From Terriglobus sp. RCC_193 (GTDB lineage Bacteria; Acidobacteriota; Terriglobia; Terriglobales; Acidobacteriaceae), in assembly GCF_041355105.1 (NCBI RefSeq), contig NZ_JBFUPK010000001.1:496001-560000 (forward strand): DNA of 64,000 nucleotides. The letters run 5' to 3'. The notes beneath the pieces were generated by a model, which saw nothing but the letters and a program-made list of their open reading frames with translations, did not search any database and was not told the origin of the DNA. The position numbers and the translations under genes were made by a program. Of this stretch, positions 1 to 64,000 are shown one piece after another. Each line of letters begins with the position of its first letter. Within the stretch, counting starts at the first letter, position 1.

Positions 1-1749
1 GCCATGCCACCAATAGCCTGACCAGTGGCCATTACGCTGCAGACGGCGAAGAAATACGAGTGAAGTGTCGGGAAGGAGTGGGGCTGCGGCTGCCGTGACG
101 CATATGTGGGTTTGCTCCCAACCGCCAAACGATTCGTCCACTGCCATGCCCATTCGCGTGGAGAGTTGCACATGATCTGCATATGTGCGGACGCCGCCAT
201 TCTCAGAGGTATGACGTCGAAGAAAATTCATTCCATTCTTGAACGCTTCGCTATGCTCGAGATGGAGACGTTTCAATAAGTGCAGCACCCATGCCGTGCT
301 ATCTGCATCTGGTGCCTGATGAATCCAATATCCCCACCCGCCATCGCTTCGCTGCGTTCGCAGCAGAGCTGCAGCGCATTCTTCTGCAGCATCGCGCACA
401 GAAGGGAAGTCTGTATCCAGAAGATGGAAGGCAATGAATGCGCTCACCCACTCATCACTGAGTGACGGCGTTTTAAAGTCGCGCCACAAACCGCTTTGCG
501 GCTGACACCGAAGCAGCCGATGTGTGCCAGCTTCGATCGCATCTGAAATGCCATGCGGGGTTTGTTCGTCGCGAAGCGTTGTTTTGCGAGGGGGGCCGCT
601 GGGTGCCTTCCATGAACGCGTTGCTGCCGGTGCGATCCATTCATGCGAGGCGCCAAGGTAAGCCTTTGCTTCCCATTGTCCCCCTGGTTCGCCGCTGAGC
701 TTCAGATGATAGAGCTTGCGCACGAAAGCGGAGAAGTGGTCTTCGGGCTGCGCAGTCGATTGTGCAATCAGATCCAATGGCCACGGTGTTTCTGTGCTGA
801 TTGGCAAAGTCTCTCCAGGCAGCGCCATCAACGCATGCAGCTTTGCAGTGCTACACAGATTGTCCTCGCAGAGTTCGCTGAGTGTCTGTTCCCATAGAGG
901 GTCGGCATCTGGCTGTTCATCGAAGAAACATTCCATGCCAATGCGCGGAAGAACTTGAACTGTATCGCTCTGAGGCTTCAGGTCCAAAGCCAGGGTCACC
1001 CGATCAGCGTTGGTCAGTGATGCGGTAAATTGTTCGGCCGCTGCACGGCAATTACCGGAATAGCCGATGCCGGCAAGATAGCATTCCACGGTGGATGGAA
1101 GAAGTCGTTTCACGTTGATCCGCACGAAATCGCCAGTGCGTCCAAGCATGAGTCCCAGACCGGAGACGAACTCCCCGTTCTTACATGTTCCTATGCAGTG
1201 ATCTACTGCAGTTTGCAAATTGGACGAGGCCTGTCCTGAGAGAAGATTGATAGCTCGCGCTGCAACTTCACGTGCGGTAGCCGGATCATCCGGTAAGGAA
1301 AGAAATATTGAGGGAAAGGATGGCTCGCGACCGAAGGGCAGATCGAATTCAAGAAAAATTTCGTCAACATGGCGCGATAGAACACTGCTGACGTCTGAGA
1401 GTTCGTTGGCAAAGTGTTCGAGGCCATCTACTCCTGAGAGCGCTGGCGATGAGAGATAGTGCGCCAATTGCGGATAGACGCCATCGTTACGTCGAAATTG
1501 CTGCTGCAGGTCGACCTGCGTTTCTCCGTCCCGCAGGCGAAACTCCAAGGCAATCCTCGGGACTGGAGGGAGTGTTTCGGACAGGGAAGAGATCGTACGC
1601 AGCGAATGAGGCGAGATGAGTGCTGATTCCGTGTCGGGTAACAGGAATGGGCAATAATCCGCCAGAGACAATGGAACATGCCAATGGTTCGCGTTGTGCG
1701 GTACAGCCATACCACCCGATGACATTCGTTGAAACGATGTGAGCTTCAT
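1..1749 (-). CDS. Terpene-cyclase-like (squalene/hopene cyclase fold) protein, 3' end outside window
   Basis: Reading the minus strand from the ATG at 1747-1749 gives 583 codons with no stop down to base 1, so the gene is partial and its C-terminus lies beyond the window. Residues about 1-400 are unlike any family I recognise. From about residue 400 the protein shows the helical repeat pattern of prenyltransferase/squalene-oxidase alpha-alpha barrels: a QW-like GGWGYW at 470-475 and PDADSTAW at 480-487. The latter sits where class II terpene cyclases carry their catalytic DxDD acid. Here the motif is DADS, so the fourth acidic position is Ser and cyclase activity is uncertain. No clear ribosome-binding site precedes the ATG. 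The fold assignment is fairly secure, the substrate unknown. It could be a non-cyclising prenyl-binding relative. Confidence 0.7.
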   Translation of the reverse strand, partial: MKLTSFQRMSSGGMAVPHNANHWHVPLSLADYCPFLLPDTESALISPHSLRTISSLSETLPPVPRIALEFRLRDGETQVDLQQQFRRNDGVYPQLAHYLSSPALSGVDGLEHFANELSDVSSVLSRHVDEIFLEFDLPFGREPSFPSIFLSLPDDPATAREVAARAINLLSGQASSNLQTAVDHCIGTCKNGEFVSGLGLMLGRTGDFVRINVKRLLPSTVECYLAGIGYSGNCRAAAEQFTASLTNADRVTLALDLKPQSDTVQVLPRIGMECFFDEQPDADPLWEQTLSELCEDNLCSTAKLHALMALPGETLPISTETPWPLDLIAQSTAQPEDHFSAFVRKLYHLKLSGEPGGQWEAKAYLGASHEWIAPAATRSWKAPSGPPRKTTLRDEQTPHGISDAIEAGTHRLLRCQPQSGLWRDFKTPSLSDEWVSAFIAFHLLDTDFPSVRDAAEECAAALLRTQRSDGGWGYWIHQAPDADSTAWVLHLLKRLHLEHSEAFKNGMNFLRRHTSENGGVRTYADHVQLSTRMGMAVDESFGGWEQTHICVTAAAAPLLPDTSLVFLRRLQRNGHWSGYWWHG

Positions 1750-2321
1750 TGGCGATATCCGATTTCGGTTAGCCAAGCGAAGCGCCTGCGTTGTACATTT
1801 TGCCGCGATGAAACAGAATTGGCCAGCGAGAAGCAGATAGAAAATTGTTGATGGAGAGGAGTAGCAGTGAGAAGCCACAGCGTCTCATTCCTTGCCGAGT
1901 CGTTTGGATTACCGCCGTTTATGCCGCTAAATCGACGTATTTCTTAGGTCAGTGGCGAGAACGACGCGCCTCTACCGCGACAGAACAAAGAGAAGTGTAC
2001 GTTATTGATTTCAGGAGCACCGCGGACATCTGAAAGTAGGTGTAATTACATCTTTTTGTGCCGTCGTTTGCACCGTCAGAATCGCATCGTTGCATTTCTA
2101 TCGCTGGATGAACTCGCTATAACGAAAACGGGCCAGAAGGACTCGTGGGATCGCAGCCGTCGCCCGCATAGTTCCCGCCACGTGACGCTTGGGCCGATTC
2201 GAGAACACCAGCCTCGTGCTGAGAGCCAAGTACCTTGCGCATGGACTTCAGTCAGATTCAGACGATCTGCGAAGCAGCCATACGAGAATGCATAACGCCG
2301 CCGGCATCGTCGGGGCCATCA
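1750..2321. other. Intergenic stretch without a recognisable gene
   Basis: About 570 bases between the start of the terpene-cyclase-like gene and the first recombinase remnant. Short open frames occur in several frames but none has family resemblance, a good ribosome-binding site or a consistent coding pattern. It presumably holds the promoter of the leftward gene and degraded mobile-element sequence. I see nothing else in it. Confidence 0.5.
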
Positions 2322-2487
2322 TTGGATGGCATAGCTTTTGGCCATTTGCTTGCCGCGAATCTGCGGTCGCCTGGTGTGGATGCGAAGATCGCTCAAGAAC
2401 TTCTTCCGTCATGCCAACAGCCGTATCACCATAGACACTTGCGCGAGGGCCGTTGGCGGCAGAGAAGGGAATCGCGAACAGGAGACA
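2322..2487 (+). pseudogene. Tyrosine recombinase C-terminal remnant, copy 1 (two frameshifts)
   Basis: Three plus-strand frames read one after another resemble the C-terminus of a phage-type integrase: GWHSF, then GHLLAANLRSPGVDAKIAQEL, then RHANSRITIDTCARAV. Single extra bases near 2335 and near 2404 break the frame. The position of the catalytic tyrosine (VY or TY in active enzymes) is Cys here. Nothing of the N-terminal or core-binding domains is visible. This copy is more diverged than the remnants near 4.0 and 14.8 kb and appears to come from a different recombinase. It is certainly non-functional; the family call rests on the HANSRIT block. Confidence 0.6.
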
Positions 2488-2567
2488 GTTTCAAATGCTG
2501 CTTGGAGGAGCAGAAAACGGGACTCATCCTGTTCCTCCTGATATCAACGGTCGTAGTGTAATATTAT

Positions 2568-2594
2568 CTAGCGCGCTAGTTAATAGCGCGCTAT
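2568..2594. promoter_or_regulatory. Paired palindromic operator upstream of marR-like gene
   Basis: Two perfect 12-base palindromes with the same core TAGCGCGCTA lie at 2568-2579 (CTAGCGCGCTAG) and 2583-2594 (ATAGCGCGCTAT), with centres 15 bases apart and the second ending 8 bases before the start codon at 2603. Dyads of this kind next to a MarR gene are the usual autoregulatory operator; the regulator would also control the downstream reductase gene. Function is inferred from position and symmetry. Confidence 0.7.
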
Positions 2595-2602
2595 GGGAAT
2601 GC

Positions 2603-3046
2603 ATGTCGAAGAGTACATCCAAGAGAGACCGCAGAGTGAGTATGCAACTCTCTTTTGCCCTTTATGGCGCGGCCAACCGCATGGCGCGCTTGCATAAGCC
2701 ATTTCTTGAGCCGCTTGGCCTGACGTTTCCACAGTATCTGGTGGTGCTCGAACTATTCAGCAGCGCACCCTGTGCCGTAGGAGAGTTGGGGGCAACGCTA
2801 GGTATGGACACCGGAACGATCACGCCCCTGCTCAAGCGGCTTGAAGTATCAGGCATGGTGACACGGAGACGCGATCCGGGCGATGAACGCCGTGTCCTCA
2901 TTAACCTCACCGAAGCAGCCGCAGCCATGCGCGATGACATCTGGGGCATCACTGAAAAGATCAAGACCGCCTGCAACTTTACCAATCGGGAGTTGGCTCA
3001 GCTCCGCGATACGCTTGACGCGTTTGCACGCCCAGCTACTGATTGA
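2603..3046 (+). CDS. MarR/OhrR-type transcriptional regulator lacking the redox cysteine
   Basis: A 147-residue winged-helix MarR protein. The segment QLSFALYGAANRM followed by LGLTFPQYLVVL matches the N-terminal region of the organic-peroxide sensor OhrR, where the residue before FALY is the peroxidatic Cys. Here it is Ser, so OhrR-style peroxide sensing through that residue is not possible. The only cysteines are in SSAPCAV and KTACNFT. The wing motif RRRDPGDERRVLINLT is intact. The ATG at 2603 was chosen because an upstream in-frame extension would run through the palindromic operator. The next gene begins 35 bases downstream and is probably co-transcribed and co-regulated. Confidence 0.85.
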   Translation: MSKSTSKRDRRVSMQLSFALYGAANRMARLHKPFLEPLGLTFPQYLVVLELFSSAPCAVGELGATLGMDTGTITPLLKRLEVSGMVTRRRDPGDERRVLINLTEAAAAMRDDIWGITEKIKTACNFTNRELAQLRDTLDAFARPATD

Positions 3047-3080
3047 GCAGATACTCAACACCCTTAAGAAGGAGATTCTC

Positions 3081-3821
3081 ATGAAGATCGGCATTATTGG
3101 TTCCGGCAATATCGGCGCGACACTTGCTCGAAAACTGGTAGCGCATGGCGACGAAGTAAAAATTGCAAATTCGAGAGGGCCGGAGACCATTCGCGACCTC
3201 GCCCAAGAACTCGGTGCTACTGCCGTTAGCAAGGAACAAGCGGTAAAGGACGTTGAAATTGTGATTTTATCGGTCCCTTTCGCGAAGAATCCCGATCTGG
3301 CAAGCGTCCTGAGTGGTGTTCCTACGGACGTTGTTGTGATTGATACCTCGAATTACTATCCCTTCCGTGACGGTGCAATCACAGAGATCGATAACGGCAA
3401 ACCCGAAAGCATATGGGTGAGTGAACGGATTGGCCGACCAGTCATCAAGGCGTGGAATGCGATGCTGTCCGCCACCCTTTCCGAAAAAGGAATGCCGCAG
3501 GGCACGAAAGGCCGCATCGCCATCCCTGTCGCCGGTGATAACGCAAGGGCAAAAAACACTGCGATGCGACTGGTGGAAATCACCGGTTTCGACGCATTGG
3601 ATGCCGGCGATCTCGCGAATTCCTGGCGCCAGCAGCCGGGCACACCCGCCTATTGCACGGAACTGACGCTGCCTGATCTTCAGGATGCGTTATCGGCGGC
3701 GGACAAGGCACGCGCGCCCCGTGATCGCGACGCGCTGATAAAGGGCTTCATGGAGGCGAAGGCCCCACTCAGCCATGAGCAGATCATAGCGCGCAACCGC
3801 GAGGTCACGGCCCGACGGTGA
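3081..3821 (+). CDS. NADPH-binding Rossmann-fold reductase (F420-dependent NADP reductase-like)
   Basis: 246 residues starting MKIGIIGSGNIGATLARKL, a dinucleotide-binding GxGxxG loop, followed by the basic motif NSRGPE that suggests NADP(H) preference. The layout (NADP-binding domain followed by a short helical C-terminus) fits the family covering NADPH:F420 oxidoreductases and related YqeC/proC-like proteins. The substrate cannot be read from the sequence. A ribosome-binding site AAGGAG at 3068-3073 fixes the ATG at 3081. It follows the MarR gene by 35 bases, so it is likely the regulator's target and may take part in detoxification or redox balance. Confidence 0.75.
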   Translation: MKIGIIGSGNIGATLARKLVAHGDEVKIANSRGPETIRDLAQELGATAVSKEQAVKDVEIVILSVPFAKNPDLASVLSGVPTDVVVIDTSNYYPFRDGAITEIDNGKPESIWVSERIGRPVIKAWNAMLSATLSEKGMPQGTKGRIAIPVAGDNARAKNTAMRLVEITGFDALDAGDLANSWRQQPGTPAYCTELTLPDLQDALSAADKARAPRDRDALIKGFMEAKAPLSHEQIIARNREVTARR

Positions 3822-3894
3822 GGTTGCAGGGGGCCGAATGGAGTGTGGCGCGCTGCCTTCATCCGGATCGAACTCTGAACGGAAAAGAGCAAAC

Positions 3895-3957
3895 ATGAAA
3901 ATCGGTATTCTTGGCCCCGGCCACATCGGAAAAGTCCTCGCGTAAGCTAGCCGAGTT
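3895..3957 (+). pseudogene. Truncated start of a second Rossmann-fold reductase
   Basis: The ATG at 3895 opens MKIGILGPGHIGKVLA and meets a stop. One base out of frame the sequence continues KLAEFSG, just as the upstream reductase continues ARKL after its glycine loop. The similarity stops where the recombinase remnant begins, at 3958. It looks like a tandem paralogue that was frameshifted and cut off by the mobile element. Confidence 0.6.
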
Positions 3958-4343
3958 CAGTGGCGAAACAAGAGTCCTTATCCAACGCAAGAGGATTGGG
4001 TCTTTGCCAGCCCGACCATGAAGGGGGAACAACCCATTGGCCGGACAATCTCATGAAGCGGTACATCAAGCCGGTCGCCAGGGCGAACGGCATCAACAAG
4101 AACATCGGTTGGCATACCTTCCGTCATTCCTTCGGCACACTGCTGAAGGCCAACGGGGAAGACGTGAAGACCGTCCACGAGCTTTTGCGGCACGCCAACA
4201 GCAAGATCACGCTCGATGTTCACACGCAGGCCGTGAACTCGCACAAGCGGGCAGCACAGAGCAAGGTTGTTCAGATGATGGTTCCCAGCGTGGGTCAGAA
4301 GGCGGGTGAGATGGACCCGCAGAAAGCCCTGGTTGGAGCGTAA
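3958..4343 (+). pseudogene. Tyrosine recombinase C-terminal remnant, copy 2
   Basis: From CAGTGGCG at 3958 onward this is close, nearly base for base, to 14965-15351. It encodes the integrase C-terminal catalytic domain: GWHTFRHSF (catalytic HxxR), LLRHANSKITLD (second His) and the tail HKRAAQSKVVQMM. Three defects are visible: the 5' part is missing, one T is lost near 4034 (ACCCATTGG against ACCCTATTGG in the other copy), and the catalytic tyrosine is replaced by His (LDVHTQA against LDVYTQA). It cannot be an active recombinase. Similarity to the other copy continues about 15-20 bases past the stop. Confidence 0.85.
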
Positions 4344-4460
4344 TGGACCCTTATCGGCCCCATGACCTTTGCCCCTCTAAACCTTTGCCCTGTCCCTCGG
4401 TTCTCGGAGAATTTCGGCCACTTTTACGTCGGATTTCAACCGAGACTTCTGTTGCGGGAA

Positions 4461-4476
4461 GGCAGAGGTCGCGGGT
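4461..4476 (+). other. tRNA-Asp-derived 16-base fragment, possible attachment-site remnant
   Basis: GGCAGAGGTCGCGGGT here is identical to the end of the anticodon stem, variable loop and 5' T-stem of the tRNA-Asp gene at 15422-15498 (minus strand). It lies 118 bases after the stop of recombinase remnant 2. Tyrosine recombinases often insert into tRNA 3' ends, so this may be a decayed attachment site. However, its orientation relative to the recombinase is opposite to that at tRNA-Asp, so the simple two-attachment-site model does not fit without an inversion. Confidence 0.4.
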
Positions 4477-4499
4477 CCAATATCTCTGACGTGGCACAC

Positions 4500-4521
4500 T
4501 TGCGTACGCACTGGTACGCAA
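4500..4521. promoter_or_regulatory. Inverted-repeat operator of toxin-antitoxin module
   Basis: TTGCGTAC at 4500-4507 and GTACGCAA at 4514-4521 form a perfect 8-base inverted repeat with a 6-base spacer, ending 20 bases before the antitoxin start. Phd-type antitoxins autoregulate through such palindromes. The antitoxin is now broken, so the site may be relict. Confidence 0.6.
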
Positions 4522-4541
4522 GGAGCCATGCTACGGAAGCC

Positions 4542-4795
4542 GTGAAGGTTGGCATGAGAGAGTTCCGAGACAAGCTTGCCACCTATCTCCTGGAATCGGA
4601 ATCACCTGTGGTGATCACCCGTCACGGCGATACGGTGGGCTACTTCATCCCTGCCCGTCGTAAGCGGAGCGAGACGGATAAGGAAGCACTGCGCGAGGCC
4701 GCGACCCGCTGGCAGGAGATCCTGGATGCCGAGGGGATCTCGAGGACGAAGCAGTCGCTGGTTTCAAAGAATGGCGGAGTAAGCAGAAGCGATGA
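4542..4795 (+). pseudogene. Phd/YefM-type antitoxin, frameshifted at its C-terminus
   Basis: From the GTG at 4542 the protein reads VKVGMREFRDKLATYLLE then VVITRHGDTVGYFIPARR, the DNA-binding N-terminal domain of Phd-family antitoxins. Around 4757-4763 the frame is lost. In the shifted frame the expected ending FKEWRSKQKR and a TGA at 4793-4795 are found, giving the typical 4-base overlap with the toxin ATG at 4792. In the actual frame translation runs on to 4862 with unrelated sequence, which would spoil the toxin-binding tail. DNA binding could survive; toxin neutralisation probably would not. Confidence 0.7.
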
Positions 4796-5106
4796 CAGAG
4801 CAGAAGCGGGTTGTGCTCGATGCGAACATCCTCCGTGCCGTCTTCGAGGTTCGCGTGCGTAGCTTTCTTGAAACCTGCGAAGACTCCGTATCGTTCTACG
4901 CACCGGACATCTGTTTTGCGGATGCACGCAAGTACATTCCTTCCATCTTCAGAGAAACGTCGAATCGACCCTGGCCCCGGAATTCTCGTGCTCGATCATC
5001 TGTCGCGTTTCGTTGAAGTGGTGGATAGGAGTCTTTACGAAGAACATGAAGCCTCTGCGCGTGAACGAATGATCTCCCGTGACGAAGAGGATTGGCCGAT
5101 TGTTAC
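4792..5106 (+). pseudogene. PIN-domain toxin, frameshifted and truncated
   Basis: The ATG at 4792 opens TEQKRVVLDANIL, the first strand and catalytic Asp of PIN-domain ribonucleases (VapC-like). The frame continues to PSIF near 4950, then shifts by one base. The next frame carries EKRRIDPGPGILVLDHL and RMISRDEEDWPIV, the later PIN segment with acidic residues. Similarity ends at DWPIVT near 5105, where the antisense TonB-receptor fragment begins, so the last PIN strand and acidic residue are missing. It is non-functional through both a frameshift and a deletion or insertion breakpoint. Confidence 0.65.
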
Positions 5107-6942
5107 ATCCAGGCAGTGTGCGAAGGTGTAGCTGCCCAGAAAGTACAGCCCACCAGCGTACCGCTTCTCGATCTTCGCCTGCAGCGAATCGTAGCGGGCA
5201 ATGCCGCCGCTGGTGACGTTCACGATCGAGAAATCATAAAACGGCTGGTAGAGCTGGCCATTTGCGCCGGCGGGAACATACCCCGCATAGGTGTTCGCGT
5301 TATAGCTTGAGCGGAGGTGACGGCTCTGGTTGCCCTGGTAGCCGATGGTGAATGACATGGTGCTGGACAGCGAGTGCTGCAGGCTCAGGTTGTACGCCAT
5401 GTTGTAAGAACTTTTGGCGTTTTGATCCTGGGCATAAATGGTGCTGACACCGGATGCTGCTGCCAGTGCTGCGTTACTGGTAGCAGCCGTGCCGAAGCCC
5501 GTTTCAAGGGTCTGTCCGTTTGTTGGGCAGTTCACCGTTCCATTCAGGTTGTAGCACTGGTTCGGTGTCGGGATAAAGCTCGCATTCACGAAGAACGGTG
5601 CGTTGTATGCAAGGTTCAGACCAAGGCCGATGTTCTCAAGGCCGCCGTAGAACATACCGAAGCCGCCGCGGAGCACTGTCTTCGGATCCACCAGGTAGGA
5701 GAAGCCTACACGCGGAGCGAAGTTATACCTCTTCGGGTTCACCAGGTAATTGTTGATGGTGTACTGCACGTTAATGTTGTCCGCAGCCAACGCACTGGTA
5801 AGCTCCGCTGAGAACGGATAACCCGATTGCGATGAAGGGATCAGCAGGGTGCCGGTACCCTGGTTCATGCCAGCGTATGTGCCATAGAAGTTGGCATGCT
5901 GATTGTTGCGTTCGCGGATAGGTTGTGAGTATTCCCAACGAATGCCAAGGTTAAGCGTGAAGCGAGGAGTGAGCTTCCAGTCGTCCTGCAGAAACCCTGC
6001 ATAGTACCAACGCAGATCGGTGAACGGCGCCACCGTGCTCAGTGAGGAGCTGTTCATCTGATCCATCAGGAAGTCGGCTACGCCCGAACCGGAGACATTC
6101 ACGAAGTCCGCAGGGTTCGACGTGTAGGTACCGGAGAAATTCTGTGTTCCCAGACCGCTGGGGGGCTGCAAGCCTTAGAACCGCACATGCTGGAAGTTGA
6201 TGCCAGCTTTCAGCGTGTGCCTGCCCAGAACCTTATTCACGTTGTCGATGATCTGTAGAACGTTCTGACGCTCGTCTGACGGAACATACCCTGCGGTTCC
6301 GATGGAGTTGATATAGCCACCGAAGTTGATGTTCGGCAGACCACCAAGGTTCTTGCCCGTGGGAAGACCACCCAACCCGAGGCTGGAAGCGAACCCGCTG
6401 TTTGACGCCTCCGGACCCAGGTACGACGCATACAGCCAGTTGTAGCCGACTCGGAACTCATTCGACAATGTGGGGTTGAAGAAATGAGTCTCTGAGAACA
6501 CGCCGCTCTTGGAGTAGTTCGAGTTCTGGCCTGAAGAACCAAACCCGCCACCATCCAGCGAACCGAACGGAGGAACGTAGTTCGTGGGATTGTTCGAATA
6601 GCTGTAACGCCCAAACATCTGGTCTTTCGGCGAGAAGTTGTAATCAAGCCGAGCATCGTACTGTGTCGTGTTGTTTGTGATCGCCGTTGCCGGAATGGTG
6701 TAGTTATTGAACACCTGCGACGAGTTAGCCGAATTGGGCAATGGGAACATGTTCAAAATACGCTTTGCGACCGCATTGATCTGGCCGGCGCACAGGACGT
6801 TTTCCTGGCCGTTGCAGGACAGGTAACGCGGGTCGGCGCCCGGGATGGCGGTTCCGCCGACGGTAGCGGTGGCCGTACCGCCCGGCTGATAGAGATGGAT
6901 TACACCGTTCCCGGAGGTGTTTGCCGCGTCCAGCAACATCAT
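5107..6942 (-). pseudogene. TonB-dependent receptor fragment (Oar-like), nonsense codon, both ends missing
   Basis: A minus-strand frame from about 6942 to 5107 encodes the middle of an Oar-like outer-membrane receptor: NMFPLPNSANSSQVFNNYT, beta-barrel strands such as YAGFLQDDWKLTPRFTLNLG, and FAPRVGFSYLVDPKTVLRGG. An in-frame TAA at 6175-6177 interrupts it with no change of frame. The signal peptide, carboxypeptidase-regulatory domain and plug are absent at the 5' side. At the 3' side the barrel ends abruptly after GSYTFAHCLDV and runs into antisense toxin sequence. It is a relic, probably a paralogue of the intact receptor at 7012-10746. Confidence 0.85.
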
Positions 6943-6953
6943 TGATACCGAAA

Positions 6954-6990
6954 TGCCTGCAAGGAGCCAGTGTGTGGCTCCTTGCAGGCA
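6954..6990 (-). terminator. Strong hairpin after TonB receptor gene
   Basis: TGCCTGCAAGGAGCCA at 6954-6969 and its exact reverse complement at 6975-6990 flank a 5-base loop, 21 bases beyond the receptor stop codon. No long T-run follows on the minus strand, so it may act as an RNA-stabilising or weakly intrinsic terminator. Confidence 0.65.
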
Positions 6991-7011
6991 GTGGTGCGAG
7001 TTGTGTTGTTG

Positions 7012-10000
7012 TTAGAACGAGTACTTCAGCGAAACCTCAAGCGTACGTCGGCCCTGCTTCAGGGTCAGCGTACCGAAGGAGTTGCCGGCACTGGTGGGCG
7101 AGGTGATCTGCGGCAACGCCGAGCCGGGGTTCGCGCCTGTAAAGGTAAGGTTGCCATACTCGCTTGCGCGTGCTGAGTTAAACGAGTACAGGGGGTGGTT
7201 GAGGAAGTTGAAGGCGGATAGACGGAAGGTGAGCACCTGATGTTCCGTAACGTGGATTCCCTTGGACGCATTCAGGTCTGACTGGAAATACAGCGGACCA
7301 TGCAGGTATGGGTAGAACGCTGGTCCCTGCACTGTGGGGCCGTTGGCTGTCTGTGCTCCCAGGCGGAAGCAACTGCCGTTGACGTATTGATGCGCCGCCA
7401 GGCCTGAGCGTGGGCTGCAGTTGAAGGTGGGCTGCACCGTGATGTCCGGTGTCCCCAACATGGCAAGGCTGCCCACGCTGGCACTCTGTGTTGTAGTGCC
7501 GCCGTAGTTCGCATCGCTGAGTTGAATGACCGGCGTGAAGTTCGGCGTGTTCAGGGCGACCTGAATGTTCTGGCCGCTTTGAATTTGCGTAATGCCGGAT
7601 ACTTCCCAGCCATTTGCGAATGCTCCGGCGAACTTATTCTTTACAGGGCTGCCAACGGTATAGGAGTAGTTGGCATTGAAGATGTGTGTGCGGTCCGTTG
7701 GCATCACACCGTAGTTACGGAGCATGTTGGTTGGATCAACTGGGTTACCGCCACCCACGGCACCAAGAATACCCAGTGCTTTGCTGAAGGTGTAATTCAC
7801 ACCATAGCGTAGCGGCCCTGTCTGTCGCGCCAGGGCAACCTGGAAGGCGTTGTAGTTTGAGAATGCAACGTGCTGCGGTACGTAGATATTTGTGTAGTTA
7901 TTCACGGAAGCATACGGACTGGAGCCATAGGTGCCGGCTGAGGGGCTGTACGGATTGGTGCCGTATGGCCGATGCGAGTCAATGGTGTTCTGTGAAAAGT
8001 TTGCCACTGTCGTAGGCGTGGGACGCACGCCGGTCGAACTATTCGGGGCAAACAGCGCACCGTAGGACAGCGCATTCATGTTGTCCAGATTACCCGTCTG
8101 ATTGCTGCCGTTATTCAACAGATGGTTGCTGGAGTTGCCAATGTAGGAAACTTCGATCTGGGTCTTGTAAGGCAGAATCTGATCGATTGCGACGCTGTAG
8201 GTTTGTGTCATGGCAGCTTCGTTGTCACCGCGGAGGAAGCCGCGGATGTTCGTGTCAGCGGTAGAAACCGCAGTTCCTGATGTGCTGACGGACAGGTTAC
8301 GTGTGGATACGCCCGCCAGGGTGACACCACCGCTACCTGAGACGTACGTCGTCTGCTGGCCGATGGTCTGACTTACCGCATCGGTGACGTCATTGAACGA
8401 GTCGTGGAAACGATACTGCCCGTATCCACCACGAAGGACCGTCTTGCCCGTGCCGAAGACATCAAAGGAAAGACCTACGCGCGGTTCATAGAAGAAGGCG
8501 CGCGGATCGATGCCGGTGGTTGGAACTGTGGGGTCATACTGGTGCCAGCGCAGACCGGGCAACGGACGCGTTGACGAAGACGCCTGGTTCAGTGTGCTGG
8601 GGTCGAAGATTGGCACGCCACGGCCATGACGATCGTTCCATGGTGACAGGTGCTCCAAGCGCAGGCCGTAGTTGATGGTGAGACGGTTGTTCACCTTCCA
8701 CGAGTCGGTGCCATAAAAGTCGATGTTCCAGAAATAGAGATCGTTGCTGGGCAGAATATTCTGCTGCGTATAACTGCCGAAGACCCCCTGCAGGGCATTC
8801 GCCACATAGTTACCGCTGCTGGTGTATGTGCTGCCGTCCACATCGGTGATGGTCGATCCTATGTAGTAGGAAGCAAGTGCGCCGTTGGTCGTTGCGAACG
8901 GAGTGCGTTCGTTGTTGACCACCTGCTCCACATAGACACCGGCCTTCAACGTATGCGAACGCACTACCTTGGTGAAGTTATCGCCCACATCCGGAAGGAA
9001 CTTCTTGGCATAGATGGGGCCATAGGAAAAGTCCTGAACCATCGCGAGTGGCAGGCCATCCACGCCGTAATCCTGAAGCTGTGGAAGCGCAGTGCTGCCG
9101 TTCACATACGCGCCAGCGTACGGGTAACCATACTTGCTTTTTTGCAGCAGGGAGTTGTCTTTTGCCTGGAATGACTGGTTAAGGTATGAGAACGAGGCAA
9201 AGACTTCATTCGTCGTGGTGGAGTTGAGCACCATGGCAAGGTTGGCCGCGAGGCTCTGCGAGTTAATGGTGCTGAGCAAGCCTCCCGGAGTATTGACCGC
9301 ACCGATGGTTGACGATGGCGAATAGTACGGGACCTGTGGCACGCCGCTGGCACCGCGCTCAATGGAGTAGCGTGTGAAGAATTTGAAGCGATCCGAGAAG
9401 GCAACATCCACGCGGCCAAGAGCCTGCCACATGTTGTTGTTGATCAGATTCTGCGCAATGTAGTTGTAGCTGCCGTTGCTGGCAGCGTTTGGCAGTGGTA
9501 ACGCGTTGAGAAGTGCCGCGCCGCCGGCGTCAATCGATGAGGCAATGTTGCCGTTGGTTACTGCCTGACCATACTTATTAACGGTGGGAACCTGGTTGAT
9601 GTTTGTGTAAGTGCTGCTGGAGATGCTGGATCCCAGGTAGGTGGCCAGTTGTGAGGCGCTGAAATCGCCATTGCGCATGGCCTGCGTCGGCACCAGCGCG
9701 TGTACGATCGCCGATGACGCGGCGCCGTAGGCATAACTATTGCGCTGCGCGTAATCTTCAGCGCCGGCAAAGAAGGTGATGCGGCGGTTGTGGTTGAATT
9801 TTGTCCCGGGAATTAGAACCGGACCGCCGATAGTAAAGCCTGGATAGACGTACCTGTCTGGTGGTTTCACATATCCAAGCTCCTTGGCGAGCCAGTCTGC
9901 AGAGTTCAGCTGAGACGTGCGGGCATATGTGTAGAGGCTGCCGTGGAAGTTATTGCCTCCAGCCTGCGTTACCGCACTCACCACGATCGGTCCCTGCGCC

Positions 10001-10746
10001 TGGTCCGCAGTGAAGTTGGCAACCTGCACCTTCACTTCGCTCACCATGTCGTAGTTCACGTTCTGAATGCCAGCGCCGTAATTGCCCGGATCAGTAATGT
10101 TGGCACCGTCCCACTTCAGGCTGACACCGGAGAGAGGCGTGCCGTTTGCTGCGTAGCTGCCAATGGCCCCATTCACAGCGACCTGCGACGGATCGTACGC
10201 GGTGTTGCTTATACCCTGATTGGCGTTCGCGAAACCCGGCAGGATCTTAAAGAGTTCGGTTACATCGCGCCCCTGCACGGCCAGATGCTCGATGTCCTGT
10301 GCGGTGATCAGGGCAGAGGTTTCTCCACTGGTCGTATCGATGCGCGCAGCATCAGCCGTCACCACAACTTGTTCGCTGCTGCTTGCCAGACCAAGCTGAA
10401 TGTCGTTCAGTGCGCGCTGATCGCCGGGATCAAGATGCAGAGCCCTTTGGGTGAATCCGGCAAAGCCGCTGGCCGTTACATTCACGTCATACGTTCCGCT
10501 CTGCAGCGCAGGGAAGGTAAAGACACCGGCCGAGTTGCTGGTGACCTTACGGGTGTCGCCTGAAGCTGAGTTGGTGAGGATGACGTTTGCGTTCGGCAGC
10601 AAAGCGCCGGAAGTGTCATGGACTGTGCCGCTGAGGGTGGCTGTGGGAACCTGCGCCAGCGCGGCTGCGCTGGACAGCACCGCGACCAGCGCAATGCCGC
10701 GAAGCGGTCTACGTTCAATGAATGGAATGATGATGGAACTACGCAT
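7012..10746 (-). CDS. TonB-dependent receptor with carboxypeptidase-regulatory N-terminus (Oar-like)
   Basis: 1244 residues. A signal peptide (GIALVAVLSSAAALAQ) is followed by a carboxypeptidase-regulatory-like beta-sandwich (TATLSGTVHDTSGALLP to about residue 110), a plug domain (SSEQVVVTADAARIDTTSG onward) and a long beta-barrel ending in KYSF, the terminal aromatic expected for outer-membrane insertion. It should import a bulky ligand in a TonB-dependent way; the adjacent family 31 glycosidase points to an oligosaccharide. Start: the ATG at 10746 has AGGAGA about 8 bases upstream and gives a proper signal peptide; an in-frame start 19 codons earlier is less likely. It lies 114 bases downstream of the glycosidase gene on the same strand, so the two probably form one carbohydrate-use operon. 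Confidence 0.9.
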   Translation of the reverse strand: MRSSIIIPFIERRPLRGIALVAVLSSAAALAQVPTATLSGTVHDTSGALLPNANVILTNSASGDTRKVTSNSAGVFTFPALQSGTYDVNVTASGFAGFTQRALHLDPGDQRALNDIQLGLASSSEQVVVTADAARIDTTSGETSALITAQDIEHLAVQGRDVTELFKILPGFANANQGISNTAYDPSQVAVNGAIGSYAANGTPLSGVSLKWDGANITDPGNYGAGIQNVNYDMVSEVKVQVANFTADQAQGPIVVSAVTQAGGNNFHGSLYTYARTSQLNSADWLAKELGYVKPPDRYVYPGFTIGGPVLIPGTKFNHNRRITFFAGAEDYAQRNSYAYGAASSAIVHALVPTQAMRNGDFSASQLATYLGSSISSSTYTNINQVPTVNKYGQAVTNGNIASSIDAGGAALLNALPLPNAASNGSYNYIAQNLINNNMWQALGRVDVAFSDRFKFFTRYSIERGASGVPQVPYYSPSSTIGAVNTPGGLLSTINSQSLAANLAMVLNSTTTNEVFASFSYLNQSFQAKDNSLLQKSKYGYPYAGAYVNGSTALPQLQDYGVDGLPLAMVQDFSYGPIYAKKFLPDVGDNFTKVVRSHTLKAGVYVEQVVNNERTPFATTNGALASYYIGSTITDVDGSTYTSSGNYVANALQGVFGSYTQQNILPSNDLYFWNIDFYGTDSWKVNNRLTINYGLRLEHLSPWNDRHGRGVPIFDPSTLNQASSSTRPLPGLRWHQYDPTVPTTGIDPRAFFYEPRVGLSFDVFGTGKTVLRGGYGQYRFHDSFNDVTDAVSQTIGQQTTYVSGSGGVTLAGVSTRNLSVSTSGTAVSTADTNIRGFLRGDNEAAMTQTYSVAIDQILPYKTQIEVSYIGNSSNHLLNNGSNQTGNLDNMNALSYGALFAPNSSTGVRPTPTTVANFSQNTIDSHRPYGTNPYSPSAGTYGSSPYASVNNYTNIYVPQHVAFSNYNAFQVALARQTGPLRYGVNYTFSKALGILGAVGGGNPVDPTNMLRNYGVMPTDRTHIFNANYSYTVGSPVKNKFAGAFANGWEVSGITQIQSGQNIQVALNTPNFTPVIQLSDANYGGTTTQSASVGSLAMLGTPDITVQPTFNCSPRSGLAAHQYVNGSCFRLGAQTANGPTVQGPAFYPYLHGPLYFQSDLNASKGIHVTEHQVLTFRLSAFNFLNHPLYSFNSARASEYGNLTFTGANPGSALPQITSPTSAGNSFGTLTLKQGRRTLEVSLKYSF

Positions 10747-10860
10747 TGTGGCTCTCCTGAAAAGTGTTTTGAATGACCGGGGCGCGCTCGTTGTCGCCGT
10801 CACGGTTGAGGTAGAGCGATCTGATAGAGGATCGCCAAAAAGAAGCGTTGTGTGTGCCGT

Positions 10861-13266
10861 TTATGGATGAACGATCTCCACCACATGTGCCTCATCGCTC
10901 CAGGCATGTGGCCCGGTCTGTGTCAGCTTGCGGCTGGCATCATTCCAGTGAAGGTGTGTCACCTGGTATTTGCCTTGCTCGTAGGCGTACGTGGTGCCGT
11001 CGTCGTTGTAGAGAGTGAAGTCTCCGTCAGCGCCTGGATAGACCTTGACCCTGGCAATCGTCTGCCGGTCTTCAGTGCTTTCAACAACGGAACCAAGCGG
11101 AAGGACGGAACCGGCGCGGACAAACACCGGGATGGTATCGATGGGAGCGTTTACTGTGAGGCGCTGGCCACCGTGAAGGCGTTCGTTCGTCCAGAAGTTG
11201 TACCAGTCGGTACCAGCCGGCAAGTAGACAGAGCGTGTTGTGGCACCTTGTTCTGTTACGGGGGCCACCAGCAACGAGGGGCCAAACATGTACTCATCGC
11301 CCAGATCCGCCACGTTCGGGTCGGAGCCGAAGTCCAGGAAGAGGCCGCGCATGAACGGCTCACCAGTCTGATTGGCCTGCCAACCAAGGGAATACAGGTA
11401 GGGCATTAACTCATAGCGCAGCCGGAGATACTTCTCCAGAATGGGCTGAGCCTGTTTGCCGTAGCTCCACACCTCGTTGTGCGGACGGCTGCCGTGTGAG
11501 CGCATATTTGGCTGGAAGGTGCCGTACTGGAACCAGCGTGTGTATAGCTCCGGGTAGTCGTCGTAGCCGCCCACGTTGTCGCGCGCGTCGGAAGGATCCA
11601 GCAATGGTGGGTGAAGGGGCTTGTGCACCGATGGGAGACCCTGCCATCCGCCGATGTCCGTGGACCAGTAGGGCATGCCGGAGGCGACGAAGTTGATGCC
11701 CGTGGGCACCTGGCGGCGAAGCACGTCCCAGGTGGATGAGATGTCTGAGGACCAGAATGCCGCGCCATGGTGCTGCGCGCCCAGGTAGCTGTCACGCGCC
11801 AGGATGAAGGCCCTCTGGTGCATGTCCTTACGCATGCCGTTATAGAAGGCAGCAGTGTGGAAGTACGGGTAGACGTTAAAGAACTGCGTTCCCGGACCTA
11901 CGTGGAGATAGCTGCCATTCGGTGGAACGTCCGGCTCAGTTTCGTCGGCCCAGAAGGCGTCGAAACCCTTGCTGACGTAGTTTTCACGAACCGTCTTCCA
12001 ATACCACGCTGCCGCTTCCGGATTGGTGGTGTCGATATCGGAACCGGCACGGTCGTATGGCAGGCCATCCGTGGGAGTGCCGTCGGCCAGGTGTTCCAGC
12101 CAGCCCTTTTCTTTCAGCATGGGATAGAAGCGGCTTTCCGGCACAAAGCGCGGCCACACACTGATCATGGAGTGCATCTTCAGCCGGTGCAGCTCGTCGT
12201 TCATGGCCGTGGGATCGGGCCACTTGGCAGAATCCATGTCCATCTGGCCCATGACGGTGTAGGTGAACCAGTCCACCACCATGTCATCAATGGGAAGATG
12301 ACGTGCGCGATAGCCGCGTGCTGCTTCCAACAGGTCTGCCTGGGAGCTGTAGCGCTGCTTCGACTGCAGATAGCCGAAGGCGGACTTGGGCGGCAACGGC
12401 GTATCGCCGGTCAGCAGGCGGTACCCGCGGTACTGTGCGGCGTAGTCGCCAGCGATGATGAAGAAGCTGACCCTTTGGCCTACCTGGCTGGTGAAGATGT
12501 TCTGGCCATTGAAGCCAAAACTGGCTGTCGTACGGGACGGATTGTCCCAGAGCAGAGCGTACCCCTGATTGGTGACCAGGAACGGAACGCATACGCTTTG
12601 GCCGGAAGGAGCGTTGTAGTTGTGCTCGCATTGCAGCACATGGCCACGGCGATCCAGGTAGCCCTCCTGGTTTTGCCCCATGCCGTAGTCGTGTTCCTTC
12701 TCATTGGCGCTGAAGTTGGCACCCACCACGTAAAACGGAGAGTCGGAGGGGCGGCGGTCATGGTTCAGCCAGGCTGTGCCGTCTTTGTAGTTCGGGACGG
12801 CCATCTGCCAGCCCTGCAGAGAGAGCAGGGAGGCGCCACCGGGCAGATTGAAGTTGAGGCCCACCCAGGGCGTGGACCCGTTGAAGTACTTTGCAATGTC
12901 ACTTACGGGCTTATTTGTATGGACCTGGGCTGCATCCACAGTGACGCTTAGTGCGCTGGAACTCAGACGGTCTCCCCAGGTTCCGTTCGAGGGCGTCCAT
13001 GCCTCCATGGAAGGCTTCGCAAGGATGCCGTACCCCGGTGCAGCGACGGCATCGTCGTGGCGCAGGCTGAGGCTTACGCGGACAATATTAGGGGCATATG
13101 GCTCAACCAGTACGGTCGCGTCTCCGCGGGTTAGAACCACCTGGCATGAGGCTTCCACGGCTCCCCACAGGAGGCAGACTGTTGCCATAACAACTGCGGG
13201 AGCCTTGACTTTCACGCGCAAGCGGCGTCCAAGGGTGGCAGAGAAAGACTTCTTTTGAAAAGACAA
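10861..13266 (-). CDS. Glycoside hydrolase family 31 (alpha-glucosidase/alpha-xylosidase-like), secreted
   Basis: 801 residues with an N-terminal hydrophobic segment (VVMATVCLLWGAVEASC) indicating export to the periplasm or outer membrane. The family 31 barrel is clear: VVDWFTY near 331, the nucleophile motif FDAFWADETEPD (Asp about 441) and FWSSDISSTWD (candidate acid/base Asp about 508), then the C-terminal beta domains. The enzyme should cleave terminal alpha-linked glucose or xylose; which one is not readable. Start: TTG at 13266 is preceded by AAGGAG at 13277-13282, ten bases away; the longer frame from 13332 lacks such a site. It shares direction and probably an operon with the downstream TonB receptor. 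Confidence 0.9.
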   Translation of the reverse strand: MSFQKKSFSATLGRRLRVKVKAPAVVMATVCLLWGAVEASCQVVLTRGDATVLVEPYAPNIVRVSLSLRHDDAVAAPGYGILAKPSMEAWTPSNGTWGDRLSSSALSVTVDAAQVHTNKPVSDIAKYFNGSTPWVGLNFNLPGGASLLSLQGWQMAVPNYKDGTAWLNHDRRPSDSPFYVVGANFSANEKEHDYGMGQNQEGYLDRRGHVLQCEHNYNAPSGQSVCVPFLVTNQGYALLWDNPSRTTASFGFNGQNIFTSQVGQRVSFFIIAGDYAAQYRGYRLLTGDTPLPPKSAFGYLQSKQRYSSQADLLEAARGYRARHLPIDDMVVDWFTYTVMGQMDMDSAKWPDPTAMNDELHRLKMHSMISVWPRFVPESRFYPMLKEKGWLEHLADGTPTDGLPYDRAGSDIDTTNPEAAAWYWKTVRENYVSKGFDAFWADETEPDVPPNGSYLHVGPGTQFFNVYPYFHTAAFYNGMRKDMHQRAFILARDSYLGAQHHGAAFWSSDISSTWDVLRRQVPTGINFVASGMPYWSTDIGGWQGLPSVHKPLHPPLLDPSDARDNVGGYDDYPELYTRWFQYGTFQPNMRSHGSRPHNEVWSYGKQAQPILEKYLRLRYELMPYLYSLGWQANQTGEPFMRGLFLDFGSDPNVADLGDEYMFGPSLLVAPVTEQGATTRSVYLPAGTDWYNFWTNERLHGGQRLTVNAPIDTIPVFVRAGSVLPLGSVVESTEDRQTIARVKVYPGADGDFTLYNDDGTTYAYEQGKYQVTHLHWNDASRKLTQTGPHAWSDEAHVVEIVHP

Positions 13267-13426
13267 CGTTCGAAACTCCTTACATGTGTCGCGCAGTTGT
13301 GCACTACACCGTGGGCAACAAACGATGGACAAGGTACGATACGGTTCTGTCCGGAGTAATCCCGCTAAGTTGCTGATTCAAAAGGGAAAACTTGTCTTGT
13401 AATTTGGGAGTAACATACATCTTCGG

Positions 13427-14808
13427 GTGGATTTGAAAGTTTTGATGAGTAGCGAAACCACAATGGAACGGGGAAATTCATCCCTGCGCATCTACGAATT
13501 GGAGGCGGCTCTCGCGGATATTTTGGCGAGCCCCTCGTTTCGGGCGTCGCAGCAGTGCCAGAGCCTGCTGCGTTACATCGTCACGCATACGCTGTCAGGA
13601 GTTGAGGGGATGCTGCGGGAGCGGGTTGTGGGGATGAGGTCTTCGGACGCCCGCCCGCGTATGACCCAGGCGAAGATCCGGTGGTGCGCATCCGGGCCGC
13701 GGATGTTCGCAAACGCCTGGCGACGTACTATCAGTCCCGCACGTCTGCACCAACGGTCAGAATAGACATTCCTCCAGGTTCGTACCGCGCGGTGTTCACC
13801 ATAGCGGACGAAGTTGAAACCTCGCGCCCGGAAACTGCCCGAGCTCTTCCGGGCTCTCCTGCTGTGAATGAATCGCTGGCCGTCGCGGTTGTTCCTGAAC
13901 TGGCTGGACCGGGCCAATCTACTCCACCGCCTGCTCCACCGCCGGTCACGCATCCGCATTCTGAACATTCTGAACGAGGCAGCCATCCCCTGTGGAAGTG
14001 GGTTGCGGTGGCCTCGCTGCTTCTCCTGTTTGGCGTCTATGGGTGGTATGCACGAACCGTGCAACGCGATCAGAGGGCGCTCATTGCCATGTGGGGTCCA
14101 TTTGTGGCGAAGCGATCACCGGTTCTGATTTCAGTAGGTAGCAACGCTGTGTATAGAGTTTCGGAGCCGGTTGCGGACGCGTATGGCAAGGCCCACCACC
14201 TGGAGGGGGCGGGTATGGAGTTCTTCCCCGACTTTTCACCGCAGCAAACGCTTGCCTCCACCGGGATTCAGTCAGCCCCCTCCAGCTTCGTGGCCGAGGG
14301 CGATGTGGCCGCTGTTGCGGAGGCAGTCACTGTCCTGACGAGCCTTCACCAGCCAATACAGGAACGCTTTGCGAACAACATCTCCTTTGCGGAGGTGCAA
14401 TCGAACCCCACTATTTTAATTGGCGGCTTCAACAATCCCATGTCCATGGAGTTGGCCCGTAATCTGCGGTTCACGCTTACCAGCCGGACGCGCATTGAAG
14501 ACCACCGCAGTGGGGGCCGAGTATGGATACTGTCTGCGCCGCTCGACGCGCGTGACACACAGGATTATGCCATCGTCACACGACTGGTCTCCCATAAAGA
14601 AGCAGCGCCAGTGCTGGAGGTGGCAGGACTTGGTCAGTACGGCACGCTTGCGGCCATGCAGTTCGTGTGCGACCCTGACACAATTCTCTCGCTGAACAAG
14701 ACTGCTGGGCCAGATTGGATGCACCACAATCTCCAGCTTGTTCTGCGCATCCGTGTCCTGGATTACAGGCCAGCCTCTACGGAGATTGTAGCGGCTGACT
14801 CCTGGTAA
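13427..14808 (+). pseudogene. Acidobacterial-type membrane protein with cytoplasmic N-domain, single frameshift
   Basis: Two frames make one protein. The first (from GTG 13427 or ATG 13445) reads LADILASPSFRASQQCQSLLRYIV and ERVVGM. Losing one base near 13637 shifts it into EVFGRPPAYDPGEDPVVRIRAADVRKRLATYY and PPGSYRAVF, which then runs to 14808. A transmembrane helix (WVAVASLLLLFGVYGW) follows a proline-rich linker. After it comes an extracytoplasmic domain of about 260 residues with no family I can name. The N-domain is common in acidobacterial signalling proteins. It is divergent from the glycosidase gene and may once have regulated it. It is either a real pseudogene or a one-base sequence error; from 13681 the second frame could still produce the C-terminal part. 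Confidence 0.65.
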
Positions 14809-14814
14809 ATCGGC

Positions 14815-15351
14815 ATACTACGCATTCGATGGGCGGACGTGGACTTCGAAACTCTTGAGCTGCGTGTGACCCGATCCATCTGGCATCAGAAGATCGGGGA
14901 TTGTAAGACGGAAGCCTCCGCAAAGCCGGTCCCACTCGACGGCTACATGGCGGAGGACCTGCTCCAGTGGCGGAAGAAGAGTCCCTATCCGATGCAAGAG
15001 GATTGGGTCTTCGCCAGCCCGACCATGAAGGGGGAACAACCCTATTGGCCGGACAATCTCATGAAGCGGTATATCAAGCCGGTCGCCAGGGCGAACGGCA
15101 TCTACAAGAACATCGGCTGGCACACCTTCCGCCACACCTTCAGCACGCTGCTGAAGGCGAACGGGGAAGATGTGAAGACGGTACAGGAGCTTTTACGGCA
15201 CGCTAACAGCAGGATCACACTGGACGTCTACACGCAGGCAGTGGGTTCCAACAAGCGCGCCGCACAAAGCAAGGTTGTAAGGATGATGATTCCCGGCGTG
15301 GGTCAGAAAGCGGGTGAGATCGACCCGCAGAAAGCTCAGGTTGGAGCTTAA
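14815..15351 (+). pseudogene. Tyrosine recombinase C-terminal fragment, copy 3 (catalytic residues intact)
   Basis: The frame reads LRIRWADVDFETLELRVTRS, then QEDWVFASP, GWHTFRHTF (HxxR), ELLRHANSRITLDVYTQAV (His and catalytic Tyr) and a basic tail ending at 15351. It begins only 6 bases after the preceding gene, and roughly the first half of a normal integrase (arm- and core-binding domains) is missing, so it is a fragment although every catalytic residue of the C-terminal part except the first Arg region can be seen. The stop lies 71 bases from the 3' end of tRNA-Asp, the classical position for an integrase at its attachment site. It is nearly identical to copy 2 from 14965 onward. Confidence 0.8.
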
Positions 15352-15421
15352 TGGACCCTTATTGGACCCGGATTTTTTTGTCACTTGAGGAGCCATACAG
15401 AACTAAGTTCTTTGTTTTGTA

Positions 15422-15499
<78 letters not shown>

Positions 15500-15589
15500 A
15501 AGTGCGTTCACACTTTGTTGTTTCTGGGTGCTCGAGGTTTGTTCCTTTTCAGGTCCAGACCGAGCTGCCCAACAACAAGATTGAGTGTA

Positions 15590-16984
15590 TCAGGTTTGAT
15601 CTTCGTTGACATGCTTTGCCTGAACCTTTTCCTGTGCATTTCTTTTCCATTCGTGAGACAAGTGCGATCTGCCAGCGTTGTTTTCCGATTGCAGCTTGGC
15701 TTCCAGTGTCAGGGGGAGCTGTTCTGTGTGCTTGCTGCTGCGGATGCGCTGTGCGTGGTAAATGCCGTCATGTCCCGAGAAGAGATAGCTCAAAATGCAG
15801 GCGATGGCGGCGTAGGCACCTGCTTCGGCTCCGAAGAGCTCCATGGCCATCAGCGTGGAAGCCAGCGGCGTGTTCGCAGCGCCTGCGAAGACCGCGACAA
15901 AGCCCATGCCGGCAAGCAGGGAAGGTGGCAGAGGGATCACCGAGGAGAGGGCGTTGCCCATGGTGGCGCCGATGAAGAACAGCGGAGTAACTTCGCCACC
16001 TTTGAAGCCTGTTCCCAACGTGACAGCGGTTAAAACGAGTTTGGCTGCGAAATCGTAGAACGGCAGATGCGTGTGGAACGCCGCGACGATTGTGGGAACA
16101 CCGAGTCCCAGATATCTGCCAGTGTGCGCGTAGCCGATGCTGAAGACCGTCGCCGTGATCAGAAGTCCACCAATGACTGGGCGCAGTTCGGAGCGATGGA
16201 TGAAGCGGCGCATGATGTTGGCGATGGCATGGGTGATGCGCGCGAAGAGCAGGGCGACAAGGCCAAAGAGAACACCCGCGATTGACGCATAGAGGATGGT
16301 GCGTACGTTGAGGCTGGGAACTTCTGAGACGGTATACACCGTGTGGCGAATGCCGGGGAGGATGGGGTCCCATGCACGTGTGACCAGATCGCCCACGAAC
16401 GCGGCGAGGAAGCAGGGGGCGATGGCGTCGTAGCCCATGGCTCCAATGGCGAGCACTTCCATCCCGAAGACGCCGCCTGCGAGGGGGGTCCCGAAGACGG
16501 AGCCGAAGCCTGCGCTGACGCCGGTCATCAGCAGGATGCGGCGATTCTGAGGTGACAGACGGAGTGGGCGTGTGAGCTGATCGGCAAGCGATGCACCGGT
16601 CTGCACAGCGGTGCCTTCGCGGCCTGCTGAACCGCCGAAGACATGGGTAAGAAACGTACCGATCAGGATGAGTGGCGTCATGCGGAAGGGGATGACGTCT
16701 TTGGGATCGTGAATCTGTTCCAGAATGAGGTTGTTGCCGCCTTCAACGGTTTTGCCGAAGTGGCGATACATCAGGCCCATCAACCATCCGACGGGAGCCA
16801 GCAGAAGGATCAGCCAGATATGGTTTTCGCGAAGGTTGGTCGCATAAGTGAGCGAGGCGAGCAGAATAGCGGACGCTGTTCCTGCAGCAATGCCGACGCA
16901 GCAGGCAAGGGGAATCCAGCGCAGCAGGTGACGCACCATGCTGAAAGGGTCGTTAAAGATTTGACGGAAATCGATTTTGGGCAA
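15590..16984 (-). CDS. CLC-type fluoride/proton antiporter (CLC-F)
   Basis: 464 residues with about ten to twelve membrane segments of the CLC fold. GREGT (121-125, gating Glu123) is intact. The canonical chloride-site loop GSGIP is replaced by GNNLI (83-87), and the later loop reads GFKGGEVTPLFFIG; both changes mark the fluoride-selective CLC-F branch. It would expel cytoplasmic fluoride using the proton gradient. A fluoride riboswitch lies directly upstream, which supports the substrate. The ATG at 17011 falls inside the riboswitch aptamer, so I prefer the TTG at 16984, preceded by AGGAGG with only 4 bases of spacing; the next ATG (16939) has no ribosome-binding site. Confidence 0.88.
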   Translation of the reverse strand: MPKIDFRQIFNDPFSMVRHLLRWIPLACCVGIAAGTASAILLASLTYATNLRENHIWLILLLAPVGWLMGLMYRHFGKTVEGGNNLILEQIHDPKDVIPFRMTPLILIGTFLTHVFGGSAGREGTAVQTGASLADQLTRPLRLSPQNRRILLMTGVSAGFGSVFGTPLAGGVFGMEVLAIGAMGYDAIAPCFLAAFVGDLVTRAWDPILPGIRHTVYTVSEVPSLNVRTILYASIAGVLFGLVALLFARITHAIANIMRRFIHRSELRPVIGGLLITATVFSIGYAHTGRYLGLGVPTIVAAFHTHLPFYDFAAKLVLTAVTLGTGFKGGEVTPLFFIGATMGNALSSVIPLPPSLLAGMGFVAVFAGAANTPLASTLMAMELFGAEAGAYAAIACILSYLFSGHDGIYHAQRIRSSKHTEQLPLTLEAKLQSENNAGRSHLSHEWKRNAQEKVQAKHVNEDQT

Positions 16985-16988
16985 TGGG

Positions 16989-17062
16989 CCTCCTACTGTC
17001 GTAGGAGTCATCAGCTCCAGCGTTGCCGCTGGGCATCAAGGCGAACCCCATCGCCTCCTGGT
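16989..17062 (-). promoter_or_regulatory. Fluoride riboswitch (crcB motif) with Shine-Dalgarno-hiding hairpin
   Basis: Read on the minus strand, GGCGATGGGGTTCGCC forms stem P1 (GGCG/CGCC). It is followed by a CCAGCG-GCAA-CGCTGG hairpin and then GCTGATGACTCCTAC. ACTCC can pair with GGGGT in the P1 loop, reproducing the pseudoknot and the conserved GCTGATG of known fluoride aptamers. The 3' part CTCCTAC (17007-17001) is also perfectly complementary to GTAGGAG (16996-16990), which contains the ribosome-binding site of the antiporter gene. Without fluoride the hairpin should hide the site; with fluoride the CTCC is used in the aptamer and translation is allowed. Confidence 0.88.
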
Positions 17063-17081
17063 TGTGTGCTGCGAGAACGGT

Positions 17082-17158
<77 letters not shown>

Positions 17159-17226
17159 GTTCCTGATACAGGATAACAAACTTAGTGGAGGATGTACGGT
17201 GTTGGCGGTGGAAGAATCTTAATCTT

Positions 17227-19092
17227 CTACAGGTGCATGGCGAGTGCAATGCGGTAGGTGGTAAACGATGCACCATAAGCCAGCACGGTCATGTAGGCGA
17301 ATTGCAGCAGTGGCCACTTCCAGCTATTTGTTTCGCGGCGTACGACGGCGAGCGTTGCTGTGCATTGCATCGCAAGCGCGAAGAAGACCAGCAGCGCGAT
17401 AGCTCCGGAAAGGCCGATCTCGCCACGCAGAGCATCGCCCACGTTGACCTGTCCGTAGAGTGTGGCCAGCGTGCTGACGACACTTTCACGTGCTACGAAT
17501 GCGCCAAGCAGTGAAATACCAACGTTGCGATTCAGACCAAGCGGATGCAGCAGAGGTTGAATGACATCGCCGAGCCGGGCGAGATAGCTTGCGCCCACAT
17601 CGCTGGGTTGGCCATTGTGGAACGGCATATGCGAGAGGAACCAGATGGCGAGGTTCAGCACAAGGATGACCGTACCCACCTGCTTCAGGAAGACCATGCT
17701 GCGGTCGTAGATGGCCAGTGCCACGGTGCGCAGGCGCGGCATACGATAGTTTGGCAGCTCGATGGCGAACATCGATGCCTGGCCCTTGAGTGCGCTGGAA
17801 TGCAGCAGCTTCGCAGTGAACAGTGCTGCGAGAAGACCGACCGCATAGAGCAGCATCAGCGTGACGGCCTGCAGGCCGAGCAGATTGCCCAGAACTTTGC
17901 GCTGCGGAATGAATGCTGCGATAAGCAACGCGTACACCGGCAGGCGAGCGCTGCATGTCATGAACGGCGCGATGAGAATGGTGGCAAGGCGGTCGCGCTT
18001 GGATGGGATAGCGCGCGTTGCCATGATGGCGGGAACGGCGCAGGCATAGGCGCTGAGCAGCGGCAGGAACGAGCGTCCGTTCAGGCCCACGTGGCCCATG
18101 GTGCGGTCTGCAATGACGGCTGCGCGTGCCATGTAACCAGAGTCCTCAAGCAGCGTGATCACAAGGAACATGCAGAGAATTGTGGGCAGAAAACCGAGGA
18201 TGGAGGCGATGCCGTTCCAGATACCATCGACGATGATGGCGCGCAGGATCGCGTCCGGGATATGCGCACCTGCCGCGATGCCAATGTTCCCAAGCCATGT
18301 GCTGAGCCATTGGCCTGCTGGATAGGCGAGGCGAAACATGATCTGAAATGCGGCAGCGATGAAGAAGATGCACATCAGCGGCCCAGCGACCGGATGCAGC
18401 GCCCAGCGATCAAAAGTGCGCGTGAACCTGGAATGATGCGGGCGGCGATATGCGCCGGAACGTGTGAGCGTGTTGCAGTCTGTAGCGCATCCGGGAGCGG
18501 CGTTACCACCGGCCTGCAGCACAGGCAGAATCTGTGCGGCGGCGTGCTCCCCGTTCAGAAAATGCGAGATGGCTTCCATGCCGGTGCCGCGGGACGCACT
18601 GATCAGGGCTGTAGGCGAACCTAATTCGCGTGCCACGGCCAGCGGATCAATGTAGCCGTCGCGTGCCACCAGTTCGTCCGCCATATTGATCAGCACCATG
18701 GTGGGGAGACCGCATGCCAGCACTTCATGGATAAGGCCCAGGTAGCGGTGCAGTGCTGTACCATCGACGACGAGCAGCACCGCATCCAGCTTGGGGACCC
18801 CGGGCTGCGCGCCATGCAGAACATTGACTGCGATCTTCTGATCTTCGCTTTCAGGTGTGAGCGACCACACGCCGGGAAGGTCAATGACTGTCTGTCCGGA
18901 CTTCAATCTGCCGGAGCGATGCTCCACGGTGACGCCGCTGTAGTTGCTGACCTTCTGGCGCAGTCCTGTCAGCCGATTGAACAGTGTGGTCTTACCGACG
19001 TTCGGCGGACCGATGAGACCAATGGTGTGATAGGCCCCCGCGGGTTTGGCCGATGTGGATTTCTCCACTGCGATGACCGTTACGGTGCTCAC
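17227..19092 (-). CDS. feoB: Ferrous iron transporter FeoB
   Basis: 621 residues. The N-terminal G-protein domain has G1 GPPNVGKTT, G3 DLPG, G4 NMAD (the FeoB form of NKxD) and G5 SAS; the C-terminal half has the repeated Gate/FeoB core membrane segments including YMARAAVIADR and AVPAIMATR. It imports Fe(II) across the inner membrane in a GTPase-controlled way. The GTG start overlaps the feoA stop by four bases (GTGA), so translation is coupled. The length is somewhat below the roughly 700-770 residues of many FeoB proteins, without an obviously missing domain. Confidence 0.95.
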   Translation of the reverse strand: MSTVTVIAVEKSTSAKPAGAYHTIGLIGPPNVGKTTLFNRLTGLRQKVSNYSGVTVEHRSGRLKSGQTVIDLPGVWSLTPESEDQKIAVNVLHGAQPGVPKLDAVLLVVDGTALHRYLGLIHEVLACGLPTMVLINMADELVARDGYIDPLAVARELGSPTALISASRGTGMEAISHFLNGEHAAAQILPVLQAGGNAAPGCATDCNTLTRSGAYRRPHHSRFTRTFDRWALHPVAGPLMCIFFIAAAFQIMFRLAYPAGQWLSTWLGNIGIAAGAHIPDAILRAIIVDGIWNGIASILGFLPTILCMFLVITLLEDSGYMARAAVIADRTMGHVGLNGRSFLPLLSAYACAVPAIMATRAIPSKRDRLATILIAPFMTCSARLPVYALLIAAFIPQRKVLGNLLGLQAVTLMLLYAVGLLAALFTAKLLHSSALKGQASMFAIELPNYRMPRLRTVALAIYDRSMVFLKQVGTVILVLNLAIWFLSHMPFHNGQPSDVGASYLARLGDVIQPLLHPLGLNRNVGISLLGAFVARESVVSTLATLYGQVNVGDALRGEIGLSGAIALLVFFALAMQCTATLAVVRRETNSWKWPLLQFAYMTVLAYGASFTTYRIALAMHL

Positions 19093-19319
19093 AGGGCACT
19101 CTCCATGCGGATTTTTACCGTAGAAGCCGTTTCGCCACGGAGCGCAATATCAAAGCCATCCACGCGAACAATGAGGACAGTGCGGCGCGAAAGGGTCCGC
19201 ACGACTTCTACTTCCGCTCCGGCATTCAGCCCCAGGGCGCACAGGTGGCAATAGGCCTCGCCCTGTGCCACACCCAGCACCGTGGCCTTCTCTCCATGCT
19301 TCAACTCTGCCAGGTGCAC
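19089..19319 (-). CDS. feoA: FeoA-family ferrous iron transport accessory protein
   Basis: A 76-residue SH3-like FeoA domain: MHLAELKHGEKATVLGV, then LCALGLNAGAEVEVV and IALRGETASTVKI. It precedes feoB and overlaps it by four bases, as in feoAB operons. FeoA is cytoplasmic and is thought to modulate FeoB. I see no unambiguous Fur or DtxR box in the 125 bases upstream. Confidence 0.93.
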   Translation of the reverse strand: MHLAELKHGEKATVLGVAQGEAYCHLCALGLNAGAEVEVVRTLSRRTVLIVRVDGFDIALRGETASTVKIRMESAL

Positions 19320-19444
19320 TGCGCGGGCCCTTCTTCCAGAAACTTCAGCGGGCGTAATGCACGCTTCTACTATCGTAACGCAATCTACGACAGATTTAGT
19401 CCTTGATTGTGATGAGGTTGTTTCCCGAAAGGACTCTGTTTCTT

Positions 19445-20260
19445 TCAGCGGCCGAAGATGCGCCGCCAGAAGGAGGGCTTCTCGTCGTCATCGTCGTCGC
19501 CAAACTGCTGCTCAAAGACGCCAACTGGTGCGGGTTGTGACGGCCAGGGCTTGCCTTCAAACACCGCAAGGGGATTGGTGATGCAAAGCCGCTGCGCGGT
19601 TTCCGTGCCAAGCCGTTCTGCCACAAGTCGATACGCAGAACTCATGTGCGGTGGACGGCGGTCCAGGTTATGCGCGTCGGTGGCCAGGAAGTGTACCCAG
19701 CGTTTCTCCAGCAGCTCCCATGCAAAGGTTTCCGCAGTGCTGCCGAAGTGGCCCGTGATGGAGCCTGCGGTTACCTGCAGAAGCAGGCCGCTCTTCATCC
19801 ATTCGCGCAGGCGATCGCGCGTGCGTTGCAGTGTGGTGTTGCGTTCTGGATGAGTCAGGATCGGAGTCAGGCCATCTACGCGGAGCTGGTAGAGCAGCTC
19901 ATCGATCCGGTTTGGAATGCCGACATCGGGCAGTTCAACAAGCAGGTATTCCGTTTCATTGATGGTGTAACGGCGCTTGTGAACGTGAGCGTCTTCCGTG
20001 TTTTCCCAGTTCATATGGAAGTCGCAGCCGAGGCCCAGTGTGATCTTTGTGGCGACTTCTGCAGGTAATGCTTCACGCAACTGTTGAAGCAGTTCTGCGT
20101 TGCGCTCGCGGTTGTACTTCCACGTGTCGTCCGCATGTGGCGTGGCGACGATGTGAGTGATGCCATCTTCCACCGCCATGGTAACCATGGCAATGGATTG
20201 CTCAAGGCTCTTCGAGCCGTCGTCCACACCGGGCAATAGATGGTGGTGAATATCAATCAT
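19445..20260 (-). CDS. CpsB/CapC-type PHP-fold tyrosine phosphatase
   Basis: 271 residues. [15 protein letters not shown] is the metal-binding N-terminus of the YwqE/CpsB phosphatases, followed by [14 protein letters not shown] and LATDAHN, the remaining His/Asp ligands. These enzymes remove phosphate from the tyrosine tail of Wzc/CapB-type kinases, so the likely partner is the autokinase at 30153-32417, although the two genes are 10 kb apart. The ATG at 20260 is preferred over the TTG two codons earlier. The gene begins just after the purQ stop and is probably in the same transcript. The acidic GDDDDDE and RRIFGR tail is unusual. Confidence 0.85.
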
Positions 20261-20267
20261 CGGCAAA

Positions 20268-20963
20268 TCAGGCGGTTTGCAGGCTCGCGATGAGTCCCTG
20301 GAAGAGTTTGAGGCCGTCGGCGGTGCCCAGAAGAGTTTCGCTGGAGCGGTCGGGATGCGGCATCATGCCCAGCACATTGCGGCCTTCGCTGAGTACGCCG
20401 GCGATGTTTTCCAGCGAACCGTTCGGGTTGGCATCGGCAGTGATCTCACCGGCGGTTGTGCTGTAACGGAAAGCGATGCGGTCCTGCTTCTTCAACGTGG
20501 CCAGCGTGTCGGCGTCACAGAAGTAGTTGCCTTCCATGTGCCCAATGGGCATCTGGAGGACTTCGCCGCGCTGCAGCAGGTGCGTGAAGGGCGAGTCGTT
20601 GGTTTCGGTGCGCAGGTTGACCTGCTTGCAGATGTAGCGCAGACCTGCATTACGCATCAGTGCGCCGGGCAGCAGGCCACTCTCGCAGAGAATCTGGAAG
20701 CCGTTGCAGATGCCCATGACGGGGCCGCCCTGCGCGGCAAACTTCTTCACCGAACCCATGATGGGGGCGAAGCGTGCGAGCGCACCCGTGCGCAGATAGT
20801 CGCCATAGGCGAAGCCACCGGGGACGAGGATGGCGTCGCATCCCTGCAGATCCTCGCTGGCATGCCAGAGAAAGGTCACAGGCTGTTGCGCGACGGCATC
20901 GATCACGTTGTAGGTGTCGTGGTCGCAGTTGGATCCGGGGAAGACAAGCACGCCAATCTTCAT
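20268..20963 (-). CDS. purQ: Phosphoribosylformylglycinamidine synthase subunit PurQ
   Basis: 231 residues of a class I glutamine amidotransferase: [16 protein letters not shown], the nucleophile elbow GICNGFQIL with catalytic Cys, and [10 protein letters not shown] carrying the catalytic His and Glu. It supplies ammonia for the FGAR to FGAM step of purine synthesis together with PurS and PurL, which are not in the window. The ATG at 20963 gives the normal PurQ N-terminus; the longer frame upstream adds unrelated basic sequence. Confidence 0.95.
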
Positions 20964-21028
20964 GCTTCTAGGGTAACGCAAAGGTTGTGCCTTTCGTTGC
21001 CTTCTGGCTTGATGCGCAATGCATCTCA

Positions 21029-21568
21029 ATGGATGAGGAATACAACGTGGCGGACGAGCAGTATCCCAATCGGCAAACAAATCCTTATGAGTCTTCCGTT
21101 TCGCAACCGTCAGACCATCTGCGTACAGCAGGCACTGCGCTGATGGGATGGTGGCGTGCCACCACGCTCGATGCGCTGTGTGTGGGCCTGATGTGGTTCG
21201 TGGGTTTGTACTTCATCCATGTGCCGTGGGCACCGTTGTGGGCGCTGGTGGCCGCGGTCTGTCAATTTGTGCCGGGCATTGGAACGGCACTTGCCGTATG
21301 CGGACCTGCAATTGCTGCATTCTTCGCGTCCGTGGATACAGACCTGGACAAGCTGTGGTGGACGCTGGGGCTGTATGCGTTTATTGCGATTGTCGATGGC
21401 GTGTTGATACAACCGCTGTTACTGAAGCGCAGCACGCTGGTGCCGTGGTGGGCAGCGATGCTGGGGCCGATCGTTGGTGGCATTCTATTGCCGCCGTGGG
21501 GCGCGTTGCTGGCCCCGCCAGTGCTCGCAGTGATCTATGCGTTTCGGAATGCAAACCGGAGCCATTAA
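21029..21568 (+). CDS. Short AI-2E/PerM-like membrane protein
   Basis: 179 residues from ATG 21029 (a GTG at 20987 is possible). After a polar N-terminus there are about four hydrophobic helices. The block LWALVAAVCQFVPGIGTAL, VDGVLIQPLLLKRS and a glycine/proline-rich final helix resemble the C-terminal half of AI-2E-exporter family proteins, which normally have about 350 residues. It is either a half-length homologue or a distinct small family. Function is unknown. It is divergent from purQ with a 65-base gap. Confidence 0.55.
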   Translation: MDEEYNVADEQYPNRQTNPYESSVSQPSDHLRTAGTALMGWWRATTLDALCVGLMWFVGLYFIHVPWAPLWALVAAVCQFVPGIGTALAVCGPAIAAFFASVDTDLDKLWWTLGLYAFIAIVDGVLIQPLLLKRSTLVPWWAAMLGPIVGGILLPPWGALLAPPVLAVIYAFRNANRSH

Positions 21569-23352
21569 GCGCCGAGGCGATACTTCGATTCTGCTATTCG
21601 GAAGAGTGGACGCCATACCAGGCGATTGATCGTTACCACCATCAGTGCCATCACGATGGTGGCCAGCAACAGCACTGCGAAGTTGCCGGCATCGGTTGCG
21701 GCGCTGATCTGTTCTCCCAGGCCGAAGGCTGTCATCGTCTTACCCTTCAAACGGAAGTATTCCGCGATGATGCTGGCATTCCATGCGCCGCCACTGGCGG
21801 TGATGAGGCCGGTCAACAGGTAAGGAAAGATGCCAGGAAGAATGATGGTCTTCCAGCGCTGCACAGTGCCGAAGCGGAAGAGTCGCGAAACTTCTTTGAG
21901 ATCCGTCGGGATGGCCATTGCGCCTGCGATCACGTTGAACAGCACATACCACTGGGTGCCAAGCAGCATCAGCAGGATGGCCGCTGTGTTCATGCCGCCA
22001 CCACTGCGCAGCAGAAGCAGCAGAATCACAGGAAACAATGCAGTGGCAGGAACACTGGCTGCGATCTGTGCCAATGGTTGTGCGATACGGGCGAGACGTG
22101 GATGCGATCCGATGGCCACACCAACGGGTACGGTCCACAATGTCGCAAGAAACAGGGAAGCGATCACGCGCAAGAGCGTCATACCTGCCCCGCCGAGCAC
22201 GATTCCAAATTCCTTGCGGTCGATGGAATGTAGCAGATGCAGTGCCTGTATTGCGGCATAAGCCACTGCCGCGAAAATCACAATTGCCAGAACGACTTGG
22301 GCGAGTGCAGAAGGCGAGCGCTGATCGTCATCGTCCAGCGTGACATGCGTTGGTCCGCGCTTCGCTTCATGGCGGTACAGCTTATCCAGCATGGGGGAAA
22401 GCGTGACGTGCCGCATCCGCTTCACAAAACGGGATTGTTGCAGAATGGCCAGCAGCGGCGAACGTACATGACGGGCGCTCTCTACTTGCTCAAATTTGAA
22501 CCGATCGCTCCATGCAATGATCGGTCGCCACAAGAGTTGGTCCGTTGCGACGATGATGAGAATCATCGTCGACAGGCCCCATAGGATGGCCGTGGTGTTG
22601 CCTTCACTGGCAGCTGTTTGCAGATAGCTGCCAAGGCCGGGCAGGCGGAAGTCGCGCGGGCCCAGCACAAACATTTCGCAGGCCATCAGAAAGAACCATC
22701 CGCCCGCAACGGAGACCATGCTGTTCCAGATAAGACCGATGGCAGCGAAGGGGAGCTCAAGCTGGAAGAGACGCTGCCAGCGGGAGTAGCCATAAATGGC
22801 GCTGGCTTCCGTTAACTCGCGTGGGAGACTCTTCAACGACGAGTAAAACGAGAACGCCATGTTCCACACCTGGCCGGTGAAGATGAGAATGATAGCGCCC
22901 AGTTCCAGGCCAAGTTGACGCGAAGGAAACAGTGCCACCATGGCCAGCATGACGCCGGGAAGGAAGCTCAATACGGGGATGGATTGCAGGATGTCCAGCA
23001 CCGCGATCATCAGCGCTTCCATCCTGCGGCTGTACGCAGCAACGTAGCCATAACCGATGGCGAACGCCAGGCTCAGCAGGTACGCGAGGAACATGCGCAC
23101 GACGGAATAGAGCGCATACAGCGGCAAGGCTCGTGGTGACAGTGACAATGTGACCTGAGGCTGTGCGTGGCCCAGCCACAGCCGCGCAATCTGCACCACT
23201 CCATAGAACGCCGCAAGACCAATGCTGGCGACGATCAGGTCAAGAAGGAAGGGCCAGCTTCTACGTACTGCCTGTGAACGCGCGAGTGTGCGCGGGATGG
23301 CCATCTCACCCCGCGACCGCAAATTACTGAAGCTGCCAGGCAGCATCCTCAT
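21565..23352 (-). CDS. ABC transporter permease, two NitT/TauT-type domains fused
   Basis: 595 residues containing two permease modules in tandem. The first covers roughly residues 35-290 with the EAA-like loop PRELTEASAIYGYSRWQRL; the second covers about 355-590 with PTDLKEVSRLFRFGTVQRW. A charged linker of about 60 residues with DDDDQRS separates them. Such fused permeases belong to the nitrate/sulfonate/taurine importer class. The start overlaps the stop of the ATPase gene by four bases (ATGA). No substrate-binding protein is encoded nearby, so the substrate is unknown. Confidence 0.88.
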   Translation of the reverse strand: MRMLPGSFSNLRSRGEMAIPRTLARSQAVRRSWPFLLDLIVASIGLAAFYGVVQIARLWLGHAQPQVTLSLSPRALPLYALYSVVRMFLAYLLSLAFAIGYGYVAAYSRRMEALMIAVLDILQSIPVLSFLPGVMLAMVALFPSRQLGLELGAIILIFTGQVWNMAFSFYSSLKSLPRELTEASAIYGYSRWQRLFQLELPFAAIGLIWNSMVSVAGGWFFLMACEMFVLGPRDFRLPGLGSYLQTAASEGNTTAILWGLSTMILIIVATDQLLWRPIIAWSDRFKFEQVESARHVRSPLLAILQQSRFVKRMRHVTLSPMLDKLYRHEAKRGPTHVTLDDDDQRSPSALAQVVLAIVIFAAVAYAAIQALHLLHSIDRKEFGIVLGGAGMTLLRVIASLFLATLWTVPVGVAIGSHPRLARIAQPLAQIAASVPATALFPVILLLLLRSGGGMNTAAILLMLLGTQWYVLFNVIAGAMAIPTDLKEVSRLFRFGTVQRWKTIILPGIFPYLLTGLITASGGAWNASIIAEYFRLKGKTMTAFGLGEQISAATDAGNFAVLLLATIVMALMVVTINRLVWRPLFRIAESKYRLGA

Positions 23353-24683
23353 TCGTGCGTCTCCACGGCAGGCTCAGCAGCGTGTGCCAGGATGAAGCGG
23401 TGGCGCTGCGCGTCAAAGTCAAACAGTTCGGCATAACGGCCCCAGTTGATGGCCGTTTCAAGTTGACGCAGAGTTTCTTCTTCGCTGAATTGTTCGTCCA
23501 GCATGTCGTGGAAGAATTCTTCCGGTACTGATCCGTCGCTCTTGGCTTCCAATGCGCGCATAATCTGGCGCAACAGCAGCACGTGCTCAAGCGCGGCCTC
23601 GCGGAAGATCTCCTTTTGCCGCAGGATTTCTGCGTTTGCGTATTCGGTGCCGTTCGGGGTAAGCGTGGCATCGCCTTCTGTAACAGTTAGGAAACCTAAC
23701 AATGAGGCGGCGTCAACGATGGGCAATAAGTCATCCACTTCGAAAGCAAGATCATCGGCCAGGCGATAGATGTCGGCCTTGCCACCGTGATCCACCATCA
23801 ATTCAAGAAGACCCGCGATGCCGCCGGGACGCGCATGCGGCAACATCTGGTAGCTCATCAAGCGCTGATCGCGAACACGCTTGCCGCCAGCGGTGCGTGG
23901 TAGCTCTGGTGGCTGTGCTTCAGGCTGCGTCAGCACCTTATAGATGTAATCCACTAGTTGCGTAAACGCTGCGGCCTTGCGGTCGCGCGGATGCTGCAGT
24001 GCGACGCGGAAATCTGTGCGTACGTGGCCGGGATTGCGGCCCAGAACGATGATGCGATCCGCAAGAAGCACGGCTTCTTCAATGTTGTGCGTCACGATGA
24101 AGATGGCCTGCGTGGGCATGGTCTTCTTCTGCCATAGCTCCAGCAGCTCCGAACGCAGGTTCTCAGCGGTGAGCACGTCGAGTGCGGAGAAGGGCTCATC
24201 CATAAAGAGCACTTCTGGTTCGACAACCAGCGCACGTGCGAAGCCCACACGCTGGCGCATGCCACCGGAGAGTTCTTTGGGATACGCGTGCTGGAAGCCG
24301 TCGAGGCCTACTGTGTCCAGCATCTTCATGGCGCGTTTGCGGCGCTTTGCGGGTTCCATGCCGCGCGCCTGCAGCGGCGCTTCAACGTTCTCCAACACTG
24401 TGAGCCACGGGAAAAGAGCAAAGCTCTGGAAGACGATGGAGACGTTGATCTCTGTCTGGCCGATCGGTTTTTCATGCCAGTACACCTGGCCACCCGATGG
24501 CACGGAAAGTCCCGTGAGCATGCGCAGCAATGTCGACTTGCCGGAGCCGGAGGGCCCCAGAAGCGCGACGATTTCACCCGGCACAATGGACAGGTCAGTC
24601 GGCGAGATGACCTGAATACGGTTCTCGCTCGGCTGGGCATAATATTTTTCAACGCGTTCGGCGCGAATGATGGCCTGTGGCAT
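23349..24683 (-). CDS. ABC transporter ATPase, NitT/TauT type with AAA-associated C-terminal domain
   Basis: 444 residues. The N-terminal ATPase has Walker A LLGPSGSGKSTLL, the Q-loop VFQSFALFPW, signature LSGGMRQRVGFARAL, Walker B LFMDEPFSALD and the H-loop VTHNIEEA. From about residue 285 a second domain follows (LLELMVDHGGKADIYRLADD ...), matching the winged-helix-like 'AAA-associated' domain found on some nitrate/sulfonate ATPases, probably a sensor or regulatory part. It powers the fused permease encoded immediately downstream. Confidence 0.9.
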   Translation of the reverse strand: MPQAIIRAERVEKYYAQPSENRIQVISPTDLSIVPGEIVALLGPSGSGKSTLLRMLTGLSVPSGGQVYWHEKPIGQTEINVSIVFQSFALFPWLTVLENVEAPLQARGMEPAKRRKRAMKMLDTVGLDGFQHAYPKELSGGMRQRVGFARALVVEPEVLFMDEPFSALDVLTAENLRSELLELWQKKTMPTQAIFIVTHNIEEAVLLADRIIVLGRNPGHVRTDFRVALQHPRDRKAAAFTQLVDYIYKVLTQPEAQPPELPRTAGGKRVRDQRLMSYQMLPHARPGGIAGLLELMVDHGGKADIYRLADDLAFEVDDLLPIVDAASLLGFLTVTEGDATLTPNGTEYANAEILRQKEIFREAALEHVLLLRQIMRALEAKSDGSVPEEFFHDMLDEQFSEEETLRQLETAINWGRYAELFDFDAQRHRFILAHAAEPAVETHE

Positions 24684-24861
24684 TGGGCGTCTCCATTGGC
24701 AGTGGAGCCGGATCAGTGACCGGACCCTGAAAGTTTTTTGGTGGCAGCACGGCCGGGCGAAGTTGGCCGCAGGGCGTCCTCTGAGGGTATCATCCTCCGG
24801 TGAAACAACAACTTCCAGAAACTTGCCTTATGCCACCGGGTCAAGTAGAACTGTGATTAAT

Positions 24862-25230
24862 ATGACAACCCCCAGCAAACCGAAGGTACTGGTTGCCGAC
24901 GACGAACAGGTGATTGCCAACACTCTCGCAATCATCCTCAATCAGGCAGGCTTTGAGGCCAAGGCCGTGTACTCCGGCGAATCTGCCGTGGAAATCATTG
25001 ATCAGTTTCAACCCAACATGCTGATTTCAGATGTGATCATGACCGGCATGACGGGTATTGAAGCTGCCATCAAAATCCGGGAAAAACTGCCCACCTGCAA
25101 GATACTGTTGTTCAGCGGACAGGCCGCCACGGCTGACCTGCTGGAGAAGGCGCGTGCACAGGGGCATGAGTTTGAGATTCTGGCCAAGCCAGTGCACCCG
25201 ACGGACCTGCTGGCCAAGCTCCGCAGCTAA
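24862..25230 (+). CDS. Stand-alone CheY-like receiver protein
   Basis: 122 residues forming only a response-regulator receiver domain: acidic pocket VADDE, phosphoacceptor Asp in LISDVIMTG, switch residue in LLFSGQA and conserved Lys in ILAKPV. There is no output domain, so it must act by protein contact or in a phosphorelay. No histidine kinase is adjacent. The ATG at 24862 fits the domain start. A hairpin terminator follows the stop. Confidence 0.9.
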   Translation: MTTPSKPKVLVADDEQVIANTLAIILNQAGFEAKAVYSGESAVEIIDQFQPNMLISDVIMTGMTGIEAAIKIREKLPTCKILLFSGQAATADLLEKARAQGHEFEILAKPVHPTDLLAKLRS

Positions 25231-25263
25231 TTGCCCTCTGAAACGACGTTTTACGTCAGACAT

Positions 25264-25301
25264 GCAGAAAGGTCTCCTTCCTCAGGAGACCTTCTGCTTT
25301 T
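25264..25301 (+). terminator. Rho-independent terminator of the receiver gene
   Basis: AAGGTCTCC and GGAGACCTT form a perfect 9-base stem, extended by GCAGA/CTGC with one bulge, and CTTTT follows. It lies 33 bases after the receiver stop and also faces the convergent glycosyltransferase gene. Confidence 0.85.
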
Positions 25302-25311
25302 GCGAAATGTT

Positions 25312-26130
25312 TTACTGCCGATTCTGTTTCAGCTCCCGTGTTTTTAGCACGATGAAATATTCATAAATCGATTGAAGCAGAGCGTAGGTCAGGCCTGCGC
25401 TGCCATCGAGAAAGCCTCGCTTGGCGAAATAGATCAATAGAAATTTCAGAACGGGGCGTCCGGGTAGCCGGTAGAACAACTGTTTCTGCTGCTTTCTTCG
25501 CGTTTGAAAGTCCGAAGCGAAGAACGCGTCGCGCAGGCGAAAGGGCGGAGCGCCTGCCTGATTCAGTAGCAGTTGTTGCGCTTCGCGTGTGCTGTAGTCG
25601 TTATGCCGCTGGATCCAGAAGGTAATGCCTTTGCTGAAAGGGAAATGGTCCAGATAGCCTGCGATGCGTCCTGTCGTTCCATCGACTACGGAGACGGGAT
25701 TGACCAGCCGCTCGTAACGCATTCGGGAAGGCTGAAAGAGACGGGTGTACCAGGCGGAAAGCTGGACGTGTTTCAACCATGTTCCGTTCAGGAAATCGCG
25801 TCGTTCTACTTCAAAGGCAACGTGTCCGTTCTGTGCTGTTATTGCGTGATGGATGGCGGTGCGAAGCCCCTCGGTCATCCGTTCATCCGCGTCGATGTAA
25901 AACACCCACGGATGTTTGAATGGGATGTTTTCCATGGCCCAGTTCTGATGAGAGGCCCAGTTATCGAACTTGCGCTGCACTACCTTTGCACCGGACGCCT
26001 CTGCGATGGCTGTGGTTCGGTCGGTGGAGAAAGAGTCGAGTACCCAGACATCATCGGACCATGCTATGGATTCAAGGCATCCTGGAAGATCGCGCTCTTC
26101 ATTCAGAGTGAGAACCATAACGGAGATCAT
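25312..26130 (-). CDS. Family 2 glycosyltransferase (WaaE/KdtX-like)
   Basis: 272 residues. MISVMVLTLNEERDLPGCLE begins the GT-A fold, with DSFSTDRT and the metal-binding DADER typical of the WaaE/KdtX branch that adds sugars to lipopolysaccharide cores or polysaccharide units. The ATG at 26130 overlaps the acetyltransferase stop by four bases. It is the last gene of the minus-strand polysaccharide operon; acceptor and donor are not predictable. Confidence 0.85.
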   Translation of the reverse strand: MISVMVLTLNEERDLPGCLESIAWSDDVWVLDSFSTDRTTAIAEASGAKVVQRKFDNWASHQNWAMENIPFKHPWVFYIDADERMTEGLRTAIHHAITAQNGHVAFEVERRDFLNGTWLKHVQLSAWYTRLFQPSRMRYERLVNPVSVVDGTTGRIAGYLDHFPFSKGITFWIQRHNDYSTREAQQLLLNQAGAPPFRLRDAFFASDFQTRRKQQKQLFYRLPGRPVLKFLLIYFAKRGFLDGSAGLTYALLQSIYEYFIVLKTRELKQNRQ

Positions 26131-26732
26131 GCGGGTGTGACTCCCTGTGTGCGTGTGCGTTCTTTGACCAGGCGTGCCGGGGAACCTGCATGGACGGTCC
26201 ATGGATCAAGACTACGGGTGGCGACGGAGCCGAGTCCCAGGACAGCGCCTTCGCCCAGGTTGGCGCCAGGACCCACGATCGCTCGCGCGCATACCCACGA
26301 GTAGGCACCGAAACGCATTTCGTAGGCCAGCAGAGGGAATGCGGCCAGGTTGTAATCGTGTGTCGCGCCGCAGAGATAGGCGTCCTGCGACACGATGGCG
26401 TGTGAACCAAAGTGCATGGGAGCGGGGTTGTAAATCTCCACGCCATCGGCAGCGGTGACCTGGTCCGCACAAAAGAGATTCCACGGAGCCCAGATTTTTG
26501 ATTTCGGGTAGAAGTGACAATCTGAGCCCATCGTGGCTCCGAACATACGCAGTAGCAGGGAGCGCCAGCCGTGCATGGGGCGCGGCGACGGTCGATACAG
26601 AAGCAGCCAGACCACACCCCAAAGCACACGCATGACACGATTGCGCCGCGTGAATGCGGGACGCAGATACGGGTCAGCGTGTTCGCTTTCGTCGATATGG
26701 TCGGTAGCCACGTAGGCCGCTTCACGCGCCAT
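26127..26732 (-). CDS. Left-handed beta-helix acyltransferase (WcaF-like)
   Basis: 201 residues with the hexapeptide-repeat pattern of colanic-acid-type acetyltransferases: CHFYPKSKIWAPWNLFC, CGATHDYNLAAFPLL with a candidate catalytic His, VGPGANLGEGAVLGLGSV and the closing GSPARLVKER. It should acetylate a sugar of the exopolysaccharide. The ATG directly follows the TGA of the upstream glycosyltransferase gene. Confidence 0.85.
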   Translation of the reverse strand: MAREAAYVATDHIDESEHADPYLRPAFTRRNRVMRVLWGVVWLLLYRPSPRPMHGWRSLLLRMFGATMGSDCHFYPKSKIWAPWNLFCADQVTAADGVEIYNPAPMHFGSHAIVSQDAYLCGATHDYNLAAFPLLAYEMRFGAYSWVCARAIVGPGANLGEGAVLGLGSVATRSLDPWTVHAGSPARLVKERTRTQGVTPA

Positions 26733-27893
26733 TCAGTTTGCTCCTTCGTTCTTCGCTTGTTGGAAGAGGGCCATGATGGCTTGGGCGGTCTCCAGCATAT
26801 TGAAGCGTGTGCGGAAGCATTCCGCTGCTGCATCGCTCATGCGTTGTTTTTCTTCCGTAGACAATGCAATCCAGCGTTCCATTAACCGGCGAGTCCCCTC
26901 GGCGGTGTCTGGCTCAATGAGAGCACAACCTTCGTCGCGGATCATGTCCCCGATGTTGACCTTATCGCTCAACAGAACAGGCTTCCTCGCTCCCAGAGCT
27001 TCTGCGACTGCGATACCGAAATTCTCCTGATGCGAGGGGAGTATGAACGCCTCAGCAGCGCGGAAGGAACCCCACTTTTCTGAACCACGCAGAATGCCGG
27101 GCCAGTGAACGCGGTCGGTAAGACCAGCTTCGTCCACGATCTTTTGTAGCTCGGGTATCCAACCAGTTTCGTCTGGGCCTGCCATGACGAGATGGAGTTC
27201 CGGATCGGTGGTCGCGATGGAGACAAATGCTTGCAGGAGCAGGTCGCACCCTTTTTTGGGATGGATACGGCTCAGGTAGATGAGAAAGCGTTTGCCTTCC
27301 ACGGCTGGAACAACACGGAGGAATGCAGCGATGTCCTCTGCAGGATCGCTCTGCGGAGCGCGGATGCCATAGGGCACCACCTGGGACTTCCATTTCCAGA
27401 AGGCGAAGCTTTCTTCCGCAAGCTTTTCTTCGCTCGTGGTGGTGAACAGTACGCGATAGGCGTTTCGCAGAACCCAATACTCCGCGGGATACCAGTAAAC
27501 GGCTTTCTTCAAATGCTTCAGCGGATAGCGGCGTTTGAAGTACGGGTCCAGCATGCCGTGCGAGAACACCATGTACGGCTTGTGGCCGCGCATGGCTCGC
27601 ATGGTGGCCAGACCCGTGTATTGCCACAAACCATTGACGATCACACCGTCATAACGATGCCGGTTCTCGCGCAGCCAGGGCAACAGCTTTGCCGTGTAGC
27701 CATAGGTGGAAGTGCGTGGTCCAAGAGGATAAACCGGAAAGGGGAGTCCCTGCAGATAAGGTGCGCCTGGTGCGTCGAACGTGACTGCTTCGCCTTCATA
27801 GCCTTCGTTCTTGTATCCGAAAAGTGTGCGCACACCTTCGATAGGGCCGCCGGCGGCGGGATCCAGCGTGGCGATAACGTGCAGAATACGCAT
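26733..27893 (-). CDS. GT-B glycosyltransferase (family 4-like)
   Basis: 386 residues with two Rossmann-like halves. The N-terminal half is MRILHVIATLDPAAGGPIEGV; the C-terminal half has YLSRIHPKKGCDLLLQAF and the donor-binding HQENFGIAVAEALGARKPV, where the E-x7-E retaining motif is recognisable. It adds one sugar to the growing polysaccharide unit on the cytoplasmic face. It abuts the next gene without a gap and overlaps the upstream glycosyltransferase gene by one base. Confidence 0.88.
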   Translation of the reverse strand: MRILHVIATLDPAAGGPIEGVRTLFGYKNEGYEGEAVTFDAPGAPYLQGLPFPVYPLGPRTSTYGYTAKLLPWLRENRHRYDGVIVNGLWQYTGLATMRAMRGHKPYMVFSHGMLDPYFKRRYPLKHLKKAVYWYPAEYWVLRNAYRVLFTTTSEEKLAEESFAFWKWKSQVVPYGIRAPQSDPAEDIAAFLRVVPAVEGKRFLIYLSRIHPKKGCDLLLQAFVSIATTDPELHLVMAGPDETGWIPELQKIVDEAGLTDRVHWPGILRGSEKWGSFRAAEAFILPSHQENFGIAVAEALGARKPVLLSDKVNIGDMIRDEGCALIEPDTAEGTRRLMERWIALSTEEKQRMSDAAAECFRTRFNMLETAQAIMALFQQAKNEGAN

Positions 27894-29119
27894 TAATTGA
27901 GCCCGCTCCCGATAGCTTTTCCTGTAACACTGCGCAATGCCTGTTTCAGCGCGATGAGGTCTTCGGTGTAACTCCAGCCGGAGATGATTTCTCGACTGCG
28001 TTGACCCATACGCGCTGCTTCGCCGGAGCGCAGACTTTTTTCGAGTGCATCGCGAAGTGCGTCCACATTGCCAACGGGATATACGTAACCATTTTCGCCG
28101 TTGAAAACCAGATCATCCGCGCAACCGACATCGTCGCTGACCACGACAGCCAATCCTGCGGCCATGGCTTCATTGACAATCAAACCATAGGCTTCGTGGC
28201 GCGCGGGAAGAACAAAGACGCTGCTGAGATCAAAGAAGCGAGGTAGTTCACTCTGGTTGCGGAAGCCTGTGAACCGAACATCCTCGGTTGCACCCGATGC
28301 GGCTGTTCGCTGCTCCAGCATTTCGCGCAGTTCACCATCGCCAACAATGAGCAGATACGGTCGCTGAGTCGTACGGTCTCTCAGTTGTAGAAAGGCTTCC
28401 AGTAACTGATCCGCATTCTTGCGACGGATGAGTTTCGAGGCATAAAGAATGACCGGTCTTCCAGGATCGAGACCCAATTCTTTCTGCATCTCTGATCGAA
28501 GCGGAGCCGCCTGAATTGTCCTCTGAGAGAAGTAGGCATTGTCGACAGCGTAGGGCATCAGAAACACAGGAAACTGTTCCCCTAAATAGTGTTTCCAATA
28601 GGTGGCATTTCGTTGTCCGACTGCAAGAATGCCGTTCACGAAATGGCGGAGTGCATCGAAGAACAGCCGTTTCAGGCGCAGCTTGTTCGCTGTTCGCGGC
28701 CTCTCTCCCAGCCATGAGTCTGTGCGTAATAAAACAGGGATGCCGAGCGCCTTTGCGGCTAACAGCGCGTGCAACGCGTTCACGGTGGAGTATCCGTGTA
28801 CCCACAACGCGTCGAACGGCTTGCCGTCGACGCCTTGAAGAAAAGCGCGGAAGAATCCTCTTGCAATGGGGCGGGTGGGTGAGGGTGTGTGTGTATCGCG
28901 CCAGCGGGGAAGTACGGTGAACCGATAGCCGTCAGTGAGCGACACATCCCATGCCACAGGTACGCCGAAGCCTGCATCGTTGTAGCTGCGTAGAGAAAAG
29001 TCGGAGCAGTAAAAAACATGCAGATCGATCCCTGGTTCTGCTGCGATGCGACGCAACAGCTCAGCCTGGTATTGGATAGGATGACTGACTACATAGGCCA
29101 GACGGATCCGGTCATTCAT
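27893..29119 (-). CDS. GT-B glycosyltransferase (family 4-like)
   Basis: 408 residues. RLAYVVSHPIQYQAELLRRI is a common N-terminus of exopolysaccharide glycosyltransferases. The C-terminal domain has LYASKLIRRKNADQLLEAF and the donor-site PARHEAYGLIVNEAMAAGLA. The ATG at 29119 is preferred; a TTG three codons upstream sits only 4 bases after AGGAG and is possible. It is the third gene of the wzc-wza operon; linkage specificity is unknown. Confidence 0.87.
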   Translation of the reverse strand: MNDRIRLAYVVSHPIQYQAELLRRIAAEPGIDLHVFYCSDFSLRSYNDAGFGVPVAWDVSLTDGYRFTVLPRWRDTHTPSPTRPIARGFFRAFLQGVDGKPFDALWVHGYSTVNALHALLAAKALGIPVLLRTDSWLGERPRTANKLRLKRLFFDALRHFVNGILAVGQRNATYWKHYLGEQFPVFLMPYAVDNAYFSQRTIQAAPLRSEMQKELGLDPGRPVILYASKLIRRKNADQLLEAFLQLRDRTTQRPYLLIVGDGELREMLEQRTAASGATEDVRFTGFRNQSELPRFFDLSSVFVLPARHEAYGLIVNEAMAAGLAVVVSDDVGCADDLVFNGENGYVYPVGNVDALRDALEKSLRSGEAARMGQRSREIISGWSYTEDLIALKQALRSVTGKAIGSGLN

Positions 29120-29184
29120 GGAAGCCAATGATCTCCTATAAGGCGTTGTTTCCAGAAACAATCAAGCTTTGTGACTCTAGCGGG

Positions 29185-30156
29185 TTATCGCAGAATGGCA
29201 GCCATGGAAACAGCCAGGCTGACGAGAGCCGCTGCATTGCTATAGCGGAAGATGCTTCTGAGAGCGCTTGTTGGAACCAGAATGATGTCATCCGCCTGCA
29301 AAACCGGATCTGGGATTTTCCCTTCCTGTATGTCTTTCAAAGGAAGAGGAATCACAGATCGGGTATTGCCTATCGTGCGAACAAGACTTGCATCATTCCG
29401 CTTGGCAACTTCTGTAGCGCCTCCTGCGGTGGCGACAGCCATCAATGCTGTAACGGGCCGGGCTCCAGAAAGAACATGTGCTCCGGGAATTGCGACAGCG
29501 CCCACGATATAAAACGCGCCGACGTTCCCCGTGGTGATGATGTCGCCTGCAAAGATAGGAACGTTGGCAGCAACGCTGGTTGAGGGATCGTTGCCAAGGT
29601 CCACATAGATGGGGTCGGTCAATCCGGGCCGATCTATTTTGATGATGGTGCTTGCAGTCTCAGGCAGGCCGCCTGCAGCGGAAAGAACATCCAACAGACG
29701 ACGCTGACCCACGATCGGGAATGTCTTGTCGAGTGCGCCCACCAGCGTAACGACATGGTCGGGCATATCCGTAATCACAAGATTCACCTGCGCATCGCGA
29801 AAGAGTTCCTTATCTTCCAGAACGCGTGCGATCTTCTGTTCCGCAGAGGTGATGGTGAGGCCACCCACGTGTATGACTCCCGCCAGGGGGAGATGAATGG
29901 TGCCATCCAACGATACCCGTTCCGTATCTGTAAACGTAGGGGTGACATTAAAGATGGAGATTGTTACGACATCGTTGGGCAACACGGTCAGGTTCTGTTG
30001 CGAGGGAAACAGGATGGCCTGATCCGTGGTCAGGGGATGATGGACGTTCAGCCCGGGCGAAGATGTGGGTGCGATGCCGGTATATTGCGCATGGCACCAT
30101 GCTGTTCCGCCTAACAAAAGAGATGCAAGGATAATGAAGTCAAAAAGTCGCTTCAT
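29185..30156 (-). CDS. Polysaccharide export protein (Wza-like, SLBB domains)
   Basis: 323 residues with a signal peptide (FIILASLLLGGTAWCHA). The periplasmic polysaccharide-export domain follows (LPNDVVTISIFNVT ... GTIHLPLAGVIHVGGLT), then two SLBB-type beta-grasp segments (VTLVGALDKTFPIVGQRRLLDVLSA and FYIVGAVAIPGAHVL). A C-terminal hydrophobic stretch (AAALVSLAVSMAAIL) replaces the amphipathic pore helix of E. coli Wza, so it may be membrane-anchored. It overlaps the autokinase gene by four bases and should form the outer-membrane exit with it. Confidence 0.88.
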   Translation of the reverse strand: MKRLFDFIILASLLLGGTAWCHAQYTGIAPTSSPGLNVHHPLTTDQAILFPSQQNLTVLPNDVVTISIFNVTPTFTDTERVSLDGTIHLPLAGVIHVGGLTITSAEQKIARVLEDKELFRDAQVNLVITDMPDHVVTLVGALDKTFPIVGQRRLLDVLSAAGGLPETASTIIKIDRPGLTDPIYVDLGNDPSTSVAANVPIFAGDIITTGNVGAFYIVGAVAIPGAHVLSGARPVTALMAVATAGGATEVAKRNDASLVRTIGNTRSVIPLPLKDIQEGKIPDPVLQADDIILVPTSALRSIFRYSNAAALVSLAVSMAAILR

Positions 30157-32417
30157 GCTTGGCCTCCCTTATCGTTGCGTTCGGCATTGCGTCCCTGTGA
30201 TTCCCACGATTCCGAATCGATGTTGGAGTAGCTGTATCCCGAATACCCGTAGTAGCCGTGGTATTCCGGTGCATTGATGTCTACGGAATTCAATACAACG
30301 CCTGTAACGGCTGCACCGGACCGAATCAGAAGGTCACGCGAGCGTCGTACGGCGTTGCGGCTGCTCTTGCCGTGGCGCACGACCAGGACAATGGCATCTG
30401 CATGACGTGCCAGGATGACACCGTCGGTTACGGAAAGAATCGGGGGGGAATCGATCACGATATGGGTATACAACTCCGCGCACCTTACTAAAAGTTCATG
30501 CATGCTTTCGGAAGAAAGCATTTCCGTGGGGAAGGGAGGTACTGGGCCGCTGCACAGCACATCCAGATTCGGAACCTCGGGAACGTTTTTCACCGCCTCT
30601 TCCAGCGTCGCACCGCCGGACAGCACCGTGGAGAGACCAATGCGTCCGTTCAAACCAAAACGATGATGTACGTTGGGGCGTCGAAGGTCTGCGTCGATCA
30701 ACAAAACGCGGGTTTCCCGCTGGGCCAGAATTGCGGCCAGATTGGTTGCAACCGTAGTTTTGCCTTCAGTGGGCGTTGAACTGGAGATAAGGATGAATTT
30801 GGGTGGGTGGCCCGTTGTTGCCAGTAGCAGCGCCGTTCGAAGTGAGCGGAATGCCTCAGAGAACTGGGATTTGGATGTGGCCAGTACCCCGATATTGGTC
30901 TGGGCCACGCTCATGGAACCAGAGCCATCGGAGGGCAGCCGGCGCACGCGGGGAATAATGCTGAGCGATGGAAGCTGCGTAATCTGTTCCACCTCTGCAA
31001 CGCTCCGGATACCGGTGTCGAGGCTCTCCAGTGCGAAGGCGAGCATCACCCCAAGGATCAGGCTCATGATGAGGTCTCTGCCCAGGATGCTGGAGCGTGG
31101 CGTGATGGTGGGACCGACCGGTTTAAAGGCCGGATCGACAACGTCAATCTCCAGGGCATCCAGGCCAGCCTGCACGCTTGCGCTCCGCAGTTTGGCAAGG
31201 AGTTCCTCATAGAGCGTGCGGTTGGTCTCGTAGTCACGCTGACGCAGCGTGTATTCCACGAGGTCATCGCGAAGATGGTACGACTGATTTTTCTGGTCTT
31301 CCAGCGCCGCTTCTGTTTGCGCTTCATTCGCCTGCGCCGCGACGAGCGCCTGTTTCGCCTCGGTGACCAGACGTGTCTCTTCCGCCTTGATTTCGCGGTC
31401 TACTTCACGCAAGTGCGCCTGCAGAGCGAGAATCTGTGGATTTTTAGGCCCCAGTGTGACGCCGGATTGGGCAATCTGCGCTTTGGTTTGTGCGGCGTCA
31501 TCCCTTAATCGGGGTAATCCGGATTGCGTTCCCCCGCCGCCAGCTGCCTGCAGGTTGCTTTCCATCAGGTCGGGGTCGGAAGTCGAGAGGACCCGGTAAC
31601 GGGATTCTGCAAGGATACGTTGCACCTTGGCAGCGATGGCCGCACTGCTAAGAGCCTCGATTGCGGCCGATACTTGTGTGGTGACGGGTTTGCTCGCATC
31701 CGCGCCAAGTCCCAGAACACCAATACGTTTCTGGAGATCCATCAACTGTTCCTGCGATGCTTCTACCTGCTGTTTCAGGTCGTCCAGCTGTCCCTGCAGC
31801 CACTGGGAGACACGCTGTGTCGAAGCGAAGCGGCTTTCAAAAGAACGCTGCTGATACGCATTGATGAGATGGTTGACCAGATCGGCAGCGAGCTGTGCTT
31901 TTCTGGCGGTCACAGTGATGCGGATCATCTGTGTGCGTGGGATAGTCGCCACCTGGAAGGCACCGCTCATCTTTCCCACCACAACGGCGCGTATCGCGGG
32001 ATCATTGATGTTGCGGTATGGGCCAGGGTCCATGAAGTCCGGATTGTTCGCCAGGTTCATCTCCTGTGCGACCGTCAGCATCAGGGATTCGCTGCTGAGA
32101 ATCAGAACTTCTGTTTCCAGATCTTCCGTCTGTAGCGTTCCCATGCCGTTTGCCATACCCAGGCCCAGAGCCGATTGCGCGCTGGAACTGCGCACCTGGA
32201 TCCTGCCACTGGCGGTGTAGATGATGGGTTGCGTTGCGGCCTGGTAGAGGGCATACGTAATGCCCAGTACAGCCGCAATAATGAGAACCCATTTGCGTTT
32301 GCGCAGCACATTCAAAGCTTCAGAAAGTGCGCTTTCAGCGGAGGTAGAGTTGAAACCGGCGTTTGGTTCCGGTATTCCGCTCTCGGATGGCTGATTCGTC
32401 AGGGGCGGCATCTCCAA
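30153..32417 (-). CDS. Polysaccharide co-polymerase and tyrosine autokinase (Wzc-like)
   Basis: 754 residues. The Wzz-type chain-length domain has two membrane helices (WVLIIAAVLGITYALYQA and DLIMSLILGVMLAFAL) and a long periplasmic coiled coil. It is followed by a BY-kinase domain with Walker A SSTPTEGKTTVATNLA, Walker A' LLIDADLRRP and Walker B VIDSPP. The C-terminus is a tyrosine cluster (YHGYYGYSGYSYSN), the autophosphorylation tail. The TTG start at 32417 is supported by AAAGGAGG nine bases upstream; the ATG two codons later is spaced too far. It controls chain length and export with the Wza-like protein; the phosphatase at 19445-20260 is a candidate antagonist. Confidence 0.93.
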   Translation of the reverse strand: MEMPPLTNQPSESGIPEPNAGFNSTSAESALSEALNVLRKRKWVLIIAAVLGITYALYQAATQPIIYTASGRIQVRSSSAQSALGLGMANGMGTLQTEDLETEVLILSSESLMLTVAQEMNLANNPDFMDPGPYRNINDPAIRAVVVGKMSGAFQVATIPRTQMIRITVTARKAQLAADLVNHLINAYQQRSFESRFASTQRVSQWLQGQLDDLKQQVEASQEQLMDLQKRIGVLGLGADASKPVTTQVSAAIEALSSAAIAAKVQRILAESRYRVLSTSDPDLMESNLQAAGGGGTQSGLPRLRDDAAQTKAQIAQSGVTLGPKNPQILALQAHLREVDREIKAEETRLVTEAKQALVAAQANEAQTEAALEDQKNQSYHLRDDLVEYTLRQRDYETNRTLYEELLAKLRSASVQAGLDALEIDVVDPAFKPVGPTITPRSSILGRDLIMSLILGVMLAFALESLDTGIRSVAEVEQITQLPSLSIIPRVRRLPSDGSGSMSVAQTNIGVLATSKSQFSEAFRSLRTALLLATTGHPPKFILISSSTPTEGKTTVATNLAAILAQRETRVLLIDADLRRPNVHHRFGLNGRIGLSTVLSGGATLEEAVKNVPEVPNLDVLCSGPVPPFPTEMLSSESMHELLVRCAELYTHIVIDSPPILSVTDGVILARHADAIVLVVRHGKSSRNAVRRSRDLLIRSGAAVTGVVLNSVDINAPEYHGYYGYSGYSYSNIDSESWESQGRNAERNDKGGQA

Positions 32418-32532
32418 AGATCATAACCTCCTTTGTGGCAACTGGAGTGTTCACGTGGCCAAGGTCTTAGGACCAATGATTCCTCTGTCCTGTTCGGTGC
32501 CTGTGGACAATGCCGTGCGGTATGCTTTCTTC

Positions 32533-33936
32533 ATGGGAAAGACTGTAGATATTGCAGTGGTTGGTTCCGGTTACGTTGGCCTTGTTGCCGCCGTTTGTTT
32601 CGCTGAAATGGGGCATCATGTGATTTGCGTGGATAACGATCCCGCGAAGGTAAAGGCTCTGCAAGGCGGCGATAGCCTCATTCATGAGGAGTATCTTCCA
32701 GAGTTACTGAATCGCTATCGCAACAATCGTGTGGAGTTCACCACGGACCTGGGCGCAGCTACGGAGAAGGCTGCCGCGATTTTTATTGCTGTGGGAACAC
32801 CCCAGTCAGAGACGGGGGATGCCGATCTTTCCTATGTGGAAGCAGTGGCTTGCGAAATTGCGCGCCATTTGAAGACGTATAAGGTGATCGTGGAAAAGAG
32901 CACCGTACCGGTCTATACCAATGAATGGATTCGCCGCGCGATTGAGCGCAACGGTGTGGATCGCAGCCTGTTCGATGTTTGCTCCAACCCTGAATTTCTG
33001 CGGGAAGGGACCGCGGTGTCAGACTTTTTGCACCCCGACCGCATTGTGGTGGGAGCGGACTCGGAGAGGGCTGCGCGGCTGCTGCAGGAAATCTATGCAC
33101 CGCTGACCTCTGGTGAGTACTACACGCGGGAAGCCATTATTCCTGGCGATTTCACCGCGGATGCACCGCCGCCGCTGCTACTCACCTCGACGAAGAGTGC
33201 GGAGATCATCAAGCACGCGTCGAACGCCTTTTTGGCACTGAAAATTTCGTTTATCAATGCTGTTTCCAGCCTGTGTGAAGCTACCGATGCGAACGTGCAG
33301 CAGGTGTCGCAGGGCATGGGGCTGGACACGCGTATCGGGCCGCGCTTCCTGCATCCTGGTATCGGTTATGGCGGCTCCTGCTTCCCGAAGGACGTGGCCG
33401 CGTTCCGTTCTGTTGCAGAGCAGATGGGCGTGGACTTCTCGCTGCTGACGGAAGTCGAGCGTATCAACGCAAACCAGAAGAAGCGTTTCCTCGCAAAGGT
33501 GCGCGCGGCACTTTGGACGCTTCGCGGCAAGAAACTTGCCGTGCTGGGTCTGGCGTTCAAGGGCGATACGGATGACATCCGAGACAGCCCCGCTATTGAG
33601 ATGGTGAAGATGCTGCTGGCGGAAGGATGCTCGATCACTGCGTATGATCCGGCTGCGATGGAGCGTACGCGCGCTGTGCTTCCTGAATCAGACAAGATGC
33701 ACTATGCCGACGGTACGTATGCGGCGGCGGAAGATGCTGATGCACTGCTGATTCTTACGGATTGGCGAGAGTTTGGCCGCCTTGACCTGGAGAAGTTGCG
33801 TACTGCGCTGCGTTATTCCATCATGATTGATGGTCGCAATATGTACGATCCGGCCACGGTCGCGGATGCAGGCATCAGCTATTACAGCGTAGGGCGCCCA
33901 GCGACGCATCCAGTCCGCGAAATGGTGAAGGCGTAA
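32533..33936 (+). CDS. ugd: UDP-glucose 6-dehydrogenase
   Basis: 467 residues. VDIAVVGSGYVGLVAAVCFAE is the NAD-binding motif; the middle has VEKSTVPV and NPEFLREGTAV; the catalytic Cys lies in GYGGSCFPKD; the C-terminal domain has GLAFKGDTDDIRDSPA. It makes UDP-glucuronate from UDP-glucose. The ATG at 32533 matches the family N-terminus. The gene is divergent from the autokinase and 19 bases before the decarboxylase gene, which uses its product. Confidence 0.94.
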   Translation: MGKTVDIAVVGSGYVGLVAAVCFAEMGHHVICVDNDPAKVKALQGGDSLIHEEYLPELLNRYRNNRVEFTTDLGAATEKAAAIFIAVGTPQSETGDADLSYVEAVACEIARHLKTYKVIVEKSTVPVYTNEWIRRAIERNGVDRSLFDVCSNPEFLREGTAVSDFLHPDRIVVGADSERAARLLQEIYAPLTSGEYYTREAIIPGDFTADAPPPLLLTSTKSAEIIKHASNAFLALKISFINAVSSLCEATDANVQQVSQGMGLDTRIGPRFLHPGIGYGGSCFPKDVAAFRSVAEQMGVDFSLLTEVERINANQKKRFLAKVRAALWTLRGKKLAVLGLAFKGDTDDIRDSPAIEMVKMLLAEGCSITAYDPAAMERTRAVLPESDKMHYADGTYAAAEDADALLILTDWREFGRLDLEKLRTALRYSIMIDGRNMYDPATVADAGISYYSVGRPATHPVREMVKA

Positions 33937-33955
33937 GCGGGAAGGATTGCAAGAC

Positions 33956-34906
33956 ATGGGGGAGTGGAAGCGCGTTCTGATTACAGGCGCGGCGGGTTTT
34001 CTTGGGTCTCATCTAACAGATGTCGTATTGGCGGAAGGCGCCGAAGTTATTGGCGTCGATAATCTCTGCACAGGCGCGATGGAGAACCTGGCCCATCTGA
34101 AGTCGAATTCGAAGTTCTCGTTTAAGCAGCACGATATCTGTAAGCCGTTCGATTTTGGCGAAGTGGATTTTGTGTTCAACTTTGCATCTCCTGCCAGCCC
34201 CGTGGACTACATGAAGCTGGGGCCGGAGACGCTTCGGGTTGGCTCGGATGGCACGGTGAATGCCTTGGAAGTGGCGAAGAAGTACGGTGCCGGATTTCTG
34301 CACGCATCTACTTCGGAATGTTACGGCGATCCGGAACAGCATCCGCAGAAAGAGACCTATTGGGGGCATGTGAATCCGGTCGGTCCGCGCTCCGTATACG
34401 ACGAAGCGAAGCGATTCTCTGAGGCCACCGTCATGGCCTATCACAACTACCATAAGGTGCGGACCAGCATGGTACGCATCTTCAATACGTATGGTCCGCG
34501 TCTGCAGCCGAATGATGGCCGAGTGATCAGCAACCTGATGATGCAGGCGCTCCAGGGGCAGGACCTGACGATCTATGGCGACGGGTTACAGACGCGTTCG
34601 TTCTGCTTCCAGTCTGACCTGATTCGCGGCATTGTGGCGTTGGCAAAAAGCGGAGAGCCGCTGCCGACGAACATTGGCAACCCTGAGGAGTGGACCATTC
34701 TGGATTGCGCGAAGACTGTGCTGGAAGTGACCGGCTCCAGTAGCCAGATCGTCTACCGGCCTATGCCGCAGGACGATCCGAAGCAGCGCAAGCCCGACAT
34801 TACGAAGGCGCGGACGCTGCTGGGTTGGGAGCCGAAGGTGAATCTACGCGATGGGCTGCAGCTTTCCATGGATTATTTCAAGGAGCGGGTAGCGGCGACC
34901 GTGTAG
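33956..34906 (+). CDS. UDP-glucuronate decarboxylase (UDP-xylose synthase)
   Basis: 316 residues of an extended short-chain dehydrogenase. RVLITGAAGFLGSHL binds NAD; HASTSECYGDPEQHPQKE and SVYDEAKRFSE give the Ser/Tyr/Lys catalytic set and the UXS-specific DPEQHPQ loop. It converts UDP-glucuronate to UDP-xylose. GGAAGG upstream favours the ATG at 33956 over a TTG three codons earlier. Together with the dehydrogenase it provides acidic sugar and xylose for the exopolysaccharide. Confidence 0.9.
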   Translation: MGEWKRVLITGAAGFLGSHLTDVVLAEGAEVIGVDNLCTGAMENLAHLKSNSKFSFKQHDICKPFDFGEVDFVFNFASPASPVDYMKLGPETLRVGSDGTVNALEVAKKYGAGFLHASTSECYGDPEQHPQKETYWGHVNPVGPRSVYDEAKRFSEATVMAYHNYHKVRTSMVRIFNTYGPRLQPNDGRVISNLMMQALQGQDLTIYGDGLQTRSFCFQSDLIRGIVALAKSGEPLPTNIGNPEEWTILDCAKTVLEVTGSSSQIVYRPMPQDDPKQRKPDITKARTLLGWEPKVNLRDGLQLSMDYFKERVAATV

Positions 34907-34924
34907 AGAGATGCAGTGAAAGGG

Positions 34925-34959
34925 AGGGCATGGCAGACTGCCATGCCCTTTCTGCTTTT
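34925..34959 (+). terminator. Hairpin terminator between convergent genes
   Basis: AGGGCATGGCA and TGCCATGCCCT pair perfectly around a GAC loop, with a further GAAAGG/CTTTC extension, followed by TGCTTTTC. It is placed between the UDP-xylose synthase stop and the Wzi-like gene stop, so it may serve both strands. Confidence 0.85.
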
Positions 34960-34968
34960 CATCGGAAT

Positions 34969-36918
34969 TTACTGCGGTGTCTTCAGGCTGGGGTACCACG
35001 TTACTGTGAAGGCTGCTGTGGTGGAACCCTGTTGCCCTGCTTTCCAGATGGGAGCTTTCCATCGCTCTTCCTGAAACCAGGCATTCAGTTCCACATCGCG
35101 TGTAAGACGCTTTACCAGATCGACGCGGAAGCTGTTCTGCGTGGTGCCACCCGCAGGAAAGTCATTGCCGTTTTTCTTGTGGAGGTACTGTAGTGAGACC
35201 CATTCATTCCCGCTCAGGTGATAGGTAAGCCATGCCTGGCCGCCTTTGGCTTCGCGGCCGATCCAGTGGCCGAAGATCACTCCGCTGTTCGTCATGCCCT
35301 GCCGCTGAATGGTTTCATAGTAGTTTCCCTGGCCTCCGGTGGACCTGCTGGTGACGAAGTCGGTGTACACACCCTCTACGCGCAAATCGAGCTTGGGTGC
35401 GTAGGGAAGACGCGTGAGGTAAAGGCCCGAGAGCCACCCGGCGCGCCGCGGAGCACTGATAGGAAACACATCATCATGGGTTGTGGAGTCGACGTACAGT
35501 GTCGCCAACTTTCGCACGAACGGCAGGCGATAACTGAAGGTGACGGAAGAAAAGCGTGCGCCCGGATCGTCGCGCGAATACTTTTCCTGGACCGTTGTGT
35601 CGTTGAAATCAAAGAAACCCTTCAGGAAGGTATGCAGCGTGATGGGACCGTGTTTCTTGCCGCCCCAGATGATCGTTCGTTGAAAGCCGAATTGAAAATT
35701 TTTCGTTGGTGCGAAATCAATTTTTTCCGAATGAGCCCACGGGGAGTTGGGGTAAGTGTGTCCCTTCAGGCTACCCACAAAAAAGTCATAGCGCGTATCT
35801 CCCAATAGCCTGCTGACCAGAGGAATGTGGAGTGGTTCCACGCGATTGATACGGAAGGCGTAAATGTTGTCCGCGTTGTTGGACCATTGCATGGCACCAC
35901 CCAGAGCAGGTCCAAGCCAGGCATCGCTCTTGCCGATGGAGACTTCATGATTGAAGACATGGGCTGCAAACGTCGCTTCGATCAGATGGAAGCGGTTGAC
36001 CGCGGGCACAGGCCCTTCGGGAATGGTGTCCTGGGGACGATTGGTTCCACCGAAGTAATCCTGCGAAGGATTGTTGTAGGAAATGCCATCCAGATTGGAG
36101 AGGGCACTGGCCAGCGCATAGCTGTAACCTTCGTATCCGGGCGCGTGCTGGTATTCGCCACGAACGCGCAGGGAAAACGGCCCCAGTTCGGTGATAACTG
36201 AGCCGCCGTCATAGGTGTTGAAGCCGCTGGAGTAGGGGCGGCCATAGTCGTTGATGAAGGTCTGGCCCAGGTGCCAGCTATCGCGCAGAACGGTGCCGCC
36301 CACGCCCCGCATACTGACGTAAGCAGAGGAAACGCCGGTTATGAGCCCACGTTTCGTCAGGCCGTTTGCCGATGGTTCGTCGCGCAGTTCATAGAGAATT
36401 TTGTCCAGAATCTCTTCGGATTCGGTATCTCCTTCATCGCGGATGGCGCCTTCGCTTTTCTCCAACATGTGCAGGACGCTGCGGCGGGTCCATGGACGCA
36501 GACTGAGGAACGCGGAATCAATATAGCCGCGTGAATACAGGCGCAGGAGCGCGGGGTAAACCCAGCTATCCATGTCGATGTATGGGGATCCAAGCCAATA
36601 ATCGTCGAATTGAGCAGGGATCGGGGCCGGACTGAAGGCATTGCGGGCCACATTTGGGTGTTCTTTGGTGGGTTCAGCTTCTACGACGGGCTTATCGGCC
36701 TCCGTATAGGGGCGAGGCAGGGGAGCTGCGGGTGGAGGTGCAGATGTCTGGACCGGATTGGCGGGGGGATAGCTCGGCACAGACAATGGATCGACTGGCG
36801 ATGGCTTCGGGGTTTGTACCGCCGGTGCGTCCGGGGGAGGGGATTGTTGCTGGGCGAATGAGTGGAAGGGCAACAAGGTGGCCCCAAGAACAGCAGCGGT
36901 TGCCATGCTCCGATGCAC
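34969..36918 (-). CDS. Wzi-like capsule assembly outer-membrane protein
   Basis: About 649 residues. A signal peptide (MATAAVLGATLLPFHSFA) precedes a proline-rich segment of about 60 residues, then an alpha-helical N-domain (PALLRLYSRGYIDS and RPWTRRSVLHMLEK) and a beta-barrel ending TVTWYPSLKTPQ. This is the layout of Wzi-family proteins that anchor capsule polysaccharide at the outer membrane. The start is uncertain: GTG 36918, ATG 36906 and a longer frame to 37074 are all in frame and none has a strong ribosome-binding site. The barrel lacks a terminal aromatic residue. Position next to the polysaccharide genes supports a role in surface attachment. Confidence 0.75.
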   Translation of the reverse strand: MHRSMATAAVLGATLLPFHSFAQQQSPPPDAPAVQTPKPSPVDPLSVPSYPPANPVQTSAPPPAAPLPRPYTEADKPVVEAEPTKEHPNVARNAFSPAPIPAQFDDYWLGSPYIDMDSWVYPALLRLYSRGYIDSAFLSLRPWTRRSVLHMLEKSEGAIRDEGDTESEEILDKILYELRDEPSANGLTKRGLITGVSSAYVSMRGVGGTVLRDSWHLGQTFINDYGRPYSSGFNTYDGGSVITELGPFSLRVRGEYQHAPGYEGYSYALASALSNLDGISYNNPSQDYFGGTNRPQDTIPEGPVPAVNRFHLIEATFAAHVFNHEVSIGKSDAWLGPALGGAMQWSNNADNIYAFRINRVEPLHIPLVSRLLGDTRYDFFVGSLKGHTYPNSPWAHSEKIDFAPTKNFQFGFQRTIIWGGKKHGPITLHTFLKGFFDFNDTTVQEKYSRDDPGARFSSVTFSYRLPFVRKLATLYVDSTTHDDVFPISAPRRAGWLSGLYLTRLPYAPKLDLRVEGVYTDFVTSRSTGGQGNYYETIQRQGMTNSGVIFGHWIGREAKGGQAWLTYHLSGNEWVSLQYLHKKNGNDFPAGGTTQNSFRVDLVKRLTRDVELNAWFQEERWKAPIWKAGQQGSTTAAFTVTWYPSLKTPQ

Positions 36919-37139
36919 GGCAAGCAGCTGCGATCTCAAAATTGCACGAGTACATACTTCCAAGCGGACCTCACGGGGAATGAGCCTTGCTCGTATGATG
37001 GCTGGAAACGGCAGTAAGATGTTCCAAAAAAACGCATGGCGCGCTTTTCCGCATCCGTCTGCCTTGCAGGCCACAGGACACGTTGACCCTGATTAAGGAT
37101 TCAGCGTGGAGTGATGTGTGTCCGCATGTTCTGCCTTGG

Positions 37140-37796
37140 TTAAGCCTGGAGCAATCCACGCGCTTGCAGGCGTTCTTCCATTCCAAGGATGGAGTCCGTC
37201 GCGCCCGGCATGGCAATGGCATGAATCACCGATCCGCCCCATCCATTGCGTGCCCGCAGAAGGGATTCCTGCATCACGCGGCATACTGCCACCGCATCGG
37301 CGGCGTCGACGGGAAGGATCGGAATCCGGGTGGACTTCATACGCTTTTCTGTAAGGGCCCTTGGTTCGATCTCGCTTTTTACAACGACCAGCAGAGGGAG
37401 GTCATTGGATTCCATCAATTTTAATGTCCCCACCAAAGATGGGAAATCGTGTAACAAGGCGATGGTCACAGGCTTTGGTTCACGCACAGAATGCATGGAC
37501 TGCAGTGCCATGCCTGCGGCGACCGAGGCGCATTCCTCTGTTGAGCCGTTGCAGGCGACGGTATGGAGTGACGCAATCGAAACAGGAAAGTAGCTTTCCA
37601 CGGCGGTCTTCAGCAGGGGAAGTTTGCCAGCGGTCACTACGGTATCGCGACGGTGCAGCTGCGAAAGGATACCGGCCAGCAGGGACTCCGGTTCTGCCAC
37701 TGCGGATGCTTTGACGTTGCGTGTCACATCGGTCCAGGTGGAGGTTTCCCGCTTTGCGCTGCGAAGCGCCTTCATGGTTTCATATATCTTCCGCAT
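37140..37796 (-). CDS. E1-alpha-like (2-oxoacid dehydrogenase family) protein without thiamine motif
   Basis: 218 residues from ATG 37796 (an upstream ATG at 37895 is possible). MRKIYETMKALRSAKRE resembles the first helix of dehydrogenase E1-alpha subunits, and the order ACNGSTEECASVAAGMAL, VTIALLHDFPS, LPLLVVVKSE, ILPVDAADAVAVCRVM and EERLQARGLL follows the E1-alpha fold strand by strand. However, the thiamine-diphosphate motif GDG...NN is replaced (LLHDF ... SE), and the protein is shorter than the usual 320-380 residues. It is probably a non-catalytic relative. Function is unknown. Confidence 0.5.
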   Translation of the reverse strand: MRKIYETMKALRSAKRETSTWTDVTRNVKASAVAEPESLLAGILSQLHRRDTVVTAGKLPLLKTAVESYFPVSIASLHTVACNGSTEECASVAAGMALQSMHSVREPKPVTIALLHDFPSLVGTLKLMESNDLPLLVVVKSEIEPRALTEKRMKSTRIPILPVDAADAVAVCRVMQESLLRARNGWGGSVIHAIAMPGATDSILGMEERLQARGLLQA

Positions 37797-37818
37797 CGCG
37801 GTATCGCTGATCGGTGGC

Positions 37819-37953
37819 TTACCCAAGCAGGCGTTCTCCCAGTTCCAGTGGCAGTGTGAAGTTCGAGTATCGCATTCCGCAGGGCTTCGCTCCATAGCGA
37901 TTCCGCACGAAGTTCGCTTCTTCGAAATGGATTGTTGGGAGGCGCGATTTCAA
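37819..37953 (-). CDS. Possible 44-residue protein, unrecognised
   Basis: A TTG-started frame between xseB and the E1-alpha-like gene reads KSRLPTIHFEEANFVRNR, then YGAKPCGMRYSNFTLPLE, and ends GERLLG at a TAA. It looks more protein-like than the competing frames, but there is no ribosome-binding site and no known family. It may be a leader peptide or chance. Confidence 0.25.
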   Translation of the reverse strand: MKSRLPTIHFEEANFVRNRYGAKPCGMRYSNFTLPLELGERLLG

Positions 37954-37963
37954 GGCAGTCGAT

Positions 37964-38188
37964 TTACTCGTCTTCGCTCAGCGCGAGATCTTCCGCTTCC
38001 ATCTTGCGACCACGTTGCAGTAGGACCTGGACACGGCCTTCCGCCGCATCCAGTTCCTTCTTGCAGGATTCTGACAGAGCGACGCCCTGTTCAAAGAGCG
38101 CGAGAGATTCTTCCAGGGACAGGTCGCCCTTTTCCAGTCGTTCCACGACGCTTTCCAGCGATTTCAGCTGCTCTTCAAAGGTTGCCAT
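37964..38188 (-). CDS. xseB: Exodeoxyribonuclease VII small subunit
   Basis: 74 residues, the normal XseB length: MATFEEQLKSLESVVERLEKG, LSLEESLALFEQGVAL and the acidic C-terminus. It is a coiled-coil subunit that binds XseA (not in the window) to form the single-strand-specific nuclease. It lies 15 bases downstream of the methyltransferase/reductase gene on the same strand. Confidence 0.95.
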   Translation of the reverse strand: MATFEEQLKSLESVVERLEKGDLSLEESLALFEQGVALSESCKKELDAAEGRVQVLLQRGRKMEAEDLALSEDE

Positions 38189-38203
38189 GTCCGTTTCCTG
38201 ATC

Positions 38204-40081
38204 CTACTCCGCTGTGATCGGTACCAGCAGAGCTTCCAGCACTTCTGCTGCTGCGGTATAGCGGGCGAAGGGAGCACTTACCTGAACGCCCTGCACCATG
38301 GGCTGTGCCTCGGCCAGCATTTCCTGCGCAATGCGGACGCCTTCTGCACGCGACTGCTCCGGTGTTCCGGCATGAGCGGCCATGCGATGCAGAATCTGCT
38401 CCGGCATACGCACTTTCAGGTCGTTCTTCATGAACTCCGCATTCTTTACGCTGGTCAGCGGCCAGATGCCCGCGACGACAGGGATGCGGAAGCCTTCGAT
38501 GCGTTTCAGGAATGTCTCCAGTAATTTCAGATCGAAGACCGGCTGCGTGATGGCGAACTCAGCTCCTGCTTCCACCTTGGCTGCAAAGCGACGGACTTCG
38601 AGGTCCAGATCGGGCACGCCGGGATTCGCCGCGCAGGCCAGTACAAACCCGGTGCTGGCGCCGATGCTCTGGCCACCAATGTCCAGGCCATGATTCATGT
38701 CGCGCAGAACGCGAGTCAGGCCGACCGCATCAACATCAAAGACGCCGGTTGCATCGGGATAATTGCCCATCTTCGGCGGATCGCCTGTCAGGCAGAGGAT
38801 GTTCTTCATGCCGAGCGATGCCGCGCCCAGGAGATCGCTCTGGATGCCGAGGAGATTGCGGTCGCGGCAGGTGAAGTGAATGATGGTTTCAATGCCGACC
38901 TTCTGCTCGATCTGAAGGCACAGGCTGCTGGCGCTCATGCGTGTGCTGGCACGCGGCGAATCCGGCACGTTGATGGCGTGCACGCCGAGCCGCTTCAGCA
39001 TACGTGCGCCTTCGAGTTCCCGCGTGGAATCAAAGCCTTTGGGCGGGACGATTTCCACCATGGTGATGAATTCGCCGGTGGCGATGCGACGGCCAAGCTG
39101 TGAACGCTCTGCCAACGGTGCGGGGGCGATCAGCGCGGCGGTGGGTTTATCTCCTACCTGCGCTATACCTTGCGCCTGCGACTGGATCGCCTTCACGCTG
39201 GAACGCATGGCGCGAATGTGCTGCGGCGTGGTGCCACAGCAGCCACCAATAATCGTTGCACCCAGACGCATGGCCTTGCGGGCAAAGCTGGCGAGATACT
39301 CCGGCGAGGAGAGATAGATGCTGCGGCCGTCCACGCAACTGGGAACACCTGCATTAGGCATGGCGGCGAGGGGCAGCGAAGTCACCCGACGCATGCGTTC
39401 GATGGTGTCCAGCACAAGCTGCGGGCCGTCGCTGCAATTGCATCCGATGGCATTTGCGCCCCACTCAGCCAGTCGTTGCGCCGCCTCTTCCGGTGACGTG
39501 CCGTCCGAGACATTCCCCGCATCGGTCACGGTGACCATGGCGATGATTGGCAGATCGGTGCTCACCTGATGAATAGCGTCGATGGCGGCTTTTGCTTCCG
39601 CCATAGAGGTCATCGTCTCCACCACGAGCAGGTCCACGCCCGCATCGACAAGTGCCTGAACCTGTTCGCGATAGGCGGCGGTCATGATGGATGCATCGCG
39701 TTCCGGTTCTGGCAGGCCAAGTGGGCCGAGTGCGCCAGCAATATAGGCATGGTGTGCGTGCTTTTCGCGGATAGCATTTGCGGCTTCGAGGGCGAGTTTC
39801 ACCCCGGCGGCATTGATCTCTGCCACTTTATCTTCCAGGCCGAAACGCTTCAAGCGAATGGCATTCGCACCAAAGGTGTTGGTCTCCAGAAGTTCCGCGC
39901 CTGCAAGCAGATATTCCTCATGAATATCGCGGACCAGCTTCGGCTCGCTGAGGTTTAATTCGTCGAAGCAGCGATTGATAAAGATGCCACGCGCATACAG
40001 CATCGTCCCCATGGCGCCATCGCAAAGGATGGGGTGGGAGCCGAAAATACGGTCGGTGGTGGGCGGAGAAACTTCAGACAT
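38204..40081 (-). CDS. Bifunctional homocysteine S-methyltransferase / methylenetetrahydrofolate reductase
   Basis: 625 residues. Residues 1 to about 290 are a zinc-dependent homocysteine methyltransferase barrel: LCDGAMGTMLY, ETNTFGANAIRL, GCNCSDGP and GGCCGTTP (three zinc Cys). From about 330 a MetF-type flavin barrel follows: TMVEIVPPKGFDSTRELEGA, GIQSDLLGAASLGMKNILCLTGDPP and IPVVAGIWPLTS. The fusion makes methyl-THF and can transfer a methyl group to homocysteine. It is transcribed divergently from the lipoprotein gene at 40227. No SAM riboswitch is visible upstream. Confidence 0.93.
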   Translation of the reverse strand: MSEVSPPTTDRIFGSHPILCDGAMGTMLYARGIFINRCFDELNLSEPKLVRDIHEEYLLAGAELLETNTFGANAIRLKRFGLEDKVAEINAAGVKLALEAANAIREKHAHHAYIAGALGPLGLPEPERDASIMTAAYREQVQALVDAGVDLLVVETMTSMAEAKAAIDAIHQVSTDLPIIAMVTVTDAGNVSDGTSPEEAAQRLAEWGANAIGCNCSDGPQLVLDTIERMRRVTSLPLAAMPNAGVPSCVDGRSIYLSSPEYLASFARKAMRLGATIIGGCCGTTPQHIRAMRSSVKAIQSQAQGIAQVGDKPTAALIAPAPLAERSQLGRRIATGEFITMVEIVPPKGFDSTRELEGARMLKRLGVHAINVPDSPRASTRMSASSLCLQIEQKVGIETIIHFTCRDRNLLGIQSDLLGAASLGMKNILCLTGDPPKMGNYPDATGVFDVDAVGLTRVLRDMNHGLDIGGQSIGASTGFVLACAANPGVPDLDLEVRRFAAKVEAGAEFAITQPVFDLKLLETFLKRIEGFRIPVVAGIWPLTSVKNAEFMKNDLKVRMPEQILHRMAAHAGTPEQSRAEGVRIAQEMLAEAQPMVQGVQVSAPFARYTAAAEVLEALLVPITAE

Positions 40082-40226
40082 AGATGTCTCCCTATCCTAC
40101 TTCGTTCAACGGTTCACAGTTGGGTTCGTCCAACCTGTACCCGTTCTGCAAATCAGCCTGTTTGCTTTGGTATACTTGGGCAGGTTGCGGACAGGGAGAT
40201 TCCCGCAGCAACATTGAGGTTTTCCG

Positions 40227-41735
40227 TTGAAGAGTGTTTCCGTTGCGCGGTCGGCAGCCGCCCTCCTGTGTGCCACCGTCGTTGTTCTCCTGACGGGTTG
40301 TGGATATCGCCCCTATAAGACCACAGAGAATCAGTTCGCCGGTCGTCCTGTTCCGCCGTCGAAGCTGACTCAGCGCGTGATGGTCGCCATCTCGCAGGCA
40401 TCGCTTCTTGGCGGTGGTCTGGAAGTGTTGGATGCCAAGCGCGATATCCGTTCCAACGTCTATGTAGCGAATAGCACCACGATGATTAGCGCTTACAGCA
40501 GTAATGCGAAGAGCATCATCAACTATCCGGAGCAGATGCGCGGCTACGTGTACAGCTCGGATGGTGCTATCAATACGATTAACTATTCGACAGAAGCCGC
40601 AGCCGGCACCACGGCGGCCACCACGGGCGCTCTGTCCTCGTATTTTGTGTCGCAGGATGTGTATTCGGTTCTGACAGCGGTAGAGAGCAGTGGCCTCTTC
40701 GTTATGAATGCTCCGTCAACGTCGTCGGCCACAACGAGCTCGGTCATGGCGACCTACTCGTTTCCGATTCCCAGCGTGTACAAAGTGGTGGCAAATCCGT
40801 CCCACAGCGTAATCCTGCTGATGCTGCGCAATTCGAATATGGTCTACCGTGTTCTGCAGCTGAACAGCGACCAGTCCGGGAACCAGCCGGCACCTGCAAA
40901 TTCGCTGACCTGTATGCCGGTTAATAATCCGGTGTACTGCATCGTCCCGGTGGGTGCAACACAGACCAACGGAACCGTCTCCGAGCCCAGCTTTCACCGT
41001 CCGTACGACGCATACTTCTCGCCGGATGGATCGCAGGTGTACTTCCTGAACTGCGGTCGCGAATGCGGCGGGACGTCAGCAACGGGTGACGATGTGGCCG
41101 GTGTGTCCTTTGCCAACCTGAACACGCTCCGCATCGACTACTATCCGCCCAGCAGCACCTATGTCTCGCCGGTGACCAGCTTCACGGCGGTTCCGGGCGG
41201 CGCTACGGCCGCAATCTCGGATGGCAACACGCTGTATGTGGCAGGGCAGTCGCTGCAGACAGATGGCCTCTTCGGTGGCAACCTGTCCGTGATTCCGCTA
41301 TCCACGAAGACCATCTCCGCGACGTACTCCATCTCCGATGGAACGCACACGAAGATGCTCTTCGCTGATAACAACACGCTCTGGATCGGTTCTTCCAATT
41401 GCGCCAGCGGTGAACGTCAGGCGCACAATCAGAACTACAACTGCCTGACACGCTATGACATTACGAACAGGGCTGCAGCCATTGTTCCGAATGTCACGCC
41501 TGGTGGCGCTACGACTGTGCCGTATCCGAATGAAAACCTGGACAAGTACTACTACGGCAGCCTAACCGGGCTGTGCTGGGTGGAGAATCTGAACAAGGTT
41601 TACACCGCGTATGGTGGTCAGGTGCATGCTTTCAACACTGCTGATGGTTCGGAGATCGACAACACCAACATCACCGTGCAGGGAACAGCGACCGACGTGG
41701 CCTACATGGACGCGTCTACGAACGTTGCAAACTAA
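40227..41735 (+). CDS. Lipoprotein with beta-propeller-like surface pattern, unknown function
   Basis: 502 residues from a TTG start with GAGG seven bases upstream. A lipoprotein signal (CATVVVLLTGC, lipobox LTGC) puts it at the membrane. The body repeats patterns such as VVANPSHSVILLMLRNSNMV, DAYFSPDGSQVYFLNCG and GGNLSVIPLSTKTIS, suggesting WD/YVTN-like propeller blades. No catalytic motif is visible and the family is unknown to me. TATACT at 40171-40176 is a possible -10 element. It ends 2 bases before a very long terminator hairpin. Confidence 0.7.
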   Translation: MKSVSVARSAAALLCATVVVLLTGCGYRPYKTTENQFAGRPVPPSKLTQRVMVAISQASLLGGGLEVLDAKRDIRSNVYVANSTTMISAYSSNAKSIINYPEQMRGYVYSSDGAINTINYSTEAAAGTTAATTGALSSYFVSQDVYSVLTAVESSGLFVMNAPSTSSATTSSVMATYSFPIPSVYKVVANPSHSVILLMLRNSNMVYRVLQLNSDQSGNQPAPANSLTCMPVNNPVYCIVPVGATQTNGTVSEPSFHRPYDAYFSPDGSQVYFLNCGRECGGTSATGDDVAGVSFANLNTLRIDYYPPSSTYVSPVTSFTAVPGGATAAISDGNTLYVAGQSLQTDGLFGGNLSVIPLSTKTISATYSISDGTHTKMLFADNNTLWIGSSNCASGERQAHNQNYNCLTRYDITNRAAAIVPNVTPGGATTVPYPNENLDKYYYGSLTGLCWVENLNKVYTAYGGQVHAFNTADGSEIDNTNITVQGTATDVAYMDASTNVAN

Positions 41736-41736
41736 T

Positions 41737-41804
41737 CCAGCATCATAAAAACAAACAACGGCCCGCTATGACGAGCGGGCCGTTGTTTGTTTTTATGATG
41801 CTGG
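41737..41804. terminator. Bidirectional terminator, perfect 31-base inverted repeat
   Basis: Bases 41737-41767 and 41774-41804 are exact reverse complements with a 6-base loop (ATGACG). The GC core ACGGCCCGCT is flanked by an A-rich arm on one side and its T-rich partner on the other, so both transcripts end in a hairpin plus U-run. It separates the lipoprotein gene and lpxD, which converge here. Confidence 0.92.
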
Positions 41805-41811
41805 ACCATTA

Positions 41812-42735
41812 CTAACGGCCCCGGCTCAGGCGTGCCAGATCGCGCAGATACTGCTTCAAAGGACGCGCCGGACGTCCCCAGAAAACCTGTCCGGCCCCAA
41901 ATAATTTCTTACCGCTGAGTACGCCTGCGCCGCCGCCAAGAATCACGCCGGGACCGACCGTAGCGTGTTCTCCCATGCCGACCTGTCCACCAAGGATTGC
42001 TCCATCTTCCACTACGGATGATCCGCTGATGCCAGTCTGCGCTGCAATGATCACGTTGCGGCCAATGCGGCAGTTGTGGCCGATATGCACCAGGTTGTCG
42101 ATCTTTGTCCCCGCGCCAATGCGGGTTTCTTCCAGCGCACCGCGGTCTATGGTGGTGTTTGCGCCAATCTCCACATCGTCTTCAATCACCAGTGCGCCCT
42201 GCTGCGGAAACATCAGGTAGCTGCCATCTGACCTGCGTGCATAGCCAAAACCGAGTGCGCCAAGTATCGCTCCCGCCTGAATCCGTACGCGATTGCCGAT
42301 AACCACGCCGGGCTCAATGACAACCCGTGCACCGATAAGGCATCCATTGCCGATGCGAACGCCTGCGCCAATCACTGCACCGGGATCAACGCTGGTATTT
42401 TCGCCAATCTGTGCAGTCGGATCGATCACTGCAGTCGGATGAATTACCGCGGCTGCTGCCGGGCGCAGACGATCTCCAACAATAGAGAAGGCAAGTCGTG
42501 GGTCTTTCACCAGCACGACTCGGTTGTCGTTTTTTTCTGCGGCGATCTTCGTAGAAGCAAGGATGACGCCTGCGCGGGATTGCAGAGCCGCTTCCAGAAC
42601 ATCTGCGGATGAGGCAAAGACGGCTGCATCCATGTCCGCATCTTCGAGAGCGCTGACGCGCGTGATCTTGCCCTCAGAGAGGGAAGAAACAGCTTGTCCG
42701 CCGGTCCATTCTGCAATCTCTGCAATGGTTGCCAT
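41812..42735 (-). CDS. lpxD: UDP-3-O-acylglucosamine N-acyltransferase LpxD
   Basis: 307 residues. The N-terminal uridine-binding domain (ISRVSAL-like [11 protein letters not shown]) is followed by hexapeptide repeats of a left-handed beta-helix ([19 protein letters not shown] ...) with the catalytic region [15 protein letters not shown]. It adds the N-linked acyl chain in lipid A synthesis. The ATG at 42735 overlaps the TGA of the upstream acyltransferase gene. The rest of the lpx pathway is not in the window. Confidence 0.92.
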
Positions 42736-43706
42736 CAAACTAATTCACCTTGTTTTGCTGTTCGCGATACCGGCAGTGCAGATTCAGTCGAGGAAGTGCG
42801 CCGCTTGTAAATTGGTGGCTCACCTTCGGGACGTGTCTTCCAGCGGCGATGCAGCCACAGCCACTGATCCGGATAGCGACGGATGTACTCTTCCGTAACA
42901 CGGGCAAACAATGCGGTGTTTGCCAGTGCATCGGCTTCGGCATCGTCCGTCTTCTGCAGTTGCAATCCTTCACCGAAGTGCAGGACATAACGTGACTCTT
43001 CATCTGACCAAAGAAGAAATCCCGGCACCACCGCTGCGTCTGTCTTGCGTGCAATGCGGGCCAGCCCGCTGCCAGTGCATGCGGGAATGCCGAAGAAGGG
43101 AACGAACACACCTTGCGGCGGCGTCATGTTTGTGTCCATTAAAATACCGACTGCTTCGCCCCGATGCATCGCCTTGATGATGCCGCGCGCGAAGTCGTCC
43201 TTGTGCAAGACACGATTACCGTGCAGACAACGGATGCTGTTTACGAAGTCGTCCACCAGCGGATTGTCTAACCGGCGAATGACCATACCCATTTGTTCGC
43301 CAAGCAGGGAATGGACGAAGCTTGATAGCTCCCATGCGCCCAGATGGCCAGTGAGTATGAGTACACCCTTTCCTTTTGCCTTGGCCGATTGGTAATGTTC
43401 AAGGCCTTCGTAACGCATGACTTCTCGCTGCACGAACTCCGGTGAATACTTCGACATCTGACAGAACTCAGCCAGCAGCCAACCAAGGTTGCGGTAGGTT
43501 TTTTGCAGGATGGCACGGCGTTCCGCGGCGGTGATGCCGGGGAAGGCGATCTGAAGATTCTGTTCACCAGCGGAGGAAAGCCTGCCTGCGAGTCGGCCTG
43601 CAAGTGTGCCAAGCCATGCACCAACAGCACGCGCTGTGTTCCTGGGAAGCATGCGCAGCAATCCTACGACCAGGCGCAGCGCAGCGTATTCCATGCGTTG
43701 CCGCAT
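42735..43706 (-). CDS. Lipid A late acyltransferase (LpxL/HtrB-like)
   Basis: 323 residues from ATG 43706 (a TTG at 43742 is possible). An N-terminal membrane segment is followed by the H-x4-E/D active-site motif GHLGAWE, the block [17 protein letters not shown] and [15 protein letters not shown] near the end, all typical of Kdo-lipid A lauroyl/myristoyl transferases. It adds a secondary acyl chain to lipid A at the inner membrane. It is translationally linked to lpxD. Confidence 0.9.
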
Positions 43707-43793
43707 CGTCGCCCGAACCCGCTCTGTTCCAGAAGCATTCAACCCGAACAGTGTACTGCTATTTCGACGTCGAAAACATTGGCGCAGTATGGC

Positions 43794-44069
43794 TTAATGT
43801 CGGTTGAGATTTTGCAGGTAACAGAGATAGGCTGAAAACTTTTCCGGGGCGGAGCGGTAGTAAACGTTCAGCCCTTCCTTACGCGATGTAATAAGGCCGA
43901 GATCGGTAAGGACTTTGAGGTGATGTGAGACCGTTCCGGGCGAGAGTGCGTGCTTGTTGCAGACTTCGCCACAGTAGATCTCATCGCCTTCCGCAATTTG
44001 CTTGTAAATGGAAAATCGGCTCGGCTCTCCGAGTGCCTTCGCGATCAATGTTGCTTCTTTTTCTTTCAT
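43794..44069 (-). CDS. ArsR-family transcriptional regulator
   Basis: 91 residues: IAKALGEPSRFSIYKQI, then CGEVCNKHALSPGTVSHHLKVL (recognition helix) and GLITSRKEGLNVYYR (wing). The Cys pair in YCGEVCNKH sits near the metal-binding position of ArsR/SmtB, but similar Cys placement also occurs in thiol or solvent sensors, so the inducer is uncertain. The ATG at 44069 starts the domain; the long upstream extension runs through the divergent promoter. It very likely represses the efflux operon transcribed away from it. Confidence 0.85.
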   Translation of the reverse strand: MKEKEATLIAKALGEPSRFSIYKQIAEGDEIYCGEVCNKHALSPGTVSHHLKVLTDLGLITSRKEGLNVYYRSAPEKFSAYLCYLQNLNRH

Positions 44070-44140
44070 CGCTCTCACACCTATAAGACGTGCCAACTGT
44101 GCGAAATGTTCAGAAACGATGAATTCCTGAATCCAACTAA

Positions 44141-44165
44141 TTTGACGCACATCAAAGTAGTCAAA
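44141..44165. promoter_or_regulatory. Candidate ArsR operator in divergent promoter region
   Basis: TTTGAC at 44141-44146 and GTCAAA at 44160-44165 form an inverted repeat with a 13-base spacer, with a further ATCAAA between them. It lies between the regulator and the efflux operon, 33 bases before the pump start. The half-sites are short, so this is tentative. Confidence 0.35.
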
Positions 44166-44198
44166 ATCTAAAAACGTCGCGTTTATGGAGACGTCGTT

Positions 44199-47100
44199 AT
44201 GTGGATAGTCCGTCTTGCGCTCAATAAGCCTTACACGTTTATTGTAGCTTCGATTCTCATCCTTGTTCTTGGGTTCTCTTCGATTGCGACGACACCGACG
44301 GACATCTTCCCCAACATTGATATTCCGCAGGTAACGGTCATCTGGTCCTACTCTGGCTTGCCGGCCAAGGAGATGGAGCAGCGCATTACGACCTTCAGCG
44401 AGTTCGTAATGGCGGTGGTCAATGATGTGAAGTCGATTGATTCGCAAACCACCAATGGCGCGTCTGTCATCAAGATTTCGTTCCAGCCCCAGGTACGTAT
44501 TGATGCTGCCATGTCACAAGTGGGTGCTGCAGTAAATTCCATCCGCTTCCGTATGCCACAGGGTGTAAATCCACCTTGGATTCTTCGCTTCAGCGCATCC
44601 ACGGTACCTATCATTCAGTTATCGCTCTCAAGTGACACTCTTTCAGAGTCAGAGATTTATGACTATGGTCTGTTCCGTGTCCGTCAGCAATTGACGAAGG
44701 TTCCGGGAACGCTTCTGCCTACACCCTATGGCGGTGTTGCACGCCAGATCATGGTCGATCTCGATCAAAATGCGCTTCTGGCAAAAGGTCTTACTCCGAT
44801 TGATGTGACCAATGCCATTAACGCGCAGAACGTTACGCTTCCTTCGGGTACGGCGAAGGTCGAAAACACCGAGTACACCGTTAGTACCAACTCCAGTCCC
44901 GTTGATGCATTGTCTCTGAACGATGTTCCCATTAAGCAGGTGAACGGCGCGATGGTGTACATGCGAGACGTTGCTCATGTACGAGATGGCTGGTCCGTGC
45001 AGCAGAACGTTGCAAGAGCTAATGGAAAGCCTGCGGCGCTTCTCACCATTATGAAAACGGGATCGGTATCCACACTGGATATCGTGAAGCAGATCAAGGA
45101 TGATGTGCTGCCTGCATCGCGTGCTGCAGCGCCCAAGGGATTGAAGATTACTGAACTCTTCGACCAATCCATCTTTGTGAAGGCATCCATTGTTGGAGTC
45201 CTGCGCGAAGGTCTGATCGCTGCTTCTCTTACGGCGCTGATGATCCTGCTCTTTCTTGGGAGCTGGCGTAGCACCTTAATCATTGCTATCTCAATTCCAT
45301 TATCGATTCTGAGTTCCATCATTGTCCTCAGCGCGCTTGGGGAAACGATGAATACGATGACCCTTGGCGGTCTTGCGCTCGCGATTGGCATCCTCGTGGA
45401 TGACGCGACCGTAACCATCGAAAACATTCATCGTCACATGCACGGACAATCTCTTCGCGACGCAGTTCTTATCGGCGCATCGGAGATTGCAACACCTACA
45501 CTGGTTTCGACGCTTACGATCTGCATCGTGTTTGTCTCTGTCGTCTTCCTGACGGGGCCTGCAAAGTTCCTATTTACTCCGATGGCGCTTGCAGTCGTCT
45601 TCGCCATGTTGGCTTCCTATGTGCTCTCTCGCACGCTGGTGCCGGTCCTGGTGAACTTTCTCCTTGGGGCGGAGCACAATTTCGAGGGGCACTCTACGCA
45701 GCCTGCGGACAATGCTGGTGCTCCGTCGTTCTTCCGCCGCATCAACGAACGCTTCAACCAGTGGTATGAGCGGCTGCAGCATCGTTACACCGCGGCGCTG
45801 GAAGCATTCCTTGCTCATCGTCGGAAGGCACTTTTTGCATCGGTTGCTGTGATGCTTTCAGCCTTCGTTTTACTGCCGTTCATCGGACGCGACTTCTTCC
45901 CCAGTGTGGATGCGGGGCAGATTAAGTTGCACATTCGCACGCACCCCGGAACGCGAATCGAGAAGACGAAGGTCATCTTCAGTCAAGTTGAGGATGAAAT
46001 TCGCAAAACGATTCCGGCCGATGAAACAGAGCTGGTGATGGATAACATCGGACTTACGCCGGAGACGTTTAACTACGCATTTGGCGATGGCTCCACGATC
46101 AGCAGTGCAGATGGTGAAGTTCTCATCGCATTGAATGAAAAGCACCATTCCACGCAGGGATACATCAAGCAGCTTCGTGCAGAGCTTCCAAAGAAGTTCC
46201 CTGATGAGACGTTCTTCTTCCAGCCTGCGGACATGGTGACGCAGATCCTGAACTTTGGTTTGCCTGCGCCGATTGACATCCAGATACAGGGATACGATCC
46301 TGCGAATTACGGCATTGCCAAGCGTCTGCGTGAGCAATTGGCAACCGTGCCTGGTGCTGTTGATGTGCATATGCATCAGGTGGTCGATGCGCCGGATCTG
46401 CATCTTGATATCGACCGTGTTCGTGCAGCACAGTTTGGATTGACGCAGCAGGATGTGGCGAACAGCCTATATGTTTCGCTAAGTTCGAGCGCCGCAGTAC
46501 AGCCAAATTTCTGGCTCGATCCGAAGATGGGAATCACCTACACGGTCGCCGCACAGACACCGCAATACAGCATTGACTCCATTAACGCCCTGCAGAATAC
46601 ACCGATCCCTATGCGCACGATGGCCAATCGGACGGAGGTGTTGGGTAACATGGCAACGCTTCGCCCCGCTGTTATGCCTGTCGTGATCAATCACCACAAT
46701 GGCGCACCGGTCTATGACATCTACGCGAATACCCAGAACAGCGACCTTGGTTCTGTGGCTGCGAAGGTGAATCGCATTGTGAAGCAGGAGAGTGCGAATC
46801 TGCCGCCGGGAACAAAGATTGTTGTTCGTGGCCAGGTGGAGAGCATGAATGAGGCATTCACGCGTCTTGGTGTCGGCCTCACGTTTGCAGCGCTGCTGGT
46901 GTATCTGTTGATGGTTGTTAACTACCAGAGCTGGCTCGATCCGTTCATCATTATCTGCGCTCTGCCAGGTGCCTTCTGCGGCATCGTGTGGGCGCTGTTC
47001 CTTACTCAGACAACCTTTAATGTTCCATCACTGATGGGCGCCATTATGTCGATTGGTGTCGCTACGGCTAACTCAATCCTGCTTGTCACGTTTGCAAACG

Positions 47101-47366
47101 AACTACGAGCCAACGGTGAGTCGCCTTTACAGGCTGCTGTAACGGCAGGTTTCACGCGTCTAAGGCCAATCATTATGACGGCCTGCGCCATGATCATCGG
47201 CATGTTGCCGATGGCCCTTGGAATGGGTGAGGGCGGCGAACAGAATGCACCGTTGGCCCGCGCTGTTATCGGCGGACTCAGCATGGCAACCTTCGCAACT
47301 CTCTTCTTTGTTCCTTTGATGTTCACGTTGATTCACGGAAGAAACACCACTCAGGAGGCCGCATGA
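44199..47366 (+). CDS. RND efflux transporter, inner-membrane pump (AcrB/MdtB-like)
   Basis: 1055 residues, full RND length. There is a first membrane helix after MWIVRLALNKPYTFIVASIL, then the porter motif FPNIDIPQVTVIWSYSG, the helix-4 segment LGGLALAIGILVDDATVTIENIHRH with the proton-relay Asp pair, and a second half with GAIMSIGVATANSILLV and MTACAMIIGMLPMALGMGEG. It exports drugs or hydrophobic compounds using the proton gradient. GGAG lies 10 bases before the ATG. The adaptor gene overlaps it by four bases and the outer-membrane channel gene follows. Confidence 0.94.
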   Translation: MWIVRLALNKPYTFIVASILILVLGFSSIATTPTDIFPNIDIPQVTVIWSYSGLPAKEMEQRITTFSEFVMAVVNDVKSIDSQTTNGASVIKISFQPQVRIDAAMSQVGAAVNSIRFRMPQGVNPPWILRFSASTVPIIQLSLSSDTLSESEIYDYGLFRVRQQLTKVPGTLLPTPYGGVARQIMVDLDQNALLAKGLTPIDVTNAINAQNVTLPSGTAKVENTEYTVSTNSSPVDALSLNDVPIKQVNGAMVYMRDVAHVRDGWSVQQNVARANGKPAALLTIMKTGSVSTLDIVKQIKDDVLPASRAAAPKGLKITELFDQSIFVKASIVGVLREGLIAASLTALMILLFLGSWRSTLIIAISIPLSILSSIIVLSALGETMNTMTLGGLALAIGILVDDATVTIENIHRHMHGQSLRDAVLIGASEIATPTLVSTLTICIVFVSVVFLTGPAKFLFTPMALAVVFAMLASYVLSRTLVPVLVNFLLGAEHNFEGHSTQPADNAGAPSFFRRINERFNQWYERLQHRYTAALEAFLAHRRKALFASVAVMLSAFVLLPFIGRDFFPSVDAGQIKLHIRTHPGTRIEKTKVIFSQVEDEIRKTIPADETELVMDNIGLTPETFNYAFGDGSTISSADGEVLIALNEKHHSTQGYIKQLRAELPKKFPDETFFFQPADMVTQILNFGLPAPIDIQIQGYDPANYGIAKRLREQLATVPGAVDVHMHQVVDAPDLHLDIDRVRAAQFGLTQQDVANSLYVSLSSSAAVQPNFWLDPKMGITYTVAAQTPQYSIDSINALQNTPIPMRTMANRTEVLGNMATLRPAVMPVVINHHNGAPVYDIYANTQNSDLGSVAAKVNRIVKQESANLPPGTKIVVRGQVESMNEAFTRLGVGLTFAALLVYLLMVVNYQSWLDPFIIICALPGAFCGIVWALFLTQTTFNVPSLMGAIMSIGVATANSILLVTFANELRANGESPLQAAVTAGFTRLRPIIMTACAMIIGMLPMALGMGEGGEQNAPLARAVIGGLSMATFATLFFVPLMFTLIHGRNTTQEAA

Positions 47367-48613
47367 TTACACAGGAAAACCAGACCCGCGACCGCGTTCA
47401 GACACAAAAGGGAAGCCGCATAAAGGCAGTAGGACTAGGGACCGTTATTGCAATTGCCCTGGTCGCTGTTGGCGCCGTACCCAGGATCGCGAGTTATCGT
47501 GAAGCACTGGCGGCCACCAATGATGCTCCGGTAATGCACCCGGTCGTCACGGTCATCCATGCGCAGAAGGGCGAGCCTACTTCACAACTCATCCTGCCAG
47601 GCAACGTCGAGCCTCTCTATACGGCCAATCTCTTTGCCCGCGTGGATGGCTACGTGGAACGCCGCAATGTAGACATCGGAACAAAGGTGCGAGCAGGCCA
47701 GGTTCTTGCTGTCATTTCCTCACCAGAGATCGATCAGCAACTGAGCCAGGCGAAGGCAACCCTTGCTCAATCACAGGCTGCATTGCTGCAGTCGCGGGCT
47801 GCACTGGAGCAGGCGAAAGCGAATGCCGAACTTGCGCGCATTACGAAAGAACGCGATCTTCCTCTTGGAGAGCAACATGCCATCTCGCAACAGATTGTCG
47901 ATTCAGCGGTGCAGACGCACAACGCCCGTGTGGCTGATGTAGCGGCCGCAAATGCGAACATTGCAGCCGCTGAGGCAGCCGTAGTTGCAAACCAGGCAAA
48001 CGTTGCAAGGCTGCAACAGATGCAGGGCTTCGAACATATTGTCGCTCCGTTTGACGGTGTGATTACACAGCGCAACATTGAACGTGGCGACCTGGTAAGT
48101 GCAACGGCTCCTGCTGGTGGGAAGCCACTTTTCAGCATCGCGCAAAGTGACACATTGCGAGTCTATGTCGACGTGCCGCAGTCGGAAGCGGTCAACATCC
48201 GTGACGGACAGAGTGCTGTTATCCAGGTAAGTGAACGTCTCGGTCGCAATTACAGCGGAACCGTTACACGCAATGCATCCGCACTGAACGACGCCGCAAG
48301 AACGATGCGAACGGAGGTGCAGGTGGCGAACGGCGATGCGTCGTTGCTGCCGGGTATGTATGCGCAGGTTCACTTCACGCTATCGCAGCAGCATGCATCG
48401 CTTGTCATTCCTACCAGCTCACTTGTGGTGGACGGTGCCGGTATGCATGTTGTCACGGTCACCTCGCAGCATAATCTCCATTTCGTCCCAGTCACAATCG
48501 GAAAAGATATGGGTAAAGAGGTTGAAGTATTAGCTGGATTGAACGGCAGTGAATCGCTCGTTTCAAGTCCGAGCGATGTACTTAGTGAGGGGCAACATGT
48601 GGAAGTCCGCTAA
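47363..48613 (+). CDS. RND periplasmic adaptor (membrane fusion protein)
   Basis: 416 residues. An N-terminal membrane anchor (VGLGTVIAIALVAVGAVP) is followed by the lipoyl half-motif LFARVDGYVERRNVDIGTKV, an alanine-rich coiled-coil hairpin (about 120-210), the second lipoyl half FDGVITQRNIERGDLV, and beta-barrel and membrane-proximal domains (RTEVQVANGDASLLPGMYAQ). It joins the pump to the outer-membrane channel. The ATG overlaps the pump stop (ATGA), and the downstream channel gene starts within it. Confidence 0.93.
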   Translation: MITQENQTRDRVQTQKGSRIKAVGLGTVIAIALVAVGAVPRIASYREALAATNDAPVMHPVVTVIHAQKGEPTSQLILPGNVEPLYTANLFARVDGYVERRNVDIGTKVRAGQVLAVISSPEIDQQLSQAKATLAQSQAALLQSRAALEQAKANAELARITKERDLPLGEQHAISQQIVDSAVQTHNARVADVAAANANIAAAEAAVVANQANVARLQQMQGFEHIVAPFDGVITQRNIERGDLVSATAPAGGKPLFSIAQSDTLRVYVDVPQSEAVNIRDGQSAVIQVSERLGRNYSGTVTRNASALNDAARTMRTEVQVANGDASLLPGMYAQVHFTLSQQHASLVIPTSSLVVDGAGMHVVTVTSQHNLHFVPVTIGKDMGKEVEVLAGLNGSESLVSSPSDVLSEGQHVEVR

Positions 48614-50039
48614 TCCAAATCATTTGCTTCATCGTGCGGGACGAGCTGCGGTTGCAGCCTTTCTTGTACTCCTCGTTGCCGGTTGCAAGGTGGGGCCGAA
48701 CTATGCGCGCCCTGCCGTGGTTACGCCTCAGGCATACCGTGGAGCGATGGCGCCTGCGATTGTTAGCGAAACGTCTATTGCAGAGCAGGACTGGCGCACG
48801 ATCTTTACTGATCCGGTGTTGCAAAGCCTCGTTGATGAAGCGCTGAAGAACAATCTTGACCTGAGAATTGCGGCGCAACGAATTCTTGAGGCGCAAGCTC
48901 AAGTGGGCATCATTCGGTCGCAGCAACTGCCCAGTGTCGGCGCTGGCGGAAGCTTCAGCGCACTTCAATTACCAGCTGGACTTGCGAATAAGAATGCAGA
49001 TGGTACATCCAACGATTTCATTCGTGGAGGCGGATTCAGCGCCTCCGCTGCATGGAACCTAGACTTCTGGGGGCTTTATCGCCGACAGACGGAGGCTGCG
49101 CGAGCGGAGCTTCTGCAAACGGAATGGGCTCAACGCGCAACGCGTGCGTCCCTGATTGAGGAGATCGCTACGGCGTACTTCCAACTGCGCAGCCTCGATT
49201 CGCAGTTGGAGATTACACAAAATACGATCAAAGCGAGAGAAGACTCGCTTCATCTCACACAGTCGCTGGAACGATACGGAGCGGGTTCGCGTGCGGACAC
49301 ACGACAGGCAGAGGAGCTTCTTCATACCGCACAAGCGAATTTGCCGGAAATCAGGCGGCAGATAGTAATCCAGGAGAATGCCATCAGTGTACTGCTCGGT
49401 CACAATCCTCAGGGGGTACAGAGGGGGTTGAGTGTAACGGAGCAGCCACATCCCGCATCTGTGCCTGCGGGACTGCCGTCGGAACTACTGGAGCGTCGAC
49501 CCGATGTTCGCAAAGCCGAAGCAGAGCTGATGGCGGCCAATGCCCGTATCGGTATCGCAAAGGCGCAGTTCTTCCCGCAAATCTCGCTTACGAGCATGGG
49601 CGGTTCTGCAAGTAATCAGCTACAGAGTATCTTCGACGGCAAAAATGCTTACTGGTATGCCGCCGGTTCACTCACGCAACCAATCTTTGCCGGCGGACGC
49701 ATCACAAGCAACTATAAGTATTCCCAGGCACAGCAGCAGGAGATGCTGGCGAGTTATCAGAAATCTATTCTTAATGCATTCAGGGACGTATCCAATTCTC
49801 TCGTGACGTATCGAGAAACGCAGAACCTCCGGGAAGAGCAGCATCAAGTGGTCATCTCCGCAGCCGATGCTGTTCGTCTTGCACGTCTTCGTTATTCGGG
49901 AGGAAATACAAGCTACCTTGAAGTACTCACGACGGATACGGATCTGTACGACGCCCAATTGAAGCTGGCACAAGCAGAGGCGCAAGAAGCTGGTTCACTT
50001 GTGAATCTTTATGCGGCTTTAGGTGGAGGGTGGAAATAG
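48597..50039 (+). CDS. RND outer-membrane channel lipoprotein (NodT/OprM family)
   Basis: 480 residues. A lipobox (LLVAGC) is followed by KVGPNYARP, the usual start of mature NodT-family channels, and the duplicated helical-barrel repeats with ATAYFQLRSLDSQLEITQ and ELLERRPDVRKAEAELMAANARIG. It forms the exit duct of the efflux complex. The ATG at 48597 has GTGAGGGG just upstream and overlaps the adaptor gene by 17 bases; a longer in-frame start at 48549 would put the lipobox too far in. Confidence 0.92.
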   Translation: MWKSANPNHLLHRAGRAAVAAFLVLLVAGCKVGPNYARPAVVTPQAYRGAMAPAIVSETSIAEQDWRTIFTDPVLQSLVDEALKNNLDLRIAAQRILEAQAQVGIIRSQQLPSVGAGGSFSALQLPAGLANKNADGTSNDFIRGGGFSASAAWNLDFWGLYRRQTEAARAELLQTEWAQRATRASLIEEIATAYFQLRSLDSQLEITQNTIKAREDSLHLTQSLERYGAGSRADTRQAEELLHTAQANLPEIRRQIVIQENAISVLLGHNPQGVQRGLSVTEQPHPASVPAGLPSELLERRPDVRKAEAELMAANARIGIAKAQFFPQISLTSMGGSASNQLQSIFDGKNAYWYAAGSLTQPIFAGGRITSNYKYSQAQQQEMLASYQKSILNAFRDVSNSLVTYRETQNLREEQHQVVISAADAVRLARLRYSGGNTSYLEVLTTDTDLYDAQLKLAQAEAQEAGSLVNLYAALGGGWK

Positions 50040-50181
50040 GCTTTTCAGGGGAAGCTGTCAGTACAACATTCCGAACGCTCCACTGCGTCCGTGTCTCATC
50101 GCGGAGACTTCGACGGGTATGCTGGATGCCACTGCGAAGACTCGTAGCGAATTGTTGCGAAATGTAGGGGAGTGGATTTTC

Positions 50182-51327
50182 ATGTACCGATGCGGGATGC
50201 GAATGCTGGTGGCAGCATGTGTAGTTTGGGCAGGAACTGCGGGGGCGCAGTGGATCCCTTCCCATGCCAATGATCCTGGCGTGGCGCCTGTGGGCGAGTT
50301 CATCTATGCACCCGCAACGGTGACTCCGCAATGCCACGCGTCGACGATTGTGGCTTTGAAAAATGGCGATCTGCTGGCCGCCTGGTTTGGCGGCCAGGCG
50401 GAGCGCGCACCGGACGTCGCCATTTATACCGCGCGCAAACACAAAGGCGTATGGTCCGCACCGGTTGAAGTGGCACGCGAAAAGAATGGTGATCAGGGAA
50501 TCCCGACGTGGAACCCGGTGCTGTTTCATACGCGCGATGGCAAGCTCTGGCTCTACTACAAATATGGTCCCAGCCCGGAAACGTGGGCAGGGATGCGCAT
50601 GGTGAGCTCGGATGAAGGCAAGACGTGGTCGGCAAAGGAGCGTCTGCCGGACGGTATTCTTGGTCCCATCCGTGCGAAGCCACTGGTGTTGTCCAGCGGT
50701 GTGATCGTCAGTGGCTCTTCGAATGAAGGCAAGGATGGATGGCGGGTATTCATTGAGCGGAGTGCTGATGGCGGCAGCACATGGAAGCGAATCGGTCCTT
50801 TCACCATAAGCCGGGAAGAAGATGCGGCCGCGAAACCATGGCCTGACCCACCATTGGACTCATCGGAAGTGCGCGCCAAGGACAAGGGGCCTCGCCCCTA
50901 CTCCGGCATCATTCAGCCGTCAGTAATTTCTCTGGGCGGCAAACATCTGCGTTTCTACGCGCGTTCGAAGACGCTTGCGTCGCGTATCGTCGTGTCCGAT
51001 TCGATGGATGAAGGTGTGTCGTGGTCCACCCCTCATTACCTGGATCTGCCCAACAACAACTCCGGTCTTGATGTTGTTGCTTTGAAAGACGGACGTGTGG
51101 TGATGATCTTCAACGACACAACACGCGGACGGTCCCCATTGAATCTCGCCGTGAGCACGGATGGTGAGCATTTCCGTATCTTTGCCACACTGGAAAAGAG
51201 CGAAGGGGAATATTCGTATCCTGCGATCATTCAGGGTAACGACAAGGCCCTGGAGATGACCTATACCTGGCATCGCACCACGATCAAACACGTGCGCCTG
51301 GAACTTGCACAGGTTCCTGCACGATAG
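50182..51327 (+). CDS. Secreted sialidase-like (BNR/Asp-box) protein
   Basis: 381 residues with a signal peptide (MLVAACVVWAGTAGAQ). Asp-box motifs of a six-bladed propeller are visible: SSDEGKTWSA, SADGGSTWKR and SDSMDEGVSWS, plus HASTIVALKNGDLLAAWFGG near the N-terminus. This subfamily (exo-alpha-sialidase-like, common in soil Acidobacteriota and Planctomycetes) often acts on other glycans, so true sialidase activity is not certain. AGGGGAG about 9 bases before the ATG fixes the start. It follows the efflux operon by 142 bases. Confidence 0.82.
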   Translation: MYRCGMRMLVAACVVWAGTAGAQWIPSHANDPGVAPVGEFIYAPATVTPQCHASTIVALKNGDLLAAWFGGQAERAPDVAIYTARKHKGVWSAPVEVAREKNGDQGIPTWNPVLFHTRDGKLWLYYKYGPSPETWAGMRMVSSDEGKTWSAKERLPDGILGPIRAKPLVLSSGVIVSGSSNEGKDGWRVFIERSADGGSTWKRIGPFTISREEDAAAKPWPDPPLDSSEVRAKDKGPRPYSGIIQPSVISLGGKHLRFYARSKTLASRIVVSDSMDEGVSWSTPHYLDLPNNNSGLDVVALKDGRVVMIFNDTTRGRSPLNLAVSTDGEHFRIFATLEKSEGEYSYPAIIQGNDKALEMTYTWHRTTIKHVRLELAQVPAR

Positions 51328-51359
51328 GGAGTCACCATGTTGCTTCGTCGTCAGCCGGT

Positions 51360-51500
51360 ATGTTTCGTTCTGCGTTGGCAGCAGGGTTGCATGGTGCGTA
51401 TGACTTCACGCTGCTGCCCGGATCCTCGGCCCGGAAGCTGGACTTGCAGCCGATCGATCTGATCAATGTCGGGCCATTGCCAGAGACATCAAGCCGTTAA
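51360..51500 (+). CDS. Possible 46-residue C-terminal remnant, unrecognised
   Basis: A short frame reads FRSALAAGLHGAYDFTLL, then KLDLQPIDLINVGPLPE, and ends at 51500. It looks like the end of a larger exported protein rather than a free gene, but no family is recognised and the upstream frame runs into the sialidase-like gene. Low certainty. Confidence 0.2.
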   Translation: MFRSALAAGLHGAYDFTLLPGSSARKLDLQPIDLINVGPLPETSSR

Positions 51501-51510
51501 ATGAGGATGG

Positions 51511-51846
51511 CTATGCGTGTTCCGCAGCTTCGACGCTGGGGTATAGCTTCAGCACGGTATCTGCTTTCGTAAGAGCAATCAGCATCTGGACACGCTTGGT
51601 CGGCAATGTGAGCGCCAGGGTACGGCTTTCCTTTTGCAGCGCTGCGTGTAGCGTCAGGAACGCGCCAAGTCCGGCGGAATCCATATGCGGAATGCCGCTC
51701 AGGTCCACGATCACGCGCTTTGCCGTGACAGCTTTCGTTGCAGAGTGGAACTCGGGAAGAACATTGACGTTGAGGGGCCCATCCGGACGCAGAATCACGG
51801 TATCCGGCTGAGCGCTCTGCTGCTGCGCGATGGGAAAAGAAGACAT
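51511..51846 (-). CDS. STAS-domain anti-sigma factor antagonist
   Basis: 111 residues. ILRPDGPLNVNVLPEFHSA, RVIVDLSGIPHMDSAGLGAF (conserved phosphorylatable Ser in MDSAGL) and the final helix form a STAS domain like SpoIIAA/RsbV. It would release an anti-sigma factor when dephosphorylated. No anti-sigma kinase is adjacent. The ATG at 51846 fits the domain; the longer frame overlaps the divergent J-domain gene. Confidence 0.88.
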   Translation of the reverse strand: MSSFPIAQQQSAQPDTVILRPDGPLNVNVLPEFHSATKAVTAKRVIVDLSGIPHMDSAGLGAFLTLHAALQKESRTLALTLPTKRVQMLIALTKADTVLKLYPSVEAAEHA

Positions 51847-51940
51847 GTCGCAACTATGGTAACGGATGTGAGGCCAGGGAACCCAACTGGTTATTGCGCA
51901 GCGCTTTCCTGTCTTTACACAATGGAAGATGGGGTGATGT

Positions 51941-52267
51941 ATGCGCATGGACTGGCGGGAACTCGATCCGGTCGAACCGCAGGGTGCTGTGAATGCGCTC
52001 CCATGGGCATGGACGGAGCTTTCTTCCGCAAAACGCCCTCAGCCAGACATATTTGCGGCAAGTTGCGCGGAACTTGGGATAGAAGCATCTGCGGATCGAA
52101 ACGCGATCCAAGCGGCCTATCGCGCCATGGTTCTGAAGCATCATCCAGATAGAGCGCATCCGTCGGTTCGTGCTGAAGCGGAAGAACGGATGAAGCGCAT
52201 CAACGTGGCATACCAGCTCCTTCTGCGGAAGTATGGCGAAGGAATGCAGAAGGCTTCACGCGTATGA
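51941..52267 (+). CDS. J-domain protein, first gene of ubiquitin-like operon
   Basis: 108 residues. After about 40 residues with Trp-rich MDWRELDP and LPWAWTEL, a J-domain runs to the end: CAELGIEASADRNAIQAAYR, the Hsp70-stimulating HPD at 68-70 (KHHPDRAHP) and RMKRINVAYQLLLRKYG. No Gly/Phe, zinc or client-binding domains are present, so it is a minimal class C type J-protein. Its stop overlaps the start of the E1 gene (ATGA), so it is translationally coupled to the conjugation genes. It could bring DnaK to targets or to conjugation complexes; this is an inference. Confidence 0.85.
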   Translation: MRMDWRELDPVEPQGAVNALPWAWTELSSAKRPQPDIFAASCAELGIEASADRNAIQAAYRAMVLKHHPDRAHPSVRAEAEERMKRINVAYQLLLRKYGEGMQKASRV

Positions 52268-53418
52268 ATCCGACAACACATCTGACGCATGCGGACCGAT
52301 ACAGCAGGCAGACGCTGTCCGGCTGGCGACAGGATGTGCTGGCCGGGGCGCGGATGCTTGTGGTGGGGGCTGGCGCGCTTGGTAATGAGGTACTCAAAAA
52401 TCTCGCGCTCAGTGGTATCGGTCTTGTCGATGTTATGGATTTTGATGTGGTGGAGAGCAGCAATCTGTCGCGCTGCATTTTGTTTCGTGACGAGGATTTG
52501 CATTGCATGAAGGCGCGTGTGGTGCCAAAACGGCTCCGGGAAATTTCACCGGAGATCGAAACACGAGCGTTGCCGCTGGATGTCTGCGTGGATGTAGGGG
52601 CCGGTTTGCTGCGTGGTTATGACATGGTGCTCGGCTGCATGGACAACATTGAGGCTCGCCTCGCCCTTGGTAGATTGTGTCGTGATGCCGGTGTGGTGTA
52701 TCTGGATGGCGGTATGGATGCTGCCGGTGGCCAGGTGAGTTTGTTTCATCCATACGATGGTGCCTGCTTTGAATGCGGCATGACGGCGCGGATGTGGGAA
52801 CGCGTGGCACAGAGGCAGTCCTGCCTTCGCATGGGAACGGGTGAGGAGGAGATGGATTCCATGCCGATGGCGGCAACTGCAATGATGGCTTCTTCCATCG
52901 GAGCATTGCAGGCGCAGGAAGCTGTGCGGTGGCTATTGCGTGAAACGGGTAAGACGCATGCGCCATTGCAGCCCGGACAAAAAGTCTGTCTGCAGACCGC
53001 ACCCTATGGCATGTTTGTGGTTTCTGCTTCGGTTTCTTCGCAGTGCGAAACGCATCAGCGGATCGCAGTGACGCATTGTTTCGCAGGGTCACCCGTGGAA
53101 GTCACCGTTGCACAACTGCTGGATGCATTTGCAGCCGATGCGCTTTCGTTGCCGTGGGATGTAGTTACGTGCATGGAGTGCCTTGATTGCTGCGTAGAGG
53201 AATGTTTGTTGCCACTGCATCAGATAACCAGAAAGCAGATGCACTGCCCCCGCTGCGGCAGGGTGCGATCACCAGAGATGCAATCCTCGATTGCGCGCGA
53301 AGACGCGCTGGCGGGACATACGCTGATGGAACTCGGAGTACCGCAATTGTCCGTGCTTGATCTTTCACGAACCACCATGACCGGCGAAAGCGAAAGGATA
53401 CGGGTGGAACTGGTATGA
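52264..53418 (+). CDS. E1-like ubiquitin/ThiF-family activating enzyme
   Basis: 384 residues. The ThiF/MoeB adenylation domain is clear: ADRYSRQTL, nucleotide loop VVGAGALGNEVLKNL, DFDVVESSNLSRCILFR with the arginine, GCMDNIEAR, and MPMAATAMMASSIGALQAQEAV. CFEC is a first zinc Cys pair. Cys in QRQSCLRMG is a candidate thioester residue. Unlike plain MoeB, a C-terminal extension of about 150 residues carries CMECLDCC and CPRC. It should adenylate the C-terminus of the ubiquitin-like protein and pass it to E2. It overlaps both neighbours by four bases. Confidence 0.9.
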   Translation: MNPTTHLTHADRYSRQTLSGWRQDVLAGARMLVVGAGALGNEVLKNLALSGIGLVDVMDFDVVESSNLSRCILFRDEDLHCMKARVVPKRLREISPEIETRALPLDVCVDVGAGLLRGYDMVLGCMDNIEARLALGRLCRDAGVVYLDGGMDAAGGQVSLFHPYDGACFECGMTARMWERVAQRQSCLRMGTGEEEMDSMPMAATAMMASSIGALQAQEAVRWLLRETGKTHAPLQPGQKVCLQTAPYGMFVVSASVSSQCETHQRIAVTHCFAGSPVEVTVAQLLDAFAADALSLPWDVVTCMECLDCCVEECLLPLHQITRKQMHCPRCGRVRSPEMQSSIAREDALAGHTLMELGVPQLSVLDLSRTTMTGESERIRVELV

Positions 53419-53447
53419 GTCTGGACCGCAACGAGACAGGAGAAAAG

Positions 53448-53696
53448 ATGCTCTCGCTCACGCTCTCCATGTATGACCGCAGCCGCCGTGCCGCAGTTCG
53501 TCTGCCCGCGAGCACTACGGTTGGCGAACTGCTGACGCAATGTGCTGAACGCTGGCAGTTGCCGGTCACTACATTCGCCTTTCGCGATGTGCAGACGAAC
53601 TGTTTGTTGCTGGAGTCGGAAGAACTGGGGCTGGCTGGCGTGCAGGATGGAGCAGAGCTTCAATTGTTTCCGCTGCTGGAAGGTGGTTTGCGGTGA
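53448..53696 (+). CDS. Ubiquitin-like modifier ending Gly-Gly-Leu-Arg
   Basis: 82 residues of beta-grasp type (YukD/ubiquitin-like): LSLTLSMYDRSRRAAVRLP forms the first hairpin, TVGELLTQCAERW the helix, then FRDVQTNCLLLESEELG and VQDGAELQLFPLLEGGLR. The C-terminus has Gly-Gly followed by only Leu-Arg, as in precursors of ubiquitin-like proteins that need trimming. The ATG at 53448 has AGGAG five bases upstream and gives the normal domain size; an in-frame ATG at 53415 overlaps the E1 stop (ATGA) and would add 11 residues. Its stop overlaps the E2 start by four bases. Confidence 0.82.
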   Translation: MLSLTLSMYDRSRRAAVRLPASTTVGELLTQCAERWQLPVTTFAFRDVQTNCLLLESEELGLAGVQDGAELQLFPLLEGGLR

Positions 53697-54181
53697 GCTC
53701 TGTGCGTGAACGCCGTTTGCGAAGTGATTACGAAGCTGTGCAGGCTTTTCTTGTTGCGTCGGGTGGACGAGTAACGCTGGAAACGCACACAGGAACCCCG
53801 CCGGAGAGTTATCACTTTGTTTTCCGTTGCCGCAGTGTTGTCGGCATGGAGAATGGCGAGGCGGTATTTGGATCGCAGCATCGTGTGCGTGTCTATCTGC
53901 CGGCACAGTATCCCGCGGTTCCGCCAGTCGCATCCTTGCGCTCGCCTCTGTTGCATCCGCATGTATGGCCGAACGGTACGGTATGTCTTGGTCTATGGAA
54001 TCCGGCGGAGAAGCTGGATAGCATCCTGTCACGTATTGGTGCCATTCTTGTGTTTGATCCGACAGGAATGAACTGGCGCAGCGTTGCGAATGAAGATGCT
54101 GTTCCGTGGGCGCGTGAGCATACCCGGGAGCTGCCGCTGGATGCGCTCTTCGGTCTTCCTGTTCCAGAGCTTGTGCTGTAG
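53693..54181 (+). CDS. E2-like ubiquitin-conjugating enzyme
   Basis: 162 residues from a GTG start that overlaps the modifier gene (GTGA). The UBC fold is recognisable: RRLRSDYEAV in helix 1, HRVRVYLPAQYPAVPPVASL (the conserved YPxxPP turn) and HPHVWPNGTVCLGLW. Cys98 is the active-site residue, as in HPNVYPDGTVCL of eukaryotic E2s, but the oxyanion Asn of HPN is His here (residue 90). The tail ending PVPELVL is not part of the usual fold. It should carry the modifier as a thioester and transfer it to targets; no HECT or RING ligase is encoded in the operon itself. Confidence 0.9.
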   Translation: MSSVRERRLRSDYEAVQAFLVASGGRVTLETHTGTPPESYHFVFRCRSVVGMENGEAVFGSQHRVRVYLPAQYPAVPPVASLRSPLLHPHVWPNGTVCLGLWNPAEKLDSILSRIGAILVFDPTGMNWRSVANEDAVPWAREHTRELPLDALFGLPVPELVL

Positions 54182-54196
54182 GGCGCGAGGACTCAC

Positions 54197-54727
54197 ATGG
54201 ATTGGCAGGAATTGGAATCACTGCAACCGGAAACGATCGCCGCGGAGGCGGTGCTGCTATCTGACGACCTGCAACGCTGGAAGTCTGGAGCAGATTCTGC
54301 GGTAGTGGTCCATGCAGATGCCATGCAGCAGATGCAGGCTCATGCTGCTTCTTCTTCAAACGAAATCATGGGGATATTGCGTGGCCGCGCATTGGCAGAA
54401 GGCGGTAGAACACTGACCCTTGTGCTCCGAGCAGAGCCTACGGAAAAGGCGAGTGAAACACGCACTTCGGTGCACATGACATTGGCTTCATGGCAACAGG
54501 CGTGGAGTACCATGCACGATGATCTGCCTATGGTGGGCTGGTATCACAGCCATCCCGGCTTCGGCGTCTTCTTCTCGTATACGGATAGTGCCTCGCAGCG
54601 GGCTTACTTCCGTGAACCATGGCAGGTGGGTGTGGTGATCGATCCACATTCGGGTGAGGCGGGTGCGTTCCTCGGTCGTGAGAGCGTTCCTGTGACGATG
54701 TGGACAGCGGAACAGATCGCAGGCTGA
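54197..54727 (+). CDS. JAMM/MPN metalloprotease (deubiquitinase-like)
   Basis: 176 residues. All JAMM zinc-site residues are present: Glu56 in SNEIMG, His117 and His119 in GWYHSHPG, then Ser127 and Asp130 in FFSYTD, with the exact H-x-H-P-x6-S-x2-D spacing. An N-terminal stretch of about 35 residues precedes the domain. It is the last gene of the operon, 15 bases after E2, with GAGGA before the ATG. It probably trims the modifier to expose Gly-Gly and removes it from targets. Relatives occur in bacterial Ubl operons and in phage-tail assembly proteins; the context supports the former. Confidence 0.9.
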   Translation: MDWQELESLQPETIAAEAVLLSDDLQRWKSGADSAVVVHADAMQQMQAHAASSSNEIMGILRGRALAEGGRTLTLVLRAEPTEKASETRTSVHMTLASWQQAWSTMHDDLPMVGWYHSHPGFGVFFSYTDSASQRAYFREPWQVGVVIDPHSGEAGAFLGRESVPVTMWTAEQIAG

Positions 54728-54733
54728 AGGGGA

Positions 54734-55528
54734 TCAGGCGGTCTGCGCCATGGAAGTCTGCTGCGACTCTTCGGGGATGAAGATACTCTCGGCGGCAAGC
54801 AGGCGATGGCACTGCACGCACTCACCGTTAGCTTCGCTGCGCAACCAGTCAGCGGTATCCATGCGATAGGCCATGCCGCAAACGCATGGGATCACTTCTT
54901 CACCGGCAGTGAAGGGAACCCCATCGATGGGATCAGCATAGACGCCGTCAATAAATTCGACTGCAGCAACGTGTTCTTTATCCTCTGCAACAGCATCCGT
55001 CTTTGCACGCGGTGCAAACTCTCTAACTTTCGCTAGTCGCAGCGAGGCGATGTCCTGATCGTCTTCCAGGAAGAGGATACCCACTTGCTCGCGCGGTAGT
55101 TCCGGCGATGCGGCTTCTTCTTCGGCGACGACAGGCTCCTCTGCAGGAGCTTCCAGCGAGAAGAGGAACGGTTCGGAGATAGCGGGCTGCTCAGGCGTGA
55201 GAACGTCGTCTATCCAGGAATCGGCTTCGACGACCTGTATCGTGTCCGACCACAGCGGCCTTCTTGTTTCCGGCACTGCATATGCTGGAGCAAACACAGC
55301 GGCGACATCTGCGTGCGTCATGGACGCGCTGGCAGCAGGAGATGGAACGCTGCGCGAAGTAACGTAAGGTGTCGCGGTAATGGGGGCCTGCGCACTGGCA
55401 AGGCTGTTCTCTAAGGCGCGTTTGGCGCGACCCTGCTGCAATGCGCGGCGCATCAACATGACAACGCACACGCATAAGACGACAAGCAGGCCGAGGTCCA
55501 GCCAGAGTAGTTGCTGAATGGTGAACAT
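54734..55528 (-). CDS. Membrane-anchored protein with C-terminal four-cysteine zinc knuckle
   Basis: 264 residues. One N-terminal transmembrane helix (7-27, LLWLDLGLLVVLCVCVVMLM) is followed by about 150 low-complexity, acidic residues and a compact C-terminal domain: CVCGMAYRMDTADWLR then NGECVQCHRLL, with Cys215, Cys217, Cys237 and Cys240 as likely zinc ligands. This resembles half of the prokaryotic RING/treble-clef fingers (CG-x-Y...W...NG-x-C) but has only one metal site. AGAAGGAGG lies 7 bases before the ATG. It converges on the JAMM gene with 6 bases between stops. Family and role are unknown; an adaptor or E3-like part is conceivable. Confidence 0.7.
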   Translation of the reverse strand: MFTIQQLLWLDLGLLVVLCVCVVMLMRRALQQGRAKRALENSLASAQAPITATPYVTSRSVPSPAASASMTHADVAAVFAPAYAVPETRRPLWSDTIQVVEADSWIDDVLTPEQPAISEPFLFSLEAPAEEPVVAEEEAASPELPREQVGILFLEDDQDIASLRLAKVREFAPRAKTDAVAEDKEHVAAVEFIDGVYADPIDGVPFTAGEEVIPCVCGMAYRMDTADWLRSEANGECVQCHRLLAAESIFIPEESQQTSMAQTA

Positions 55529-55642
55529 GACCGGGCCTCCTTCTGCGTACGTCTACCGCTTCTGCCGGTGATTGTTTCATCGGATGAGGACAATGCAACG
55601 CGCAACGTTCCGCAGGGTATCCAGTTAGGCATTGCGGCCTGA

Positions 55643-55671
55643 TTGACACCCCCGTAGCCGAAACGTATCGT
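55643..55671 (+). promoter_or_regulatory. Sigma-70-like promoter upstream of T6SS genes
   Basis: TTGACA at 55643-55648, a 17-base spacer, and TATCGT at 55666-55671, which is 27 bases before the tssJ-like start. The -35 element is perfect and the -10 fair. It lies in the 169-base gap divergent from the zinc-knuckle gene. Confidence 0.5.
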
Positions 55672-55697
55672 CAGAGGGCAAAAGGGCATTCCCGCGC

Positions 55698-56210
55698 ATG
55701 GCAGACCAGTCGTATCGGAGCGTTGTCGCGTCTCTCCTGGCTGGCGTGTTTCTGCTGGCGCTGATGGGATGTTCCGTCGCCATGAAGCCAGTCCGTGCTG
55801 TGGGGTTGGCGCAGAAGGATCTCGTTCTGCAGGTGACGATAGACCCTGATGCGAATGATGCTTCTCCCATAGCTGTCGATGTAGTGGCCGTAGAGAGTAA
55901 GAAGGTTGTGGCGCAGGTGACAGGTCTCAGTGCGCAACAATGGTTTGCGCAAAGGACCGACTTGCAGCGCATGAAGGGAAAACAGATAACGGTTCACTCG
56001 TGGGAATGGGTTCCGGGTGAGGCGATTCCGGTGATCCATGTGCCTGGTACAACCGGCAGTGATGCGGTGGTGCTGTTTGCCCGTTACAGTACCAAAGGAG
56101 AACATCGTGCGGCATTGCCCGCTGTGGGGCGTGTTGTACTGCAGTTGAAGTCAGAGGATTTTGCAATTGAAGTTCCGGGAGTTCCACCCGCGGCAGCGTC
56201 GCAGCCGTAA
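55698..56210 (+). CDS. tssJ: TssJ-like type VI secretion lipoprotein
   Basis: 170 residues. A lipoprotein signal (VASLLAGVFLLALMGC, lipobox LMGC) is followed by a transthyretin-like beta-sandwich: LVLQVTIDPDANDASPIAVDVV, WFAQRTDLQRMKGKQITVH and VVLFARYSTKGEHRAALP. Sequence similarity to TssJ is modest, but the size, lipid anchor and position before tssK-tssL-tssM fit the outer-membrane lipoprotein that docks TssM. Confidence 0.7.
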   Translation: MADQSYRSVVASLLAGVFLLALMGCSVAMKPVRAVGLAQKDLVLQVTIDPDANDASPIAVDVVAVESKKVVAQVTGLSAQQWFAQRTDLQRMKGKQITVHSWEWVPGEAIPVIHVPGTTGSDAVVLFARYSTKGEHRAALPAVGRVVLQLKSEDFAIEVPGVPPAAASQP

Positions 56211-56240
56211 GGATTCAGAAGTGTTTCAAGGAGGACAGGC

Positions 56241-57572
56241 GTGAGTGTTTCGCTGGTAGCGGTGCCGGGACCCATTGAGTGGCACGACGGCATGCTGCTT
56301 ACACCGCAGCACTTTGATGATCTGACGATCCGTCTGGAGCGTCTGCTGGAGCACGCCTCCGTCACCTCTGCTCCGTTTAACTGGGGTGTCTTTCGCCTTG
56401 GCATCGGCGAAGCGGAGTTGATGAATGGCTCGTTTTATCTGACGGAGTTTGAGGCTATCTTTCCGGATGGTCTTACCGTTTGGCACGATGCTCGTCTCGG
56501 TGGCACGCTCGCGCTTGATCTGAACGCGATCGACGCAGAATTAAAAGTCGGGCCGTTCATGATCTATGCGGCGATACCGGCGCATCGCGAGGGAGAAGAG
56601 CGTGTGTGGCGCTATCAGCCGGCGCAACCCGGACGCGATGAACTGCCGGAAGCGACCGATGAAAACAATGTGCCCATCCCGCGTCTACAAGTTCGGCTGC
56701 AATTGATTGCCTCGCGCACTCCTCCTCCGTCACGTTTTGTCAGCATTCCGTTGGCGCGCCTGCAATACCGCACTGGCGCATTTGTGGTTTTGGATAACTA
56801 TGTTCCACCAACTCGTCTTCTGGAGAAAGACGCTTCGTTAATCGGCGAATGCATTACGCTGCTGCGTCGTGTGCGTGAGGTGGCCATCGTTCTGCAGCAA
56901 CAATATCGTTCGCTGTCCGCGCAGGAACGGCAGGACATGGATGTGGCACGCAGGACGGCCGTGCAGCAGCTTGTGGCCATGTTGCCGTATAGCGAGGCTG
57001 TACTGGAGGCGGGAGAGGCGCATCCGTTCACGGTGTATACGACACTTTGTGCGCTTGCCGGTCATATCGCCGGTATCTCGTCGGATCCCATTCCACCGAA
57101 CTTTGCGCGTTACGATCATGCAGACGTGGTGGCGAATTTTGCGGAAGTGAAGGCGTACATCAATCGTGTGCTGGCAGAGAATAGCTCCACGGATTTCCTA
57201 GGCATTCCGTTCCAGCATGGCGATGGCACGTTTTACCTAATGTTTGAACCTGCATGGAAGGGCAAGCCGCTGCTGATCAGCATGCGCAATGAAGGTAAGC
57301 CCGCACAGGAGATGGTTACGTGGGCTGAGCAGTCGTTGATTGGCAGCTCCATCCTGCAGGACAGCATGCGCCAACGGCGCATCCTGGGGGCACGGCGTGC
57401 GCGCGTGGAACGCGAACCGGGGCTGTTCACCGGGCCGGATACACTGCTGTTCCGCATTGGCAATGACGATGAATTTATTCAGGGCGGCGAGATGCTGGAG
57501 GTCAGCAGCCGCAACCCGGAGCAGACCTCGGGCGAGCCTGCGGAGATGATGTTGTACATCATGCAGGGATAA
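56241..57572 (+). CDS. tssK: Type VI secretion baseplate protein TssK
   Basis: 443 residues. IEWHDGMLLTPQHFDDLTIR is the hallmark N-terminus of TssK/VasE; the middle has RLQVRLQLIASRTPPPSRFVSIPLARLQY and the C-terminal part WAEQSLIGSSILQDSMRQRR. TssK trimers link the baseplate to the TssJLM membrane complex. The GTG start is preceded by AAGGAGG seven bases upstream. Confidence 0.92.
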   Translation: MSVSLVAVPGPIEWHDGMLLTPQHFDDLTIRLERLLEHASVTSAPFNWGVFRLGIGEAELMNGSFYLTEFEAIFPDGLTVWHDARLGGTLALDLNAIDAELKVGPFMIYAAIPAHREGEERVWRYQPAQPGRDELPEATDENNVPIPRLQVRLQLIASRTPPPSRFVSIPLARLQYRTGAFVVLDNYVPPTRLLEKDASLIGECITLLRRVREVAIVLQQQYRSLSAQERQDMDVARRTAVQQLVAMLPYSEAVLEAGEAHPFTVYTTLCALAGHIAGISSDPIPPNFARYDHADVVANFAEVKAYINRVLAENSSTDFLGIPFQHGDGTFYLMFEPAWKGKPLLISMRNEGKPAQEMVTWAEQSLIGSSILQDSMRQRRILGARRARVEREPGLFTGPDTLLFRIGNDDEFIQGGEMLEVSSRNPEQTSGEPAEMMLYIMQG

Positions 57573-57630
57573 ACGCCGTCGTCGCGACGGTGTTCGCGGC
57601 GATGAGAGGAGTGCAGTTTGGCAGGATCGC

Positions 57631-58578
57631 GTGGCTGAAGCGTTGGATCTGGAGAATTCGCTGCTGCTGATGCAGTTCCGCCAGTTTTGTGCGGAGCTAT
57701 TGCATTTGCGTGACCAATTGGAGCGTCCGGTGGCGTCTCCTGGACCGTCCATTGCAGCGGAGTTAAATACAGTAGAGGCGCCATCGCCAGTAGCAGCGGC
57801 CTATGCCGCCGCTGCCGCCGCCACTGCCGCAGCGGTTGCGGCTGCGCGTAGCGCCGGGGCGGTCATAGATACGCCAGAGCCACCGCCGGTTATGCCTTCA
57901 GCCAACCCGTTGTGGCCTGCTGCGGAAGATCTGATTGCAGCGCAACGCGAAGAAGGGCGCAACCGCCTGTTGAATCTGCTGGAACAGCAGACGTATCAGA
58001 GCATGGCGTTGGGCGGGTCCTATGGCATCACGGTGCTTCGCGAAGCGCAGTATGTGATGGCTGCGTTGGCGGATGAAGTCCTGCTGACAGCGAACTGGCC
58101 CGGTAAGGCAGGCTGGCGGCTCTTAGAGGAAGAACTCTTTCGTTCACATGCTTCAGGCGAGATATTCTTCACGCGATTGGATGCTTTGTTAAAGCAGGGC
58201 GACGCCGGATCGGCTGAGTTGGCCATGGTTTTCTTCCTGGCGCTGTCGATGAATTTTCGCGGCAAGTATCGCAATAATGATCCGCAAAGAGTGCTTTCGC
58301 GCTATCGCAGACAGTTGTTCCTGCGGCTGTATCATCGAGCGCCCGATTCCGCGGATGATGGTGTCTTGTTTGCGCAGGCGTATGACGTTGTGCCCCCTGC
58401 GGAAGAGTTTCGTCGACTACCTAATCCGCATCGCTGGTGGTTTGCAGTCGCGGGTGTGGTGGTGGCGTGGTTACTGATCTCGTGGGCCATATGGGCGTCG
58501 TTGACGTCGCCGCTGCATGAACAGCTGCAACGCATTCAACATGCTGCTGGCGTGGATTCAGGAGCGACGCTGCCATGA
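57631..58578 (+). CDS. tssL: Type VI secretion membrane-complex protein TssL (DotU) with Ala-rich insert
   Basis: 315 residues. The cytoplasmic DotU domain has VMAALADEVLLTANWPGKAGW, LLEEELFRSHASGEIFFTRLD and FFLALSMNFRGKYR; a single membrane helix (WWFAVAGVVVAWLLISWAIW) near the end anchors it. Between the first helix and the domain lies an alanine-rich stretch (residues about 50-75) and a proline segment not typical of TssL. The GTG start with AGGA about seven bases upstream is chosen. It overlaps tssM by four bases. Confidence 0.9.
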   Translation: MAEALDLENSLLLMQFRQFCAELLHLRDQLERPVASPGPSIAAELNTVEAPSPVAAAYAAAAAATAAAVAAARSAGAVIDTPEPPPVMPSANPLWPAAEDLIAAQREEGRNRLLNLLEQQTYQSMALGGSYGITVLREAQYVMAALADEVLLTANWPGKAGWRLLEEELFRSHASGEIFFTRLDALLKQGDAGSAELAMVFFLALSMNFRGKYRNNDPQRVLSRYRRQLFLRLYHRAPDSADDGVLFAQAYDVVPPAEEFRRLPNPHRWWFAVAGVVVAWLLISWAIWASLTSPLHEQLQRIQHAAGVDSGATLP

Positions 58579-61500
58579 CCGGCTCTACGCTCTACATTGT
58601 TCTTGTCATCGCCACGGTGTTGCTGCTGGTGGTCATTGTTGCTGCCATCTTTTTGTTGAGCCGTTCGCGGTCGGCGAAAGAGACATCCATCACACCCGCC
58701 TCCACTGAGGCTTCTGCGAATACTTCGCTGGTGGCCACAACCGAGATGGCTACCAGCTTTCGCGGGGCCATGAACCTGTTGCAGGAACGTACTGGCGATG
58801 CGGATTTCAAGTATGTTTTGCCGTGGTATCTGCTGATTGGCAGCAGCGCATCGGGTAAGTCGGCGCTCCTCGCGGATTCATCACTGGCGTCCGAGATCAC
58901 AGACCAGGTGCAGGTGGAACAGGGCGCGGGCATTACATGGAACTTCCTGCCGGAAGGCGTTCTGCTGGATGTTGCAGGGGACTGGTCGTTCGGCAATGGC
59001 ACCAACGCAACTGCAACATGGCGGCGATTGATGATGATGTTACGGCGTCATCGTCCGGAACGGCCCATTGATGGCGTGGTAGTAGCGATCTCCGCGAAAG
59101 ACCTGATTGGCCCCGCAGCATTGGAGCCTTCCACACTGGTGGAGCGAGCCACCTATCTGCAGCAACGTCTGCGGCAGATTCAATCGGACGCAGGCTTGCG
59201 TTTACCGGTCTATATCGTCATCACGCATGCGGATAGCATTGATGGCTTCCGCGAACTGGCGCATGCGCTTACTGCAGAGCAGCGCGACGAGATGTTCGGA
59301 TGGTCCAATCCTTACTCTGCCGATCTGCAGTTCCGCGGCGAATGGACGGACGTAGCGCTGTCCGAAATGCGCATTGCGTTGGACTATCGGATTCAGCAGA
59401 TCTTTGCGGTGGAGGAGTGGACGCGTTCTCATGATGCAATGTCCTTGCTGCCCATCCATCTGCTTGGATTGCAGCCGCGCCTGAAGGTATTCCTGTCGCG
59501 TGCATTGCGTTCCTCGGGCAATGTCCCGGAGCCGTTCTTTCGCGGGATCTATCTCACAGGCATGCTGCCGGATGATCTGTGGCAGACACAACGGCAGCGA
59601 GTAGCCTTTGCCGCTGTGCCGCATGTCGCGGTGCCCATGCGGAGCAATTTGCCGCGGGCAACGTTTATCGACACCGGCTTTATGAAAGGTGGCCACGACA
59701 GTTCCCGTGGCTTTGATTGGGGTGCACTTGCCACCACCGGTGTCCCGGAAATGGTGGAGCGTTGGCCCAGTGAGACGGCACGCATCGTCTACGTGCGCGA
59801 TCTGATTCTGCGTCGGATCTTTCCAGAGCGCACCCTCGCTGTACCGCTGGCCAACTCGTTTCAATCGCGCGATCAGACGCGCCGCATACTTCAATGGACC
59901 AGTGCCGGGCTCGCCGTTGTATTCATCATCGGCATGATCTTTGGCTATCGCAGCATGGCCGCAACGCGTGACCGACTGGCGCCTTTGCTGACCAACGTTG
60001 CCAACGATATGCGTATGCGTGCCGTGGATGCGCCTTTGCTGGCGGATGATGCTGTCATTCAGACACCCACGGACGACCTGATCCGCGTCACACTGCAGGC
60101 TTCGGACAGCCGTGTGCACTCCATCTTCTATCCGTCGTCATGGGGCAGTCCGCTCGATGCGAGTGTGCAGAAGGCCATTGCACCGGCATTCCGCGTGCTG
60201 GTGCTGGAACGCTTTGAGCGCCAACTGGAACGTAAGGCCGCACAGATTACCAGCGCGGATGTGTTGCAGCAGGGAAGCCCCGATGTAGTGGTAAGGCCCA
60301 ACGATCCCAGCGGCAGTGGGCGCGGTTCCGTTGCGCTCGAAGACCTGCCCAGCTATCGCATTCAGCAACACTTCGTCGATAGCCTTCTGAATCTTCAGCA
60401 ACACGTCAACCTGTATACGCGCCTCAGCACACCTGGTTCTGGTGCTGGCTTGCAAGAGGTTGTGGAACTGGATGCGTATCTCAACAACAGGCCGGAGGTA
60501 ACGCTTCCTTCCGATGCGACAAGCCCGGCGTTTGAGCAGGCCATCGCAAGCGCTCCGTGGAGACCATTCCGTTATACATCCGTGGATGAACGCAACGCCG
60601 CACAGCGGTTTCGCGATATGAATGCGCTGCTGCTCTCAGATGCGATTGAGAACAACCCAATACGCTTTGCAGGTGAATCGCTGGTCATTGCGCTGCGAAA
60701 GATCAGTGGCAAAGGACAGCCATCGTATGAAGACATCCGCACAGCGCAGAGAGCTTTTTCTGATCTGAACAATGTACTCCGCCGTCCAGACCTTGCATGG
60801 GTGGGTAGCGACGAATTCCGCATGCCCACGGCGCTCTATCGCGTGACGTTGGAGCCGATCGGGCAGACACCGTATCTTCCTTCATCGCTGCGCCCCACCA
60901 TGCAGCAGGATGCTGAGGAGGCCTTCCGTCGCATGACGGAAGCATTGGATAGCCTTCAGGCACCACAGGCTGGCGCATTGCTGACCAGCAGCGGAGGACG
61001 TCTGCAACTGACGCCCAAGGCGCAGGAGGTGCAACTTGGCCTTGAGAATCTATTGAACCTGAGCTTTGTGACACCGTCGGACCCTGTGACAGCATCACTG
61101 ACGCAGGGAAACAATTCGACGGACTGGAATAAGGCCGCGTTGCAGGAAGCCATGAAGCTGCCGGATGCGCTTCGGCGTTACATGACCGAGAGTTTGCAAC
61201 AGGTGCCCCCATCGTTACAGTCAAGCCTGGGTGCCATTGCACGCGAACGTGTTGGCGTGGCGATGGAATCGGCCGTGGCTCATGCGCAGATCAGCGGCCC
61301 CGCGCTGCCTGCGTCTCCCTCGCTTGCGGAGATCCAACCTGCTCTGCAGCGTTTCGCAGCAGCTGCGCCAACGCTGAACGACGTGCTGGCCACCATGCGT
61401 GCGAATGGCCTCAATGGGCCATATACGCGTCTTCGCATCGTTGCGGATGAGCAGGCGTTATCGCTGCTGAGTGCGTTGGATCGTTCCTTCAACGCGCAGA

Positions 61501-62708
61501 ATCTGTACGGCATTTCTCCTGCCGCACTGGAACGCTGGAATGGCAAAGCCGATCCTGCCGCCACGTTGCTTGGCTCTTCTGGTGAGGAACTGCCTGCGTT
61601 TCTCACAACGGAGCGCGAGCATGTGCGGGCCTATAGCAACACCGCCGATCCTGCCGTGCAATTTCTGCTGGCCAACGGAGACAACAGCCGCCTGCCGCGT
61701 CGTTGGCAGCAGATCGCTACGGAGCTTCGTCAGTACGACGCGAAGCGTCCTGGCAACTCCGTGCACACGCTGGAAGATTTCATCGCATCGGATTTACCTA
61801 AGTTGCGTATCGATGCGGCATGTTCGTCTACGCCGTTCCACGGCAACAACAGCGACTATTTTCAACAGACCGCGGTGACTCTCAGCAGTGAAGTGCGCGC
61901 GCGTTGCGAGGCATTACGTGGCAGCGGCGAAGCCTCCGCATGGGATGCAGTCGTCGCACGTTTCGAAGGTGAACTGGCCGGTCGTTATCCCTTTGCCGAC
62001 CTCAACTCTTCCACGGCTGTTGAGGCTGATCCTTCGTCCATTGCGCAGTTCTACGCATTGCTGGATGTCTATCAATCGCTTCGCCGTGGCAGTATCTCTT
62101 CAGGTGTGCAGCGCATCTTCACGGAGGAACTGGCGCAGGCAAAGCCATTCTTTATCGCCATCAACAGCAAGCCGTCGAGCACAATCGACTTCATCCCGCA
62201 CTTTCGCGCTGAGCGTTCTCGAGAGGCTGGTGGCAACCAGGTGGCGGAGTGGACGCTACAAATCGGTAATGACAGCTTTCGTTCTGGCGACCCCGAACGT
62301 AAAGGTTCATGGTCGCTGGGACAGCCCGTCACTTTGACATTGCGATGGGCAAAAAATGCGGCGTTCGTACCCAAAGATGCCTCAGGCCCAGGTATGAACG
62401 CGAATGCGCAAGGCGTAACTTATCGCTTCCGCGATGCGTGGGCATTGTTACGGCTTGCACATACGCTTGCCATCCCGGTACGCGATCCTGCATATTCAGG
62501 CGATCCGAACTTATTGATGATTCGAGTTCCCGAACGAGGAGTACAGACGCTGGCTGGCATTCAGACTGCGACGATTGGAGAGGCGAAGGTGTTCCTGCGG
62601 CTGGATCTTCTGGCTTCGGGAAAGCCGGATGCCATTGCCATGCCCGCGCTGCCGCTGCCGAACGCAGCTCCGCAACACGCTGCTGCCGGACGAGGTGATG
62701 CACGATGA
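58575..62708 (+). CDS. tssM: Type VI secretion membrane-complex protein TssM (IcmF)
   Basis: 1377 residues. It starts with a membrane helix (YIVLVIATVLLLVVIVAAIF), then an NTPase-like domain with Walker A GSSASGKS (89-96), DVAGDW and the GVVVAISAKDL segment. Another membrane helix (AGLAVVFIIGMIFGY) near residue 455 precedes a very long periplasmic part. The C-terminus has HFRAERSREAGGNQVAEWTLQ and WALLRLAHT, as in IcmF C-terminal domains. The intact Walker A suggests ATPase activity. It is longer than typical TssM (about 1100-1200). It overlaps tssL and tssA by four bases on each side. Confidence 0.93.
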   Translation: MTGSTLYIVLVIATVLLLVVIVAAIFLLSRSRSAKETSITPASTEASANTSLVATTEMATSFRGAMNLLQERTGDADFKYVLPWYLLIGSSASGKSALLADSSLASEITDQVQVEQGAGITWNFLPEGVLLDVAGDWSFGNGTNATATWRRLMMMLRRHRPERPIDGVVVAISAKDLIGPAALEPSTLVERATYLQQRLRQIQSDAGLRLPVYIVITHADSIDGFRELAHALTAEQRDEMFGWSNPYSADLQFRGEWTDVALSEMRIALDYRIQQIFAVEEWTRSHDAMSLLPIHLLGLQPRLKVFLSRALRSSGNVPEPFFRGIYLTGMLPDDLWQTQRQRVAFAAVPHVAVPMRSNLPRATFIDTGFMKGGHDSSRGFDWGALATTGVPEMVERWPSETARIVYVRDLILRRIFPERTLAVPLANSFQSRDQTRRILQWTSAGLAVVFIIGMIFGYRSMAATRDRLAPLLTNVANDMRMRAVDAPLLADDAVIQTPTDDLIRVTLQASDSRVHSIFYPSSWGSPLDASVQKAIAPAFRVLVLERFERQLERKAAQITSADVLQQGSPDVVVRPNDPSGSGRGSVALEDLPSYRIQQHFVDSLLNLQQHVNLYTRLSTPGSGAGLQEVVELDAYLNNRPEVTLPSDATSPAFEQAIASAPWRPFRYTSVDERNAAQRFRDMNALLLSDAIENNPIRFAGESLVIALRKISGKGQPSYEDIRTAQRAFSDLNNVLRRPDLAWVGSDEFRMPTALYRVTLEPIGQTPYLPSSLRPTMQQDAEEAFRRMTEALDSLQAPQAGALLTSSGGRLQLTPKAQEVQLGLENLLNLSFVTPSDPVTASLTQGNNSTDWNKAALQEAMKLPDALRRYMTESLQQVPPSLQSSLGAIARERVGVAMESAVAHAQISGPALPASPSLAEIQPALQRFAAAAPTLNDVLATMRANGLNGPYTRLRIVADEQALSLLSALDRSFNAQNLYGISPAALERWNGKADPAATLLGSSGEELPAFLTTEREHVRAYSNTADPAVQFLLANGDNSRLPRRWQQIATELRQYDAKRPGNSVHTLEDFIASDLPKLRIDAACSSTPFHGNNSDYFQQTAVTLSSEVRARCEALRGSGEASAWDAVVARFEGELAGRYPFADLNSSTAVEADPSSIAQFYALLDVYQSLRRGSISSGVQRIFTEELAQAKPFFIAINSKPSSTIDFIPHFRAERSREAGGNQVAEWTLQIGNDSFRSGDPERKGSWSLGQPVTLTLRWAKNAAFVPKDASGPGMNANAQGVTYRFRDAWALLRLAHTLAIPVRDPAYSGDPNLLMIRVPERGVQTLAGIQTATIGEAKVFLRLDLLASGKPDAIAMPALPLPNAAPQHAAAGRGDAR

Positions 62709-63919
62709 GCGCTTCCGGGCGCATGTTGACAGAGGTGGAGAGCCTTCTCCAGCCCATCCGCGAGGACGCGCCGGTGGGAGAGTCGCTTCGTTATTCCGCA
62801 ACATGGGATGCCATTCTGCAGGCGCGCTCAGCAGACATGGGCCTACCTGTCGGAGAGTGGCAAAGAGAGGAGAAGCGTGCCGATTGGGCGCAGGTAAAGC
62901 AGTTGTGCATTGACGCGCTCACAACGCAGTCCAAGGACCTTCAATTAGCCGTCTGGCTTGCGGAAGCATGGGTGCATCTCTCCGGCTTGGATGGCGTGGT
63001 GGCGGGTGCTGAATTGCTGCGTGAGCTCCATCGGCATTACCCGCTGACCATGTTTCCCGTGGAGCAGCCTGGCGAAACGCTTACACCGGATACGGTGGAG
63101 TACCGCGTGAATCTGGTACGCATCCTCAACCAGAAGATGGCGCTTGAAGTGCGCTTCATCCCGGTGAGTGATCCGTCTGCATCGGGTCAGTTGCGTTACT
63201 CGCTTGCCGATCTGGACCAGAAAAAATTTGAAGATCAGGCGCACCGGCGGGAGAACCCGGGCACGCCGCCTGAAGAAGATCCGTTCCGCGCTTTTGAGGA
63301 GGCGGACGCTTCCACCTCACAGGCCTTCTACGCCACTCTGGCCATGAAGGTGAAGCGTGCGCTTGCGGAGATCGTCACACTGGATGCGTTGCTGGATGAG
63401 GTTTACGGGAAGGAGAATCCAGGCTTGAACGCCATCAAGCGCGAGTTGGAAAGAATCCTGCAACACCTTGTTCCCCGGCTTCGAGTGATGGTTCCAGAAG
63501 CAGTGGTGGAAGAGACTGTCAATGTTGACATTCCCGATTTAGCACAAAATGTTTTGGAAAATCCGGCTATCAAGGGAGGATTTAAGTATGATGGGTTGGC
63601 AAATCCACCCAGTACATGGAACGTTTCCCAGGAGGAAGCTCTGACTGCCCCGGCCACCGGTAACGGAGTTCGGCAAGGGCCAGTGAATCGCACGCAGGCC
63701 TACGAAATGATTCGCCAGGCAGCGGATTATCTTGCCCGGACAGAACCACACAGCCCCGTGCCCTATCTTCTTCGGCGCGCCCTGCGATGGGGCTCGCTTA
63801 GTTTGCAGGAACTTCTTCCAGAGCTGTTACAGAATCCAGAACAGCTTACCGCCGACACGCTTCACGGCGGCGCACAAGATGGAAGCGGATTCAGTAATAA
63901 CGATCCGTTTCGCTATTAA
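62705..63919 (+). CDS. tssA: Type VI secretion protein TssA (ImpA N-terminal domain)
   Basis: 404 residues. The ImpA-like N-domain is clear: LLQPIREDAPVGESLRYSATWDAI, REEKRADWAQVKQLCIDAL and AVWLAEAWVHLSGLDGVVAG. The C-terminal part has NRTQAYEMIRQAADYLARTEPHSPVPYLLRRALRW, the short-TssA ending that interacts with the baseplate and sheath cap. The ATG overlaps the tssM stop (ATGA). Confidence 0.93.
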   Translation: MSASGRMLTEVESLLQPIREDAPVGESLRYSATWDAILQARSADMGLPVGEWQREEKRADWAQVKQLCIDALTTQSKDLQLAVWLAEAWVHLSGLDGVVAGAELLRELHRHYPLTMFPVEQPGETLTPDTVEYRVNLVRILNQKMALEVRFIPVSDPSASGQLRYSLADLDQKKFEDQAHRRENPGTPPEEDPFRAFEEADASTSQAFYATLAMKVKRALAEIVTLDALLDEVYGKENPGLNAIKRELERILQHLVPRLRVMVPEAVVEETVNVDIPDLAQNVLENPAIKGGFKYDGLANPPSTWNVSQEEALTAPATGNGVRQGPVNRTQAYEMIRQAADYLARTEPHSPVPYLLRRALRWGSLSLQELLPELLQNPEQLTADTLHGGAQDGSGFSNNDPFRY

Positions 63920-63960
63920 ACAAGTCCGCAGATCAACGTTGTTTCTCTTTGAGGTGAAGA

Positions 63961-64000
63961 ATGCCAGAAAGCATGCAGCATGTATTGGACCGGGTTCGCC
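63961..64000 (+). CDS. tssB: Start of TssB (sheath small subunit), cut by window end
   Basis: The last 40 bases open a frame MPESMQHVLDRVR, 41 bases after tssA. The sequence and position fit the N-terminus of the contractile-sheath subunit TssB, but only 13 codons are visible. Confidence 0.55.
   Translation, partial: MPESMQHVLDRVR

Follow-up and report, generated by a model that had tools for sequence, protein, structure and literature searches.

Organization of the Locus

We analyzed a stretch of 64,000 nucleotides (the window) from Terriglobus sp. RCC_193. On the minus strand, feoB (19092-17227), tRNA-Val(UAC), a fluoride riboswitch, a gene for a CLC-F antiporter and tRNA-Asp(GUC) follow one another in this order (Table 1). 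tRNA-Val ends 17 nt before the Rfam start of the aptamer on the same strand, and 26 nt lie between its CCA and the GGCGAUGG of the aptamer. The latter distance is 31 nt in the sister species G154 and G031. Besides the riboswitch and the two tRNAs, no match at the gathering score was detected when the 64-kb window was compared with Rfam.

Three species (G000, which holds the window, G154 and G031; hereafter, the trio) share a conserved block that opens 63 nt ahead of tRNA-Val and closes with tRNA-Asp. Downstream of the block, all three species differ. Upstream, G000 differs, and G154 and G031 share the same neighbour. Thus, only G000 bears on the independence of the upstream edge.

Table 1. Features of the tRNA-Val to tRNA-Asp region (positions in the window).
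Feature	Position	Strand	Basis
63-nt block before tRNA-Val (89-97% identity across the trio)	17159-17221	-	alignment
tRNA-Val (UAC), CCA encoded	17082-17158	-	ARAGORN; Rfam 74.3 bits
Fluoride riboswitch aptamer (RF01734)	16995-17064	-	39.8 bits, gathering cut-off 34
Joining segment J1/3, UUGAU before GC (consensus AACY before GC)	17035-17039	-	cmscan consensus, 18-row genus alignment
P3 stem-loop, GC CCAGCG GCAA CGCUGG A GC	17014-17034	-	three-species alignment, fold
Expression platform, hairpin CUCCUAC-GACA-GUAGGAG	16990-17007	-	folds
Shine-Dalgarno AGGAGG	16989-16994	-	sequence
CLC-F fluoride/proton antiporter gene, 464 aa, TTG start 16984-16982	15590-16984	-	6D0J, Pfam, signatures, leader comparison
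TACACT, candidate (extended) -10 of tRNA-Asp promoter, directly after antiporter stop codon	15584-15589	-	
tRNA-Asp (GUC), behind antiporter gene	15422-15498	-	ARAGORN

The CLC-F Antiporter Gene

When the translation of the gene was compared with solved structures by phmmer, its best relative was the CLC-F 6D0J (205.3 bits), whereas the best chloride CLC reached 43.6 bits. Pfam assigned the protein to Voltage_CLC with 238.6 bits. The three CLC-F signatures GNNLI, GREGT and GEVTP were all found in the translation; in the available part of PMC11139923, these signatures are given as GNNLI/GMGLI, GREGT/V and GEVTP. NCBIfam gave three matches, to ClcA/ClcB models, all of which were under the cut-off. 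The original prediction had named a CLC-F transporter from GNNLI and GREGT, and the comparison with solved structures agrees with this assignment. Judged from these similarities and signatures, the gene at 16984-15590 encodes a CLC-F fluoride/proton antiporter. The same genome carries two more CLC homologues with 28-29% identity (G000:C1:2015465-2016718 and G000:C2:1023320-1024333), which are presumably not of the CLC-F type.

A close relative of the protein (50-100% identity) was detected in 18 of the 19 genomes of the genus, the exception being G160, which is 89% complete. At E ≤ 1e-50, 46 of 300 family genomes possess a relative, and some fluoride riboswitch was found in 126 of 150 family genomes. 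RF01734 scored above its cut-off upstream of CLC-F at all 18 genus loci. Several family genomes are rich in fluoride riboswitch matches: G114 carries 14, G067 carries seven, and G033, G088 and G138 carry six each. In some family genomes, fluoride riboswitches form back-to-back divergent pairs, for example at G101:C2:47478-47547 and 47656-47722.

Riboswitch-controlled CLC-F antiporters were reportedly described by Stockbridge in 2012, and the pair has been known since then. As in that system, a CLC-F protein with GNNLI, GREGT and GEVTP is encoded after a fluoride riboswitch. Unlike in that system, no promoter of its own was recognized here, and the leader lies directly behind tRNA-Val.

The Fluoride Riboswitch Aptamer

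A fluoride riboswitch had been predicted at 16982-17062, with no strand given, from the complementarity of GGGGT and ACTCC. In the covariance-model search proposed along with it, cmscan at the Rfam gathering threshold placed RF01734 on the minus strand at 17064-16995 (E 1.5e-7 for the 64-kb window), and in a search of the whole genome this was the only RF01734 match at E ≤ 0.001. The predicted interval spans the aptamer and the expression platform and ends exactly at the start codon TTG. The prediction mentioned neither the two neighbouring tRNA genes nor the departure from AACYGC in J1/3. Both pseudoknot strands were located, GGGGU at 17049-17045 and ACUCC at 17008-17004. In the cmscan alignment, this pairing of L1 to the 3′ strand is present by sequence, as are the residues A6, U38, A40 and U48; the pairs A6-U38 and A40-U48 of fluoride aptamers are so named in the accessible parts of PMC10687018 and PMC11586693. 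In the three-species alignment, the loop-closing pair of P3 shows a double (compensatory) change relative to the two sister species.

The RNA shares with the fluoride riboswitch family (crcB motif, RF01734) P1, P3, the pseudoknot, the GAUG and CUGAUG elements, the position before a fluoride exporter and a score over the curated cut-off. It differs in J1/3, which is UUGAU-GC here and AACY-GC in the family. Since the RF01734 cut-off is still passed, this departure marks a variant and does not exclude the RNA from the family. Thus, the aptamer core is a further member of the known fluoride riboswitch family.

As far as the accessible parts of PMC10687018, PMC8752731, PMC11586693 and PMC11077080 describe the B. 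cereus crcB and T. petrophila riboswitches, the RNA resembles them in its pseudoknotted aptamer and, by sequence, in the A6/A10-U38 and A40-U48 residues.

In three other aptamers, G217 (L173), G212 (L175) and G039 (L174), GCUAAU stands in place of GCUGAU, and the aptamer of G151 (L061) has GGCGUUGG in place of GGCGAUGG. These changes fall at positions that are kept in the other aptamers compared.

Expression Platform and Start Codon

The platform hairpin consists of 7 bp, in which CUCC is common to the aptamer pseudoknot and GGAG is common to the Shine-Dalgarno sequence. It was present in folds with z values of -3.7 and -3.0. We compared it with the leaders of other CLC-F genes; of 48 CLC-F leaders, four (G217, G039, G212 and G241a) could not be parsed and are absent from the promoter, platform and helix counts. 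The corresponding pairing is possible with at least 6 bp (6-7 bp) in 36 of the 44 leaders and with at least 5 bp in all 44; four of these pairs follow directly from the invariance of CUCC and GGAG.

The listed open reading frame starts with the ATG at 17011, within the aptamer. However, when the leaders are compared, the actual start falls on the TTG, 4 nt after AGGAGG. Among the 41 leaders with a recognized start (44 examined), the Shine-Dalgarno sequence stands exactly 4 nt ahead of the start codon in 26, and the start codons are TTG (22), GTG (11) and ATG (8). In the whole-leader fold, in which no pseudoknot was modelled, GGCGAUGGG of the aptamer 5′ strand pairs with CCCAUUGCC over the start codon. 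A start-codon helix of this type was predicted with a probability of at least 0.5 in 15 of 41 leaders, the three further leaders without a recognized start being left out of the folding counts.

On the minus strand, no terminator-like site was detected in 15200-17400, where shuffled sequences gave an average of 1.9 sites on both strands. Since the platform hairpin covers the Shine-Dalgarno sequence and no terminator-like site was found, the leader is best read as a translational ON switch. The B. cereus switch works by transcription antitermination, according to the available parts of the four articles cited above; here, in contrast, it is the ribosome-binding site that the platform covers, and no terminator was found. 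We consider it highly probable that the RNA is a fluoride-ON translational riboswitch for the CLC-F fluoride exporter; the ON direction and the occlusion of the ribosome site are each the most likely interpretation. Without fluoride, CUCCUAC would pair with GUAGGAG and mask the Shine-Dalgarno sequence, and the pairing of GGCGAUGGG with CCCAUUGCC may additionally hold the start codon. With fluoride and magnesium, the GGGGU/ACUCC pseudoknot would capture CUCC and the hairpin would open. CLC-F would then be translated and fluoride exported.

The J1/3 Variant and Descent of the Exporter

UUGAUGC replaces the consensus J1/3, AACYGC, in G000, G154 and G031. Among 48 CLC-F riboswitches, J1/3 departs from the consensus in 13 of the 19 rows of one CLC-F clade and in none of the 29 rows outside it (Fisher p 1.4e-7, with rows that are not independent). 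One locus, L202 (G232), was left out, as it gave no CLC-F match because its contig ends there. Eleven of the 13 departures are GAYGC and two are of other kinds; G217 would be a fourteenth by eye. The GAYGC rows come from three genera. A pattern search in the phylum gave GAYGC in 4 of 396 genomes, with a strict pattern that fails to catch known variants such as that of G194, one of the genomes sampled.

In a tree of the CLC-F proteins, the trio lies inside the 19-row clade (support 97/99), in which 16 of the rows belong to other genera, and does not group with the 15 further CLC-Fs that come from its own genus. Support drops at the forks closest to the trio (93/86 and 92/72). Since the genus label requires three changes on this tree, the exporter and its leader were probably transferred horizontally between genera, as far as the tree can tell.

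According to the accessible part of PMC10687018, the J1/3 residues A24 and A25 of the B. cereus aptamer show a loss of reactivity when fluoride binds. Therefore, the change in J1/3 could matter, and with J1/3 departing from the consensus, fluoride binding is not assured. The variant aptamer might have lost or weakened its fluoride binding, so that the leader would now be constitutive or differently tuned. The missing AACY and the reactivity of A24 and A25 favor this possibility. However, P1, P3, the pseudoknot and the A6-U38 and A40-U48 residues are kept by sequence, P3 shows its compensatory change, and the GAYGC variant is present in three genera. Furthermore, the aptamer and platform are 92-97% identical between species, whereas their CLC-F genes are 84-85% identical. 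On balance, a loss or weakening of binding appears improbable.

A link of the J1/3 variant to the start-codon helix was considered and dropped: the helix reached a probability of at least 0.5 in 8 of 30 leaders of the consensus type and in 7 of 11 of the variant type. In a duplex test of this helix, seven leaders had p < 0.05, and all seven were of the variant type.

Transcription of the Exporter Unit

The sigma-70 score before the aptamer is 0.1 bits in the window and 2.9 bits in each of the other two members of the trio. Of 44 leaders scored, 39 are tRNA-free, and 23 of these reach at least 7.6 bits for a sigma-70 promoter. All 23 possess TTGAC and, after a spacer of 15-18 nt, a -10-like hexamer, which stands 14-17 nt before the aptamer in 20 of them. 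The promoter scan has blind spots, because 8 of the 39 leaders without a tRNA reach no higher score than those linked to a tRNA. In a consensus scan of the minus strand, no promoter-like site was found in 15200-17400; since shuffled sequences average only 0.7 sites, this absence says little. Between tRNA-Val and the aptamer, neither a promoter nor a terminator was recognized in the consensus scans, which miss promoters in some relatives as well.

Since no promoter of the usual kind was recognized before the exporter unit, the most likely source of the CLC-F mRNA is read-through of the tRNA-Val transcript, to which we give somewhat better than even odds. A tRNA-Val promoter that also drives the exporter is the simplest reading, with co-transcription and processing likely. 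The 63-nt block is presumed to contain the promoter from which both tRNA-Val and the antiporter mRNA would be transcribed; in a sigma-70 scan of this block, no good match was found, and 0.41-0.71 of shuffled sequences scored equally well. tRNA maturation would free the antiporter mRNA from the tRNA-Val transcript. In that case, the mRNA would be made constitutively, and fluoride would affect translation alone. In E. coli, thrU-tyrU-glyT-thrT-tufB is a transcription unit of tRNAs and an mRNA. The present locus is similar in that a protein gene directly follows a tRNA on one strand. It differs in that the mRNA opens with a riboswitch and in that co-transcription is a prediction.

A promoter of the riboswitch may instead be hidden in the tRNA-Val gene or the spacer, the tRNA being a mere neighbour. 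In G154 and G031, a loose -10-like CATCAT is present where the tRNA passes into the spacer, and the eight tRNA-free leaders noted above likewise have no recognizable promoter. In addition, tight linkage to a tRNA is rare (six stretches among 84,980 genomes, plus the lineage of the window) and may be a chance placement. However, the spacer of the window, with its 0.1 bits, lacks the 5-nt stretch that creates CATCAT, and the tRNA and the Rfam start of the aptamer are only 17 nt apart. A hidden promoter is therefore a possibility that we consider rather doubtful, and read-through from tRNA-Val is preferred.

In G161 (L058/L084), a tRNA-Ala directly before the riboswitch and CLC-F has decayed, with an intact 3′ half and a broken 5′ half. 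Its relative G162 has a full tRNA-Ala at the corresponding place. Since the leader and gene persist in G161, the switch there needs no working tRNA.

The tRNA-Asp Boundary

The leader of tRNA-Asp (15499-15589, minus strand, 91 nt) extends from the antiporter stop codon to the tRNA. It is 96-97% identical in the three species, above the adjoining coding sequence, and its region folds better than shuffled sequences (z -3.1). These properties, and the common strand of all four elements, would suit a single operon of tRNA-Val, riboswitch, CLC-F and tRNA-Asp, in which tRNA-Asp would be supplied by transcripts that read through the exporter gene. An operon would also fit the sigma-70 scan, in which no promoter was found within 70 nt of tRNA-Asp, and the lack of a good -35 for TACACT in the trio. 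However, TACACT lies 85 nt from tRNA-Asp, beyond the 70-nt range scanned. A TG-N ahead of the hexamer marks an extended -10. TG-N-TACACTCAATCTTGT is also present upstream of tRNA-Asp in G128 and G095, the G095 copy of the region having one difference further on, and the CLC-F genes of both lie elsewhere in the genome. Because of this recurrence, tRNA-Asp probably has its own promoter, as judged from the shared motif. The promoter-like element common to G128 and G095 weakens the four-gene operon, which we regard as unlikely.

In 6 of 50 tRNA-Val loci, a subset of those listed, tRNA-Asp stands close behind tRNA-Val; all six belong to other genera, and 5 of the 50 loci offer less than 1000 nt of downstream view. 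In five loci of the same genus (L146-L150), no tRNA-Asp was found within about 4.4 kb of tRNA-Val.

Insertion by a tRNA-targeting integrase was considered and rejected, as the CLC-F segment is not bracketed by a direct repeat of the tRNA-Val 3′ end. The repeat search around this segment gave two short repeats within the gene and otherwise just the two tRNA genes. Beyond tRNA-Asp lies a remnant of a tyrosine recombinase (Pfam Phage_integrase; 14839-15351, plus strand), whose end is 70 bp from the tRNA-Asp 3′ end. This position is as expected beside a tRNA that serves as an integration site.

Fluoride Riboswitches behind tRNAs in Other Genomes

We scanned a collection of 84,980 genomes, from which records nearest the genome of the window may be missing, for fluoride aptamers preceded at 12-42 nt by a tRNA with a CCA end. 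Six stretches were obtained. Two are from Terriglobus MAGs, L082 (tRNA-Ala, CLC-F) and L084 (the decayed tRNA, CLC-F). One is from another acidobacterium (tRNA-Ala, CrcB), two are from Elusimicrobia (tRNA-Val, CrcB) and one is from a member of Verrucomicrobia (tRNA-Ala, Na+/H+ exchanger). By a rough estimate, six stretches may equal the chance level, and with no denominator for this number we do not claim an enrichment of fluoride riboswitches behind tRNAs. At a spacing of 43-73 nt, no tRNA before a fluoride aptamer was found in 398 family genomes.

In G064, from another genus (L045 2901-4259), tRNA-Val, a fluoride riboswitch, CrcB, a DUF190 protein and tRNA-Asp lie in a row, and the riboswitch is 84 nt from the tRNA. 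Here, a fluoride exporter unrelated to CLC-F likewise occupies a gap between tRNA-Val and tRNA-Asp. No description of a riboswitch directly behind a tRNA was found in the literature, as judged by titles and the openings of abstracts, with subscription papers mostly outside its scope.

Implications

The pair of a fluoride riboswitch and CLC-F is already textbook knowledge; in this respect the finding is correct and mostly ordinary. The modest interest of the locus lies in the tRNA-linked layout without a recognized promoter and in the J1/3 variant. The exporter and its leader probably passed from one genus to another and came to lie between the two tRNA genes without the usual promoter. In the most far-reaching interpretation, to which we assign a probability of roughly 0.4, a horizontally moving promoterless riboswitch-exporter unit would have been captured behind tRNA-Val, where tRNA maturation would release an mRNA that is constantly produced and gated at translation only, and its aptamer would belong to a clade-specific J1/3 subclass (GAYGC for AACYGC). 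If this is true, a riboswitch could be moved without a promoter and would still be serviceable behind a tRNA, since control by its platform is exerted at translation. The clade would also provide a natural series of aptamers with altered J1/3, useful for probing the role of this conserved segment in fluoride binding.
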